A DNA stretch of 64,000 bases from Selaginella tamariscina (taxonomy: Eukaryota; Streptophyta; Lycopodiopsida; Selaginellales; Selaginellaceae). The notes under the pieces are model-generated. The model ran no database searches, was not told the DNA's origin, and was given only the letters and a program-made list of their open reading frames with translations. The position numbers and the translations under genes were made by a program. Positions within the stretch are counted from its first letter, which is position 1. The number at the start of each line of letters is the position of its first letter. This document shows, one piece after another, positions 1-64,000 of the stretch. The DNA is taken from positions 204,388 to 268,387 of the forward strand of contig PUQB01000036.1 in the NCBI GenBank assembly GCA_003024785.1. Reading direction: 5' to 3'.

Positions 1-462
1 AATGAAAGAACGACTATCTCAACCAAAACATTGCTTGTATTCATCCAATCACTTTCGATCCATATTCTGATACCGATATCATGGATGAGCTAGTGAACTA
101 CTTGGATACGTGCCTCAGAAAGAAGAATCTCGAAAATTTTGTGAGCAGTATCCACCGTATCATACATTTCCTGAAGCTTTTCTTTCTCGTGATATTGAAT
201 TTTATAAAATGAAGGATAGCAACCGGGCGCTTTATAATATTATTCTTAAGGAACGTCAGTTTTTAGATGAGCCTTTATGCAGACCTTTCTTATCACATCT
301 TATGTATTAACAAGGATGGCAACTCCCAATTGCATTCGTGAGAGTGTTAAGTGGTGGCAACAACATCAAGATATTGACCAAAATGATTTGATTAATCCGG
401 AGAGTGATGATTTAGACAAAATGAGGAAATTTCTTTGTATGATAGGAAGAAAGTATTTATAA
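1..462 (+). pseudogene. Unidentified fragmented coding remnant
   Basis: Three plus-strand frames in this stretch read in protein-like composition and seem to follow each other: an early segment with FDPYSDTDIMDELVNYLD, a middle one with SRDIEFYKMKDSNRALYN, and a last one with ESVKWWQQHQDIDQND ending at a stop near 462. No single frame spans them, so this is a frameshifted 3' end of a gene that starts left of the window. The WW followed by a polar stretch loosely recalls hAT transposase C-termini, but no clear family motif is visible and I do not assign a function. The real product is unknown. Confidence 0.3.
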
Positions 463-1799
463 AAAAATTAACATGTTGATAAGAAAATGATTTCATTTGT
501 AATTATGTTTGATAGTATTTCTTCATTATTGTAAACTATTTTTAGAAATAATATGAATATTCTAAGATATTTTAGGAATATTCCTTACTAAGTAAGGTTA
601 TTGAAGGATTAATTATTAATTAATTAATAATTAAAACTTAAGTATTAATTAATAATTTATTTTATATTCTCATTTTCACTCATTATGCCACTTTAGTTAC
701 CAACGTGCATTGTTGTGTTTTGTTCTTATATACGTTTCTAATTTTCTTCTTATTTTACTTCATATAGAACTTAATTAGATTTATGTATTATATATAAAAA
801 ATATAAGAAACTTTATATAATTACTATATGTACATATCCTCCTTAAGATGGTTATTTAGGGATCGCAGACTCTTTTCAATTCCACTTTTTATATTTTATA
901 TGTTTATAATTATGGAGGTTTTTTATTATCACACACCTGTATGTGCGTGCCAGTGTTTTGCCTAGAATGGGCATTTGCATATCCATGTGTTATGCTTTTT
1001 GTATATGTTCTTCATATTCTTTTTCGCTCTGTGTGTATATATATATATGTTTTGTGCATGTATGTGTGTATATCCTTTGTGTATATATATGTATGTTTTA
1101 TGTCTACAATGTACTTATACACTTTCATGAATGTATATGCATATTTATATATGCTCTATGTCTTGTACGTGTCTGTTATATATGATATATTTTCCTTTGT
1201 TATGTGTCCAATGTCCTCTGGGATATACGCTTTGTACTATGTGTGTTTGGTGTATGTATATGTTTTCTATATATCTACGAACACTCTTTATGATTTTATT
1301 GATAGCTAATTTGATTATATAACTAAATTTATTCTTAAGCGCTTATGATTTATGGTTTAAATCATTAATTAATGAAAGTGTATATTCTTAAGTAGTTGTT
1401 GACTATTATATTAGATTTCTTAAGTTTGTACACAACTCCACGGTAAGGATGTGTCAAATAGATATTGAGTAAAAACAATAACATATTTAAGTTTCACCTT
1501 CCAGAAACACACGCACGCACGCACGCACGCATATGTTATCACACCAAGAAATATATGCATATAAGATTAAATGTTATGTTGCTTCTGTACATATCTAAAC
1601 ATGCACTTTTGAGTCAAGTATGGAGTACCGAAAACTTCGTTTGTTCTACAACCATTTATTTAAGTTTTTGTGTACTCTACCATGTAGTGATGTGTTTAAA
1701 TATTGGATTTGAACTTCACATTTGGTACAAGAGACTTATCTGGAGAAGTAAGCAGTTTGAACGCATGCTTGCGCGCGCGCGCGCCACACACACACACAC

Positions 1800-1841
<42 letters not shown>

Positions 1842-2105
1842 TTGTTAAAATCTCCGGCTCTGGCTTTACATATGTATATATAACTATAAAATTTTAAATT
1901 ATCTATTCTAGAAATGTCACTTCACAGTAAGTAGTTTATATTTTCCTGGTTTATGGGTCCTTCCTAGATGAAGCCATTTCCGTATTTCCCAGTCAAATAT
2001 CACAAACACACACGCACGCATGCACTCATGCTGGAATGCAACTATCAAGAGGTATATGTGTATAAATAAAGTGCTGCCATATGTTGCTTCTATACAATTA
2101 CGTCA
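463..2105. other. AT-rich intergenic DNA with simple repeats
   Basis: No gene is supported here. The 900-1330 part is a degenerate TATG/TGTA-rich tract that gives long low-complexity open frames on the plus strand; their Val/Tyr/Cys/Met composition is explained by the repeat. Around 1508-1530 lies a CACG run. Confidence 0.6.
1768..1842. repeat. Compound (GC)n-(CA)n-(TG)n-(GA)n microsatellite
   Basis: A run of alternating GC is followed directly by CA, then TG, then GA dinucleotides. The CA and TG blocks are mutually complementary, so the tract can fold back on itself, and the alternating purine-pyrimidine part could adopt Z-DNA (inference). Confidence 0.85.
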
Positions 2106-2106
2106 A

Positions 2107-2440
2107 ATTAATGGAGGGAACGAAGAAGAATGCGCTTCTCGACTAGGGTTTTTGCGGCACCTGCTGATCGGCAGTGGCGGCGAGTTGAGCTCGTCGGAAA
2201 GGTAAGCGCTTGTGTTTTCCGCAAATTCTAGGGAAATGTCCATAGACATTCTACAGAAATCCCCTGTTTCTCGCATGAAATCCATGCATTAGGTGCGTTT
2301 TCTGGATAAATCTGCTGAATCGCAATGTATTTTTGAGAAAAACCCTTTCTTGAATGACAAGAAAATTGCATAAAATACCTGCTTAGATTTATTTACTTTC
2401 TAACAAAAATCCCTCTTTTCCTGCTTAGCACGAGAATACT
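2107..2440 (+). repeat. Inverted copy of the kinesin-12 5' region
   Basis: This stretch is a near-identical reverse complement of about 12260-12595, which lies at the 5' end of the kinesin-12 gene. It includes the leader exon ending in GTCGGAAAG followed by a GTAAGCGC donor and most of the first intron. Small deletions separate the two copies. At about 2438-2440 the homology stops and sequence matching 21.36-21.56 kb begins, so this segment is a chimera of two regions of the window. It carries no kinesin coding sequence. Confidence 0.85.
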
Positions 2441-4150
2441 TTGCCCTGAATGCAACCCTTTACGGTTCTCCCCATAAAGACGAGGTTCGTACACATTAAT
2501 ATTCTATCAATTTCACACAGTGTCCGTCAGGTTCTTTTACATTGCATACGAAGTTATAGTTTATAGTAAAATTTACAATAATAATGAGTTATAGCGTCAC
2601 TTTGTAAAGTCCATGCTCTCTGCATGTGCAGATATATTGATAATTATTATCAAGTATACAAATATCAAAATATAAATTTAAGTGAGAATTTAAATTCAAT
2701 ATTTAATCACTTAAAAAATAATTATCACCTGTATACAAACTAATTAATCCTTTATCAGTTAAGCCTTTTTTATTTATAAACCTTTTTTAAATATAAATGT
2801 TTAAATAACCTCGGAATTTAGGATAACCTCCCTATGGAAGGAGAAGGGCTTAGTGAGCTTGTTAATTTCTTTACTTCGTGCAAAAACAAAACATGGAGTT
2901 TGTAGTGAAGTCGATGAACAGTGTGAGGCCTCTTTTCTGGACACAGTATACCACAAGGACAAGGCAGTCCAGCGTAGCGGGCATAGAGAGAAGAGGGAGC
3001 GAAAACATCCTCGGCTATTAGAATTCTTCCTGAAAGATGGCTACAGCCGAGTGGCGGGAAGGAAAGGATTCGTTAAAATAATAATCACGTTTATTACGTT
3101 GGATATAGAGAGCTACCTGAAAAGTTCCCAGATGATGTGGCAAACAGAGAGTTTAGATGTAAGTTAGTGGACAAGGAGAAGATAAAAGCCTTTACAATAA
3201 TAACAAGGAAAAAATGGTACCGTATGGTATGTTCTGGTTCCACATTAGCGAGCAGGCACAATATACTACAAGACAATAAGCTATTCAAGAAGAAGTGGAG
3301 GAGGCCATTGTTTTTGCGACCCAACACTTTAGCTGCTTACAAGATGTGGCAGAAAAGCCATCCGGGTGAGAATGTCACAGATAGTAAGAAAAATACCAAA
3401 GTCTTGAGACTAGTCCTATTTGATTGCATTTTAAAGATTATTATGAGTTTTTGGGTTCTACATTTACCTTCCCGGTGGCATGCTACATTATGTGTTCTTT
3501 AGTTACATATATTATAATTTAGATATGTATTGTATTTGTATTGTTTCACAAAAACAAAAAAAAAGGACAGTATTTAATTTGAATAGATTGGATGATTCAG
3601 ATTTTGTATAGTTCAATAATATTATATTAAGGTAAGATGACTTGGGTTAATATATCATATCCTTTTAACTGAATTTTATTTGGAGTCTTAAATTTTGTTA
3701 AATATTTTAATAAGAATATAATTATAAAAAAATAATAATTCTATATTTAAAGGACTTAGTCAATGATACAATATATTATCTAGGTTTTAACATTGTTTCA
3801 AAAACAAAAAATTAACATATTTTAATAATAATAATATTTGATATTTAATTTCACAAAAAAAAAAAAGGACAGTATTTGATGATTAGATTTTGTATAGTTC
3901 AATAATATTATATTAAGGTATATCATATCCTAAATATATGATTTAACTGAATTTTATTTGAGTCTTAAATTTTATTGAATATTTTAATAAATTCTTATAT
4001 TAAAATAAAGATATTATTTAATTGAATGATTTGGATTTTATTTGATTTAATTTTATTTAAGAAATATAATTATAAAAAGATTAATATTTAAAGGGGCTGA
4101 GTCAATGATATAATATATTATCTAGGTTTACCAAAAACAAAAAAATATTA
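2441..4150. repeat. Left arm of large inverted duplication
   Basis: The sequence matches the reverse complement of roughly 20.05-21.56 kb. The match includes the block that reads toward AACCTCGTC/GACGAGGTT, the family X coding stretch and AT-rich DNA beyond it with the phrase AATATATTATCTAGGTTT and its counterpart. The AT-rich outer parts are more diverged by indels. The arms are about 16 kb apart and flank the kinesin/family X block. The outer limit near 4.15 kb is approximate. Confidence 0.75.
2834..3430 (+). pseudogene. Family X copy a (interrupted)
   Basis: This plus-strand copy of the family X gene is closely similar to the minus-strand copy at 20.6-21.2 kb. It starts at the same MEGEGLSELV stretch and keeps the region encoding GYRELPEKFPDDVANREF, but the reading frame changes several times: after the first residues, around 3080, and again around 3170-3290. 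Where the 21-kb copy has the codons for LKNGHFYYV, this copy has a distorted AT-rich sequence. The family is not one I recognise. It is most likely a non-functional duplicate, although the sequence may contain assembly indels. Confidence 0.55.
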
Positions 4151-6100
4151 ACATATTCTAATATAATAAATTTTATATTTTTAATTTTTGTATCTTTTAT
4201 GTTTAATAATTAGAGGTAATATGCTTATAGTGTTGTGTCATATATTTAAAAAGCCAAAATTTTAACCCATAAATCCTATAATTACTGTGTTTATTAAATA
4301 AAGGTCCCTCTTTAAACAAATCCAAGCCGTCAATTTTTTATCGTACTTGAATAGACGGCCACAAACATTAATAGCCATTTATATTAGAAATAACATATAT
4401 ATTAAATATATATGTATTTATTTTATACATGTTCATTATTTCATATATTCTTTATTCTAATAAAATATAAACTTTAATTAAAATATACTTAATCATTGCT
4501 AAACATAGCATATATTATACATTCTTTCTTTCATTTCTTTTAACCATGCAATCAGAGAATATATTTCATTAAGTTTACCTTAAATATAATATATTAGTAT
4601 ATCCTAATCTTTTTTAAAATTGCTATTAATATATAATTAACTCTTTTCAAAATTATTATTTTTTCTGAAACCAATAAAAGAAAGTTATTAAATTTAAATT
4701 AAAAGATTTTTCACTTAAATAATTATATATTTTAATTCTCTTATATACTTAACTAACTACGTGACGTCGAGAGCTCTTAGGCAGACACACTTCAATAAGT
4801 TGAAGTGATTCGATGTTATAACTGAGAATTAATACTTACAAAAATATAACTTTGTATGCGCGTACATGTGATTACTCATTAAAATATGTTTTTAATTAAA
4901 TTATCGTACAGAATGTATTATTCAAATGAATTAAAAAAGAAAAAAAAAGATCATACATAAGCATGTTTAGTTATTTTTGAATGCATTATCAATTATGTAT
5001 TTAGCATATGTAAAACTTAAAACTAAAAAACAATCATGCTTATCTAAATTCATCTGCTGCAAAAATTTATTAAAAATGTTTGCAAAAAACAAATAATTGC
5101 CACACATATTCTCCAATAATGACGTTTATTAATTTAAACTTTTTGAGATAAATTTTCAATTAATATTTTAAATTGTTCTAACTTATGTTGGTTAATAAAT
5201 TTGAAAGGTTTAAATCTAGTTGTGTATCTAAACTATTTATTTTGCATGTATGTGCGTTAAACATAAAAGATCTTTATATTTGTAAAACTTTTTAATGCAA
5301 GCTAATAAACAAGTATATATATATATTATATATTATATAGCATTATTAGTACACAAACAGGTGAAAAATGATTAGTATAATTGATACTCATTGTCAATAA
5401 CTGTAGCCATTAAACATATGCGTTTTAACCACTGATTCCTGTTTAAACTCTGTACGTCTTTAGGTCAATATAATATATATGCAGATCTAAGCACTCGTGT
5501 ACGCGTCTGTATGTATGTATGTGTGCACCATTATATATCTTGTATTACATTCTTAAAAGATGTTCACGATTTATCTACTTATTAAAAGTGAAGGACATTA
5601 ATATAAACGTATAACTATGTATATACACATGCATATGCACAACGCTTACAAATCTACACCAAAATATAAATATATACATACCTTTGCACATACATTGTCA
5701 TTCACATACAACATAACAGAAACTATATTATGTAATATATCTGTTAATTGTGTTTATGATTATATACGTCAGATCTTAAATTGAACGTGGTTTAATACGT
5801 CACCGTGTTTATTCCTACATACATACATACTATATATATACATGTACATGCACATATGGATGTATATCACGAAAAACATATGCATACGCAGTGCTTCATA
5901 AGAATGTGTCCACTCGTGTGGTGTGTGTGTGTGGAAAGGAAAGATCAACTTGCTTTTATTGTAGCAGACTTTAGCCTCCTGCATACATAAATAAGATTTA
6001 GTCCTTGGAAAATATTCGTTTTGTTAACTTACTTCCTCTAACATTTTGCTCCTTTTATTTCCTTAAGCTTTCCCAACCTGAACAATATCAAACAAAGATT
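4150..6100. other. AT-rich intergenic DNA
   Basis: I see no gene. The stretch is AT-rich with short T and A runs, a few ATAT and GTATGTAT tracts, and short low-complexity frames near 5770-5990 that are driven by CATA/TATG repeats. Confidence 0.6.
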
Positions 6101-6110
6101 AATACAACCA

Positions 6111-6467
6111 CTAGCTCAATGACACACACACACACACACAGACCTCAACCTTCACATTGGGATGATCTTCCTTGTATTTTAAAGACTTTCCTACAACAAT
6201 CCCATAGACTTGACCTTTTGTCTTCTTTGTTGAGTCGACCGGCCTTCTGCCGCCTATGAAAAATCTACAGTAGCTGTCATACAGGTACAAATCTGATGTG
6301 ACAAAGTTCGACATCAACATATATGCACGTACCTCTTCAAAAGTGTGTATATCAGTGGGTCTCTTGTTAATCCCGTTAAACTGGTGATATCTACTTTTAC
6401 TCGGGAGGTGGAAGAAGGTCCCACACAAACAGATACCATTAGAACTACTAATATGGGATACGTCCAT
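6111..6467 (-). CDS. Unidentified exon-like segment near family X
   Basis: The minus strand reads openly through two protein-like stretches, one containing HLPSKSRYHQFNGINKRP and the other GGRRPVDSTKKTKGQVYG followed by a lysine-rich end. The first recurs in diverged form at 15.49-15.61 kb (HLPDKRRHHKLIGIYTSKLE), so it belongs to a duplicated region and is probably real coding sequence. A probable splice acceptor and donor flank parts of it. It lies downstream of family X copy b on the same strand and could be a further exon or a separate gene. I do not recognise the family. Confidence 0.35.
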   Translation of the reverse strand: MDVSHISSSNGICLCGTFFHLPSKSRYHQFNGINKRPTDIHTFEEVRAYMLMSNFVTSDLYLYDSYCRFFIGGRRPVDSTKKTKGQVYGIVVGKSLKYKEDHPNVKVEVCVCVCVSLS

Positions 6468-7065
6468 ACGCTATGTCACATACGTACATACGCACATATA
6501 CACACATGTAAGCGTATTGTGTACACGATCTACGTGTATATGAATTGAGACGTGTAACGAATCTAGCTTACAGGAGGTAGAAAATCCGATGTAGCAAATT
6601 CGACATCAACAAAAAACACACACACAAACGAACGCATCACACACACACACACACACACTTGCACCTTATAAATAACAATAAACTCATGACGTTTACTTTT
6701 AGCCTCTCCACACACATACACAAACACATGCCATTAATACTAACTACTTGGGTGACTGACTATAAACGTGTATATCGTACATGTATAGACTACGTCTGTG
6801 TGCGAATGCGTGTGTGAGTGAAGAGAATCGATGTGAATATGTTTTTTGGCCAATTCTAAAAAAGTCGAACATTTAAAAGAACATATATGTATTTCCACGC
6901 ATATTTATGAATGAAGAAGACCTAAAATAAAATCTTAAAACAAAGATATTATTTAATTATACGGAACGAAGGGAATGCAACAAAATACATGAAAAGCATA
7001 TAGACAAATTCTCTAGAAAAATGCATGATTATATAACGCTTCAGACCACAATAGAAGGCACCGCA

Positions 7066-7833
7066 TTAAGCTCTTTCTCGTGAGAACTGCCTGCAAATGA
7101 GCAATATCATCAAGGATGCAATTAAGATTAATAAAGCATACCAATGGTGACTACAAAAGGATGGAACTGCCCTGGTTTTCAGAAACATGTCGAATTCTTT
7201 TCTCATACTCATCTGTGCAGTTGAAACTCTCACCATGCTGCATTTCTCCCACGTGTTGTAAGCAGCTGAAGTGCTGAGTTGCATAAACAATGGCCTCCTC
7301 CATCTTCTTCCGAAACACTTTATTGTCTTGCATATTGTCCTACAAATGAGACATTATGTGAACGTGTGTGCGCGTGTGTGTGTCGCGCGCGCATTGCTAT
7401 ATACATACGTAGCTATGTGTGTGCGTGTGTGTGTTGCATGTCTTATACATACCTGCTTGTGAACGTGGAACCAATGCCAAAGTGGTACCATCTTTCTTTG
7501 TTGTTGTTGTAAGGTTTTTCATCTTCTCCTTGTCCTCTTGCGGACACGTAAAACTCTCTGTTGGCAACGTCATCTGGGAATTTTTCAGGTAGTTCCCTAT
7601 ATCCAACGTAATACAGATACCCTTTCACTAGAACCCTTTCCTCCCAGGCACATGGCAACCTGAATAGAACAATCAGTGTGTGTGTGTGCACGTGTGAGAG
7701 AACGAGAGGTACCAGTCATTACGAAGGAAGACCTCGGGCAGCAGAAGATGCTTCTTCGGCTTTGTCTTCTTGTTACCATTTCGCTGGATTGCCTTCTCCT
7801 TAATGAGAAATGCATGAATTAAGTACCTCATCG

Positions 7834-7867
<34 letters not shown>

Positions 7868-7965
7868 GCGAGAGAGAGAGAGAGAGAGAGAAGAAGACCT
7901 TGACCATGTGTTGTTGTAGATGGACAAATGCTTCTCCAGGTACTGGTCATTTTTCTTCTTAAGAA
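7066..7965 (-). CDS. Family X copy b (multi-exon, frame-interrupted)
   Basis: Reading the minus strand from about 7960 down, exon-like blocks appear in this order: VLKKKNDQYLEKHLSIYNN, then KKTKPKKHLLLPEVFLRNDW, then GYLYYVGYRELPEKFPDDV with YNNNKERWYHFG, then QDNKVFRKKMEEAIVYATQH to a stop near 7066. Blocks are separated by short introns rich in TG/CA repeats. The same blocks appear in the other family X copies, which supports real coding sequence. The protein is basic and lysine-rich with no signal peptide, and its last exon carries a hydrophobic stretch in one frame only. At least one frame change lies in the last exon near 7240. Function unknown; the family appears locally amplified. Confidence 0.45.
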
Positions 7966-8069
7966 CATAGTTAGCACCTAGAACAGAGTAAGATCGTTCA
8001 ACACACACACACACACACACGCATCCACAACTTACTAGTAGAACGCGTTAGAGCTGGCAAGCAACTGTT

Positions 8070-8175
8070 GACGTGGAAACCACTTCCGGCTGAGGTGCTA
8101 GGCCAGGTGGCGGCTGAGGTATCGGGTCACGTGCCGGCTGAGGTATTGGGTCAGGTGGCGGCCGAGGTGACAACT
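8070..8175. repeat. GGCTGAGGT minisatellite
   Basis: About four imperfect units of a GC-rich 24-26-bp repeat built on GGCTGAGGTNNNGGGTCANG stand out from AT-rich surroundings. On the minus strand they would encode a Pro-rich string (PPDPIPQP type); on the plus strand AAEV/PAEV. It lies between the kinesin 3' end and family X copy b and may be a Pro-rich exon of the latter. Confidence 0.7.
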
Positions 8176-8289
8176 GAGACTTTTCTTCCTGTTAACATAT
8201 TACGTTGGAATTGTGGTACACACATTCTATGTATTTATAAGTGTGTGTGTGTGGGTTAAAACCACTTGCCTCGAGCTAGAGAGAAGTGA

Positions 8290-9090
8290 GAAAGGATTGT
8301 TTACTTGGATAGCCTTGGGCTGATGCTTGTCTTTGAGTTTTGTGGTTATCCTCCGAGTAGTCCACTTCTGAAAAAAAAAAAAAGAAAACATTATAATATG
8401 TATAATAAGATTTTGTAGTAATATCTGCATATTATTATATATATGAAATATAATTACAATCGCGTGTGTGTGTTTGAAACCATATGAAACAATCATACAT
8501 ATAAACGTCCTTACATACCTGGGAGGTTTAATGCATGTAATTTACATCACCTCATGCTTAACTATAGCTATATGATTATAATCTTAATACCAATATACAT
8601 ATAGAGGGATAATTAATCTTAATATTTTAACATACCGCTATATATTATAATAGATCTATGTGCATACGATGGGGTTTGAATATGATAGTTATTTAAAAGA
8701 ATGTAAGCGTAAATGACACATACCAATCTCTTTAGATGTCCAATCCGCTTCTTAATAACAGACTCTGCACCCGCTTCCCTTCTCAAATAGGCTGCCAATA
8801 CGTCGTGGCCCTACAAAGTAATAAAGGACACAATTTACTTCATAACATATTAATAAAAGCAATGCATTCCTATGTTACATTTATTATATGATAAGCATCC
8901 GGTAGATCATAAAATTGCATATTTTAAATAGCTTAAAACCAAAACAACGAATAAATGAGAATTATGTATTACCAGTTTCTCCATAATATTTGAGTCTGCA
9001 TTCTTGTCACTGCTCTTAGACTTGAGGTAATTTACTTCTTCCTGCAATGTGATAAGAAATAGAAAAACGATATATAATCAACTATATATA

Positions 9091-9131
<41 letters not shown>

Positions 9132-12100
9132 GGTACCTTTAGCTGCTGAATTTGTTGACGCAAGGGTACAAAATCTCCAAATGTATTCTCGTTTACAATA
9201 GCCTGAGGCAGTGAAGTTAGCACGTACACAGCACCTATGCATGTGCTTATGCCTATATCGTATTTATGTTGTGTGTGTGTGTACTTACATTGTTGCGAAT
9301 GAATTTTGCACGTTGAGCAAATTTCAAAGTACTCAATGTCTCCAACGAGCAACTGCTTGAGGGACTGACAGTAGCTATGATCATTGTTTAGAATTTCCAC
9401 CAAGTGAATCCTGAAATACTTGCTCTATTAAAAGGCATCTTATGTATGTAAGCTATATACAGCTTTTTATTCTACACATATGCCTGTAACTAGGGATAAT
9501 AGGAAATCAACTTACTTGCAGAAGAAATGTCAGTTTTGAGTCACTGTAAGGTACATGGCGTGGTTTGCCATTGGCAGCATCGACAAGAAACCATAATCAC
9601 AAGCCTGTAAAGGACAACAGCTAAAACTAATAGTATTGATAACTTAAAACAATGATACACGCCATCCAGTTTTGCTTATTTGCAGATACACTGAATACAT
9701 ATTTCTTCTTATGAGGTGTATAAGTCCATACCCGAGTGTTGAAAGAGACTTGTTGATATTGGCGGCCTCCTTAAGCCTGTCGCCTTCTGCACCTGAGCTC
9801 TTCTGCCTACGAATAAAAAAGGAATAATGCGGACAACATATAAACTTTATTAAATACATAAATTACGTATATACGTATAGACATGTATATGAGTGCACCT
9901 TTCGGATCCTGCCAAGTCGACTAAATTCAGTCGACCAATCGCGTGTTAATCACAGAATCAGACTCCCACTGTAAGAAGTTAAAAAAACCACACATATATA
10001 TCATAAAATATAGTAGATATACTGTACGTGTGTATATCATGTAGAGCCGGATAGAGATGTTACACCACAAGCATACCTTGCTTTCAACTACACACGTGAA
10101 GACACTGTGAGAGCGACTGCTCTCCGATTCATGTTTGTAGCTGCAACTTTCCTGTTCGATGCCCCCTGGAGGAAACCAGCTTATTAAATATACAGTAGTG
10201 CTATCATAAATAATACTAAAAGCGTATTAAACAGACTTTTAAAGTCATGATTAAATACTTTATATGTTACCTGAAGAAGTAGCTTGATGACATCCTGAAC
10301 GCTTTTGACTTCTACTTCGCTTAAGCTTTCAACATAGACTCCTTTCTTGGCATCTTCTCGAAGCTGAAAAGGAATATGACCAGACTTAGGTGCATGTTAT
10401 TGAGACCAGCAGCTATTTTAACATATGACAGACATACTCATTACTAGCAATATCTAAACAATATAACTTCTACATATTTTATTGAGACTAGCAGCTATTT
10501 TACATATGCAGACACATCCTCATGACTAGCAATATTAAACAATACGACTTCTATAATTACTTAGAAAAGAACTGCGTACTTGCAAGTTGGTGGAAGAAGG
10601 TTCGAGTAAATCAGTTATTTGCTCATTAAAATCTCCAGAAAAGAGCACCTGCAAACGAATTCGAGCCGTTCATTCTTACGGGCTTCTTCTTCCTGAAAGT
10701 GCGGGTTTTGTATTAGACGCCCTCTAGAATATTGATTTCATGTTTATATTTGCAATATAATATTTACTTTGTGTTCATCTAAAATACAATACTCACCGAC
10801 TGGATTCTCAAAAAATAGGTACTCGAATACTCGAGGAATCATTCCTCTTCCTTCGCATTGTTCCTGATCAATATCCGCAATATCTCCAAGCATTGTATGG
10901 GTCTTTCCGCTCCCCGTCTGACAAAGAACGTTATATATAAGCATATCAAAAGTATCTAGATAAGTATAGTAAATAAATACGGTCAGAGTAAACCATGACC
11001 AACCTGACCATAGGCAAACACGCAGTTATTGTATCCTGAAAGACAATTCTCAACCATTGGCAAACCCGAAACTCTGAACAACTTTTCCTGCAAATTATAT
11101 GTATGTGAGCACCAAAGTGCACTAAAACAACTTAACCCTATGATCCATGATAATATCATAAAACGTTTATAAAGAATGTGTGTGGCAAAATGACCTCTCC
11201 AAACACACGAAAGAGCGAGTCAAAAAAGCACGAACCTGACTAATGGTCTCGCAAGCAACGTGATCAAATGTAAACCATGATTCTGGATGTCCAACCCATG
11301 TGAGGTTGTGAGCAGTATCCTGACGAAGGCATCTGCCAGGGCCTTGAAGTGAGACTTCTATAGAACTCAAGGGCCTGATACGGATCAACACCTGCCAACA
11401 TTTCGTCACACAAACTTAAGAACAAATACTATTGAAAGATATTAGAAAATGAAATGTAAGACCGACAAAACTGACAAACTGGCATAAGCATCTGAAAGAA
11501 AAAGAAGTTCCATCTAAAAACGTGTTGCAAAATAACAAGGCAAATAATACTATTGCAGAATGAAAATCATGAAATGAGTACGAAACGGTGAGACCATACA
11601 AAATATGCAGCCCAATAACAACAAAGGAATGAAATGGGCAATACCCACCTGCACATTATGGTCCTGCCAGAAGGACGGATCTTCCTCGAGCTCGAATTGT
11701 GAAGGAAGGGTAGCCTCGCGAGGAATCTCAAAGAACCCGTTCCCTGTTGGGCAGCCCCAGAACGAGTAGCCAAACCTCCTGATTGTACCTAAGAGATCTA
11801 ACATTTTTCTTGGGCGTGCAGGTACTGGGTTGAGCCGAGTTGGGTTCAAAGTGTATGTTTCCTTGGAAGCACGAGGGGTGCTGAACTGGCTAGACGGATG
11901 CTTTTGACACTGTTGAAATGCTGCCGCAAGGCCGCCCGAAATGGAGTAGTTTGCTGCTCGCCGCTTTCAGATCCAGTTTCGTCCTGAGACGAGGTGTCCC
12001 GAGGAGGAAGATGATTCTTCCGTAAGACGAGCTTGGACTTTGGATAATCCCCACCCACATTCTTTTCGGACAAGGGATTCAAACCCTGTACCTTGTTTGT

Positions 12101-12600
12101 TACTATACGCTGGTTTTCCGTGGATTCGCCACAAGTCGGCGCTTTGTCCCTTGAGCGGTATGCTCCCGAACGTCCGCAAAGGCGAAAACTTCGGCATTTT
12201 TCATGATTTTTCTGCCAAAGTCGAAGATTTTTAAAACAATTAACTGGAAAATGCACAAATGCAAGTATCTCGTGCTAAGCAGGAAAAGAGGGATTTTTGT
12301 AGAAAGTAAATAAATTTAAGCAGGCAATTTTCTTGCCATTCAAGAAAGGGTTTTTTCTCAAGAAATACATTGCGATTCAGCAGATTTATCCAGAAAATGC
12401 ACCTAATGCATGGATTTCATGCGAGAAACAGGGGATTTCTGTAGAATGTAGGCAGAAATCTATGGACATTTCCCTAGAATTTGCGGAAAACACAAGCGCT
12501 TACCTTTCCGACGAGCTCTAGCGATCCGCAACTCGCCGCCACTGCCGATCAGCAGGTGCCGCAAAAAAAAACCCTAGTCGAGAAGCGCAAAAAGAAACAC
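8290..12600 (-). CDS. Kinesin-12, phragmoplast-orienting (POK/PAKRP1) type
   Basis: A plus-end kinesin motor of the plant kinesin-12 class, known to act at the phragmoplast and division site. Minus-strand exons in order: an untranslated leader (about 12600-12507); coding from an ATG at about 12204; [16 protein letters not shown] just before the motor (about 11710-11650); [10 protein letters not shown] with [14 protein letters not shown] (11395-11236); [20 protein letters not shown] (about 11089); the P-loop [13 protein letters not shown] (10920-10800); switch I region (10168-10080); switch [10 protein letters not shown] (about 9930); [11 protein letters not shown] (9808-9733); [20 protein letters not shown] (9410-9289); then neck and coiled coil to RRE..ES.IKK..GHLKRL (8810-8724). 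Single-base losses break the frame near 10630, 10123, 9929 and 9387, mostly in homopolymers. The N-terminus before the motor and the C-terminal end are uncertain, and a weak last exon lies near 8370-8290. Family assignment is strong. Confidence 0.88.
9085..9128. repeat. (AT)n tract in kinesin intron
   Basis: A pure run of alternating A and T lies inside the intron before the exon encoding the LRQQIQQLK stretch. Confidence 0.9.
10402..10560. repeat. About 80-bp tandem duplication in kinesin intron
   Basis: Two adjacent imperfect copies, each starting TTATTGAGAC and running through GCAGCTATTTT and ACTAGCAATAT to ACTTCTA, lie between the exon encoding the [11 protein letters not shown] stretch and the one encoding [11 protein letters not shown]. 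They differ by small indels. Confidence 0.8.
12250..12600 (-). promoter_or_regulatory. Kinesin-12 5' leader and first intron
   Basis: On the minus strand an exon ending GTCGGAAAG is followed by GTAAGCGC, a strong plant donor. The intron runs to a TTTTCCAG acceptor just before 12245, upstream of the likely ATG at 12204. The block is GC-richer than its flanks and carries CTAGGGTTT, a common plant 5' leader motif. The whole block is duplicated in inverted orientation at 2107-2440. Confidence 0.6.
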
Positions 12601-13004
12601 AAAAACTTAACAAGAGCCCTAAAATCTCCAAAATACACTACGAATTGAATCGGACGGCAGAGTTTGAAACATCTCATCTAACGGTTTCTGGTTTACACAA
12701 TGCATATCTAAATCGGAATTGGATTATACACAAGAATGCACCTGTTTATGGTGAATTTATGGATTATTGAATTGAATATGGATTGTTCAAATTTCATGTG
12801 AAATGCGTTTTTTGCACATATTAGAAAACACAAAAGAAGCACTTTTGAAATCCAAAACCATCGATTTCATGTAGAAAAGCATAAAAATGGGATTTTTTTT
12901 TGTGCAGATCAAAACAGAAATCTGTGTTCTTGATGTAGAAAAAGCACAAAGAAAATCTGATGTGCAAATTGGACATCAACATATATACAATGATTATATA
13001 GTCA

Positions 13005-13420
13005 CAGCCTGATATAGAAGGCGCAACATTAAGCTCTTTCTCTTGAGAACTGCTTGAGCACCATTTCACTTGGTATGATCCTCGATGATATACAAAAGGA
13101 TGGAAGCTGCCCTGGTTTTCAGAAACACGCGAAATCTTTCTCATACTCATCCGTGCAGTTGAAAATCTCACCATGTGCATTTCTCCCACGTGTTGTAGCA
13201 GCTGTGCTTGCATAGACAATGGCCTCCTCCACCACTTCCGGAACACCTTATGTCTTGCATACTATCCTGCAAATGAGACACTGTTAGATTCATGTGGACG
13301 TGTGTGTGCGTGCGCGTGTATATACATACTTGCTACTGAACATAGAACCAGAACATGCCAAAATGGTACCATCTTTCCTTGTTGTTGTTGTACAGGTTTT
13401 TCAATGAAGAACAGACTTAC
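13005..13420 (-). pseudogene. Family X copy c (3' part only)
   Basis: The minus strand keeps two family X blocks: YNNNKERWYHFGMFWF (about 13410-13345) and, after an intron with a TG-rich tract, the KVFRK..EEAIVYA exon followed by CTDEYEK in a shifted frame (13265-13030). The upstream blocks seen in copies b and e are missing and are replaced by the PDI-like fragment. The copy is 5'-truncated, lies in a duplicated segment that also occurs at 7.0 and 16.2 kb, and is probably not functional. Confidence 0.5.
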
Positions 13421-13509
13421 TTGGAGGCTATACTGTGGTGATTCGTCATGTAGTGCGGTTAAGTATAGATGTAATCCTTAATGGAGTGTATTCTTTTTGA
13501 GTAAAACTG

Positions 13510-13760
13510 TTAAGAGCGAGGTGCATCTGCATCTAGTTTTGCAACAACAACATCCTTCTCTCCTTTGAATGCCATTGCAACATCTATCAAGGAACATATT
13601 ACACAATGCAAACAAACACATACACATACACACACACACACACACGACTTACAGGAGCCAAAGATTTGCAATGCCAGACCTGAAATACAGAGGTACACGT
13701 GTGTCTGTGTGTCTGCGTGCGTGCGTGTGATAAAAGATGACTTACCAAGGCCCACCTAAA
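13510..13760 (-). pseudogene. Protein disulfide isomerase thioredoxin-domain fragment
   Basis: Two minus-strand blocks recall the plant PDI-like a domain: WHCKSLAP (about 13685-13660), resembling the WCGHCKSLAP active site with the first Cys-Gly damaged, and after an intron VAMAFKGEKDVVVAKLDADA (about 13580-13520), a close match to the strand after the active site. A stop follows three residues later. A third piece, YPTLKWFPKGKS, resembling the cis-proline strand, lies at about 13980-13940 but upstream on this strand, so the order is scrambled or two domains are mixed. The family assignment rests on short matches. It looks like a broken, captured fragment rather than a working isomerase. Confidence 0.5.
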
Positions 13761-14239
13761 CATGTGACAATATAGATACAGCACAGTTTACTTGTGTATA
13801 TATGTATTAACAAATATACAGCATATTAACACACACACCACACACACACACACGACAACCAAAAAGAGGGAGTTAGTGCATGCAGAACAGGCCTATGAAT
13901 TCGATCATCCTCCAACTCCCAATAATTAACAATTGAGTACCTACTCTTTCCCTTCGGAAACCACTTCAGTGTAGGATATATACATAGATAATGCAGGTCA
14001 CATGGGAACAAGTTGATGAATTTTAAGTGGGGTGTATGAGATGGATACGAGAGAAAATGCTGTGATTACGTGGTTATCCAGGAGATAGTAGAGACACATT
14101 TCTACGTCATGTTACAAAAGAGACTGTGTTGTGTTCGGATGTTCAACAGCTCATTCGTGGATGATGAGCTTGGATTATCATTAGTAACTAATTACCCATT
14201 TAAGACCTACTTTGGCCACGAAAGAACTATATAAATGTG

Positions 14240-14412
14240 TGTGTGTGTTTGCGGGTCTGTACGTTTCAATGTCTGTGTTAAACAACTAATATAGATGTAT
14301 GTTGTTGTGCGCGTGCATGTGTGTGTGTGTGTGTGTGTGTGTTTACGGGTCTGTCGTTTCAATGTCTGTGTTAAACAACTAATATAGATATATGTTGTTG
14401 TGCGCGTGCATG
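14240..14412. repeat. About 105-bp tandem duplication with (TG)n spacer
   Basis: The sequence GTTTCAATGTCTGTGTTAAA followed by CAACTAATATAGAT and TGTTGTTGTGCGCGTGCATG occurs twice in tandem, separated by a (TG)n run. The unit ends next to a (CT)n(CA)n tract at 14461-14505. Confidence 0.85.
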
Positions 14413-14460
14413 TCTGTGCACGTCTAATACATGCATATGTACATTCCGTGTATATATGTG

Positions 14461-14506
<46 letters not shown>

Positions 14507-14529
14507 GAGTAACACATACAAAGCATGCA

Positions 14530-14848
14530 TGTTACATACCTGGATAAGTGATGAAACCTTCGACATCAAAGTGCAAAAGCTTCTTATCTTGGTCAAAGGA
14601 TTCACAACAATATACTCCTTTCCGGATCAAAAGCTTGAGATCAAAAGTTACCAGGAAATGCTCGTGTACAAGTACAGTAAGGAACCAGTCGAGTCTTTAT
14701 AACTCCTCAGGAAGCCTTTGTCTTGAACAACGTTGCTCCAATGCTTGCATACAGATCTGCAACGGAGCACATACCGCCTGGTCAGAATATCCTCCTGGAC
14801 TTCTCTGGGCCACGCTCTCTTTGCCCAGAATGCAAGCACCTGCCTCAA
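14530..14848 (-). CDS. F-box protein fragment
   Basis: The minus strand encodes WPREVQEDILTRRYVLRCRS followed by VCKHWSNVVQDKGFLRSY, an F-box: the substrate-receptor module that binds SKP1 in SCF ubiquitin ligases. The usual LP-EI--DIL-RLPV core is shifted and one or two residues shorter than normal. After a frame change near 14680 the reading continues as FDLKLLIRKGVYCCESFDQD then HFDVEGFITYPG before a donor at about 14540, consistent with the start of an F-box-associated domain. Without further exons the gene cannot be completed. The damaged core and frame change suggest a decaying gene or base errors. Confidence 0.5.
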
Positions 14849-15359
14849 AACTCACGATCATCGCGTGTGGGTGCGTGTTCTACAGAAGACATGTATGATA
14901 CACATCTATCTTGTAAATATAATTATATGTATATATTGCATTTTAAACGTTTAGTCCTTTGATTTCTGAACTAGAAATGAGAGATCTTTTCCGATATCTA
15001 TGCGTAATATAACTGGGAAATAGATAGCTTGTCATGAGTTTCAACACTGATATATGCTCAGTAGTTTAACTTCCTATCAGTGACTATATAGATGGCATAT
15101 AATCAAAATATATATTCCTATAGCTTGTTATACCATGCATATTTTGTTATACCATGTATTACACGAGGATGAATCATAGTTTCTAGATTTTGTAATCACC
15201 CCTCTCTCTCTCTTATGGGTCAGAGCGTATAAACACATACACACATGATATAATTGTTATATATTATTATGATTGTGTAAATAAATGAGGGAAAAATTTA
15301 CCCGGTATGTGTAAGCCGCGAAGAGAAATATTTATGCTAAAAATCCACCATTTGACATG

Positions 15360-16255
15360 AAGCTCGAGCAACCAGTATACACCCATGGCGAGATGCTGCT
15401 AACTGGAGCACCATGCTGCGTCCAGAAACGCTCCATAGCGGAACAGGAAGACCCACTTACAGTAAGTAGAAAATCTGATGTGCAAATTCGACATCAACAC
15501 ACACACACACACATGTATATATGCACGTACCTCAAGCTTCGAAGTGTATATCCCAATAAGCTTGTGATGTCTACGTTTATCCGGGAGGTGTGAAGAAGGT
15601 CTCCACACACATACATAAACAAAACTAACTTATATGGTGATACGTCCATACGTCTGTAAACTATGTCTGTACGTATGTGTGTATGTACATATACACACAT
15701 GTAAGCGTATTGATCTACGTGTATATGTGTAACAAATCTAGCTTGCAGGAGGTAGAAAATCCAATGCACACACACATGCACCTTACTTAACTCAGTGGAT
15801 CCCTTGTTAGGGGATATAAATCCCAATAAGCAGCTCGTGACATTTACTTTTAGCCTCCACACATACACAAACACATGTCATTAATACTAATTACATGACT
15901 GATTATAAATGTATATGGTACGCATATAAATACGTCTGTACGTTTACATGTATGTGCATACGTACATATACACACATGTAAGCGTACATGATCTAGGTGT
16001 GTGTGAGAATGAGTACGTGTACACATACTGCAAGTTTATATGTATGAACAGGGAGGAAAATAAAATCTTAAAACAAAGATACTATTAGATTATACGAAAA
16101 TAAAACCGACAAAGAAACTGCAACCAAATACATGAAAAGCATATATACAAATCCTCAAGTAAAATGCATACCATCTAAAAATTCCGGTCACAGCCTGATG
16201 ATAGAAGGTGCCACATCAAGCTCTTGCTCAAGGCTCCGCTTGAATCGCTTGCACA
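15360..16255. repeat. Duplicate of the 6.25-7.11 kb segment
   Basis: The order of landmarks repeats that at 6.25-7.11 kb: an exon-like piece reading HLPDKRRHHKLIGIYTSKLE (minus), CTAGCTTRCAGGAGGTAGAA, the run of CCTCCACACATACACAAACA, ATAAAATCTTAAAACAAAGA, and finally GAAGGYRCC followed by TYAAGCTCTT, the 3' end of family X. Only the last 60 bases are family X, so here the gene is almost wholly lost. Confidence 0.65.
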
Positions 16256-16259
16256 TTGC

Positions 16260-16960
16260 TTATCCCACTGGATGAAATCCCATTTTGGGACGCTCTGTTC
16301 TCAAACACCTCAAGGAAACCATGTACTCTGGTGGAGAATTGCCTATAACAACAAAGCTTCTATTAGTTAATATAAAAAGAACATAACTTTGATACCCACA
16401 CACACCAACACCACACACCAATCCAGGGAAAATGGCCAATAAGCTTTTTTTGGATCGGAATGCCTCCTGAATATAGCCCGATAAGGCTCCTTGTGTTTCA
16501 TTTTGAAATACAATGCGAAAGTCGTCGGCACGGAACTCAAAGCGCACTCACCTCCACCACAACTCCTGACTGTCTAAATCACTCATAAGCAATGGCATGC
16601 CGCGTTGTAGTGAAAGTCAACACCAAGCGGGAGCCTAGACAGAATACGGTTCAAAAAGTCATGTCTGACTACTTGCAGCATAGCCTGAACTTGCCCAACC
16701 ACGAACCAGGACCCTACGGACAATAGAGTATTATCGGATGGCTGACCCAGAGGAGAAACAAGAAACTGCCTCTTCAGGTGTTCTTTTCTGTTACGTCTTT
16801 CTTAACACTGACTAAACTGCCGTAGCAAACTCAGAACAATCGTCCTTGTACTGCTCCATCGTAATGCCCGTAAATTGCATTTCCTGTTCTGCAACTTCTT
16901 TCTTCATCTTCTTCTTGCTGACTTCATTCTCCTCCTTGCGGCTTCTGTTCATGGATCACA
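16260..16960 (-). CDS. Unidentified exon-like segments
   Basis: Minus-strand blocks look coding: a Lys/Glu-rich start MNRSRKEENEVSKKKMKKEV ending in MEQYKDDCSEFATAV (about 16950-16810); then LVSPLGQPSDNTLLSVGSWF and VRHDFLNRILSRLPLGVDFH (about 16775-16600); then FKMKHKEPYRAIFRRHSDPK (about 16505-16445). They are in different frames with stops between, so they are separate exons or a broken gene. I do not recognise the family. Base composition is clearly less AT-rich than the flanking DNA. Confidence 0.35.
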
Positions 16961-17499
16961 AGAATTCCCGAGCATGTAAAATATCGATGCACACCACAAC
17001 TGTATAACAACATATACACATGCATTCATATGTGTGTACATTGTTAATGGCGGGACAATGATGTATATAATAACTGTGCATTCTTGTTATTACCTTTAAA
17101 ACTGAAGGCTATTATATATGACGCGTGCAAGAGGGCCACTGTAATACCGTTCTCTCTCTCTTTCTATATATATATATATATATTCCAAAATATCTTGCTA
17201 GGTAATATCATTTCTGATAATAATCTGCTCCTCTCTCCCTCTCCCTCTCCCCCCCTCTCTCTCTCCTCTCTCCAAAATCTATAATCGAAAATGTATGCAT
17301 AGCTATTATACAAGATTGCCGTCTGTGTCATTTATATATGTACCAGCTATCAATGTTTAAAAGTACGCATAGACTTATCTATGGTATCATCTAATCTTAT
17401 GTGCATTTGCATACCTTCATTGCTGCCACGCTGCACGTCAGAATAGAAAGCCACTTCAGCACATAAGATCCACCTCAGAAACCCCTGCAAGACAACATG

Positions 17500-17925
17500 A
17501 GCGAACGCGCGCACACGTCCGCGACACACACACATGAGCGCACACAAACGCGCGTCCACACAGCAGCGGGAGAGAGAGAGAGAGAGAGGAGAAAACCCAA
17601 AATCAAGCAGAAACAATGAGAAAAATGCAAAGCGCAGATGCATATCTGTCCGCCATACCGTACACACACGTCCGCAACACAAACGCGCATGCGACACACA
17701 CGCGCGGGCGACACACAAACGCGCGTCCACGCACGCAGCGGGAGAGAGAGAGAGAGGAGAAAACACAAAAATCAAGCAGAAACAATGAGAAAATGCAAAG
17801 CGCAGATCCGCAACACGCGCGCGCTCGACACACACATGCAACGGGAGAGAGAGAGAGAGGAGAAAACACAAAATCAAGCAGAAACAATGAGAAAAATGCA
17901 AAGCGCAGATGCATACCTGTCCGCC
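17500..17925. repeat. Tandem minisatellite of about 100-165 bp units
   Basis: Three imperfect units, at about 17565-17700, 17735-17815 and 17835-17935, share a (GA)n block, GGAGAAAACMCAAAATCAAG, CAGAAACAATGAGAAAA and TGCAAAGCGCAGAT. The spacers are rich in CGCG and CACA. Several long frames in both directions arise from this repeat; their Arg/Cys/Ser/Leu composition follows from it and I do not call them genes. Confidence 0.85.
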
Positions 17926-18021
17926 ATACCCTGCAAAGCCCTAGCCAGGGTATCGGATTCATGAAACAAAATGTGACACGAATATTCTCACTACTCAACG
18001 TTATTATGCATCGGCAGATTC

Positions 18022-18125
18022 TCATGCCACATTCCAGGAATATGCATGCCACATTCCAAGAATATGCCATGCCACGATCCAAGAATATGCCATGCCATGT
18101 TCCAAGAATCCCACGAATATTCTAA
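18022..18125. repeat. 24-bp minisatellite (CCAAGAATATGCCATGCCA type)
   Basis: About four imperfect tandem units of ATGCCAYRTTCCARGAATAT lie head to tail, ending in CCACGAATATTC. Each unit contains a near-palindromic GAATAT/ATATTC core. Confidence 0.85.
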
Positions 18126-18129
18126 GCAA

Positions 18130-18790
18130 TGAACTTACAGATGCTCGTACTTGGTCAGAAAACACCGTCGATTTGATTGTTCATTCCAAGATAGACGCTC
18201 CTTTGAGGACAGCAATAGCATCCTTGTGCGTTGCATCTCCATGCTGGTTGTTCCCGCATTATTTGCAAAATGCTGCACACAAGATCGTCAAAATTCGCCA
18301 CGTGCCCGTCAATTGTTCTAAAAATCTGATTCATACCTCTTATTTGATTTTGCCACATTTGCCACTGCGAGCCGGACGAGACTTCAGAAATTCACCTTGC
18401 CAGTAATTCCTCATATTTAGATTTAAGATCCCAGAAGCCTAACTGATGCCTTCCAACTTATCTTATTAATTAATATATTATTACTAAGTGACGTTTCAAC
18501 GGTCCTCTTTGTACAACGGGATGATACAGCGTTCAGGCACACCATGTATCAGAAGGTTCTCAGTTATATTTCAAATTGTGTGTGTGTGTGTGTGTGTTCT
18601 TGCAATTAATAATGACAAAAGCAAAGAAAATGTTTGTGTAGAAAAACAAAGAAATATTTCTTGCTTGCATGGATGTAAAAACCCACTTGAATGACCCCTC
18701 CCAAGTACATAGGCACCAATGCTCTGTGGTTCGTCATCAGATCCACTGCAAACTGGTAATGACAAGGACTGACTACATTGTATATCTTCT
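18130..18790 (-). CDS. Unidentified exon-like segments
   Basis: Three minus-strand pieces read as protein: LPVCSGSDDEPQSIGAYVLG (about 18765-18700), NLLIHGVPERCIIPLYKEDR ending in a stop (about 18562-18495) and ANFDDLVCSILQ followed by a shifted tail (about 18295-18190). They are separated by a TG microsatellite and AT-rich DNA. I do not recognise the family. They may be the 5' exons of the gene whose pieces lie at 16.3-16.95 kb. Confidence 0.3.
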
Positions 18791-20050
18791 TGGGACTAAG
18801 TCAAGGAAAGTGGAGGTTCATCATTGAGAGTTTATTCTTCTTATTATTTCATTTATTTGTGTTAAAATAAAATAATATTATATATAACCTAAAAATATTG
18901 TAATTATATAAATGAATATATATATAAATTATAAAAATAAATTAAATTATTTAAAAAATACTAGTAAATGCTTTAATAACTATATTATATTACAATATAA
19001 TCGAAGTTAAATACTATGAATTATTAATTAACTATAAATTTCTATGTATTGTTTAAAACATATATTCCAAGTTTTAAATTGAAGTTTGAGGGTAAACATA
19101 TAATTTTAAAAACTTATAAATATATAAAAAAGATTCGATTGAAAGAGTTGAAGCAAGAGATTTTTAATCATAGGCTTATGAATTTTTGAGGTATATAATC
19201 TATAGTCAATTATATTTTATACACATTAATAATGACCTTAGTACAGATTTATAACATAAACACAAAAAATTAAATATTTAAGTATCTTTAGAGAACTACA
19301 CCAAGATTGTTATCCATGGTGTATCTTTTACTTAATTTTTAATTAATTTTTAATGTGTATCATTCTATAATCCATTGCACAAATAAAATTATTAATAAAG
19401 CATTTAGAGTGTTATACACTTTAATCTTTTTTTTAATATTTTTGTACAAGAATTGTCACTTTTATATTAATTTTGGATAATATAATTAAAATAAGTACCA
19501 TACATGCCATTTTGTGTATAATTATTGTAAATGAAAATTAAAAATTTAAGAATAAATTAAATATAATTTCAATTCACCTTAATCATAGTGACTTTAGTAG
19601 TGTTAATCACACAATAACAATTACAACAATATATTTCCATTCTATTTAAAAAATTTAATTTTTCAAGTCTATTGAAAATAAATAAGATATTATTGTCATT
19701 TTGTAATATCTTATAAAATAAATTATTTATTAATAAAATAAGTTGTCGTTATTAATCAAATGCAATCATTAATAAGTTAATTAATATTATTATTAATCAA
19801 AAGCAATCAAATTAATAAATTTTTAAGTAAAGATTATTACTAAATCAAATATTTCTTTAAATAATAAAGATTGTTTTCATAAATATTAATTTTTTTATTA
19901 AATGAAACACTGACGAAACAACTTTAACATTTCTAATTAAATGAAACACCAATAAAACAAATTTAACACATATTTTAAATAAGCATTAAGCCATCCAATT
20001 GTTTTTTTACTTTTTAATGATATATATCATATAATGTTTGGCTACCCTAA
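18790..20050. other. AT-rich intergenic DNA
   Basis: No gene is visible. The stretch is mostly A and T with short direct repeats such as the TTAATCAAAWGCAATCA pair near 19755-19815 and the AAATGAAACACYRAYRAAAC pair near 19900-19945. Confidence 0.6.
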
Positions 20051-21560
20051 TTACATGATTGACAGTTGACAACTTGGATTTATTTAAATTTTCTTTTTAA
20101 TAACACCAAGTTACCAACAAATTAAAATAACTTAGTAAAATGTTATTATTATTAGATATGTTAAATTTTTGTTTATGAAACAATGTTTAAACCTTAAAAT
20201 CTAATATATTCTATCAATAACTAAATAGAATATTATTAAGATATATTAATCTTTTTATAATTATATTTCTTAAATAAAATTCAATTAAATAATACTTTTA
20301 TTTTAAATATAGAAATTATTAAAATATATATTTCTTATAACTAATGCTTATGAAAATTTAAGACTCAAATAAAATTCAGTTAAAAGAATATTACATATTT
20401 ATAATTTCCATCCAATTGAGGCATACCTTAATGTTAATATTATTGAAAAAAATAAATACAATACATATCTAATATCATAATAATGTAAACAAGAGGAACC
20501 CATAATGCAATCTAGTACCATAATCTTTAGAATGCAATTAAATCCATAAGAAAGTGTTTAGTCTTCAGAAACAGTCAATCAAATAGGATTAGTCTCCACA
20601 CGTCGGAATTGTTTCTCAATCACATCTGTGAAATTGACATTCTCACCTGGATGCAGCTTTTCTTCCAAGTTTTGTAAGCAGTTAAACTCCTTGGTCGCAA
20701 AAACAATGGCCTCCTCCACCTTCTTTTTGAATAGCTTTGTCTTGTATATTGTCCTGCTCGTTAATGCGGAACCAGAACATACCCATACGGTACCATCTTT
20801 CCTTGTTATTATTGTAAAAGCTCTTTATCTTCTCCTTGTCCACTAACTTACATCTAAACTCTCTGTTTGCCACATCATCTGGAACTTTTCAGGTAGCTCT
20901 CTATATCCAACGTAATAAAAGTGACCATTTTTAAGGAATCCTTTCCTTCCCGCCACTCGGCTGTAGCCATCTTTTAGGAAGAATTCTAATAGCCGAGGAT
21001 GTTTTCGCTCCCTCTTCTCTCTATGCCCGCTACGCTGGACTGCCTTGTCCTTGTGGCGTACTGTGTCCAGAAAAGAGGCCTCGCACTGTTCATCGACTTC
21101 ACTACAAACTCCATGTTTTGTTTTGCACAAAGTAAAGAAATTAACAAGCTCACTAAGCCCTTCTCCTTCCATAGGGAGGTTACCCTAAATTCCGAGGTTA
21201 TTTAAACATTTATATTTAAAAAAGGTTTAACTGATAAAAAACTAATTATTTTGTATACAGATGATAATTATTTTTTTAAGTGATTTAATATTGAATTTAA
21301 ATTCTCACTTAAATTTATATTTTAATTATTTTGTATACTTGATATATTATCAATATATCTGCACATGCAGAGGCATGGACTTTACAAAGTGACGCTATAA
21401 CTCATTATTATTGTAAGCATACATTCTGAATTTTACTACAAACTATAACTTCGTATGCAATGTAAAGGAACGGAGGTGTGAAATTGATAGAATAGCAATT
21501 AATGTGTACGAACCTCGTCTTTATCGGAGAACCGTAAAGGGTTGCATTTAGGGCAAAGGA
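20050..21560. repeat. Right arm of large inverted duplication
   Basis: This is the reverse-complement partner of 2441-4150. It contains the better-preserved family X copy e. Homology ends near 21560, just before a long (TG)n(GA)n tract at 21590-21650. Confidence 0.75.
20565..21172 (-). CDS. Family X copy e (best preserved)
   Basis: The minus strand starts at MEGEGLSELVNFFTLCKTKH, directly after a leader shared with copy a. Blocks follow in order: KRERKHPRLLEFFLKDGYSR, GFLKNGHFYYVGYRELPEKF, DDVANREFRCKLVDKEKIKS, FYNNNKERWYRMG, then, after a frame change near 20720, VEEAIVFATKEFNCLQNLEE and a C-terminus VNFTDVIEKQFRRVETNPI to a stop near 20567. Frame changes also fall near 20880. Unlike copy b it shows no introns, so it may be a processed or compact copy. 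The predicted protein is about 200 residues, basic, without a signal peptide or membrane segment. Function unknown. Confidence 0.5.
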
Positions 21561-21585
21561 AGAGACACATCGAGAACCTTCTTAG

Positions 21586-21589
<4 letters not shown>

Positions 21590-21650
<61 letters not shown>
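21590..21650. repeat. (TG)n(GA)n microsatellite
   Basis: About 17 TG units run straight into about 12 GA units. Confidence 0.95.
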
Positions 21651-24200
21651 TGCTTTGGCATTACTAAAATTAAAACAGATTTGGTTTTGCCACGATTTCT
21701 TAGCAGGACCACTGCTTTGAAGCTGAGGGATGTTTAAACGGACATGCATCCCCTTGTGACACTAGCCTGAGGAAAGTACCTGCGTACAAGCCTTATAAAT
21801 ATTGTGTGTACACGAGCGTGTGCTACAGACAAGTGTGCCAAGAAGGACATAACTAAACCAATATTATGAATAAACACTACATACCTGATAGCTAAAGCGC
21901 ACACCCACACACATTTATACGATGAGCACCTCAAAAAACTATGTAAATATTCAAATATTTCCCACACACAATGTATGAAGAAAACATTAGTCAAACTTAC
22001 TCTATTATAATCATACAATGTCGCCATCCTTATCCAACCTAAGACACAACACACATGCATAAAGCAACATCAGAATAATTACTAGTCATCCCAAATAAAC
22101 CAAATAAGCATTTACAATCGTTTCATACTCATGCCGTTGTTAACAATCTGAGATAAATCAGAACAAAGCATGGTCCATGGCTCATCATACACAATACTAT
22201 ACACATCATATGATAATGTTAAAATAATTTAGATAAACAAACATCTAATAACACTAGCACACATGCCCATGGTTAGTGGGCTTAAACTATTTAATAGATC
22301 ATTTTTAATTATTAATTTATTCTTAATCAAGTTCTTAGGTTATTTTTGGTTACATCCTCAATATTTAATACATATACATATATGTATCCATGTTATTATA
22401 CAATATGATTCTCACACATACATAGTTGTGTAATTATTATAACCTTCGTATCAGCATTATTGTTTTATGTCCTTCACACACACATATCGTAATGTGATAG
22501 CCTCTCTTATTAATCATCTTAACCTTTATATTAACATTGTTGTACAATGTTACCTGCTTCCTCTCTCTCTTTAGAGAGTGTGATACATCTTACATATTCT
22601 CTCTCCTCCTGCGTACACACACAGTTACCTAATCATCTATATGCAGTACTACATCTCCCTCTCTCACACACACACACAACATTATGACCCTTTCATTTTA
22701 TTATGCAATACATCTTACCTATGTCTTCATCTCTTTCTGACACACACAATTGTTTAATTATTCTGACCCTGTATTGACTTTCTTTTTAGTACCTCTCTCT
22801 CACACTCATAATTTTTATATACATATGCTTTTTATTAATATATAGTGTACAGTTGTGTATAAAACTATACATTCAAAATAGACACTTGAGTTTATCCTGA
22901 ACCTTCTAAGTTTACCCATATATATAAAAATATTAATTGTTAAATAAGGTCACATGGTTTTTAAAAATTAAGGTAGCTATTCAGTGGAGCTAAGTGGGTT
23001 TAGCCATTAGATGAGGCCACGTGGGTTTAGAATTTAAGGTGACTGTAGGACGGGGCCATGCAGGCATTGACGACACACAGACACACGTAATAAACTTATT
23101 ATATAAAATATGAAAAAGCAGCCAATATAAGTACATATTATGAAAACAACACTAACGTGCTCACTATTATAATATATAATGTCGCCATCCCAATGTCCAT
23201 TCTCATCTCACTTCCGTGAACATATAAGACGCTATCGCTCATCAACAAACATTCTTGACTGTGCATAACAAACTAGTAACTAATACACATACCCGCACGT
23301 CCTTATGTATGTAAACCTGGTATATTCTATTAGATACCTGAATTAAAAAATATATGTAAATATATATATGCACACGTGTGTGAGTGTGCGTGTGCTTATC
23401 TATATGTATGTTCGTGTTACACATTCATTAGGACCACACGCAGAGAGAGAGAAGAGAGAGCTTTATATAATGGTTAAGGGAACTATGGGCCTGCAGAGAA
23501 TGAGCTTGTATAGCTAGACATTCTTGTAGAGACTTAAAGTTAATGAAACATAGGAACACACACACAGAGAGACGAGTTTGTTAGAAGTATCTTATACCTC
23601 AGCTTTTGAACAGAACCTCTAATTCAACTTATGAACTTTATTAACTAATCTAATCTCAGTAGATGAGTAAGTGCCACAGTACTCCTCTTGTATGTTCATC
23701 TTTGCCCTGGTGCCTTCTGGGTTTTTAAAACATAATGAGGTTATTGTATGTAAATATTATAAAAGGTAAAATGAAAAGGTGATATAACGAATATTCACTG
23801 AATGTACTAGGTATATCTTTAACCAAGAATATACTCCCTAGGATGTATGTCGTGTTGAATAATCAATGACAAATAACATGCGTGTGTGTGATATATACAC
23901 CTCAAATGGAGTGTTCCTTGAAATGTATTTTAAAAGTTCAATACATAAAATAAAATATATTAATAATATTTTAACTATGTAATATATACTAAAGATATTA
24001 CTATTTATATTTAGTGGTTTAAAGTTACACAACTTTAGCAAGTGTGTGTGTGTGTGTGCGTGTGATATGTAATAAAATATAAATTTAATATACACACTAA
24101 TGGCTGTTAGGCGCTAAATCCACTGATTGATTACAGCCGTCGGATGTACCCTTTAAAATTTTATCAATCAGTATTATATTAACTAATTTTGATGTTTAAA
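21650..24200. other. Gene-poor DNA with microsatellites
   Basis: I find no supported gene. The 22.33-22.86 kb part is a degenerate series of blocks of roughly 100-130 bp, each with a CACACA tract followed by a TAATTATTNTRACC-like phrase. A minus-strand frame at 21734-22060 has no recognisable motif and runs through CA tracts. Confidence 0.5.
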
Positions 24201-24207
24201 TTTTCAT

Positions 24208-26042
24208 TTAAAAACTGACTTCATTAAGAGTTTTAATGAGCTGTTTAAGATTAAGAGGCTTGATAAGATATGCATCCATGCCAACCTGTTTGCATTTCTC
24301 TGCGTTGACATGGCGTGTGCTGTGAGTGCAATTATAGGCGTTCTTTGCGGTCTCTGTTCTTCCATCTCCCTTATTTTAATGGTCGCTGCATATCCATCCA
24401 TAACTGGCATCTGTATAAATAATAATCATACAACTGTACTCTCTCTCTCTCTCTCTCTCTCTCACCACACACACACACACACCTGTCTATGTATATATGT
24501 GAAATCGCACGATGTATGTATGCACAAACATACATTAATATAACTTGTTGCGTCTGTGTATTGAAACTAACTATACATGCATGATACTTACACATAAACG
24601 CGCACACACAACGCAACGCAAACGCAAAACGCATAGGCACGCACTCACGCATTTTACCTGACAATCCATAAGAATAAGATCAAACTTCCTCACCCAACGA
24701 ACCCCCCAAAAACATTGACAGCCTCCTCACCATTACTAGCAACCTCGACGACAACACCTTCTCTCTCTAACATAGCCTTTGCAATCTTTTGCAAAGAGAA
24801 TGTATCTTCCACCACAAGTATCCTCATCCCCCTCCAGGCTCCTCTTTATCTCGGCCGTGGTAAGTTCCACGGTTGAGATTTCTGTGTTGGATGTACCAGC
24901 TTCCTCTCTCACAAACTGGCTCTGGTTCATACTTGTGACATGTACATCGCCCTGGCTGCTGACGTGTTGAAGATTACGATGGTTACTAACAACATCCTGG
25001 TGGCTATTACTACCACTAGCTTCGTCACGGCTGGTACTTGTCCTGATTTCCGGGTGACCATTACCACTCCGGTAGTTTTGGTCACTTGGGAGAATGTTAC
25101 TACACTAGTTTCACCCTGGTCACCGTTTGAAGGCCTTGGTGTACCATCTTCCACTACAGTCGTGATCTCAGCCAGTGTTCTCTGGTAACTTCTCCGAGGT
25201 CTTGATGTACTGGCGTCTGCGGTTGGGGATGTCCACCGGTTGTTTACCACCGTTCTGACTGGACGATGACCGTCTCCGGCGTGTTGTGCTTGGTCTCTCT
25301 TCGGATACCGTGTGTTGGAAGTGCTGTGCTTGAACTCCTCGAGTAGGGTCACTAACCGTGATCCGTGTACTGGCTTGTGTACTATCAGGTCTGATGGTCT
25401 GTGGAGTGTTTGCATATCATGTTGGAGGTGTCTGCGGAGAATATCCAGCTCAAGTGTATACACTTTCCAAGGCCTACAAAACATGGTGTGTGTGTGTGTG
25501 TGAGTGAGTGTGAGATAGAGATTATACTTGTGGTTATCATATGGTTATAATGATACACGCACGCACACGCCTACCTTTAGAAGCTTGACAAGCTCGTCAA
25601 GGTCCACACGAAACTTAATGGATGGATTGCCTTCAGGAATGAGAGCTGTGTCCAGCATTGTCAGCACAACTATACGAGGTTTGGAACCATTTCCAGTGCT
25701 ATACAAGACAGATTGATTATTACACACACGCACACACATACACACACACACATTACCTGCTTTCAAGGTCCAATGAGGATGAGTCGGAGCACACGCTAGT
25801 TCTGGAGTCAGTTAAGACTCTCTCTAAACAGGGGATAATTTGCTGCCAGTGAGAAACCTCGTTAACTTGTGCACCTTTCTTTTGCATCCACGTAGATACA
25901 AACTTCCGCCCAAGTTCTCCTTGCATGCCAAGCACCACTTAGATTTTGCACGTCAAAACCTCCAGCCTATACGTGTTATATAACCGTGTGTGGTGTGTGT
26001 GTGTGTGTGAAATATCCATTCCCTCCCTCTCTCCCTCTCTCC

Positions 26043-26081
<39 letters not shown>

Positions 26082-27859
26082 AACTATACACACCTGAGGT
26101 GCTGCATTTTCCAAAAGTTGGCTTTCTTCACCAAAGGACTGGTGCAAATTAAATACCATGCGTGAAAGTTGCCCAGAAACTTGTTGTTGAGGGGTTTTTG
26201 AAATAATAAATTAAATTTAAATAGTGTTCCAGGACCTTCTTTATTTACTACCTCTATCTGACCACCCATCATATGCCTAAATAAACTCAGCTTATTAAAA
26301 AAAGGAAATAATACATATATATAATATGAATAAATACCATACATAACTTATGTAAACATGTATACAGATATATGCATATGTGTGTGTGTGTGTGTGTGTT
26401 GTACATAGCTTTATGTTAATCTGTAGAATGCATCATTTATATAATGTAACAAACACGCGCGCGCGCGCAACTGTTACTGATATATATTATCATAGATTAC
26501 CGCTTAAAGTGAGCCTACTGGCATACACAGCATGAAAATACAGCATGAGTCTTTAGACAATGTACCCTATGTAGTATATATAATGTTGATATACTAAGTC
26601 AATACTAACTATGGGACAATATATTTTATATAACCATAATAAGTTAATAATCAGATTTAACTGCGAAATTGGCTTTAAAACGATTATGTAACTAAATAAT
26701 ATGTAATAATCACATATGCAATGTATATAATCTCTTACACAGTGTATATTGCATAGTGCTTTACATTGTTATGCTCACACACACACACACACAGATTCAT
26801 ATGTCCGATATAATACAATTACTACAGCATTCCTTCTATGTTAATAAATGTATGAGAGTGAGGAGCATGTTGCATTGACTACAGTTTCCCAATACACTGT
26901 GGACCTACGATAGTGTTCTGGTATACTCATACCAGATTTCTAGATAACTACATAACACGAAGTATACTACATATACTATGTGTATTACATATTAATCACA
27001 GACATATATTATATGATAAATCTACACACACACACAGACAAACATGTATAATACATGCAGACTTACCAAAGAGCGTACTATGGCAAGACCAAGGCCTGTA
27101 CCACCATATGTACAATGAACCCTTGAACTCCCTTGTACAAAATTTCGAAAAACAGCTTCCCGCCTCGAATGGGGAATCCCTAAACCCGTGTCTTCAACCT
27201 CAAATTTCAAACTCCAAGGTATCCGTGGTGTGTAACTTAGTAACTTGCAGGTTACCACTGGTATTTCCATTACCATTACCATTGTCATTATTAGATTTCC
27301 CAGTAAAACAGCATGTAAATGTATTGTGAAACCATCGGCCTGATCTCCTGCTAGCACTCACAACCCAGCTTAATGAAGGATGTTTAGGATAAGCACGCAG
27401 GATTACGTAACCATTAGTGGTAAACTTAACCCCATTGCTTAGGAGATCACAAACCAGCTGTTTAACTCTGCCTATAACAGTAAACATTATTTATAAACTT
27501 AATAGTATATATATCATCTACATATATGCATGGCAATATGTATGTCAATATATATCATGTAAACACACACACACCTGCATCACCACGTACGTATCGAGCT
27601 AGCTCGATGCTATCGTCGGGTAACTCTAGAACAACTTCAATACCCTTCTTCGCTCCTACCACTGCAAAAATGTCTACAGCCTCTTCTAAGACTTTAATTA
27701 AATCGAAGTCTGAAATATCTAACTCGAGCTTTCCCACCTCTGCTTTACTCATGTCCAGTATAGAGTTTAATATACCTAACAAAAAAACAAAAACGTTTCT
27801 TATATGTGTGTGCGTGTGGTGGTCAATACAAGGACAAGAACAAGTATCATATTATACAC

Positions 27860-27914
<55 letters not shown>

Positions 27915-30041
27915 GATATATATGAGTATAATGTGGAAGATATATTAATTTGTAATAAACTTTTAAAATACTGACCTAAGAGTGTGTTTGCACAGTTTTT
28001 CATCTGCACCATGTTTGTCTCCAACTCTACCGCATTTTCTTTGTGAGAGAGACAAAGATCGATGAGCCCTATAAGAGAATATATACTACATTAGCTTAAT
28101 AAATATAAATTGATTAAGCTTAATAAATATAAATTGATTAAGTTATAAAATAAGCATATATACATACGCACACGTATGCATATATACTTGTTATATATAC
28201 GCATGTATTGCATACCTAGTATGGCAGCTAGTGGAGTTCTCAGGTCGTGACTCATGTTTGCAAAGAACAATTTCTTATGGTTACTACGTTTTTCTGCCAA
28301 CTTTGTAGCTTTCACCTGTACAAATATATATATGTATATACTGTATACACACACATATATACACATAATATACATAATTGCAGTATACACCCAAAGAAAT
28401 GCATTCATTTTAGTCTTACAGGTCATACATGCATGCATTATATACAGACCGTGTATAAAAATGGATATAATTGTAAGTCTGCATAGGACATAATTGAATT
28501 ATATATCTACTGTATAGATTGTGCATTTAGTCATATAAGGACACACACACGCGCGCACACACACAGATATACGTATAACTACCTGTGCAATGTAAGATTG
28601 TTCCACTCTCATTGAGAGACTGACTCCTTTTGTGAGCATTACCACTCTGTATTGTCATTTGGAAGCTCTTGACCGAGATGATCAATACCGCAACCTGGGG
28701 AAAATATACACTATACATCACTTATATATACGTAATATAAGCTCATACGTGTGTGCATGTATCTCTAAACACACACGCACGCACGCACGCACACACACAC
28801 AAGTCACCAAATCTTTACCAAAACCAGATATTCTAACCGTATTTACGTTGTATCTATCCCTATCCCTATCCACAAGCAAGTTATCTATGCTCTTCGAGTT
28901 CCTCTGTTCCAGGGATCTTGCGACATAAGCAATGGTGGAGATGTTAGATTCACTGGCCTTACTCAACTGACCAAGATCATTAACAGAGTAGTTTAACCCA
29001 TAAACACCTATTAACTTCCTGTCGGAACTCATTAAGAACATCTGTTGTCCGAATGCATTAACCTCGTTAAGCATGTTGTTAAACTTCCGACCAACAAAGA
29101 CTAAACCTGTCTTAACAGCCTTGAAACCAAACAGTAACAGTTCACCCGAGGTGTCCACAGCAATATCCCATGAGAGATCTCCAGAAGTAGAGTTCAAAAC
29201 ACTCCCATATACTGTATAATTCATCGTATATATCATACATGGTACTGGTGAAGGAGAGTTTATCAACCTTCCTGTGCTTGAATCTGCTTCTTGTGTGTAG
29301 AACGTATACGATTTCGGAGAGAGGCACGTGTACGGTGTGGATGCAGTCGGGATTCTTTGTGTATTTCTTGAGGTATTGAAATATGTTCTGCTTGAGTTCT
29401 TAGTGTACGCTGTGAGTGTTCCGTCTGTTGATAGAAAGCCTGCCCACGTTATTCCTGGTCTTAAGAAGAAGCCTGTCCATAGTATATTTCGAAGCTGCAA
29501 ACTACATGTGTTATATGTGTGTGTGTGTGTGTACATTGTATACGTGTGTGTGTATATGTATTATACCTGAGGAGATGTAGGTGTTGTGTCTGACGAAGAG
29601 AAAAGTTGAGCAAGCAAGGAAACAGAGGTACGAGTATAGTTCATGGAATACTCGAGCGGTTTTCGTACATGGTACGTGGCTTCCGTACGGAGAGATGAAA
29701 CCACACCGTCCTACGTATCTGTGCTGCTGCCACGTAGAATGTGCTCACTGATAACACGGTTATAACCAAAACACCATTACCTGTATTCACTTTTTAGTAA
29801 CTCTCTCTCTCTCTCTCAATATAATGTATATATACACACACATCAGGAAAGAGACAAACACATACTATAACAAATAGAAACAAAAGGAGTAATTATAATA
29901 TATAAATATAATATGTACCATCAGAGCGATTCTGGGGAAGAGCATGGGATCAGTATACCGAGACTTCATCCCCACAGACATTGCACTCGGGCAATCCCAT
30001 ATTCTGATTATGTTCCTGCTGTTCCTGCTGTTGGGATTCAT
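24208..30041 (-). CDS. CKI1-like hybrid histidine kinase
   Basis: A membrane two-component sensor kinase related to CYTOKININ INDEPENDENT 1, with at least ten exons on the minus strand. Start ATG at 30041 (alternative 29969); a first membrane segment [18 protein letters not shown] spans an exon join near 29770. A long extracytoplasmic region follows (29536-28800, with [17 protein letters not shown]). A second hydrophobic stretch lies near 28700. His[20 protein letters not shown] (about 28260-28210), with the phospho-acceptor His. Then [24 protein letters not shown] (27782-27640), the N box [20 protein letters not shown] (about 27450), G1 VEDTGLGIP and G2 [13 protein letters not shown] (27200-27065). 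A linker with KPVHGSRLV matches CKI1. The C-terminal receiver has [14 protein letters not shown], the phospho-acceptor in [16 protein letters not shown] and ALTAHAM (24830-24210). A one-base loss near 24298 shifts the end of the receiver; other frame changes occur near 29650. No CHASE domain is seen, which argues against a cytokinin receptor of the AHK2-4 type. Confidence 0.85.
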
Positions 30042-30283
30042 TCTGTCCCTGGTTTCCCCACATTCCGGACAAACATTCTCACGAATCCATGAATCCCATT
30101 GTTGGTCGAGGGACGAGGAGTTTCAGGGGTTGAGTCACTTTCCAGTTGGTGGCTTGAGCTGCTCACTCTCAGGACTCCCATAGGATCCCCTCTCATCCCA
30201 AGAGAGCTGCATTCCAAGCACCTAGAATCGAGTCCAATCACTTTGATCTTCCATGGACACTCCAACCCAACTAACAAATCCAT
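30041..30283 (-). CDS. Small ORF upstream of the histidine kinase
   Basis: An 81-codon minus-strand frame starts MDLLVGLECPWKIKVIGLDS and contains SDSTPETPRPSTNNGIHGFV. It ends at 30038, overlapping the first in-frame ATG of the kinase gene by a few bases. It has balanced base composition, unlike the intergenic DNA, so it may be an upstream ORF in the kinase leader, an N-terminal extension broken by an indel, or the end of another gene. I do not recognise it. Confidence 0.35.
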
Positions 30284-30830
30284 GTTTCCTCACTGCCCAT
30301 CAAGAAATCTGATTCAATTCAAATAAGCGGCTGTGATTCATCGATTCATGCGTGTGAACGTTCAATCCTTTGATCTTGATCCTCTATATTCCTTTATTTA
30401 TACAAGAGAATCTCATACGAGCAAGTCAAGTTTTAAGATAATATAAGTTATGCATTTCAATAAGGTTATATACTATTCTCTTAAACCCTAAACCCCACAC
30501 TGTAGTGGTACTCTGTGTGTGTGTGTGTGTGTGTGTTCTACTCTTTGTCTCTTTTTAAACAGATGCAGTAGACTAAACAACAAACATCTGGGATTTTAGC
30601 TGGTTGACAGGAGTAACTGTCAGCAAAACTGCTTCTTAAACAAGTTAAACCTGGATTAAGCTTAGTAACACTGTACATTTTGCACGTGAACCTGTGCAAA
30701 ACAGTCTACGAAGATTTTGCCATGTATACTATGTCGCTGGAGAAATAACGTAAAATACAGCTATATATCACCGTAAACTATAACGAATACCTTTCACATA
30801 TATCATTTTTCTTCTTCTTGCCATGGAGAC

Positions 30831-32195
30831 ATGGCCTTCATAATCTTGTTCCTCTTCATGTGTCTCCACGGTGACACCAGAGCCGCCTCCGACTATCACC
30901 GTTACTGGCATAGTCTTTCTGTGATAAATGCTTTCAAGGGTCACTCGAACTACGCCCTTACCAGGTACAAAACCTGCACTAAACCCACTAAAAAGCATTA
31001 CAAATCAAAAAACTGAAGAATTTTAATTCGTATATTCAATTCTTAGTTCCAATATATATGTTATAGATACTGAAGTGTTTGAATGCTATAGGGGCCGAAG
31101 TGAGTTAGAGTGCACGGCAGAGAAGCACCCGCTTGTCTCTGGGATATCAAACAAGAACGGGTTTTCAAGCTAACAATCAAAGGAGACTACTATGCACATC
31201 ACGCTGGGAAGAAGTGCCTGGTAAGAATTATAAAGCCCGATCGGATACCCAACATTGGAACGGCCTGTCTGGTGCACCCTTGTCGGAAGAGCAGGCTCAG
31301 GTGTAAACGAGCTCATTAACTCAGTCGGTCCGTTTGCATTTCGCCCTGAGAAACCGAGATGCAATCGCTGAAAGAAGAAGCAGTTGACGGTTCTATCATA
31401 CCGCCTCTACCTCCGGCAATCTTCCTGCTGCCGTCTCCGTGGTTTGGGATTGCTCCCTCTTGGGAGCTCACCATTTAATCCATTTATCCCCACCACCACC
31501 ATTGTATGTAGAACCTGCTCCTGAATCTCGACTCCCTCCCCCAGATGAGATTGTCATACCGCCTACACCACCGTCACCACGTTCAGTTGTTAAACCTCCA
31601 GGTGTGAAACCGCCACCACCATCATACCACCAGAGAGATCACCTCGAGCACCCAAGGGATCTCCAACACTACCACCACTCCTCCTTATAAGAGATCACCA
31701 CCATCTTCAGCGATACCTTCTCCTCCTCTGAAGAGATCACCACCATCTCCAGAAGTACCATCAGAGAGATCTCCTCCTTCAAAGAGATCACCACCACCTC
31801 CAGCAGTACCGCCAAGAGATCACCATCATCACCAGCACCGCCAGAGAGATCTCCTCCTTCAAAGAGATCACCACCATCACCAGCGGTACCGCCAGAGAGA
31901 TCTCCTCCTTCAAAGACATCACCACCATCACCAGCGGTACCGCCAGAGAGATCTCCTCCTTCAAAGAGATCCCCACCATCACCACTGATACCACCAGAGA
32001 GATCTCCTCCTTTGAAGAATATCACCACCGGTATTTAAGAGATGGCCAGTTTCCACCTACACCAAGGAGATCGCCCCCAACACACATTCTCCTCCACTGA
32101 AGAACCTTCGACCTTCACCATTACCATCACCGAAGCCACCTCCGTACACTTCAACTCCTGCTGCCCCTGGGTCACAACCGTCTCCACCACATTGA
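30831..32195 (+). CDS. Ole e 1 domain protein with proline-rich C-terminus
   Basis: A probable secreted cell-wall protein. It starts with a signal peptide MAFIILFLFMCLHG. The Ole e 1 fold follows in pieces: PPPTITVTGIVFCDKC-like start (about 30880-30930; one extra T near 30917 disrupts it), an intron beginning near 30970, then ELECTAEKHPLVSGISNKNG (about 31100-31160), KLTIKGDYYAHHAGKKCLVR, and the typical end VGPFAFRPEKPRC (about 31320-31362). The C-terminal half is a Pro-rich array of about 17-residue repeats, SPPSKRSPPSPAVPPER, from about 31690 to 32030, ending with PAAPGSQPSPPH and a stop. The frame shifts several times in the array and at 31162 (TTTT for TTTTT). In many plant relatives the Pro-rich part precedes the Ole e 1 domain; here it follows. 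Confidence 0.75.
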
Positions 32196-32199
32196 GAAG

Positions 32200-32900
32200 A
32201 CTAAAAGGATAAAGGAATATCCTATTTTTAAATGTCGAGATTCACAAAGTTTGTTCGTCTTGAATGGAAACAAGAAGGTAGTGCATTTTAGCAAATTAAA
32301 AATGACTACATGAAAATTAATAAAAATGCATTTACTTTAAATTGATTAAATTTTAGATAAAGATGACGTTTCTTAGTTTTCATTAACAAACTAACATTAT
32401 ATTAATTAGTAAGGTTTTTCTGTTTAACACACACACACACGCACGCACGCACGCACAAAATGCTCACAATGATAAAGAAAGAGATGCATACAGGATGAGC
32501 TGCATATGCACAGGATGAAAGAAAATGTGTAAACGTGTGTGGTATATAAATAGTATGTTCTGTGTTTTTCTATACTAGCTCATTCATGTTTATATGAAAA
32601 CCTTAATTATACATAACATGTACATATACATACACATGTACAGAAAGGATTGCTGCATATTGTAGAATATAAGTTTTCCAGAACTCTAATACTACACATA
32701 ATATATTATATTATAATACAGACAACTTATGTAAGTAATATGATCATAAAAGTTAAACAGCTATCTAATAAGACAAGCACACACGGAGTCAGAAACAACG
32801 CATGCAAACCACAGGAATGTGTACATACACACTGTTGTTATTAAAAATGTAGACTTAAAGCATATTTAAATTGGAGAAAAGATAGAATTAACAATGTACA
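32200..32900. other. Intergenic DNA between convergent genes
   Basis: This AT-rich stretch separates the Ole e 1 gene and the P450 gene, which converge on it. It holds a (CA)n(CACG)n tract near 32430-32455 and no supported gene. Confidence 0.6.
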
Positions 32901-34562
32901 TTATGGTGCATGATAGAATTCAGCATGCATTCTCGGACTAGCTCGAACTTCAAGAGGCTGAGCTCTGAGATTCACTGTACTGTACACAGCATCCATATTA
33001 ACTTTGCCGCATTCCCACTCAAATCCCTGCAGCAGAACAGCCATGTTCATCTTCAGTGTGTTAAATGCAAATTTTGCACCGGGGCACACTCTTCTGCCAG
33101 TCCCAAATGGAAGCATATTGTAGTCAGCTCCAAACACATCGATCTTACTCTCCATAAACCTCTCAGGAACAAACTCGAAGGGTTTTTCCCATTGTTTTTC
33201 ATCCATACCAGCTGCATAAAAGTTTGGAAGAACTGCAGTTCCGGCGGGAATTGTGTACCCTCCGATCTCCACTTGCGTTTCGAATATTCTTGGAATCGGA
33301 AGCGGACCTGGAATATGTAGCCTCAGATTCTCTTTCACCACTGCGTCCAGGAACTTCAACTTGGGAGGTCCGCTTCTTCGATCCATCTTTCTGTACCAAC
33401 AACTCGTTGTATTTCCTCCTGGCATCTCTCTAGTATGTCCCTGTGTGAAACAAGCTCTGCTAGGTTCCATTCAAGCGCCGTCGCAGTGCTATCCACAGTT
33501 GCTATTATTAAGTCCTGTATATATCAATATATTATACTTCAACTATATCACTCTAGAGAGAGACTTACAAAGATCAATGCCAGTTTGGACAGACCAGGCA
33601 TCTCTACATCCTCCCTGGAAATTAATATGTCTACGAAGGTCGCAGGTTCACTGTTCTTGCTTTCAAATAGAATACGTTTCCGCTTCTCCAAAATCGAACC
33701 GAGGACTTTCTTCATCTGCGGCATGAACTCTCTGTACTTCTTCTCGACCCATTAAGATCAAGCCACCTTGTAGAATCAAGAGTTAATGTTATTATTATTA
33801 ATATTAGAGTGTTGTTACCTGAGTTGAGGGATGTACTCGCTGATATTTGGTGCCTTAATCAGATGCAAAGCCTGAGTGAATATACTCACAAACTCCGTGT
33901 TTACTCCTTGTGAAATGCTCGAACCAAAGAATCGTTCACCAAATAACATATACGTCACCACGTTCATGTTCATCGAGTGTAACAATGGTCTCACCTACAA
34001 AACATATCCATTATCATCCATCTCTCTCTCTCTCTCTCTCTCTCTGTGCAAGTGTATAAACCAACCTGGATAGAAACTCCCTGTCTTGTACGCTGGTAAA
34101 TGTTGTTAACAACAACCATGAGCTCCTGCTTTCGAACATCCTCATACGCCTTAAGCCTTGAAGCAGACAACATATGCATGTTTAAGAGTTTCCTTAGTAG
34201 AATCGAGGAAGGCGAGTGTCTTGCAAGGATCAAACCACTGTAGTTCATCCCACACACCTCCCCTGCGATAGTAGGCAACTTATCGGCCATCTCCACAGGG
34301 TATCTCGCATATGCTTCCTTGATTACTTCGGCGGAGTTTAATATTACGTATGGAACTGTTCCTAGCTTCATGTAGAAGATGGATCCGTACTTTCTCGAGA
34401 GTTCGTGAAGAGACACGTGTGGGAGAGGACCAACTCTATGCAGACTTCCTATTATCGGCCAGTTAAATGGACCTGGCGGAGATTTACCAATCTTTCTCTA
34501 TGAAATACATACCAAAGTATTGTTGTGAGGAGAATAATGAAGAGCATCACTAAGAACACCAT
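32901..34562 (-). CDS. Cytochrome P450, plant A-type (CYP71 clan)
   Basis: A microsomal haem-thiolate monooxygenase. Four exons on the minus strand: 34562-34066, 33994-33819, 33766-33569 and 33514-32901, each with GT/AG borders. The N-terminus is a membrane anchor, MVFLVMLFIILLTTILWYVF, followed by the Pro-rich hinge SPPGPFNWPIIG. The I helix reads DLIIATVDSTATALEW, with the usual AGTDT motif changed to ATVDS. The K helix KENLRLH has ExxR, the PERF block reads FVPERF, and the haem loop FGTGRRVCPG has the axial Cys. Length is close to 500 residues, normal for the family. One-base losses fall near 34490 (after the anchor), 33748 (start of exon 3) and 33365 (before the K helix). The subfamily and substrate cannot be told from sequence. 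Confidence 0.85.
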
Positions 34563-37500
34563 TGTGGAAGAAGAATATATGAATGTAAATGCACATATAT
34601 TATGCAGTCGAGTCAGAGTACTATATATGTGTGTGTGTGTGAAGTAACACGCGGACTATAGGAATTATCATCAATCGAAAATCGATAAACATGAATAAAA
34701 TGAAGCTTAAACGCGTCCCATAAGGAAATGAAACTTGCAGGTAGGTGCATAACAATGTGTTAACAACAGTATGTGTGATTGTGTACATGTGTGTGTGTAT
34801 GTGTCTGTGGGTGTGTATTTGTTAATGGCCATTCTATAGAAGAGCTACTTCCATACAAGACAACCTAATCACCGTCTAACAAGGTTAATAAGACGGCATG
34901 TTCATATTATATTCTAAATATTCATGTTTGTCGTGCATTGAAAAGGACTTCTAAACAACACCACTTTAAAACTATGTGAATTATTATTACGGAGAAATTC
35001 ATATATGTCCTATTATATAAAATAATTGTATAGCTATATATATAGCCTTGAAAATTCACTTTTGCATTTAATGTTTCACACTCATGTTACAAATATAAAC
35101 TTAAACTATATATAAATTAATAATCTATATATTAAAATATTAAGGTATTATTTATGCATACAAAACAATGTACATAAGCAGACACTGACATGCAAGTCTG
35201 TGTCCGTGTGTGACATATAATAAAGTTTGTACAGGAGTCAATGGAATAGGTCCAAGTTGTATTACGTGTGGCGAGCTATTCAGTGGCCTTACATTACATG
35301 CATACACATATATACGAGATATATTATAATTATGTATGAACATAATACGTATCTGTATATTACATGATCAACAATTGTGGAATTCTTTTTATCATATAAT
35401 AAATGAAAGTTATATGAAAGTATATTTTCATGTTCATATTTCATGTATATTTTTATGTATTATATGAAATAAATAAATTTCATATTTCATGTATATTTTT
35501 ACTTTCATATAATTCATATTTTATAATATTATAATCAACAATTGTGGATATTTCGGACATAAAATAATATTTTGATTCTCTCTCACACTCACACGGGATC
35601 ATCCGGTCCTTTCCACGTGAATACTTTTATCTTTTATATGTTATATTTGAAGTGTTACATGTCGTTTAACTTACATAAAATTTAAGTTTGACTTGTAATA
35701 AGAATTTAAGTTTAAATTCAATTAAAATTAATAAGTATAAATTAAGGATTTAAAATTTTAAATATGATAAAAATGAAAGTACATTGTTAACACATCATTA
35801 ATTAAACTTATTATTTAACACGTGGCCCCTCTCATTATGCATTGAATATTGAAAATGATCACCCGGGCGGATAACAAATGTCTACTAGAAATTCTAAGTT
35901 CCTATAATATTTAATTTTAATTTTCTAAACTTTAAACCTTTCATTGCTTCATATTTTATCTCAATGTATTTCAGTTATAAGAATGAATCTTTCTTTCATT
36001 AAATTTAATTAATTTTCAGTAAATTAATTTATATTTTCATTAGCATTAGTAATTTTCATTAAGTAATTCTTAAATGAAGGTGCATTTAATTCCACATGTT
36101 CTCGCATGACTTAATTTAATGGCGGAAGTGTTGAACTTTAAGACTTTCTTAAATGACCTGGTTCAAAATACTTTAAGTCTTATAAAAAAAGTTATATAAA
36201 TTTTTAATTTATAACATGCAATAAATGTACAAGTTTTAAAGTAGTAAACATTGAGCATGTTAAATAAAGAGATATTTAAATTAAATAATAGTTAAAAATA
36301 ATTTTTACTTGACTATAAGTTTAAGATAAATTATAGAGTGATGGAAATGCCTATGTTTATTATTTTTTTACTTGTAATCTCCATTTTTTAGATTGTCTTA
36401 TAATTCATTCACATTGCTTCGTATATTCCTTCTAATTATAATTTTTAATTCTTTTAAAACTTTTCATATATGCTTATCATCCATCTATTTTATATAATTG
36501 CACTCTTTAGTTATCATCTTTTTATTGTTATTATATGTTATGTGTTAAAAGTTTTTACAAAACATTAATTAGTAATATGGTTAACCCTAACCAACACAAA
36601 ATCATAAAATTACATTACAATGGTTAATTAAACACAGTATCATTCATCTAAAATTGAGTAAGATCAATTGTATTAGTAATCTCATAAACATACATGCCAT
36701 CATTTTATTTATATATTTTATTTTTCATCACTCTATATCCTCATTCATCCTTTTTAGTTATTATAATTGTTTATTAGTCTTTATTATATGCTGTCATTCT
36801 TTTTAAATTTATTCTATAGTATTGTTATTATAGCCTACCCAAAATTTTTAAATATATTTATTATATATTTTCATAAAAATTATATAATATTTTTATTTAA
36901 TAATGAAAATATTTCTATTTAACAAATGAAATTATATATTTGAGTATGAATTTTTTTTTATAATTTAAATACTTTAAAGAATTGGTTTTTGTTTAGCAAG
37001 AGGGCATTAACTCCCTAATTTAATTCAGGATATTATATACAAATATACATATTTATTATTATATAATTATATATTATTGTGTGTGTGTGTGTGTGTGTAA
37101 CTCCAAACATGTTGAAACTTTGAACAAGCTTGTTATATATTAATGTTTATAAAAATGCCAATTAAATATAGTATTTATAATTTGAATAATGTAAAGTTTA
37201 TTTCAATCTTAAAGTAATTAATATTGTTATATTAATAATATTCTCTTATATTGAAGTTCATGTTATCTATTATTCAATATATTATCTTCATATTAAATAT
37301 GTATATTTAAGGTGAAAAATGACTTATTATGTATTTGTTATGTATATAAATATATGTATACATCTTACTTCATACATTGAAATGGTAAAGACATCAATTC
37401 TGATTAAATTTCAATGCCATCATTTTTATGAAACTATTTATAAAATTATTTGCATTAATAATTATGATATCTAGTATATAATGTTTAAGGACATATTACC

Positions 37501-38365
37501 TGGTCAAGTGGAGAAGAAAGAAATTTTTAATAAAAAGAAATAATTATAATAAAATTTTATTTTTTTATTTATAATATTAAGGTGAAAGATGGCTTATTAT
37601 ATATTACTTATGTATATAGAACATCATATATTAAAATAGTACTTTGATAGAACTTCCAATGCCATAATTATTGTGAAATAGTATAACATGTATTACAATA
37701 ACATATGTATATGCATAAACTGAAAATTTTAGTGCTTTGTCATGTTACTTCCAACATTTGATAAAAATATATTATTAATAATTTATTTCATTTTTAAATA
37801 GCTAGTTTTAGAATTTCACAGCTATAGACTTTAATGATTATATATAAATTAATCTATATTATGTAATTCTAAAAATGAAATATTGTTTTTCATGCTGTCA
37901 AATATAAATACAAATTTTATTAAATAATACTTTAAACAATAAGCATTATAAGTTAATCAATTATCTAAATTTAATATCCATATTTAAGTGAGGGCTATAA
38001 GAATCCTTTGAATGCTTTATGCCTATTTAGTACGTTATTATTAATATATTATAATATAATATATATATATATATGTGTGTTGTGTGTGTGTGTGTGGTAA
38101 GAACATTCATATACATCCACCAATTTTGAATTATAAATATAGTGAGAAACTTATAACATTATTATAAGATTAATATAATTTTAATATATAATGGTATACA
38201 ATATATATTACCTAGTTAGGTGGATTTATACAAAAACACGATCTAAAGTAGGAAATTTAATAAGAAGAAATAGAAATTATTATTATTCCTACTATAAAAT
38301 TAAGAGGTGCAGTTCATATGAATTACATTATTAATTACAAATAATTTATTAAGTTTGTGTAATAT
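34563..38365. other. AT-rich intergenic DNA
   Basis: No gene is supported. From about 36.35 kb on it resembles 43.0-44.5 and 52.5-54.2 kb (shared phrases include TTAAGTGAGGGYTAWWAR and TTATGCATTAATATTA-type blocks), so it is an older copy of the CRP-cluster spacer. (TG)n tracts lie at 37079-37098 and 38078-38096. Confidence 0.6.
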
Positions 38366-38534
38366 GTTTTACTACATTTTTGGTTTTCCTTATGCTTCTT
38401 TTCTTTATTAGTATTCAAATTGGCACAATCACTCAAACAATGTAAAAAAAGTGTATAATCATTATTACTAAGATGTTTACTACTATAAACAAGGTTTATT
38501 ACTGGAATGGGCATTTCTGTGTGAAAAAACACTA
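38366..38534 (+). pseudogene. Relic of a CRP gene in opposite orientation
   Basis: The plus strand resembles the minus-strand CRP gene at 40.3 kb: a signal-peptide-like start (TTTGGTTTTCCTTATGCTTC against the same region there), then the stretch for FVGVQIGTITQT, and at the end YYWNGHFC followed by VKKH and a stop. The middle has lost the second cysteine module and carries frame changes. It is the only family member found on the plus strand, which points to an old inverted duplication. It cannot make the normal six-cysteine peptide. Confidence 0.65.
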
Positions 38535-40322
38535 AGTTTGTTAATCCTTAATATTTTTATTTTTATGTGCATCCTATGTATATGCATTTCAACATTAAAC
38601 ATTCTTAAAATTTGGTTCAACTGTACTATAACATATGTGTAATGTTTTTTATTTTATATACACCACATACTTTTTTGTAATTGTTTCTTTTAAAAGCTTG
38701 AAAATAAAATAAGATAACTAGTTAGCAATAAAACCACTCAAGTTGACTAGTGTAAAGATTGTTTGTTTTGAATAATATATGTTATTTATCATATGCAGTT
38801 AATAATTCTTAAAATGGGTTTAAATTAAAATTCTTAATAAGGTAAGTTTAAAATTTATTCATTTTCTAAGATGGAAATCAAAAAGGCAATTCAGCCTAAA
38901 CTTATATATTTGTACTACATGTTTTATTATAATTTTGAGACAATATTTAAATTATGCATGTCTCTTCAAGATTCGGCTACACAACTAGAGATCTTAGATC
39001 ACATCATTGTTTATATGCATTAGAAGTAAAATCTATAGAATGCAAATTTGACATTATATGTAATGATTATTAATTATTTAAACAAGGATTTAAAATTTTA
39101 ATATTCTAACTAGTTAATAATAATAATAATAAAAGGATTTATTATTTAAAATTCATATTTAATAATGAAATAAAGAATCTCACGAGAGGTACTTATTAAT
39201 ATTTAAATGTTTTATAGTAAGATTTATATTTAATTAATAATTCAAATGTTGATGTTTTTGCTTTTAAAAAATTATCTTTATATAAAAACTGATTAAGTAT
39301 TAATAAATAATTTTATATAAGAAACTAAATTGCTTAAATGATCAAATAGACGAGGAATTAGACAATTCAGTTACAAGTGACAATTTCTGTATAATGATAT
39401 AATATAAAAACATCTTACTGTACCTCGTGTCACGTGATAACATATTTCATGCATAGCATTTTCATATGAACATGTTATAGTGTTGCGTGTGCATATGCAG
39501 TACGTCCTACGTACATAAAAGTACATGAAAAAGTCACTGTACGTACATTGAAATAGAAATTCTAGAAGCCTGAAAAGCGTGTATTATGTGACATAAGATA
39601 TTTGACTTTTTTTTGTTGAACTATTTCAATAGTATGCCTGAAGTGACAAATGCATTATATATACATTGACATGCTAGGTCAGTCAATAATTACTATAATG
39701 GTTAGTTTAATTTCACTTATCATAATGGTAGTTAAAGTAATATATTTTATGTAGTTGAGTCTTTACATACATGCTTTAAAATTTATAATCTAGTGAAATA
39801 TTACATACAAATGCGAGTGTGTGTGTTATACACTAGTTTTTAGTTTTTGGCTATAATTAAGTATATGAACTCATATAAAATTAATATGTACAGTGTTTGT
39901 CTGATATGTATGCAGAAAAATGTGGTTGTCTCTCTTTAATTTTCTCCATTATAACTGCATTATATTGCAATTTTTCACTGTCTTAACCGGAAACTACTGC
40001 AGTATTTCCATATTAAATCTTTAAAAAAAACAAAAGAAAAGAGAATATGATAAATAACACACATATAATTAAAAGCAAACAGCCTTTACATACATCAACT
40101 GAACTTATCAAGTTGATTTTTATTGCATCAAACTTATAAACTAGTTGCCTTATTCCATTTCAAGCTTCCTGCAAAGGAGAACATATATTCCATTATTTCT
40201 TAGAAAAATTAAATGATATTATAACATTATGTTATCATAGTTTAACTTTAAGGAAATTAAGCAATAAGAACTGCAGACTTGAGTTTGTGTGTGTGTGTGT
40301 GTGTGAGTGTGCATACACTCAC
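38535..40322. other. AT-rich spacer of the CRP cluster
   Basis: No gene is visible. The stretch 39.4-39.9 kb is similar to 44.5-45.18 kb and 54.17-55.4 kb, including CATATGCA, CCTACGTACATAAAAGTACA, GTGACATAAGATA and CATTGACATGCTAGGTCAGT. Confidence 0.6.
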
Positions 40323-40559
40323 TTAGTGCTTGACACAACGTGAACCATTCCATGAATAACCACTGTTACACCGGGAAACACAGCCACGCCCATTCCAGTA
40401 GTAGCCATATTTGTTGCAGTAGACACAGCTGCGGCCGTTCCAGTAGTAATGGTTACCACACTTCTGTGACACTGCCTGAGTGACTGTGCCGATCTGAACA
40501 CCAACAAAGAGGAGAAGCATAAAGAAAACCACAAATTTAGACATATTGCACAAACTCAA
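40323..40559 (-). CDS. Secreted cysteine-rich peptide CRP1
   Basis: An intact 78-codon ORF. It has a signal peptide of about 24 residues (MSKFVVFFMLLLFVGVQIG, cleavage likely after TQA or VSQ) and a short mature part with six cysteines. The mature part is three related modules of the form C-x(6-7)-W-N-G-x2-C: CGNHYYWNGRSC, CNKYGYYWNGRGC and CNSGYSWNGSRC, joined by VY and VSR. This internal triplication is not a defensin, knottin, hevein or RALF pattern that I recognise. A TATA-like block lies about 45 bases upstream. It is the first gene of the cluster and the only one still joined to the 40.57-kb type of upstream region. Secretion is inferred; function is unknown. Confidence 0.75.
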   Translation of the reverse strand: MSLCNMSKFVVFFMLLLFVGVQIGTVTQAVSQKCGNHYYWNGRSCVYCNKYGYYWNGRGCVSRCNSGYSWNGSRCVKH

Positions 40560-40598
40560 ATATTACAGAAAACTATATGTAAATAATGTAATTGCACC

Positions 40599-40618
40599 TC
40601 TTTTTTATAGTGGGGAAA
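40599..40618 (-). promoter_or_regulatory. TATA-like block of CRP1
   Basis: On the minus strand the sequence reads ATTTCCCCACTATAAAAAA. Nearly the same block, ATTTCCCACTATAAAAACC, sits at the matching place before CRP2 (47322-47340) and CRP3 (57652-57669), 40-60 bases before the ATG, so it is likely the core promoter. Confidence 0.6.
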
Positions 40619-43600
40619 TAATTTTAAATAAATTTTATAATTATTATATATTCACTTATAATAATATAGAAGTTATATATTACATGTACAGGTATTCTCA
40701 CAGTATTTATACAGCTGGTACCAATGGATGTGAAACAGATCATCATCGTTGTTCAAAGTTCTAGTCAGAATTGATCTTTCTTACCTAATACCTAAACATA
40801 GTTATATACTAATAATATCAATACTTGTTCAGTCTGACAATTTCATCACGAATTGACTGACATAAAAGAGGCAAGTTTTCTTCTTGACTTTGACTTGTTA
40901 ACTCTTAGGGTTAGGGTTTAATACATGGTTAACTGTATAAATATGTATTTTCTCATTATATATATATAGTATGAATATAAATATTAAATATTAAATGATA
41001 GATAAGGAAGAACTTAATGAATGGGTACACGAGGACTCCTCTTCCTATACGCATGGTTAAAGAGAAATTAAACTTGTTATCTTTGATTTTCTATACATAT
41101 CTTGAAAATATTCTTGCACATGTGCGGACTTTGCATTCTCCTGTGCTCTCTATACATTGAACCACCGTGCTGTATACATCCCCAGCATATGTGTGTGTGT
41201 GTTTTGACAAAAATATCTACATGTGTAGGAGTTTCTTAGATGTTTTAATTTATCTCTGTGAAGCATCAAAGTTATATATCGTATGAATTTTGTGAAGAAT
41301 AATAGTCTAATTTTCCATAGATTTAACCTATTTCATTTGAATTTTTTAATAAATGGTTATATAATATATTTTGTATGTTAAATTATAAAAGTCAAAAAGA
41401 ATAATAAATTATTTAGTTTATATATACAAAACACACCCATATATATTCACACATACACATACATATAGATACATATACACATAGATACATTACATGTATC
41501 TATATATATTTAAATTTATACTATGTACGTTTACATATTATATATATTTAAAATCTAATAACATTCAGATTAAGATTTTATAAATTTTAAACTAGATTTT
41601 GATACTATAAAATAAATAATAATATTTATTGTTAAATTTCAAATATTTTAAAAGAAAATACACTATGAAAACTTAATTCACACTAAAAATAAAGTAAAAA
41701 ACTTGACTTGGCACCTGTGTAAAGATTAAAGTTTAAAATCACAACCATCCACATGAATGGTTATGCCAGTCTTATTTTGTAAACAAGCCGTACAAAATCA
41801 AGACTCGCTCTATCATAGCACAAATGAAAATGGCAATGTGTAATAAATAAATTAAAGAATAAAAGACAAACTTGAGCATGTATCAATAAATATTAAAAGA
41901 AAAATATAATGTGTTATGTTATTAAATTAAGCTTAAAAAGTAAAGAAAAATAATTAAAAAAAAATGAAATGGTCACCAATTTATTCACACAATAACCTCT
42001 TCTACTTATGCAATTCTTCGTTTACCCGAAATCTTTTGCATCAAGACTTTCCACTTTAGTAACATTAACCCGACGGTATTAATAAGGCAAATTTAATTTA
42101 AATAATTAAGTGCTTTTATATCTAAACACATTTTTTCTTAAAAATTTACTTTAATAAATTAAAAATTTATATGCTCTTACTTAAATTTTAAACATAAAAC
42201 AAAGAATTAGTGTGAATACACTACACTTATTTAATAACTTACATAAAATTTGGTGTGAACACATTCACTTTTGACTCTTACTATGCTTATATAACAAAAT
42301 AAAGGTAATGGTCGGTGTGAATTGAGATACTTTAAGAAATATAATAAAGGAAAAATTATATTTATATCTCTAAAATTTATCATATTTATATATATATCCC
42401 TAAAAGTTTTATATTTATATATACCCCTTAAAAGTTTTAAATTTACATATATACCCTTAAAAAACTTCAATCTTAATATTTTGACTTTTTAAAATAATAA
42501 TATTAACTAAAAATATATTTTAATTTATAATATATTGCAAATAAAATAATTGAAATTTATTAAGTGTTAAATGTTAAAAATTGTCATAATAAAAAAAGAA
42601 TATTTTTAAAAATAATTATATTATATTATGATATATAATGTTTAATAGGTTGTATTTTGACCTAAATATAATAAATACAAATTAATTATAAATTTTTATG
42701 ATTTTTTAAAAGTTTTTTAATTTTTAATTTTAAAATTTATAAATTTAAATTGAAGTTTCAAGGGTATATATGTAAATATAAAACTTCTAAGGCATATATG
42801 TAAATATGATAATTCAAGGGGTATAAATGTAATTTCACTATAATAAAATATTAAGAATATTCACTTATAGACTTTAAAAATACATTTCACTACATAATTT
42901 ATCTTAAACTCATATTTAAAAAGTGAAAATTATTCTTCCACTGATATTTAATTTAAATATCTTTTTAGTTAATATGCTGAAGTGTTGATTAACTAAAAAC
43001 GTGTACTTTTATTACATGGTACCCTTAACTTTCTTGTGTTATTAATTTTTTACTCATAATCTTCATTTCTTAAAAATTATCATAATTCATTCACGTTGTT
43101 TCATATACTCCCTTTAATAATTCATTTTTACAATATGTAATTTTTTTAAAAAACTTGCTCTATCATCTTACATATGAATATATGTATACACCCTTTACCT
43201 TTAGTACAAAGACATCAATTCTAATTAAATTCCAATGTCATAAATATTGTGAAATATTTATAAAATGTATTATGTGTTCATAATTATAATATCTAGTATA
43301 TAATGTGTAAGAAAAGAAATTTTCAATCAAAAAAATACTTGTTATGCAATTTTATATATATTATATATAGACACACACATAAAAGATAAAAGATGGCTTA
43401 TTATAATTGCTTATGTAATATATTAAAACATTATAGTATTGAAATAGTATTCTGATTAGAACTTCCAATATCATAAATATGGAGAACGGTTATAACATGT
43501 ATTACAAATAATAGATGTATATAGATAGCTAAAATTTTAGTGCTTTGTTATGTTACTTTCAACATTCGATCAAAATATATTATTCATGATTTATTTTATT

Positions 43601-43879
43601 TTTGAATAGTTAGTTTTAGAATTTCATAGATATAGACTTTAACGTATATAAAACGATCTATATTATGTAATTTTAAAAATTAAATATGTTTTCCATGTTG
43701 TCAAATAAATATAAATTTTATTAAATAATACTTTAAATAATGAGCATTATAACTTAAATTAAATATCCACATTTAAGTGAGGGTTAATAAAGAACAAAGA
43801 AAGTACAGATCAAGAAGAATACTTTTGTGAGGATACTTATAACATGTATTATGCATTAATATTAGATTTAATATTTAGT

Positions 43880-43926
<47 letters not shown>

Positions 43927-44614
43927 CTCAAGTGGATTTTTACAAAAACATTACTTAGTCAATTACATATCTGTACTTGTTTTTTTATATAATATTTAAA
44001 ATATGCATGTCTGTTGAATACTCAATTGAAATAATAGATTACATCATTGTTATATGCACTGAAAGTCAGATCTACATAATGCAAATTTGACATTTTATGT
44101 AATGATTATTAACTTAGTTTTATCAATAGATTTAAAATATTGACTTAGTTAACTCAATCAATAGGGTTTGATTTATTATTATTATTTTAATAATAATAAT
44201 TAAAAAAGGATTTTATTGTTTAATATGCATCAAATTTATTAACAAGAAAAAATTCATATTTGATAATGAAATAAAGAATCTAACGAGAGGGAAAAGCCAT
44301 ATTTATTAATAATTTAAAGGTTTTATAGTAAAATCTATATCTATTTAATAATTCAAATGTTGATGTTTTTGTTTTTTTTGTTATTTAAAAATCTTTATAT
44401 AAAAACTGATTAAGTATTAATAAATTATTTTAAGTTGCTTAAATGAATCGAATCGAATTGACGAATTAGACAATTTCAATTACAAATGATAATTTTATAT
44501 AATGTGAGTAATTAATACAATAAGAACATCATATTGTAACCGCTCGTATACAACATTTTTCATGCATATTACCATAACATATTCATGCATGAACATGTTA
44601 TACACATACGTATA

Positions 44615-44890
44615 TAGTGTTGCGTGTGCATATGCATGTATGTCCCTACGTACATAAAAGTACATGCACTGTACGTACATTGAATACAAATGTCTAGAAG
44701 CCTAGAAAAGCGTGTTGTTATGTGACATAAGATACTGGACTTTTCCAAAGCCTCTTAATAGCGTTGCGCGTGCATATGCATGTATGTCCCTACGTACATA
44801 AAAGTACATGCACTGTACGTACATTGAAATATAAATGTCTAGAAGCCTAGAAAAGCGTGTTGTTATGTGACATAAGATACTGGACATTTA
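44615..44890. repeat. About 147-bp tandem duplication
   Basis: Two adjacent copies start GTTGCGYGTGCATATGCATG, include CCCTACGTACATAAAAGTAC and ATGTCTAGAAGCCTAGAAAA, and end GTGACATAAGATACTGGAC. The second copy starts near 44762. The corresponding part of unit 2 has one copy, interrupted by the 848-bp element. Confidence 0.9.
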
Positions 44891-45498
44891 CAAAGCGGGT
44901 TTGTTAATTAATTAAGTTTAAAATGTTATATTTAGCATAGTTTACATTGACATGCTAGGTCAGTCAATAATTATTATAATGGTTAGTTTAATTATTATAA
45001 TGGTTACTTAACGTACGGTAATATTTTATGTAGTCTAGTTTTACATACATGCTTTTAAAATGTATAATCTAGTGAAACATTACATACAAATGCACATGTA
45101 TGTTATACCCTAGTTTATAGTTTTTGGCTATAATTAAGTATATAAACTCATATAAAATTAATATATACAGTGTTTGTGTCATATAGGCTGCACCTCTTTT
45201 TTTATATGGGAAAAAATGTTTAAATAAATTTTATAATTATTATTTTTTTCTTCTATATATTCACTTATAATAATATAAAAATTTCCTAATATATCTATAC
45301 TGACACATATATTAATGCATAATACATCATCGTTATTCAAAGTTCTAGTCAGAATATGTAATAACTAAATATAGTTATATACTAAATTATAACTAATATC
45401 AATACTTGTTCAGTCTGACAATTTCATCATGAATTGACAAAAGAGGCAAGTTTCTTCTTGACTTTGAGTTGTTAACTCTTTCTAAATACATCTTTAAC

Positions 45499-45543
<45 letters not shown>

Positions 45544-47054
45544 TGAATGTAAATATTAAATGATAGATAAGGAGGAACTTAATGAATGGGTACACGGGGC
45601 TCCTCTTCTTATACGCATGGTTAAAGAGAGAAATTGAACCACCATGCTTTATACATCCCCAGCATGTGTGTGCGTGTGTGTGTATGTTTTGAGAAAAATA
45701 TCTACAAATTTCTTAGATGTTTTAATTTATCTCTTTTAATTTTTGTGACTATACTCATATGAATTTGTATAAATAATATCTAATTTTCCATAGGTTTAAC
45801 ATCAAATTCTTTAATAAATGGTTATAATATATGTATGTTAAATTATAAAAGTCAGAAAGAATAATAAATTAGTTTATATGTATCTATACATATTTAAATT
45901 TATATACTATATACGTACATATTATATATATTTAAAATCTAATAACATTCAGAATAGTAAATTACAGATTTTATAAATATACTAATTTTGATAATATAAA
46001 AATAAATAATAACATTTACTGTTAAAATTTAAATATATTGAAATAGGAGATACATGAACGAAGAGATATATAGTAGGAGATATTAATATATTCATCAGAG
46101 TACATGCATGCCACATCATCATTTATTAGTGTGTCTTGGGCATTGCATGTGTGTTACACATCTACAAATGTATACATGTTTATATATAAATTTGTGAAAA
46201 TAACATTTTATATCTTATAATGACATGTATGTTATATATATGTATACATGTATATTTAAAATTACAGTAGGTAAACAGTTACATATGTGAATTAATCATG
46301 AGCATTGAAATAATTAAATATTTTTTTACAGCCAGGATAGAAATCTTTCTCAAATTAATGTGCCACACACACACACACACACATAGACGCACACACACAA
46401 TGTTTATAAGTTACTAACACACCATGTGTATAGAAAGTGTGTGTTAAAAAAGTGTTGTAAATTAAATATTAAAATAATAAATCAAAGTTTAATAATTATT
46501 TATGATATACAAATTATACATTAATGTAAGACTTTTGTTCTATATACTGTAAAGATAAGAGGTATTAGACTTTAATCTTTAATAATGTTAATAGATATTA
46601 TAAAGTCTAATTAGTGATTATTTTATTATTATGTTTTGAGACATGAAAGATAAAATTACAACACAAGATTTAGGATTTCATTAAAAAATAAAAAAAAATA
46701 GAATTCTTATACTAAAAAAAGAAATTTAACTCTATATGTGTTTATAAATCAAAACATATTATTGAAAACAAACTTTTATATACAATAACAGACCAGGAGT
46801 CTGGTATTATTATTCAAGAGCTTCAAACTGTAACCAGTTGATTTATTTAATATAGAAATCCCTGCCTGTTAAAATAAAAATAAATATTAATCTTAATTTG
46901 ATATAAAATATGTATGTCTGTGTGTTACATGAAAAATAAAGAATATAGCCTATAAATCTTTCTATTTACTGCAGTTTGAGAGTGTAGAGTTGTTATATAT
47001 GTATGTTTATGTTTATAAGAGAGTAAACACACACGCACACACACACACACTTAC

Positions 47055-47280
47055 TTAATTTTGGCATTTCTTTCCATCCCAGTGACCCTTGTTACAACGT
47101 GGAGCACAATATTTACCACTCCAGTAATAACCATATTTGTTGCAATACACGCACTTATGCCCGTCCAATAATAATACTTTTTACTACACCTCTGGGCCGT
47201 GGCTTGCGAAACCGTTCCAACTTGAACACCAACAAGAGGAGAACAATGAAGAAAGCAATTAAAAACTTTGTGTTAGCCAT
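47055..47280 (-). pseudogene. Cysteine-rich peptide CRP2 (frameshifted)
   Basis: The minus strand is almost identical to CRP3 (57383-57610) but has one-base losses near 47232 (within the signal-peptide codons, CAACAAG against CAACAAAG in CRP3) and near 47165 (CCGTCCAATA against CCGTCCCAATA). As given, the reading frame leaves the family sequence within the signal peptide and stops early. The codons for NKYGYYW and KGHWDGKKC are still present out of frame. Both losses are in homopolymers, so base errors are possible. The TATA-like block (47322-47340) is kept. Confidence 0.75.
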
Positions 47281-49445
47281 AATTATATGTAAACTGTATT
47301 ATGCAATGTGTATTTTTGCTTGGTTTTTATAGTGGGAAATATATTAATATTAGTTTTATATATCAAGACTAAGTTCTAGTTTATATATCAGACTAAGTTC
47401 TAGACTTCTACAGTGTTCATTGACTATGTATACATTATAACCTAGTTATTATCTAGTAGATGTAAAATAACATATCTTCGTCATTGATGTAGCATAACGA
47501 TATCTTAGTTGACGTATTATACTCTGTAGTGGCATCGTACAAGACGTAAAACAGATTAATATTATTATTAGTAATTAATGAAATTATTAATTATATTATA
47601 GTTTAGAAAGTGAGAAAACTTGTACTTTGCCGTAAGTACTTTCGGTACAAAATTAATATATAAAATAAGCTAGTTTAATATTTTTATATTTTATAATATG
47701 TTATTGAATTTATTTATACAGAAAGTAAAAAAGAAATATGCTTTTAAAATTTTATATGTGGATAAGATTTATACGCTGCAACACGACAAGAGAGACAACT
47801 TTGTAAAACTTCTAGTATTATTAAACCGTATAAATTAAATATCTTGGACTTAAATACAATAGTATTTAATATATTAACAATAAAATAAATATATTAATAT
47901 AAATTATTAGTGGTTCTTTTGGTAACGCATGGTACTTGACTAAATATATATAAATAATCTTTTATCAATATTTTACTTTACTAATTCACTGTATACATGT
48001 CAAGTAGGACCTTGCTTTTCGGAAGAGAATGGTATATATATATATATATGTACACGTAAGAATGGCGTATAATAGAATGGGTCATAACACATTTTCTTAA
48101 CAATGTTTATAACATAATTTTACGTTTAACATGTTAAAACCCATAAAACTACTATTTATTAAAATAATATTTAGAATCTTTAATGAAATACATAAGAATT
48201 ATTAATTATATTGTTTAATATTATTAACTCTTAACTATAAGTTTTTACCGTTGGATATACATTCATGCTTGTTACACTTTCGTTAACGTGTAAAGCCCTT
48301 GACTAAACATACAAAATCAAGACATTTTCTTTCGGCAGAGAACGAAAATGTGTATATGTGTGTGTCTGTGTGTGTACACGTAAGAACAGTGTATAATAGA
48401 ATGGGTCATAACACGTTTTCTTAACAATGGTTAAAACAAAAAATTTATTTTTAACATGTTAAAACCCATAAAATTACTATTCATTTAAGGAAGTACAAAG
48501 ATATGTACTTAAGACATAAGAATCTTATTTAATATTATTATTAATATACTTTTCTTACCTAGAACTCTGTTTTTAATTAAGAATTTATAATATTCGTTAC
48601 AACAAACAAATTAAAGTTATACATTAAAATAAAAACTATGCTAAGTATATTATATGGATATGCAAAAACACTTCTAATGTTTTCACATATACCAAATGTA
48701 TTAACCACATTCCTATTATAATTTGAAATTAAAAGTTATACAAATATTAACAACAGTTGATTTATAAAATTAGTACAAATAGGATCCATTTTAAAGACAA
48801 TATAAAGATACTTAACTTAATATTAACAATGAAATTCTTTATATACAGGTACATACCTTTAAACTTAATAATGATAATACTAATAATATAAAGATGATAT
48901 AGAAAACCTATATAATTTTAAAAACTTAGTAAGTTTTTACATAAACTTGTTTTTAAGAACACTTGCAACCACGTTATCTATATAAACCATGTCTAAGTTG
49001 TTCTCTTAAACATACACACACACTCAAACGACGTACGTGTTTTTGTTACCTTCTTCAGCCAGGAAAAAGAAACTTATATATTTGATTTTATTACTGGTCA
49101 CTGGATAAGCTTACCATCATTGTACTGTTGATCTCTTTAACACCTCGATACCTAGCAGTTTGATACACAGTCAGTATTTCTTGTAATAACAACACACACA
49201 CACGGGGGAGAGAGAGAGGACACGTTTACTCCCATCCCACTTCACGGAGAGTTTAGATAATGAAGATGTGCTAACAGGAGTGAATTTCTCAATGGAATCG
49301 CTTCACGACGTCCTTCCAGATAATGGTTAAATCCCAACATGATCAAGGATTTTGATATTGCAACACAAACCAAGTTATCATCATATAAAGACCATGAGTG
49401 TGTGCATATACGTACACTGCTCTCCATCCTCAAGAGGTTAAACTT
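47281..49445. other. Spacer between CRP2 and PPR copy A
   Basis: AT-rich DNA without a supported gene. It contains a direct repeat of about 323-bp period (GTACACGTAAGAA followed by TATAATAGAATGGGTCATAA at about 48050 and 48375). Unit 2 keeps only one of these. Confidence 0.65.
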
Positions 49446-51015
49446 CTACCAAAAATCGTTACACGAACACTTACCATCCTTAAAAACATGAAACCGACTT
49501 GCATCTCTGCACACAATCTCTCTTTCTCGATCCTCAATATAACTGCAGTAGCAATATGACAGTCGTCACACACTCTCAAGTTCTTCACAATCCTCACTCT
49601 AGTCCCAGCCTGCGTATTTATAAGTGCACAACCTAGCCAACCTCTCACTATGCCCACACACCATCCGACACAATACCCGTTGTTTCATGTCTACCAACAG
49701 ACTCTGCAGCTTTGCATTTATCTCCACTATCTGAGGATGCACAGAGTCCTCGCGATGAACCTGTGTACAAACCCTCCGTCGTCACTCCACCAGCTCTGAC
49801 CCGTCTGTTTCCACGCACTCGCCTTTCTCATCCTCAGAACCTATGCTCGATCCTCCCACATTCCCACACAGATTCGCCATCAGTACATAGTACGCCCCTT
49901 GCTTCTCGTCGAATCTCAGCAAGTTCTCGAATGCAACCCTCCCTATCTCTACATTCCTCCACTTCAGGAGCTCAGTGAGGTAGTCCACGCTATAGCATCC
50001 GCCTCAAAAGGCATGCTTTGTAAGGTCTTCAATGCCATCTCGACCTTATTCGACCGTCCAAACAGGTCTACCATACAGGCATAGTGTTGGATGTCCGGTT
50101 CGACCGCGTACTCCCTCATCGCACCAAACAAGCTCTCCCCTCTAGTCCTGCATGACTACACGCAGTAATCACACACAGGAACGTGACTGCAGTCACACAC
50201 ACACCCTCACAAACCATCCTTTCGAAGAGATCGAAAACCACTTGTGTCTCTCCTTGGTGACTGTATCAGTGAGTTCCATGAGACCGGATGAGTCAATCAG
50301 GTGTTGTGCACAAGCTGTGCTCCCACATTTTCCATAAAAGTCTACCAAGCAGTTCATCACTACCGGGTCGGTCTCGAACCCCAACCGCAGTACGTCTTGT
50401 GTTATTCCCAGCCACAAGCGCCCCGACATAAGCTTGAGAGTCTGGTTCGAAACCTGGCAGTCTAACACAGGAGAAAAGCTCCAGCGCAAGGGTGTACTCC
50501 CTATTCTCTGCGTATCCCAGTACCAGTGCTGTCCAGAGAACCAAGTCATGGTATGAACACTGACCTTGCATTGTCCATACTCCCGCATTTTGCATACATG
50601 TCCACAAGTCTCTTGCAACGAACACATTAAACATCTTCCCATGCTCTTTCCCTATGTGATCACTCAATAAACAAGCTTCAACTGCTGCACTGTGGATTGC
50701 CATTCCTATGTGTTCATTTTGAGAAACATGCCATCATAGTGAGCAGCGCTTTCTGCCTCGGCAAGACCGACACATGCAGAAAGAGCCGCTACGAATGCAC
50801 GGGCATCCAGAGGGCAGTCCATTCTCTCAAACAGCTCCATAGTTTTCCCCATTCTCCACACATCCCAACGCAACAGTCCAGGAGGGCTTGTAATCTGATT
50901 AAGCACTCGTTAAGTCACCACATTTCGCAGAAACATCCAGCAGTGTAGTAGCCACGAATAAGTCACATAAGCAACCAGAGCCAAGGGCTCTTTGGTGTAT
51001 AGACATGGCTTTGTC
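49446..51015 (-). pseudogene. PPR-DYW protein, copy A (5'-truncated, frameshifted)
   Basis: The 3' part of an organelle RNA-editing type PPR gene. In minus-strand order: PPR repeats with CDLFVATTLLDVSAKCGDLT (about 50965), MELFERMDCPLDARAFVAAL (50850) and LALELFSCVRLPGFEPDSQA (50480); E-type motifs with YVLMANLYGNVG (49870); and the DYW domain with [25 protein letters not shown] and VCDDCH. The CDDCH and the His-Ser-Glu of the cytidine-deaminase-like site are present. After a one-base loss near 49515 the DYW end is out of frame; the expected terminus is C-N-D-F-W rather than D-Y-W. The coding region stops abruptly near 51015-51038 at the tandem duplication junction, so there is no N-terminus or targeting peptide. 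Several other frame changes lie in the repeats. Confidence 0.8.
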
Positions 51016-51039
51016 CAGAGTCCTTTGTTTTATAAGCTT

Positions 51040-51870
51040 GCCTTATATGTAAATAATGTAATTTGCACCTCTTGTTGGGGAAATAGTTATATATCTAATC
51101 TAGTCAGAATTGATATTTCTATACCTAATACCTAAATATAGTTATATACTAAATAATATCAATACTTGTTCAGTCTGACAATTTCATCACGAATTGACTT
51201 ACATAAAAGAGGCAAGTTTTCTTCTTGACTTTGACTTAGGGGTTAGGGTAATATATGGTAAGCCATCTTTAACCTTATTATATATATATATATATAATAT
51301 ATTATATATTATATATTAATATATAATATGAATATAAATATTAAATGATAGATGAGGAGGAACTTAATTAATGGGTACACAAGGACTCCTCTTCTTATAC
51401 GCATGGTTAAAGAAGAGAAATTGAACTTGTTATCTTTGATTTTCTATACATATTCTTGAAAATAACAAGTTAGATTCTTGCACATGTGCGGACTTTGCAT
51501 TCTCCTGTGCTCTCTATGCATTGAACTCTATACATTGAACCACCGTGCTGTATGCATCCCCAGCACGTGTGTGTGTGTGTGTGTTGACAAAAATATCTAC
51601 ATGTGTAGGAGTTTCTTAGATGTTTTAATTTATCTCTTTTAATTTTTGTGAAGCATCAAATTACTATACTCGTATGAATTTGTGAAGAATAATAGTCTAA
51701 TTTTCCATAGATTTAACCTAATTTCATTTAAATATTTTAATAAATGGTTATATAATATATTTTGTATGTTAAATTATAAAAGTCAAAAAGAATAATAAAT
51801 TATTTAGTTTATATATACAAACGCACACACCCATATATATTCACACATACACATACATATAGATAGATAC

Positions 51871-51906
<36 letters not shown>

Positions 51907-52884
51907 TTAAATTTATATATTATGTACGTTTACATATTATATATATTTAATATCTAATAACATTCAGAATATTAAATTACAGAATTTTATAAATTTTAAA
52001 CTAGATTTTGATAATATAAAATAAATAATAATATTTATTGTTAAATTTAAAATATCTAAAAAGAGAATACACTGTGAAAGCTTAATTCACACCAAAATAT
52101 TGGCACTAGGTATAAATATTAAAGTTTAAAATCACAATCATCCGTAAGAATGGTTATGTCAATCTTATTTTGTGAACAAGCAATTAAAAATCAAAATTGA
52201 TTATTTCCAACGGCACAGATGAAGATGGTAATGTGTAACAAATAAATTAAAAAATAAAAAACAAGAAAAATGAAATAATCACCAAATTATTCACATGACA
52301 ACCTTTGTTTACTTATGCAATTCTTCGTTCCCCTTTGCATCAAGACTTTGCACTTTAGAAGCATTAACCCAATGTTATTAATAAGTCAAATTTAGTTTAA
52401 ATAAGTAAGTGCTTTTACTTTAATAAATTAAAAATTTATATGCTCTTGCTTAAATTTTAAAAATAAAACAAAGAGTTAATGTGAATACACTAAATATGCT
52501 GAAATATTGATTAACTAAAAACATGTATTTTATTGCATGGTACCCTCTAACTTTCTTGTGTTATTAATTTTTTTTACTCATATCTTCATTCTTAAAAATT
52601 GTTATATAATTCATTTATGTTGTTTTGTATACTCCCTTTAATAATTCGTTTTTACAATATGTAATTTTTAAAAAACTTATCATATATGCTCTGTCATCCT
52701 ATGTATATGCTATATGTATACACCCCTTAGTGATTAAAACTTTCAATGCCATAAATATCATAAAATATTTATAAAATGTATTATGCATTAATAATAATAA
52801 TATCTAGTATATAATGTGTAAAGATGAAAGAAACTTTCAATCAAAAAAACTACTTGTTTTGAAATTTTATTCTTATTATTCCCT

Positions 52885-52937
<53 letters not shown>

Positions 52938-54361
52938 AAAAGATAGCTTATTAATTAAATAATACTTTATATACACATGTATAATATATATGTCTACATA
53001 CATTATTATTATAAAATTTATTTATTATTAATTCCTATATATATATATATAATATAGATAGATAGATAGATAGATATAGATAGACACACACACATAAAAG
53101 GTGAAAAATGACTTATTATAATTGCTTATGTAATATAGAACATCGTAGTATTGAAATAGTATTTTGACTAGAACTTACAATATCATAAATATCGTGCTTC
53201 TAACATTGGATAAAAATATATTATTCATGATTTATTTCATTTTTAAATAGTTAATTTTAGAATTTCATAGTTATAAACTTTAACGTATATAAAACAATTT
53301 ATATTATGTAATTTTAAAAATTAAATATGTTTGTCATGCTATCAAATAAATATAAAATTTATTAAATAATACTTTAAAACGAGCGTTATAACTTAAATTT
53401 AATATCACATTTAAGTGAGGGCTAATAAAGAAGAAAGAAAGTATAATCGAGAAGAATACTTTTGTGAAGATACTTATAACATGTATTATGCATTAATATT
53501 AAATTTAATATTTAGTGGTGTTATATATTTATATTAGTCAATTGGATTTTTACAAAAACATTACCTAGTCAACTTACATATCTGTATTTGATTTTTATAA
53601 TATTTAAAATATGCATGTCTATTGAAGACTCAACTACACACTAAAGATCGTAGATTGCATCATTATTTATATGCACTAGAAGTCAGATCTACATAATGTA
53701 AATTTGACAATTTATGTAAGCTAAGTTAATAAATTTATGTAATGATTATTAGCTAAGTTAATATTTTAAATAGAGATTTCAAATATTGACTAAGTTAACT
53801 AAATCAATAGGGTTTGATTTATTATTAATATTCTAATAATAATAATTAAAAGAGGATTTTATTGTTTAATATGCATCAAATTTATTAACAAGAAGAAATT
53901 CATATTTAATAATGAAATCACGAGAGGGAAATGCCATACTTATTAATAATTTAAAGGTTTTATAGTAAAATTTATATTTAATTAATAATTCAAATGTTGA
54001 TTTTTTGTTTTTTTTTGTTATTTTAAAAATATCTTTATATAAAAACTATTAAGTATTAATAAATTATTTTATATAAGAAACTAAGTTGCTTAAATGAATT
54101 AAATCAAATTGACGAATTAGACAATTTCAATTACAAGTGACAATTTTATATAATCTGAGTAATTAATACAATAAGAACATCATATGTAACACTCGTATAC
54201 AACATTTTCATGCATATTACCATAACATATTCATGCATGAACATGTTATACACATACATATATACGAGCCTCTTAATAGTGTTGCGTGTGCATATGCATG
54301 AAAATATACTTTTATGTCCCTACGTACATAAAAAGTACATAAAAAAAGTGCATTGTAGGTA
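51040..54361. other. AT-rich spacer of unit 2, left part
   Basis: No gene is supported. It begins with an orphan CRP1-type upstream region (51.04-51.95 kb). A long pure (AT)n run lies at 52890-52935, and (GATA)n at 53055-53075. Confidence 0.6.
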
Positions 54362-55209
54362 GGGTCGCACTGACCCTTAAAGCCCTTAACTTACATGTTT
54401 TAAGGGTTTTGTGGGGTTGCAGTGACCCTTAAAATCCTTAATGCACCCTTAAGAATACATAAAATTAAGGGTACTTCAAGGGTTCTTGTGTCACACCTGC
54501 TATTAAGAAAATTCTAACTTGTGACATCACTATAAAAAATACATTTTTTCTAGAGTAGGAAAATAGGTCCTTTAAGCACCCTTAAGAAAAAACATTATTT
54601 ATTGCTGGCAGGTTTAATAGTGGGACAGTGTCACCTTTAAGATGAATATTTTATATGTTTTGCAATACTAAAAATTCTTAAAAAATTTAACTATAATTAC
54701 ATTTTAAAGGTGAATATGATAGTAAAGGCTGGGTTGCACTTACCTTTAAAACCCTTAGTGCACCCTTAAGAATACATAAAATTAAGGGTACTTCAAAGCT
54801 TTTTGTGTCGCACTTACCACTAAAAAATTCTAACTTTTGACGTTATTAAAAAAAAATGCACTTTTTTTCACATAACTTAAGGGTAGGAAAACAGGTCTGT
54901 TAAGCATCCTTAATAAAAAACATCATTTATTGTTGGCGTATTAATTTTTATTTTAATAATGGGACACTGTCACCCTTAAAATGAATATTTTATATGTTTT
55001 AAGTGTTTTAATATGACACTAAAAACACTTCAAAATTTTAACTATCATTATATTTTAAGGGTGAATACTATATTAATACTACATAAAAATTTATATAGTA
55101 GCCCTTAACACTTAAGAATTTTAAGGGTCAGTGCGACTCAGCCCTAATACTACATAAAATTTACTTAGTAACCCTTAATGCTCAAGGGTTTTAAGGGTCA
55201 GTGCGACCC
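54362..55209. mobile_element. 848-bp element with 20-bp terminal inverted repeats
   Basis: The ends are perfect inverted repeats: GGGTCGCACTGACCCTTAAA on the left and its complement on the right. Inside are two direct units of about 315 bp (from about 54412 and 54728), each opening with a degenerate copy of the terminal sequence and containing CACCCTTAAGAATACATAAA. A further inner terminal-like copy lies at about 55118-55138. The corresponding place in unit 1 (about 44680 and again 44825) reads CATTGAA..AATGTCTAGAAGCC with no insert. There is no coding sequence, so it fits a non-autonomous DNA transposon (MITE or foldback type). No clean target-site duplication is visible. Confidence 0.8.
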
Positions 55210-56973
55210 AGCCCAATGTCTAGAAACCTAGAAAAGCGTGTTGTTATGTGACATAAGATACTTGACATTTACAAAGCGGGTTTGTTATTTAATTATTATA
55301 ATGGTTACTTAAAGTACGGTAATATTTTATGTATTTTAGTTTTACATACATGCTTTTAATAATTAAGTATATAAACTCATATAAAATTAATGTGTACAGT
55401 GTTTGTCTGCATATAGGCTAGTTTAAATAAATTTTATAATTATTATTTTCTTATTATATATTCACTTATAATAATATAAATTTTTTCTAATATATCTATA
55501 CTGACACATATATTAACAAAGTTCTAGTCAGAATTGATCTCTCTATGTAATAACTAAATATAGTTATATACTAAATTATAAATAATATCAATACTTGTTC
55601 AGTTCATCATGAGTTGACTAACATAAAAGAGGCAAGTTTCTTCTTGACTTTGAGTTGTTTAACTCTTTTATTTATATCAAATAGCGGTTAGGGTTTAATA
55701 CATCTTTAACCTTTTATATATATAGAGAGAGAGAGTTGAATGTAAATATTAAATATTAAATGATAGATAAGGAGGAACTCAATGAATGGGTACACGAGGG
55801 CTCCTCTTCTTATACGCATGCTTTATACCAGCATGTGTGTGTGTGTGTGTTTTGAGAAAAATATCTACAAATTTCTTAGATGTTTTAATTTATCTCTTTT
55901 AATTTTTGTGAAGCATCAAAGTACTAAAATCATATGAATTTGTGAAGAATGTATAAATAAATTTAATTTTCCATAGGTTTAACATCAAATTCTTTAATAA
56001 ATGGTTATATAATATTTTGTATGTTAAATTATAAAAGTCAAAAAAATAATAAATTATTTAGTTTATATGTATCTATACATATTTAAATTTATATACTATA
56101 TACGTCTACATATTATATATATTTAAAATCTAATAACATTCAGAATAGTAAATTACAGATTTTATAAAATTTAAACAAGATTTTGATAATATAAAAATAA
56201 ATAATAACATTTACTGTTAAAATTTAAATATATTGAAAGAGGAGATACATGAACGAAGAGATATATAGTAGGAGATATTAATATATTCATCACAGTACAT
56301 GCATGCCACATCATCATTGTTAGGGTCATGTGGCACTCATGTATGTTACACATCTTCAAATGTAGACATATAAATTTGTGAAAATAACATTTTTATATCT
56401 ATAATGACTATATGTTATATAAAATTATACAGTAGGTAAACAGTTAGATATGTGAATTAATCATGAGCATTGAAATAATTAATATTTTTTTACAGTCAGG
56501 ATGTGGAAATCTTTCTCAAATTAATGTGCCACACACACACACATATATATATAGACGCAACACACATGTTTATAAGTTACTAACACACACCATGTATATA
56601 GAAAGTGTGTGTTAAAAACAGTGTTGTAAATTAAATATTAAAATAATAAATCAAAGTTTAAATTTATGATATACAAATTATACATTAAAGAATAATATGG
56701 AAGACTTTTGTTCTATATACTGGGAGAATGATCGGAGGTTTAATCTTTAATAATGTTAATAGATATTATAAAGTCTAATTAGTGATTATTTTATTATTAT
56801 GTTTTGAGACATGAAAGATAAATTACAACATAAGATTTAGGATTTCATTTTATATATATATATAGAATTCTTATACTAAAACAAAAGAAATTTAACTCTA
56901 TATGTGTTTATAAATCAAAACATAGTATTGAAAACAAACTTTTATCAGGAGTCTTGTATTATTATTCTAGAGA

Positions 56974-57006
<33 letters not shown>

Positions 57007-57382
57007 ATTCTTATATTAAAACAAATGAAATTTAACTTTATATGTGTTATAAATCAAAACATAGTATTAAAAACAAACTTTTATATACAATAACAGACCA
57101 GGAGTCCGGTATTATTATTCAAGAGCTTCAAACTGTAACCAGTTGATTTATTTAATATAGAAATCCCTTCCTGTTAAAAAAAAAACAAATATTAATCTTA
57201 ATTTGATATAATAAATATGTATGTCTGTGTTACATGAAAAACAAAGAATATAGCCTAAAATCTTTCTATTTACTGCAGTTTGAGAGTGTAGAGTTGTTAT
57301 ATATGTATGTATATGTTTATAAGAGAGTAAACACACACGCACACACACACACACACACGTGTGTGTGTGCATATACACTTAC
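55210..57382. other. AT-rich spacer of unit 2, right part
   Basis: No gene is supported. It contains the fourth CRP1-type upstream region (55.43-56.2 kb) and a local duplication of about 145 bp at 56860-57120 (GAATTCTTATAYTAAAACAA with following sequence, twice) that unit 1 has once (46.69-46.83 kb). Confidence 0.6.
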
Positions 57383-57610
57383 TTAATTTTGGCATTTCTT
57401 TCCATCCCAGTGACCCTTGTTACAACGTGGAGCACAATCTTTACCACTCCAGTAATAACCATATTTGTTGCAATACACGCACTTATACCCGTCCCAATAA
57501 TAATACTGTTTAGTACACTTCTGGGCCATGGCCTGTGAAACCGTTCCAACTTGAACACCAACAAAGAGGAGAACAATGAAGAAAGCAATTAAAAACTTTG
57601 TGTTAGCCAT
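57383..57610 (-). CDS. Secreted cysteine-rich peptide CRP3
   Basis: An intact 75-codon ORF of the same family as CRP1. The signal peptide is MANTKFLIAFFIVLLFVGV with cleavage likely near SQAMAQ. The mature part has three modules, CTKQYYYWDGYKC, CNKYGYYWSGKDC and CNKGHWDGKKC, giving six cysteines in the order C-x11-C-x2-C-x11-C-x3-C-x9-C. The middle module NKYGYYW is identical in CRP1 and CRP3, while the outer modules differ. A TATA-like block lies at 57652-57669. CRP2 is its damaged twin in unit 1. Function is unknown; extracellular action is inferred from the signal peptide and cysteines. Confidence 0.75.
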   Translation of the reverse strand: MANTKFLIAFFIVLLFVGVQVGTVSQAMAQKCTKQYYYWDGYKCVYCNKYGYYWSGKDCAPRCNKGHWDGKKCQN

Positions 57611-59493
57611 AATTATATGTAAACTGTATATGCAATGTGTATTTTTGTTTGGTTTTTATAGTGGGAAATATATATTAAATATTAATATTTATATATCAAG
57701 ACTAAGTTCTAGTTTATATATCAAGACTAAGTTCTAGACTTCTACAGTGTTCATTGACTATGTATACATTATAACCTAGTTATTATCTAGTAGATGTAAA
57801 ATAACATATCCTCGTCATTGATGTAGCATAACGATATCTTAGTTGACGTATTATACTCTGTAGTGGCATCGTACAAGACGTCAAACAGATTAATATTATT
57901 ATTAGTAATTAATGAAATTATTAATTATATTATAGTTTAGAAAGTGAGAAAACTTGTACTTTGCCGTAAGTACTTTCGGTACAAAATTAATATATAAAAT
58001 AAGCTAGTTTAATATTTTATATTTTATAATATGTTAGTTGAATGTATTTATATACAGAAAGTAAAAAGAAATATGCTTTTAAAATTTTATATTTGGATAA
58101 GATTTATACGCTGCAACACGACAAGAGAGACAACTTTGTAAAACTTCTAGTATTATTAAACCGTATAAATTAAGGACTTAAATACAATAGTATTTAATAT
58201 ATTAACAATATAAAATTGATTCTTTTGGTAACGCATGGTACTTGACTGAATATATATAAATAATTTTTATCAATATTTTACTTTACTAATTCACTGTATA
58301 CATGTCAAGTAGGACCTTGCTTTTCGGAAGAGAATGGTATATATATAATGTACACGTAAGAATAGCGTATAATAGAATGGGTCATAACACATTTTCTTAA
58401 CAATGTTTATAACATAATTTACGTTTAACATGTTAAAAACCCATAAAATACTATTTATTAAAATAATATTTAGAATCTTTAATGAAATACATAAGAATTG
58501 TTAATTATATTGTTTAATATTATTAACTCTTATAAGAATCTTATTTAATATTATTATTAAATACTTTTCTTACCTAGGACTCTGTTTTAATTAAGAATTT
58601 AATAATATTCGTTACAAACAAATATATGTAAAATTAAATTTATACATTAAAATAAAAACTGTATGCTAAGTATATTACATGGATATGCAAAAACACTTCT
58701 AATGTTTTCACATATACCAAATGTATTAACCACATTTCGATTATAATTTAAAATTAAAAGTTTATACAACATATTAACAACAGTTGATTTAATAAAATTA
58801 GTACAAATAGGATCCATTATAAAGATACTTAATTTTATGAACTTATTATTAACAATGAAATTCTTTATATAATATAATACTAATAATATAAAGATGATAT
58901 AGAAAACCTATATATAATTTTAAAAACTTAGCTTCTACATATAAGTTTTTACATAAACTTGTTTTTAAGAACACTTGCAACCACGTTATCTATACCTATA
59001 ACCACCATTTCTAAGTTCTCTATAACATACACACACACACACACACTCAAACGACGTGCGTGTTCCCCTTTGTTACCTTCTTCAGCCAGGAAAAAGAAAC
59101 TTATATATTTGATTTTATTACTGGTCACTGGATAAGCTTACCATCATTGTACTGTTGATCTCTTTAACACCTCGTACACCTAGCAGTTTGATACACAGTC
59201 AGTATTTCTTGTAATAACACACACACGCGCGCGCGCGCACACACACACACGGGGGAGAGAGAGAGAGACACGTTTACTCCCATCCCACTTCACGGAGAGT
59301 TTAGATAATGAAGATGTGCTAACAGGAGTGAATTTCTCAATGGAATCGCTTCATGACGTCCTTCCAGATAATGGTTAAATCCCAACATGATCAAGGATTT
59401 TGATATTGCAACACAAACCAAGTTATCATCATATAAAGACCATGAGTGTGTGCATATACGTACACTGCTCTCCATCCTCAAGAGGTTAAACCT
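57611..59493. other. Spacer between CRP3 and PPR copy B
   Basis: AT-rich and closely similar to 47.28-49.44 kb, without a supported gene. A (CA)n(GC)n(CA)n(GA)n tract lies at 59218-59268. Confidence 0.65.
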
Positions 59494-60236
59494 CTACCAA
59501 AAATCGTTACACGAACACTTACCATCCTTAAAAACATGAAACCGTGCATCTCTACAAACAATCTCTCTCTTCTCGATCCCCGATATAACTGCAGTAGCAA
59601 CATGACAGTCGTCACACACTCTCTCAAGTTCTTCACAATCCTCACTCTAGTCCCAGCCTGCGTATTTATAAGTGCACAACCTATAGCCAACCTCTCACTA
59701 TGCCCACACACCATCCGACACAACGTACCCGTGTTGTTCACGTCTACCAACAGACTCTGCAGCTTTGCATTTATCTCCACTATCTGAGGATGCACAGAGT
59801 CCCTCGCGACGAACCTGTGTACAAACCCTCCGTCGTCACTCCACCAGCTCTGACCCGTCTGTTTCCACGCACGACTCGCCTTTCTCATCCTCAGAACCTT
59901 TGCTCGATCCTCCCACATTCCCACACTCCCATACAGATTCGCCATCAGTACATACTACATAGTTCTCGTCGAATCTCAGCAAGTTCTCGAATGCAACCCT
60001 CCCTATCTCTACATTCCTCCACTTCCTGCAGGAGCTCAGTGAGGTAGTCCACGCTATAGCATCGGCCTCAAAGGCATGCTTTGTAAGGTCTTCAATGCCA
60101 TCTCGACCTTATTCGATTCGACCGTCCAAACAGGTCTACCATACAGACATAGTGTTGGAGGTCCGGTTCGACCCCGTACTCCCTCATCGCACCAAACAAG
60201 CTCTCCCCTCTAGTCCTGCATGACTGCACGCAGTAA
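59494..60236 (-). pseudogene. PPR-DYW protein, copy B (severely 5'-truncated)
   Basis: This is the duplicate of the last third of PPR copy A. It keeps MANLYGSVGMWEDRAKVLRM of the E region, the linker [40 protein letters not shown] and VRIVKNLR; then a two-base insertion relative to copy A (near 59618) shifts the frame, after which [20 protein letters not shown] and [11 protein letters not shown] end at a stop at 59494. The deaminase-like His, Glu and paired Cys are present. The gene is cut at about 60236, in the middle of the sequence GCACGCAGTAAT, and is followed upstream by unrelated DNA, so no complete PPR tract remains. Confidence 0.8.
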
Positions 60237-60434
60237 TGAGTGTCGCCATTTTGGAGGCTTGGGGCCCAGGAGGCCTGGGCTCGAATATTCAAGAATATTC
60301 TAGAATATTTTGGAATATCTTTTTTGGTTCGGCAGTATTGGCCTCAGTCGGCAAAAAAGAATTCTATTAAAACTGTTGTATTTCTATCTTATTTTTTTTT
60401 ATATTAGCTTAATTTATTACTCAATATACATTAG

Positions 60435-63400
60435 CTAAAGTTTCTTCTTCATCTTAAGTAAAGTTGCAATTCTCGAACCACCAGTTACGCTTGGACGTGG
60501 AGGTGTTTGAGTAGGTAACTCTTCTGGTCTAATGTTCTCTACAAGCTTGTTTGTTGCCAACCTAGAGAGTTCGAAACTCTTCTCGGTTCCTATAATATTC
60601 CTTCCGAGCTCGACAGCAGCTAACAACGATGACCCGGTTCCGGAACCAATATCCCAGACTAGGTCGCCAGGTCTACTGAGACGCTCGATCAAAAGCTGCA
60701 TGAGTCGAACACTCTTCGGTTGAATCATAATCCTGCACAAACTTCCATTAGGATAATAGCAAAGCAAGTACTTCCTTACCAAGCCTCCTGATAACGGTCG
60801 GCAGTGTCGACGAGGATCGTGTTCGTCAACGCCAGAGGGTTTGGCCTCTTCGACTTCTTCTCAGAGCTTTGCAGCACCAAGAGAACTAACAAGTTATCCT
60901 GCCACATAGACCAAGTTAAACTTGAACTTGAATAGCTAGCTTACCTTAATTTTGTCACGGTATCCCCAGCCTCGTGCACGGTAGACGCTGTAAGTCCCTG
61001 CAACCTCCAAGTTGATTACTGCAGCCGCCTGAATCACCGCCGAAACAGAAGGAGAACTCGCGAAGACGACCATGAAACCACTCGCTGCCAAGTGCATTCC
61101 ACTGAACTGCAAGGCCTCCTCAAACTTCACCGGATCTAGCTGCACAATGTCCTTGTTGATGCTAGCACCTCCATATACAAGCTCATTGGGCAAGTCGAGG
61201 ATGATGAGGTTGAAGCCGTATTCACCTACCACTTCCTGGAACAACGTTTGTGACTCAACCGTATGTAGTCTGTCAACCTGTTGTCGGAGCTTGGTGTACA
61301 CCTCTGTCTGGGAAGCACCTGGCTCGAAGAAAGACCTGCTCATCTCCTCCATGTCGCACACAGCTAGGTCGTAGGATCCACGGGATGCAGCCAGGGTCGG
61401 GATGAAGGTCATCAGGTCGTCCTTGATGTCCAAACTAGCTACAAGTGGCTGTACCTCATTGATTGTAAAGTCGAATGCCGGCGGAGGTGCTGTAGAAGAG
61501 CTTGGTCCCGCTCCCGATCCCTTTGCAGGTGTAGTTGTCTTCCGCACCGTCTTCTTCATCTTGCTCTTCTTGATAGCCTCTACTTCTTCTGGCTCCCAAA
61601 CAATCGCTGGTAGATCATTGGCGTGCATGTCGAATAGTGTGCTCTCCCAAGCTGGTGGCTGTTGCGACGGACAGTCGAGCCAGAATGGAACATGCTCCCG
61701 TTCGAACGGTGTTAGAGCTCCTCTGCTCTTCGACCACATGTGAGGCTCGCTTGTATGATCTGTCCACAGCTTCATCGTATGGGACGGTGTCATTTGCTTC
61801 GCCAGTATGAAGCAACACAAAGTCAGACAGTAGCAATGCTGGATTGAAAGCTTACCTCCATATCATCCGACGCGCAGATTCCTCACGCTCCAGAAACTCA
61901 TTCGGCTCCATCGAATAAGTGAACCGTATGCAGTCATGGAAGGGCTGAAAGACCAGGCACTTGCTCCGAATTCTCATCTCGTCAAACCAGCTCATGAAGT
62001 CGACATCCGTTCCAACTTCTTCACCATCCTCTCGCAACCCCTTAAGGATCTGAATGGCTTCCTCGCGCACAGCCTTCCAATATAAGTCCAAGGTGAACCA
62101 CTTGATCCACTCTTTGTCCTGCATGCCCGGTAGCCCAAGTGTCTGTTGTTCTGCCTTGGATTCGAGACGGGTGAGCTTGTTCAGGTATCGGAGTCGCAGC
62201 ATGTTTGGAATCTTCGCCCTTGACATCGCATACAGCTTCTCAATGCCCATCCAGCGACACTGCTTATGAGAGATGTTTGTCACCTTCTGGAACCACTCCT
62301 CCCCCAAGTCTGGGTCTATGATGGAGAGGAACTTGTGCATACGCTTGTCATGCTTCTTGTACACTAGCTGCTTCAGGTTCACCTCAACCTGTGAATTGCC
62401 CTTAGCACTGGTGACTGCTCTGTCGAGATCATCGTCGATCTCGTTCTGCACATAGAATAAGTTAAAAATTTCTTTCCTATAAATTAAATCGGAGGTTACC
62501 TTGAAAAGTATCTTTGCGCAGATCAGGTTCGGAAGAGGATGCCAAGCCGTCTTTCCTGATGAACTCTCCTTCCACTTCCGCACCTCAAGACGATCAACCT
62601 CCGTGAGTGACTCGAGGATTTTCTGAGTTCCTTCTGTACTAGTGCAGACCGCCTTTACAGCGAGGAGAATATGTGGTAGCGTTGTTTCCACAGATGTTGC
62701 TGAAGATCTGTTCAACGAAACTGTAAGTCTAAACTCTTAACAAAAAGAAAAGAAAATACTCACATGTTAATCGATTGGAACATCGAAACCAGTTGAAGAA
62801 TGTCGAGGTTCTCCGTGGAGATGAAACTCGATCGAACGCGAATAGCCCATCGCTGGTTGTCCTCTGCATCCTCTCGGTACAGCTTCTGCAAAGCCTGTAG
62901 CCTATGGTTCCCGTCCCAGCAGCTAAACTTCCTGTTTGAGAGCCTTGAAGCCCACTGTTTGTACTCCGGCTGAGTAAGAGCTTGCTCGAAAGACCGGTGC
63001 TGCTCGTACTGAATCGTGTCCTTCGACAGCTCCGATAGCTCCTCAGCAGTGAGTCGATCTCCGATGGACAGAATGAACAAGGCCGTGTTGCGTAGATAAC
63101 CAGCCTTCTTCAACGATGACACCAGCCTGTCCAAGTCCCCTGGGTTCACTCGTCGAACCACCTCGTTGGAATGTATTCTGCAGATGGGCACATCAGGAGG
63201 ATCACCAAGTCCCTTGATAGTAATTTTGTCGAGCAGGTTTGCTGAGCTCTCCAAATGCAGGCTCGCCGGTATGCTGTATAACTCCTTCGGCTCCTTATCG
63301 CTCTTCGCCTTCTTGCCTTTTGAATCAGCTTTCCCGCGGCCTCTCTTTTTGCTGACTGCCTCCTCCAAGTCGTCCTCGCTAGCTTCAGCTGCCTCTGTCA

Positions 63401-63659
63401 TCTGCACTTGCTCGTTCAGGACTGCAACCTCAGCGGATGAAGGAGGCAACTGCGACGAGCTCTCCGGGAAATCTGTGATTGTTGGTGGAGGCTGTTCTTG
63501 CTCAACTGCTACTACTCCAGACTGAGTCACTGGAGGATCCTCCTTTGCTACATTAGATGGTTCTCCTCTCTTGCCTCGCTTCTGCTTCGATATCCTCTTC
63601 TCTTCCCGTGGCTCTTCATCAGGCGCAGTCTCTAGTAGACGTTTTGAAGCTCTCACCAT
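60435..63659 (-). CDS. ParB-like domain / amino-methyltransferase-like fusion
   Basis: One apparently intact gene of about 950-1000 residues in five or six exons (63659-62764, about 62709-61855 with an optional 54-base intron at 62504-62451, about 61749-60950, about 60896-60780, 60733-60435), with GT/AG introns of about 46-110 bases. The N-terminus is Lys/Arg-rich with KKRGRGKADSKGKK, a likely nuclear signal or AT-hook-like stretch. A ParB-like domain follows, with VPICRIHSNEVV, a helix LDRLVSSLKKAGYL and the signature CWDGNHRLQAL (ParB box: GNHR for GERR). A middle helical region has no family I know. The C-terminus resembles beta-type N4/N6 amino-methyltransferases in circular order: motif IV-like NLIILDLPN (DLPN instead of DPPY), then IMIQPKSVRLMQLLIERLSR, PGDLVWDIGSGTGSSLLAA (motif I) and GRNIIGTEKS. 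The altered motif IV may mean lost or changed activity. No frameshift was found. Confidence 0.7.
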
Positions 63660-63735
63660 TTTGTAAACTCTGGAAAGTAAACACACAAGTCAATTGATGA
63701 GGAGACAAAATAAAAAAACAAACAAAGATGACTAA

Positions 63736-64000
63736 CCTTGTGGCTGCCGACTCAAGCTAGATGCCGACCCTCTCAGTCGGCAGAGAGATGTAGAAGAAAA
63801 AACCTGCCGACTGAGATAGTTTGTGCCGACTCTGTCAGACGGCACTGAAGAGATAATGGTGCCGACTGAGATAGGATGGTGCCGTCCCTCTCAGACGGCA
63901 CAAATGGGAAGACCCATTAACTGTTTTAAAAGAAATACTTGAGACGCAAAGAAAAAAAAAACTAATTCAAAATACCTTGTGGCTGCCGACTGAAGAAGGA
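63736..64000. repeat. Array of GCCGACTGAG / CTCAGTCGGC motifs
   Basis: CCTTGTGGCTGCCGACTSAAG occurs at about 63737 and again at about 63975, making a direct repeat of about 238 bp. Between them are short inverted pairs: GCCGAC..CTCAGTCGGC (63763-63785), TGCCGACTGAGATA with TGTCAGACGGCA (63807-63846) and TGCCGACTGAGATA with CTCTCAGACGGCAC (63862-63902). They lie directly upstream of the ParB-methyltransferase ATG and could be subterminal repeats, promoter elements or self-binding sites. Confidence 0.7.

Follow-up and report, generated by a model that had tools for sequence, protein, structure and literature searches.

A many-copy transposon of Selaginella tamariscina carries a spliced gene that joins a methyltransferase domain to a probable ParB-like domain

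The gene described here is part of a recently amplified, many-copy plant DNA transposon and is not a gene of a single plant locus. It lies in a stretch of 64,000 nucleotides of Selaginella tamariscina DNA (assembly GCA_003024785.1, contig PUQB01000036.1, positions 204,388 to 268,387 of the forward strand), which we call the window. The window contains pieces of PPR/DYW, P450 and HisKA genes, which bear out the plant host assumed in a first-pass annotation made from the sequence alone. We refer to the gene as the passenger gene, since it sits inside the transposon back-to-back with a three-exon transposase gene on the opposite strand. Transposons are usually the targets of methylation; this one has multiplied with a gene of methyltransferase fold, a probable DNA-binding domain and an array of repeats that might serve as its address.

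Copies, ends and age of the transposon

When the genome (300.7 Mb, 1391 contigs) was searched at the DNA level with the passenger gene, 41 match rows were obtained at 40 places with 94-100% identity, the 40 places being those scored from 894 candidates. A 33-bp tag from the methyltransferase region was found at 470 places in the genome (371 exact, 99 with 1-3 mismatches; control, 0). The first-pass annotation had proposed a plant gene of its own. The tag count, and the position of the gene inside a transposon with ends and a transposase gene, speak against that proposal, and the 40 near-identical places together with the tag places rule out a single host gene.

Element boundaries were drawn by comparing ten copies, the window copy and nine others, with about 17-19 kb of context. 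All have a common stretch of about 8.3 kb (8174-8340 bases in seven measured copies) with shared ends, and the ends form an imperfect inverted repeat (Table 1). The window copy is longer because it contains a 3.25-kb insert at window-equivalent 66714-69966; its left end falls outside the window at about C682:275863, equivalent to window position 71476. By eye the insert itself (C682:271101-274353) resembles a CACTA-type element, with ends CACCGG...CCGGTG and a probable 3-bp duplication, AGA. Among the nine copies with both ends available, exact 9-bp target duplications flanked four (C483, C569, C520 and C726), eight of nine bases agreed at C336, and the duplications were imperfect at C504 and C1170; none was present at C512 or at the window copy.

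Table 1. Features of the transposon within the window (window coordinates)
Feature	Position	Strand	Remarks
Transposon, part in window	60238..64000	-	extent common to nine other copies with the same right end
Right element end	60238..60259	.	GAGTGTCGCCATTTTGGAGGCT; imperfect inverted repeat of left end GGGTCTCGGCGAAAAGGAGGCT, 14/22 alike by eye
Subterminal TGCCGAC-type motifs	60327..60353	.	about 100-120 bp from right end; outer motif altered in window copy
Exon 6	60435..60732	-	carries motifs X and I (GDLVWDIGSGTGSS) and the stop codon
Intron 5	60733..60779	-	GTAAGG...GTGCAG; overlooked in first-pass annotation
Exon 5	60780..60898	-	
Intron 4	60899..60944	-	GTAAGC...GGCAG; acceptor assigned from reading frame and consensus; in-phase alternatives present
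Exon 4	60945..61811	-	contains methyltransferase motif IV as DLPN
Intron 3	61812..61855	-	acceptor TTGCAG|G in 19/19 other aligned copies; deleted in window copy
Exon 3	61856..62445	-	
Intron 2	62446..62499	-	GTAACC...GCAG
Exon 2	62500..62707	-	
Intron 1	62708..62763	-	GTGAGT...ACAG
Exon 1	62764..63659	-	charged N-terminus and ParB-like domain (VPICRIHSN, SSLKKAG, CWDGNHRLQAL)
Start of inverted TGCCGAC/GTCGGCA repeat array	63741..64000	.	between passenger and transposase genes; extends past window

In the 20 best-scoring copies, which were aligned, the mean pairwise substitution was 0.19% and the maximum 0.59%. This low divergence indicates a recent burst, but because the copies were the best-scoring ones the mean does not describe the whole family, and at other places the identity of the C-terminal region fell to 77%. 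The variants among the 20 copies comprised 15 nonsynonymous and 11 synonymous changes, and variable columns numbered 26 of 2934 in exons, 3 of 292 in introns and 22 of 277 in the flanks. No purifying selection was visible in these 20 young copies, in which introns were as invariant as exons.

At the right edge of the element, window positions 59478-60237 on the minus strand match DYW_deaminase (E 7e-9) and hold the frameshifted 3' part of a PPR-DYW gene, which begins at the transposon edge (ITACSHAGL). That the window copy had split this neighbouring gene was considered and rejected: no 5' piece was found in 1.9 kb translated past the other end, and there was no target duplication. Elsewhere in the window, also on the minus strand, were cytochrome P450 pieces at 32901-34497 (PF00067), perhaps one spliced gene, and histidine-kinase pieces at 28091-29560 (HisKA, E 2e-7).

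The passenger gene and its protein

The spliced passenger gene runs from 63659 to 60435 on the minus strand and has six exons that encode a protein of 992 amino acids. A multi-exon gene on this strand was present as the first-pass annotation had claimed, and the charged N-terminus, the CWDGNHRLQAL stretch, motifs X and I and the DLPN sequence were all found in it. Two other claims did not hold. The last exon had been misread in its 3' part, as the alignment of 20 copies revealed a fifth intron (60779-60733), whose removal takes out the DPRRHCRPLSGG stretch. Compared with the 19 other aligned copies, the window copy has one 4-base and one 3-base length change; both fall within intron 5; taken together they would displace the frame as originally read but leave a spliced frame unharmed. 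The frame of over 900 codons, described as unbroken, is broken in the window copy, where three bases of the intron-3 acceptor present in the other 19 copies are gone and splicing would therefore be abnormal. Spliced as in Table 1, the frame was open to the end in 10 of the 20 aligned copies (992 amino acids in nine, 995 in one). The remaining ten, the window copy among them, were not open, and some of the single-base breaks are possibly assembly errors.

On the strength of its profile match, the C-terminus of the protein is a beta-class amino-methyltransferase domain. PF01555 matched residues 898-953 with an E-value of 1.1e-8 and 35.8 bits, above its cut-off of 26.7 bits, in agreement with the domain type first assigned, phrog_67 matched with an E-value of 3.8e-11, and the best solved relative was MboIIA (E 0.0002). 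The motif order is IV, X, I, with motifs X and I intact. In an alignment with five phage ParB-methyltransferases, DLPN sits on the DPPY column, so that the reading of motif IV as changed was upheld as well. The change is not a peculiarity of one copy. When motif IV was left open in the search pattern 371 places were found, and when it was fixed to the DLPN codons there were again 371; in this count, which covers exact contexts and leaves the 99 mismatched tag places outside, DLPN rather than the consensus (D/N/S)PP(Y/F/W) occupied motif IV in 371 of 371. It was also present at C324, C291 and C448, where the identity of the C-terminal region to the query was no more than 88-92%. Catalytic forms of motif IV include DPPY, SPPY, NPPY and DPPW, according to the available portion of PMC8885841, and DLPN is without their aromatic residue. 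The same source describes, in its available text, that replacement of SPPY by APPA abolishes the 4mC activity of a rotifer enzyme. Taking the rotifer result together with the invariance of DLPN, we hold ordinary amino-methyltransferase catalysis by the DLPN protein to be unlikely.

The N-terminal half probably carries a divergent ParB-like domain, a label we treat as provisional. ParB was not matched in the protein by Pfam, PHROGs or NCBIfam, a search of the genome with PF02195 gave 0 matches, and a PDB search with the ParB region returned three matches (best E 0.83), none of them relevant. A custom profile built from Spo0J and 14 phage-record sequences (n = 15) gave two colinear local matches about 40 residues apart, one to the helix SSLKKAG and one to the DGNHRLQAL motif. 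Shuffled sequences did as well in 1 of 100 and 0 of 100 cases, respectively, and the hhalign probabilities were low (12% and 11%). With the whole region as one query the score was 22.3 compared to a shuffle maximum of 19.1 (n = 100), at an hhalign probability of only 4.8%. The proposed fusion of ParB with a methyltransferase stands in its methyltransferase half (PF01555); its ParB half drew no match from the three profile collections and is represented by the weak colinear matches to the custom profile.

Other PF01555 sequences were found in the genome, where 150 of 739 candidates were scored. Most of the scored rows (137 of 150) covered profile positions 165-220, largely in open frames of 106 amino acids (for example, C330:6890-7057 and C639:46414-46581). 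This second group sits away from the DLPN places listed for comparison and may represent a further family of transposons with an amino-methyltransferase, or else a branch of the DLPN family that has diverged. The best place among the 150 scored, C1293:521691-521984 (41.6 bits, profile 119-220), is longer than the transposon matches and could be a separate gene.

The transposase gene and the TGCCGAC array

The transposase, and with it the element, looks MULE-like. Inspection by eye revealed an N-terminal cysteine/histidine cluster ending in GVHQHP and a CLFHF pair, with acidic residues set in LDHTHR, MSDEAG and TTNNAE. A SWIM-like finger is suggested at the C-terminus (PF04434, E 0.011; 15.7 bits, under the cut-off of 19.6). 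For exons 2 and 3, the MULE transposase domain PF10551 gave no match up to E 10, and no match was returned from PDB. Genome-wide there were 77 PF10551 places, 0 of which fell at the 100 transposase places listed. Of these canonical MULE transposases (e.g. C102:183580-183867), 16 share a 95-bit score and have frames of 433-673 amino acids; they are a separate young MULE family.

The frame was not open across the whole transposase gene in any of ten spliced copies: eight gave a frame, the longest of 564 amino acids, and in two the junction tag was not found. In the window copy the gene is frameshifted and is interrupted by the 3.25-kb insert. A 30-bp transposase tag was found at 445 places at up to 3 mismatches (control, 0). 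At least 66 of 100 listed methyltransferase places had a transposase place on the opposite strand 3-12 kb away, mostly near 5.5 kb. This is a lower bound, because the pairing was restricted to listed exact places, namely the 100 methyltransferase places and 89 of 100 transposase places (up to contig C503).

The two genes are separated by an array of inverted TGCCGAC/GTCGGCA repeats in tandem. The motif TGCCG[AT]C occurred 27-30 times per element in seven copies, compared to 5 times in the 60,238 window bases outside the element. The C483 element holds 22 copies of TGCCGAC itself, whereas 200 dinucleotide shuffles averaged 0.69 copies and reached 4 at most; the 60.2 kb of window outside the element has one copy. 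The motifs cluster in the intergenic array and not at the element ends; six of the seven elements counted have motif pairs at about 100-120 bp from either end (C569 has a single motif on the left). Inverted-repeat arrays are a type of site that a ParB-like protein might bind, and we regard the array as a candidate binding site of the passenger protein; the repeats may equally serve the transposase. Precedent for such an arrangement comes from VANDAL elements, whose VANC proteins bind short motifs that lie in the element's own tandem repeats (PMC10398659, in the part available).

Possible functions and known relatives

How the passenger protein works can be proposed from its sequence and its setting. 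The explanation we favor, to which we give about even odds, is that the second gene of this MULE-like transposon encodes a sequence-specific self-recognition factor. Its probable ParB-like domain would bind the inverted TGCCGAC repeats found between the genes and at the element ends, while the part with the methyltransferase fold would bind AdoMet or DNA and by itself carry out little or no ordinary amino-methylation. Such a factor might regulate or un-silence the element, or aid its transposition, in a manner that would resemble the action of VANC on VANDAL elements.

The strongest competitor, though we think it well short of even, is that the protein, in spite of its unusual motif IV, works as an active amino-methyltransferase and puts 6mA or 4mC marks on its own transposon. 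Intact motifs X and I and the retention of a single motif IV variant at all exact places are what such an enzyme would lead one to expect, and self-marking is the role that the authors of the Ectocarpus work propose for their relative (PMC12477816, in the available text). The missing aromatic residue and the inactive APPA form of the rotifer enzyme (both PMC8885841, in part) count against it. Somewhat less probable still is that the protein assists transposition as a cofactor, pairing the ends through the subterminal TGCCGAC motifs that it binds, and plays no part in silencing. The motif pairs near both ends suit this reading, but the bulk of the motifs lies in the array. Slightly behind it we place a functionless captured passenger that is copied together with the element. 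The ten aligned copies whose frame is not open, and the lack of visible purifying selection, would agree with this; on the other side are the complete six-exon frame in the other ten copies, the 470 tag places, and the recurrence of the same architecture in the Sola1 transposon of a brown alga (PMC12477816, as far as available).

METTL3 and METTL14 are a pair of a catalytic and a non-catalytic methyltransferase. By comparison with them, the DLPN protein might be a pseudo-methyltransferase with a DNA-targeting role, which would recruit or partner an active enzyme from the second abundant PF01555 group, giving a two-part amino-methylation system borne by transposons; we consider this a long shot. 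Least credible of all is the original idea of a host plant DNA-methylation gene, which has in its favor a spliced gene with a methyltransferase domain but, for the window copy, is contradicted by a high-copy, near-identical sequence within an element that has defined termini, duplicated target sites and a gene for a transposase; a separate single-copy host homologue could exist besides the transposon copies.

Returning to the self-recognition factor, its nearest likeness in action is VANC of the Arabidopsis VANDAL MULEs, likewise a second MULE gene on an element with its own tandem noncoding repeats and a short motif (PMC10398659, in part). The likeness is one of working, and we claim no shared domain. 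If the passenger protein does bind its own repeats, plants would have, beside VANC, another kind of transposon factor that recognises its own element.

In architecture, a ParB-methyltransferase passenger has been published for a transposon of the brown alga Ectocarpus, Sola1-1_Ec32, and similar green and red algal cases (a 2011 work; Petroll et al. 2025) are cited there (PMC12477816, in the available text). The kind is therefore already known. The Ectocarpus element belongs to a brown alga, has a Sola1 transposase and is 21.5 kb long, whereas the present one is from a plant, is MULE-like and measures 8.3 kb; the likeness to it, and to the green and red algal relatives that the same text states to be similar, is by description only. 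New in the present case are the MULE-like carrier in a plant, the change in motif IV and the TGCCGAC array. A plant MULE-like carrier with fixed DLPN and a repeat array was not found in print among the titles, abstract openings and passages covered, which included few subscription papers, and the available main text of a MULE survey (PMC6446971) has no mention of a methyltransferase or ParB. Fixed DLPN makes catalysis, as opposed to mere binding of AdoMet or DNA, directly testable.

The first-pass annotation had set the gene beside the N4-cytosine enzymes of rotifers and Marchantia. The bdelloid rotifer N4CMT is likewise a beta-class amino-methyltransferase in a eukaryote, but it is a host gene that silences transposons and has an intact SPPY and a chromodomain (PMC8885841, in part), whereas the gene here carries DLPN and is a high-copy transposon passenger, with ends, duplications and a transposase, so the comparison is not supported. 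In plant genomes, transposons can be the source of amino-methyltransferase genes and of 6mA/4mC signals, and the present gene is a warning of this.

Phage ParB-methyltransferase fusions (L046-L049 and L051) have the same order, a ParB-like region followed by motifs IV, X and I. They differ in their length of about 390-430 amino acids and their intact DPPY, and are without the middle region of several hundred residues of the passenger protein, to which they have no detectable full-length similarity. Recent transfer from a phage was rejected. None of six peptide patterns matched in viral_contigs, and among the 664 phage records that matched, the 20 listed covered at most 16% of the query, at its C-terminal end, with a best E-value among them of 1e-3.
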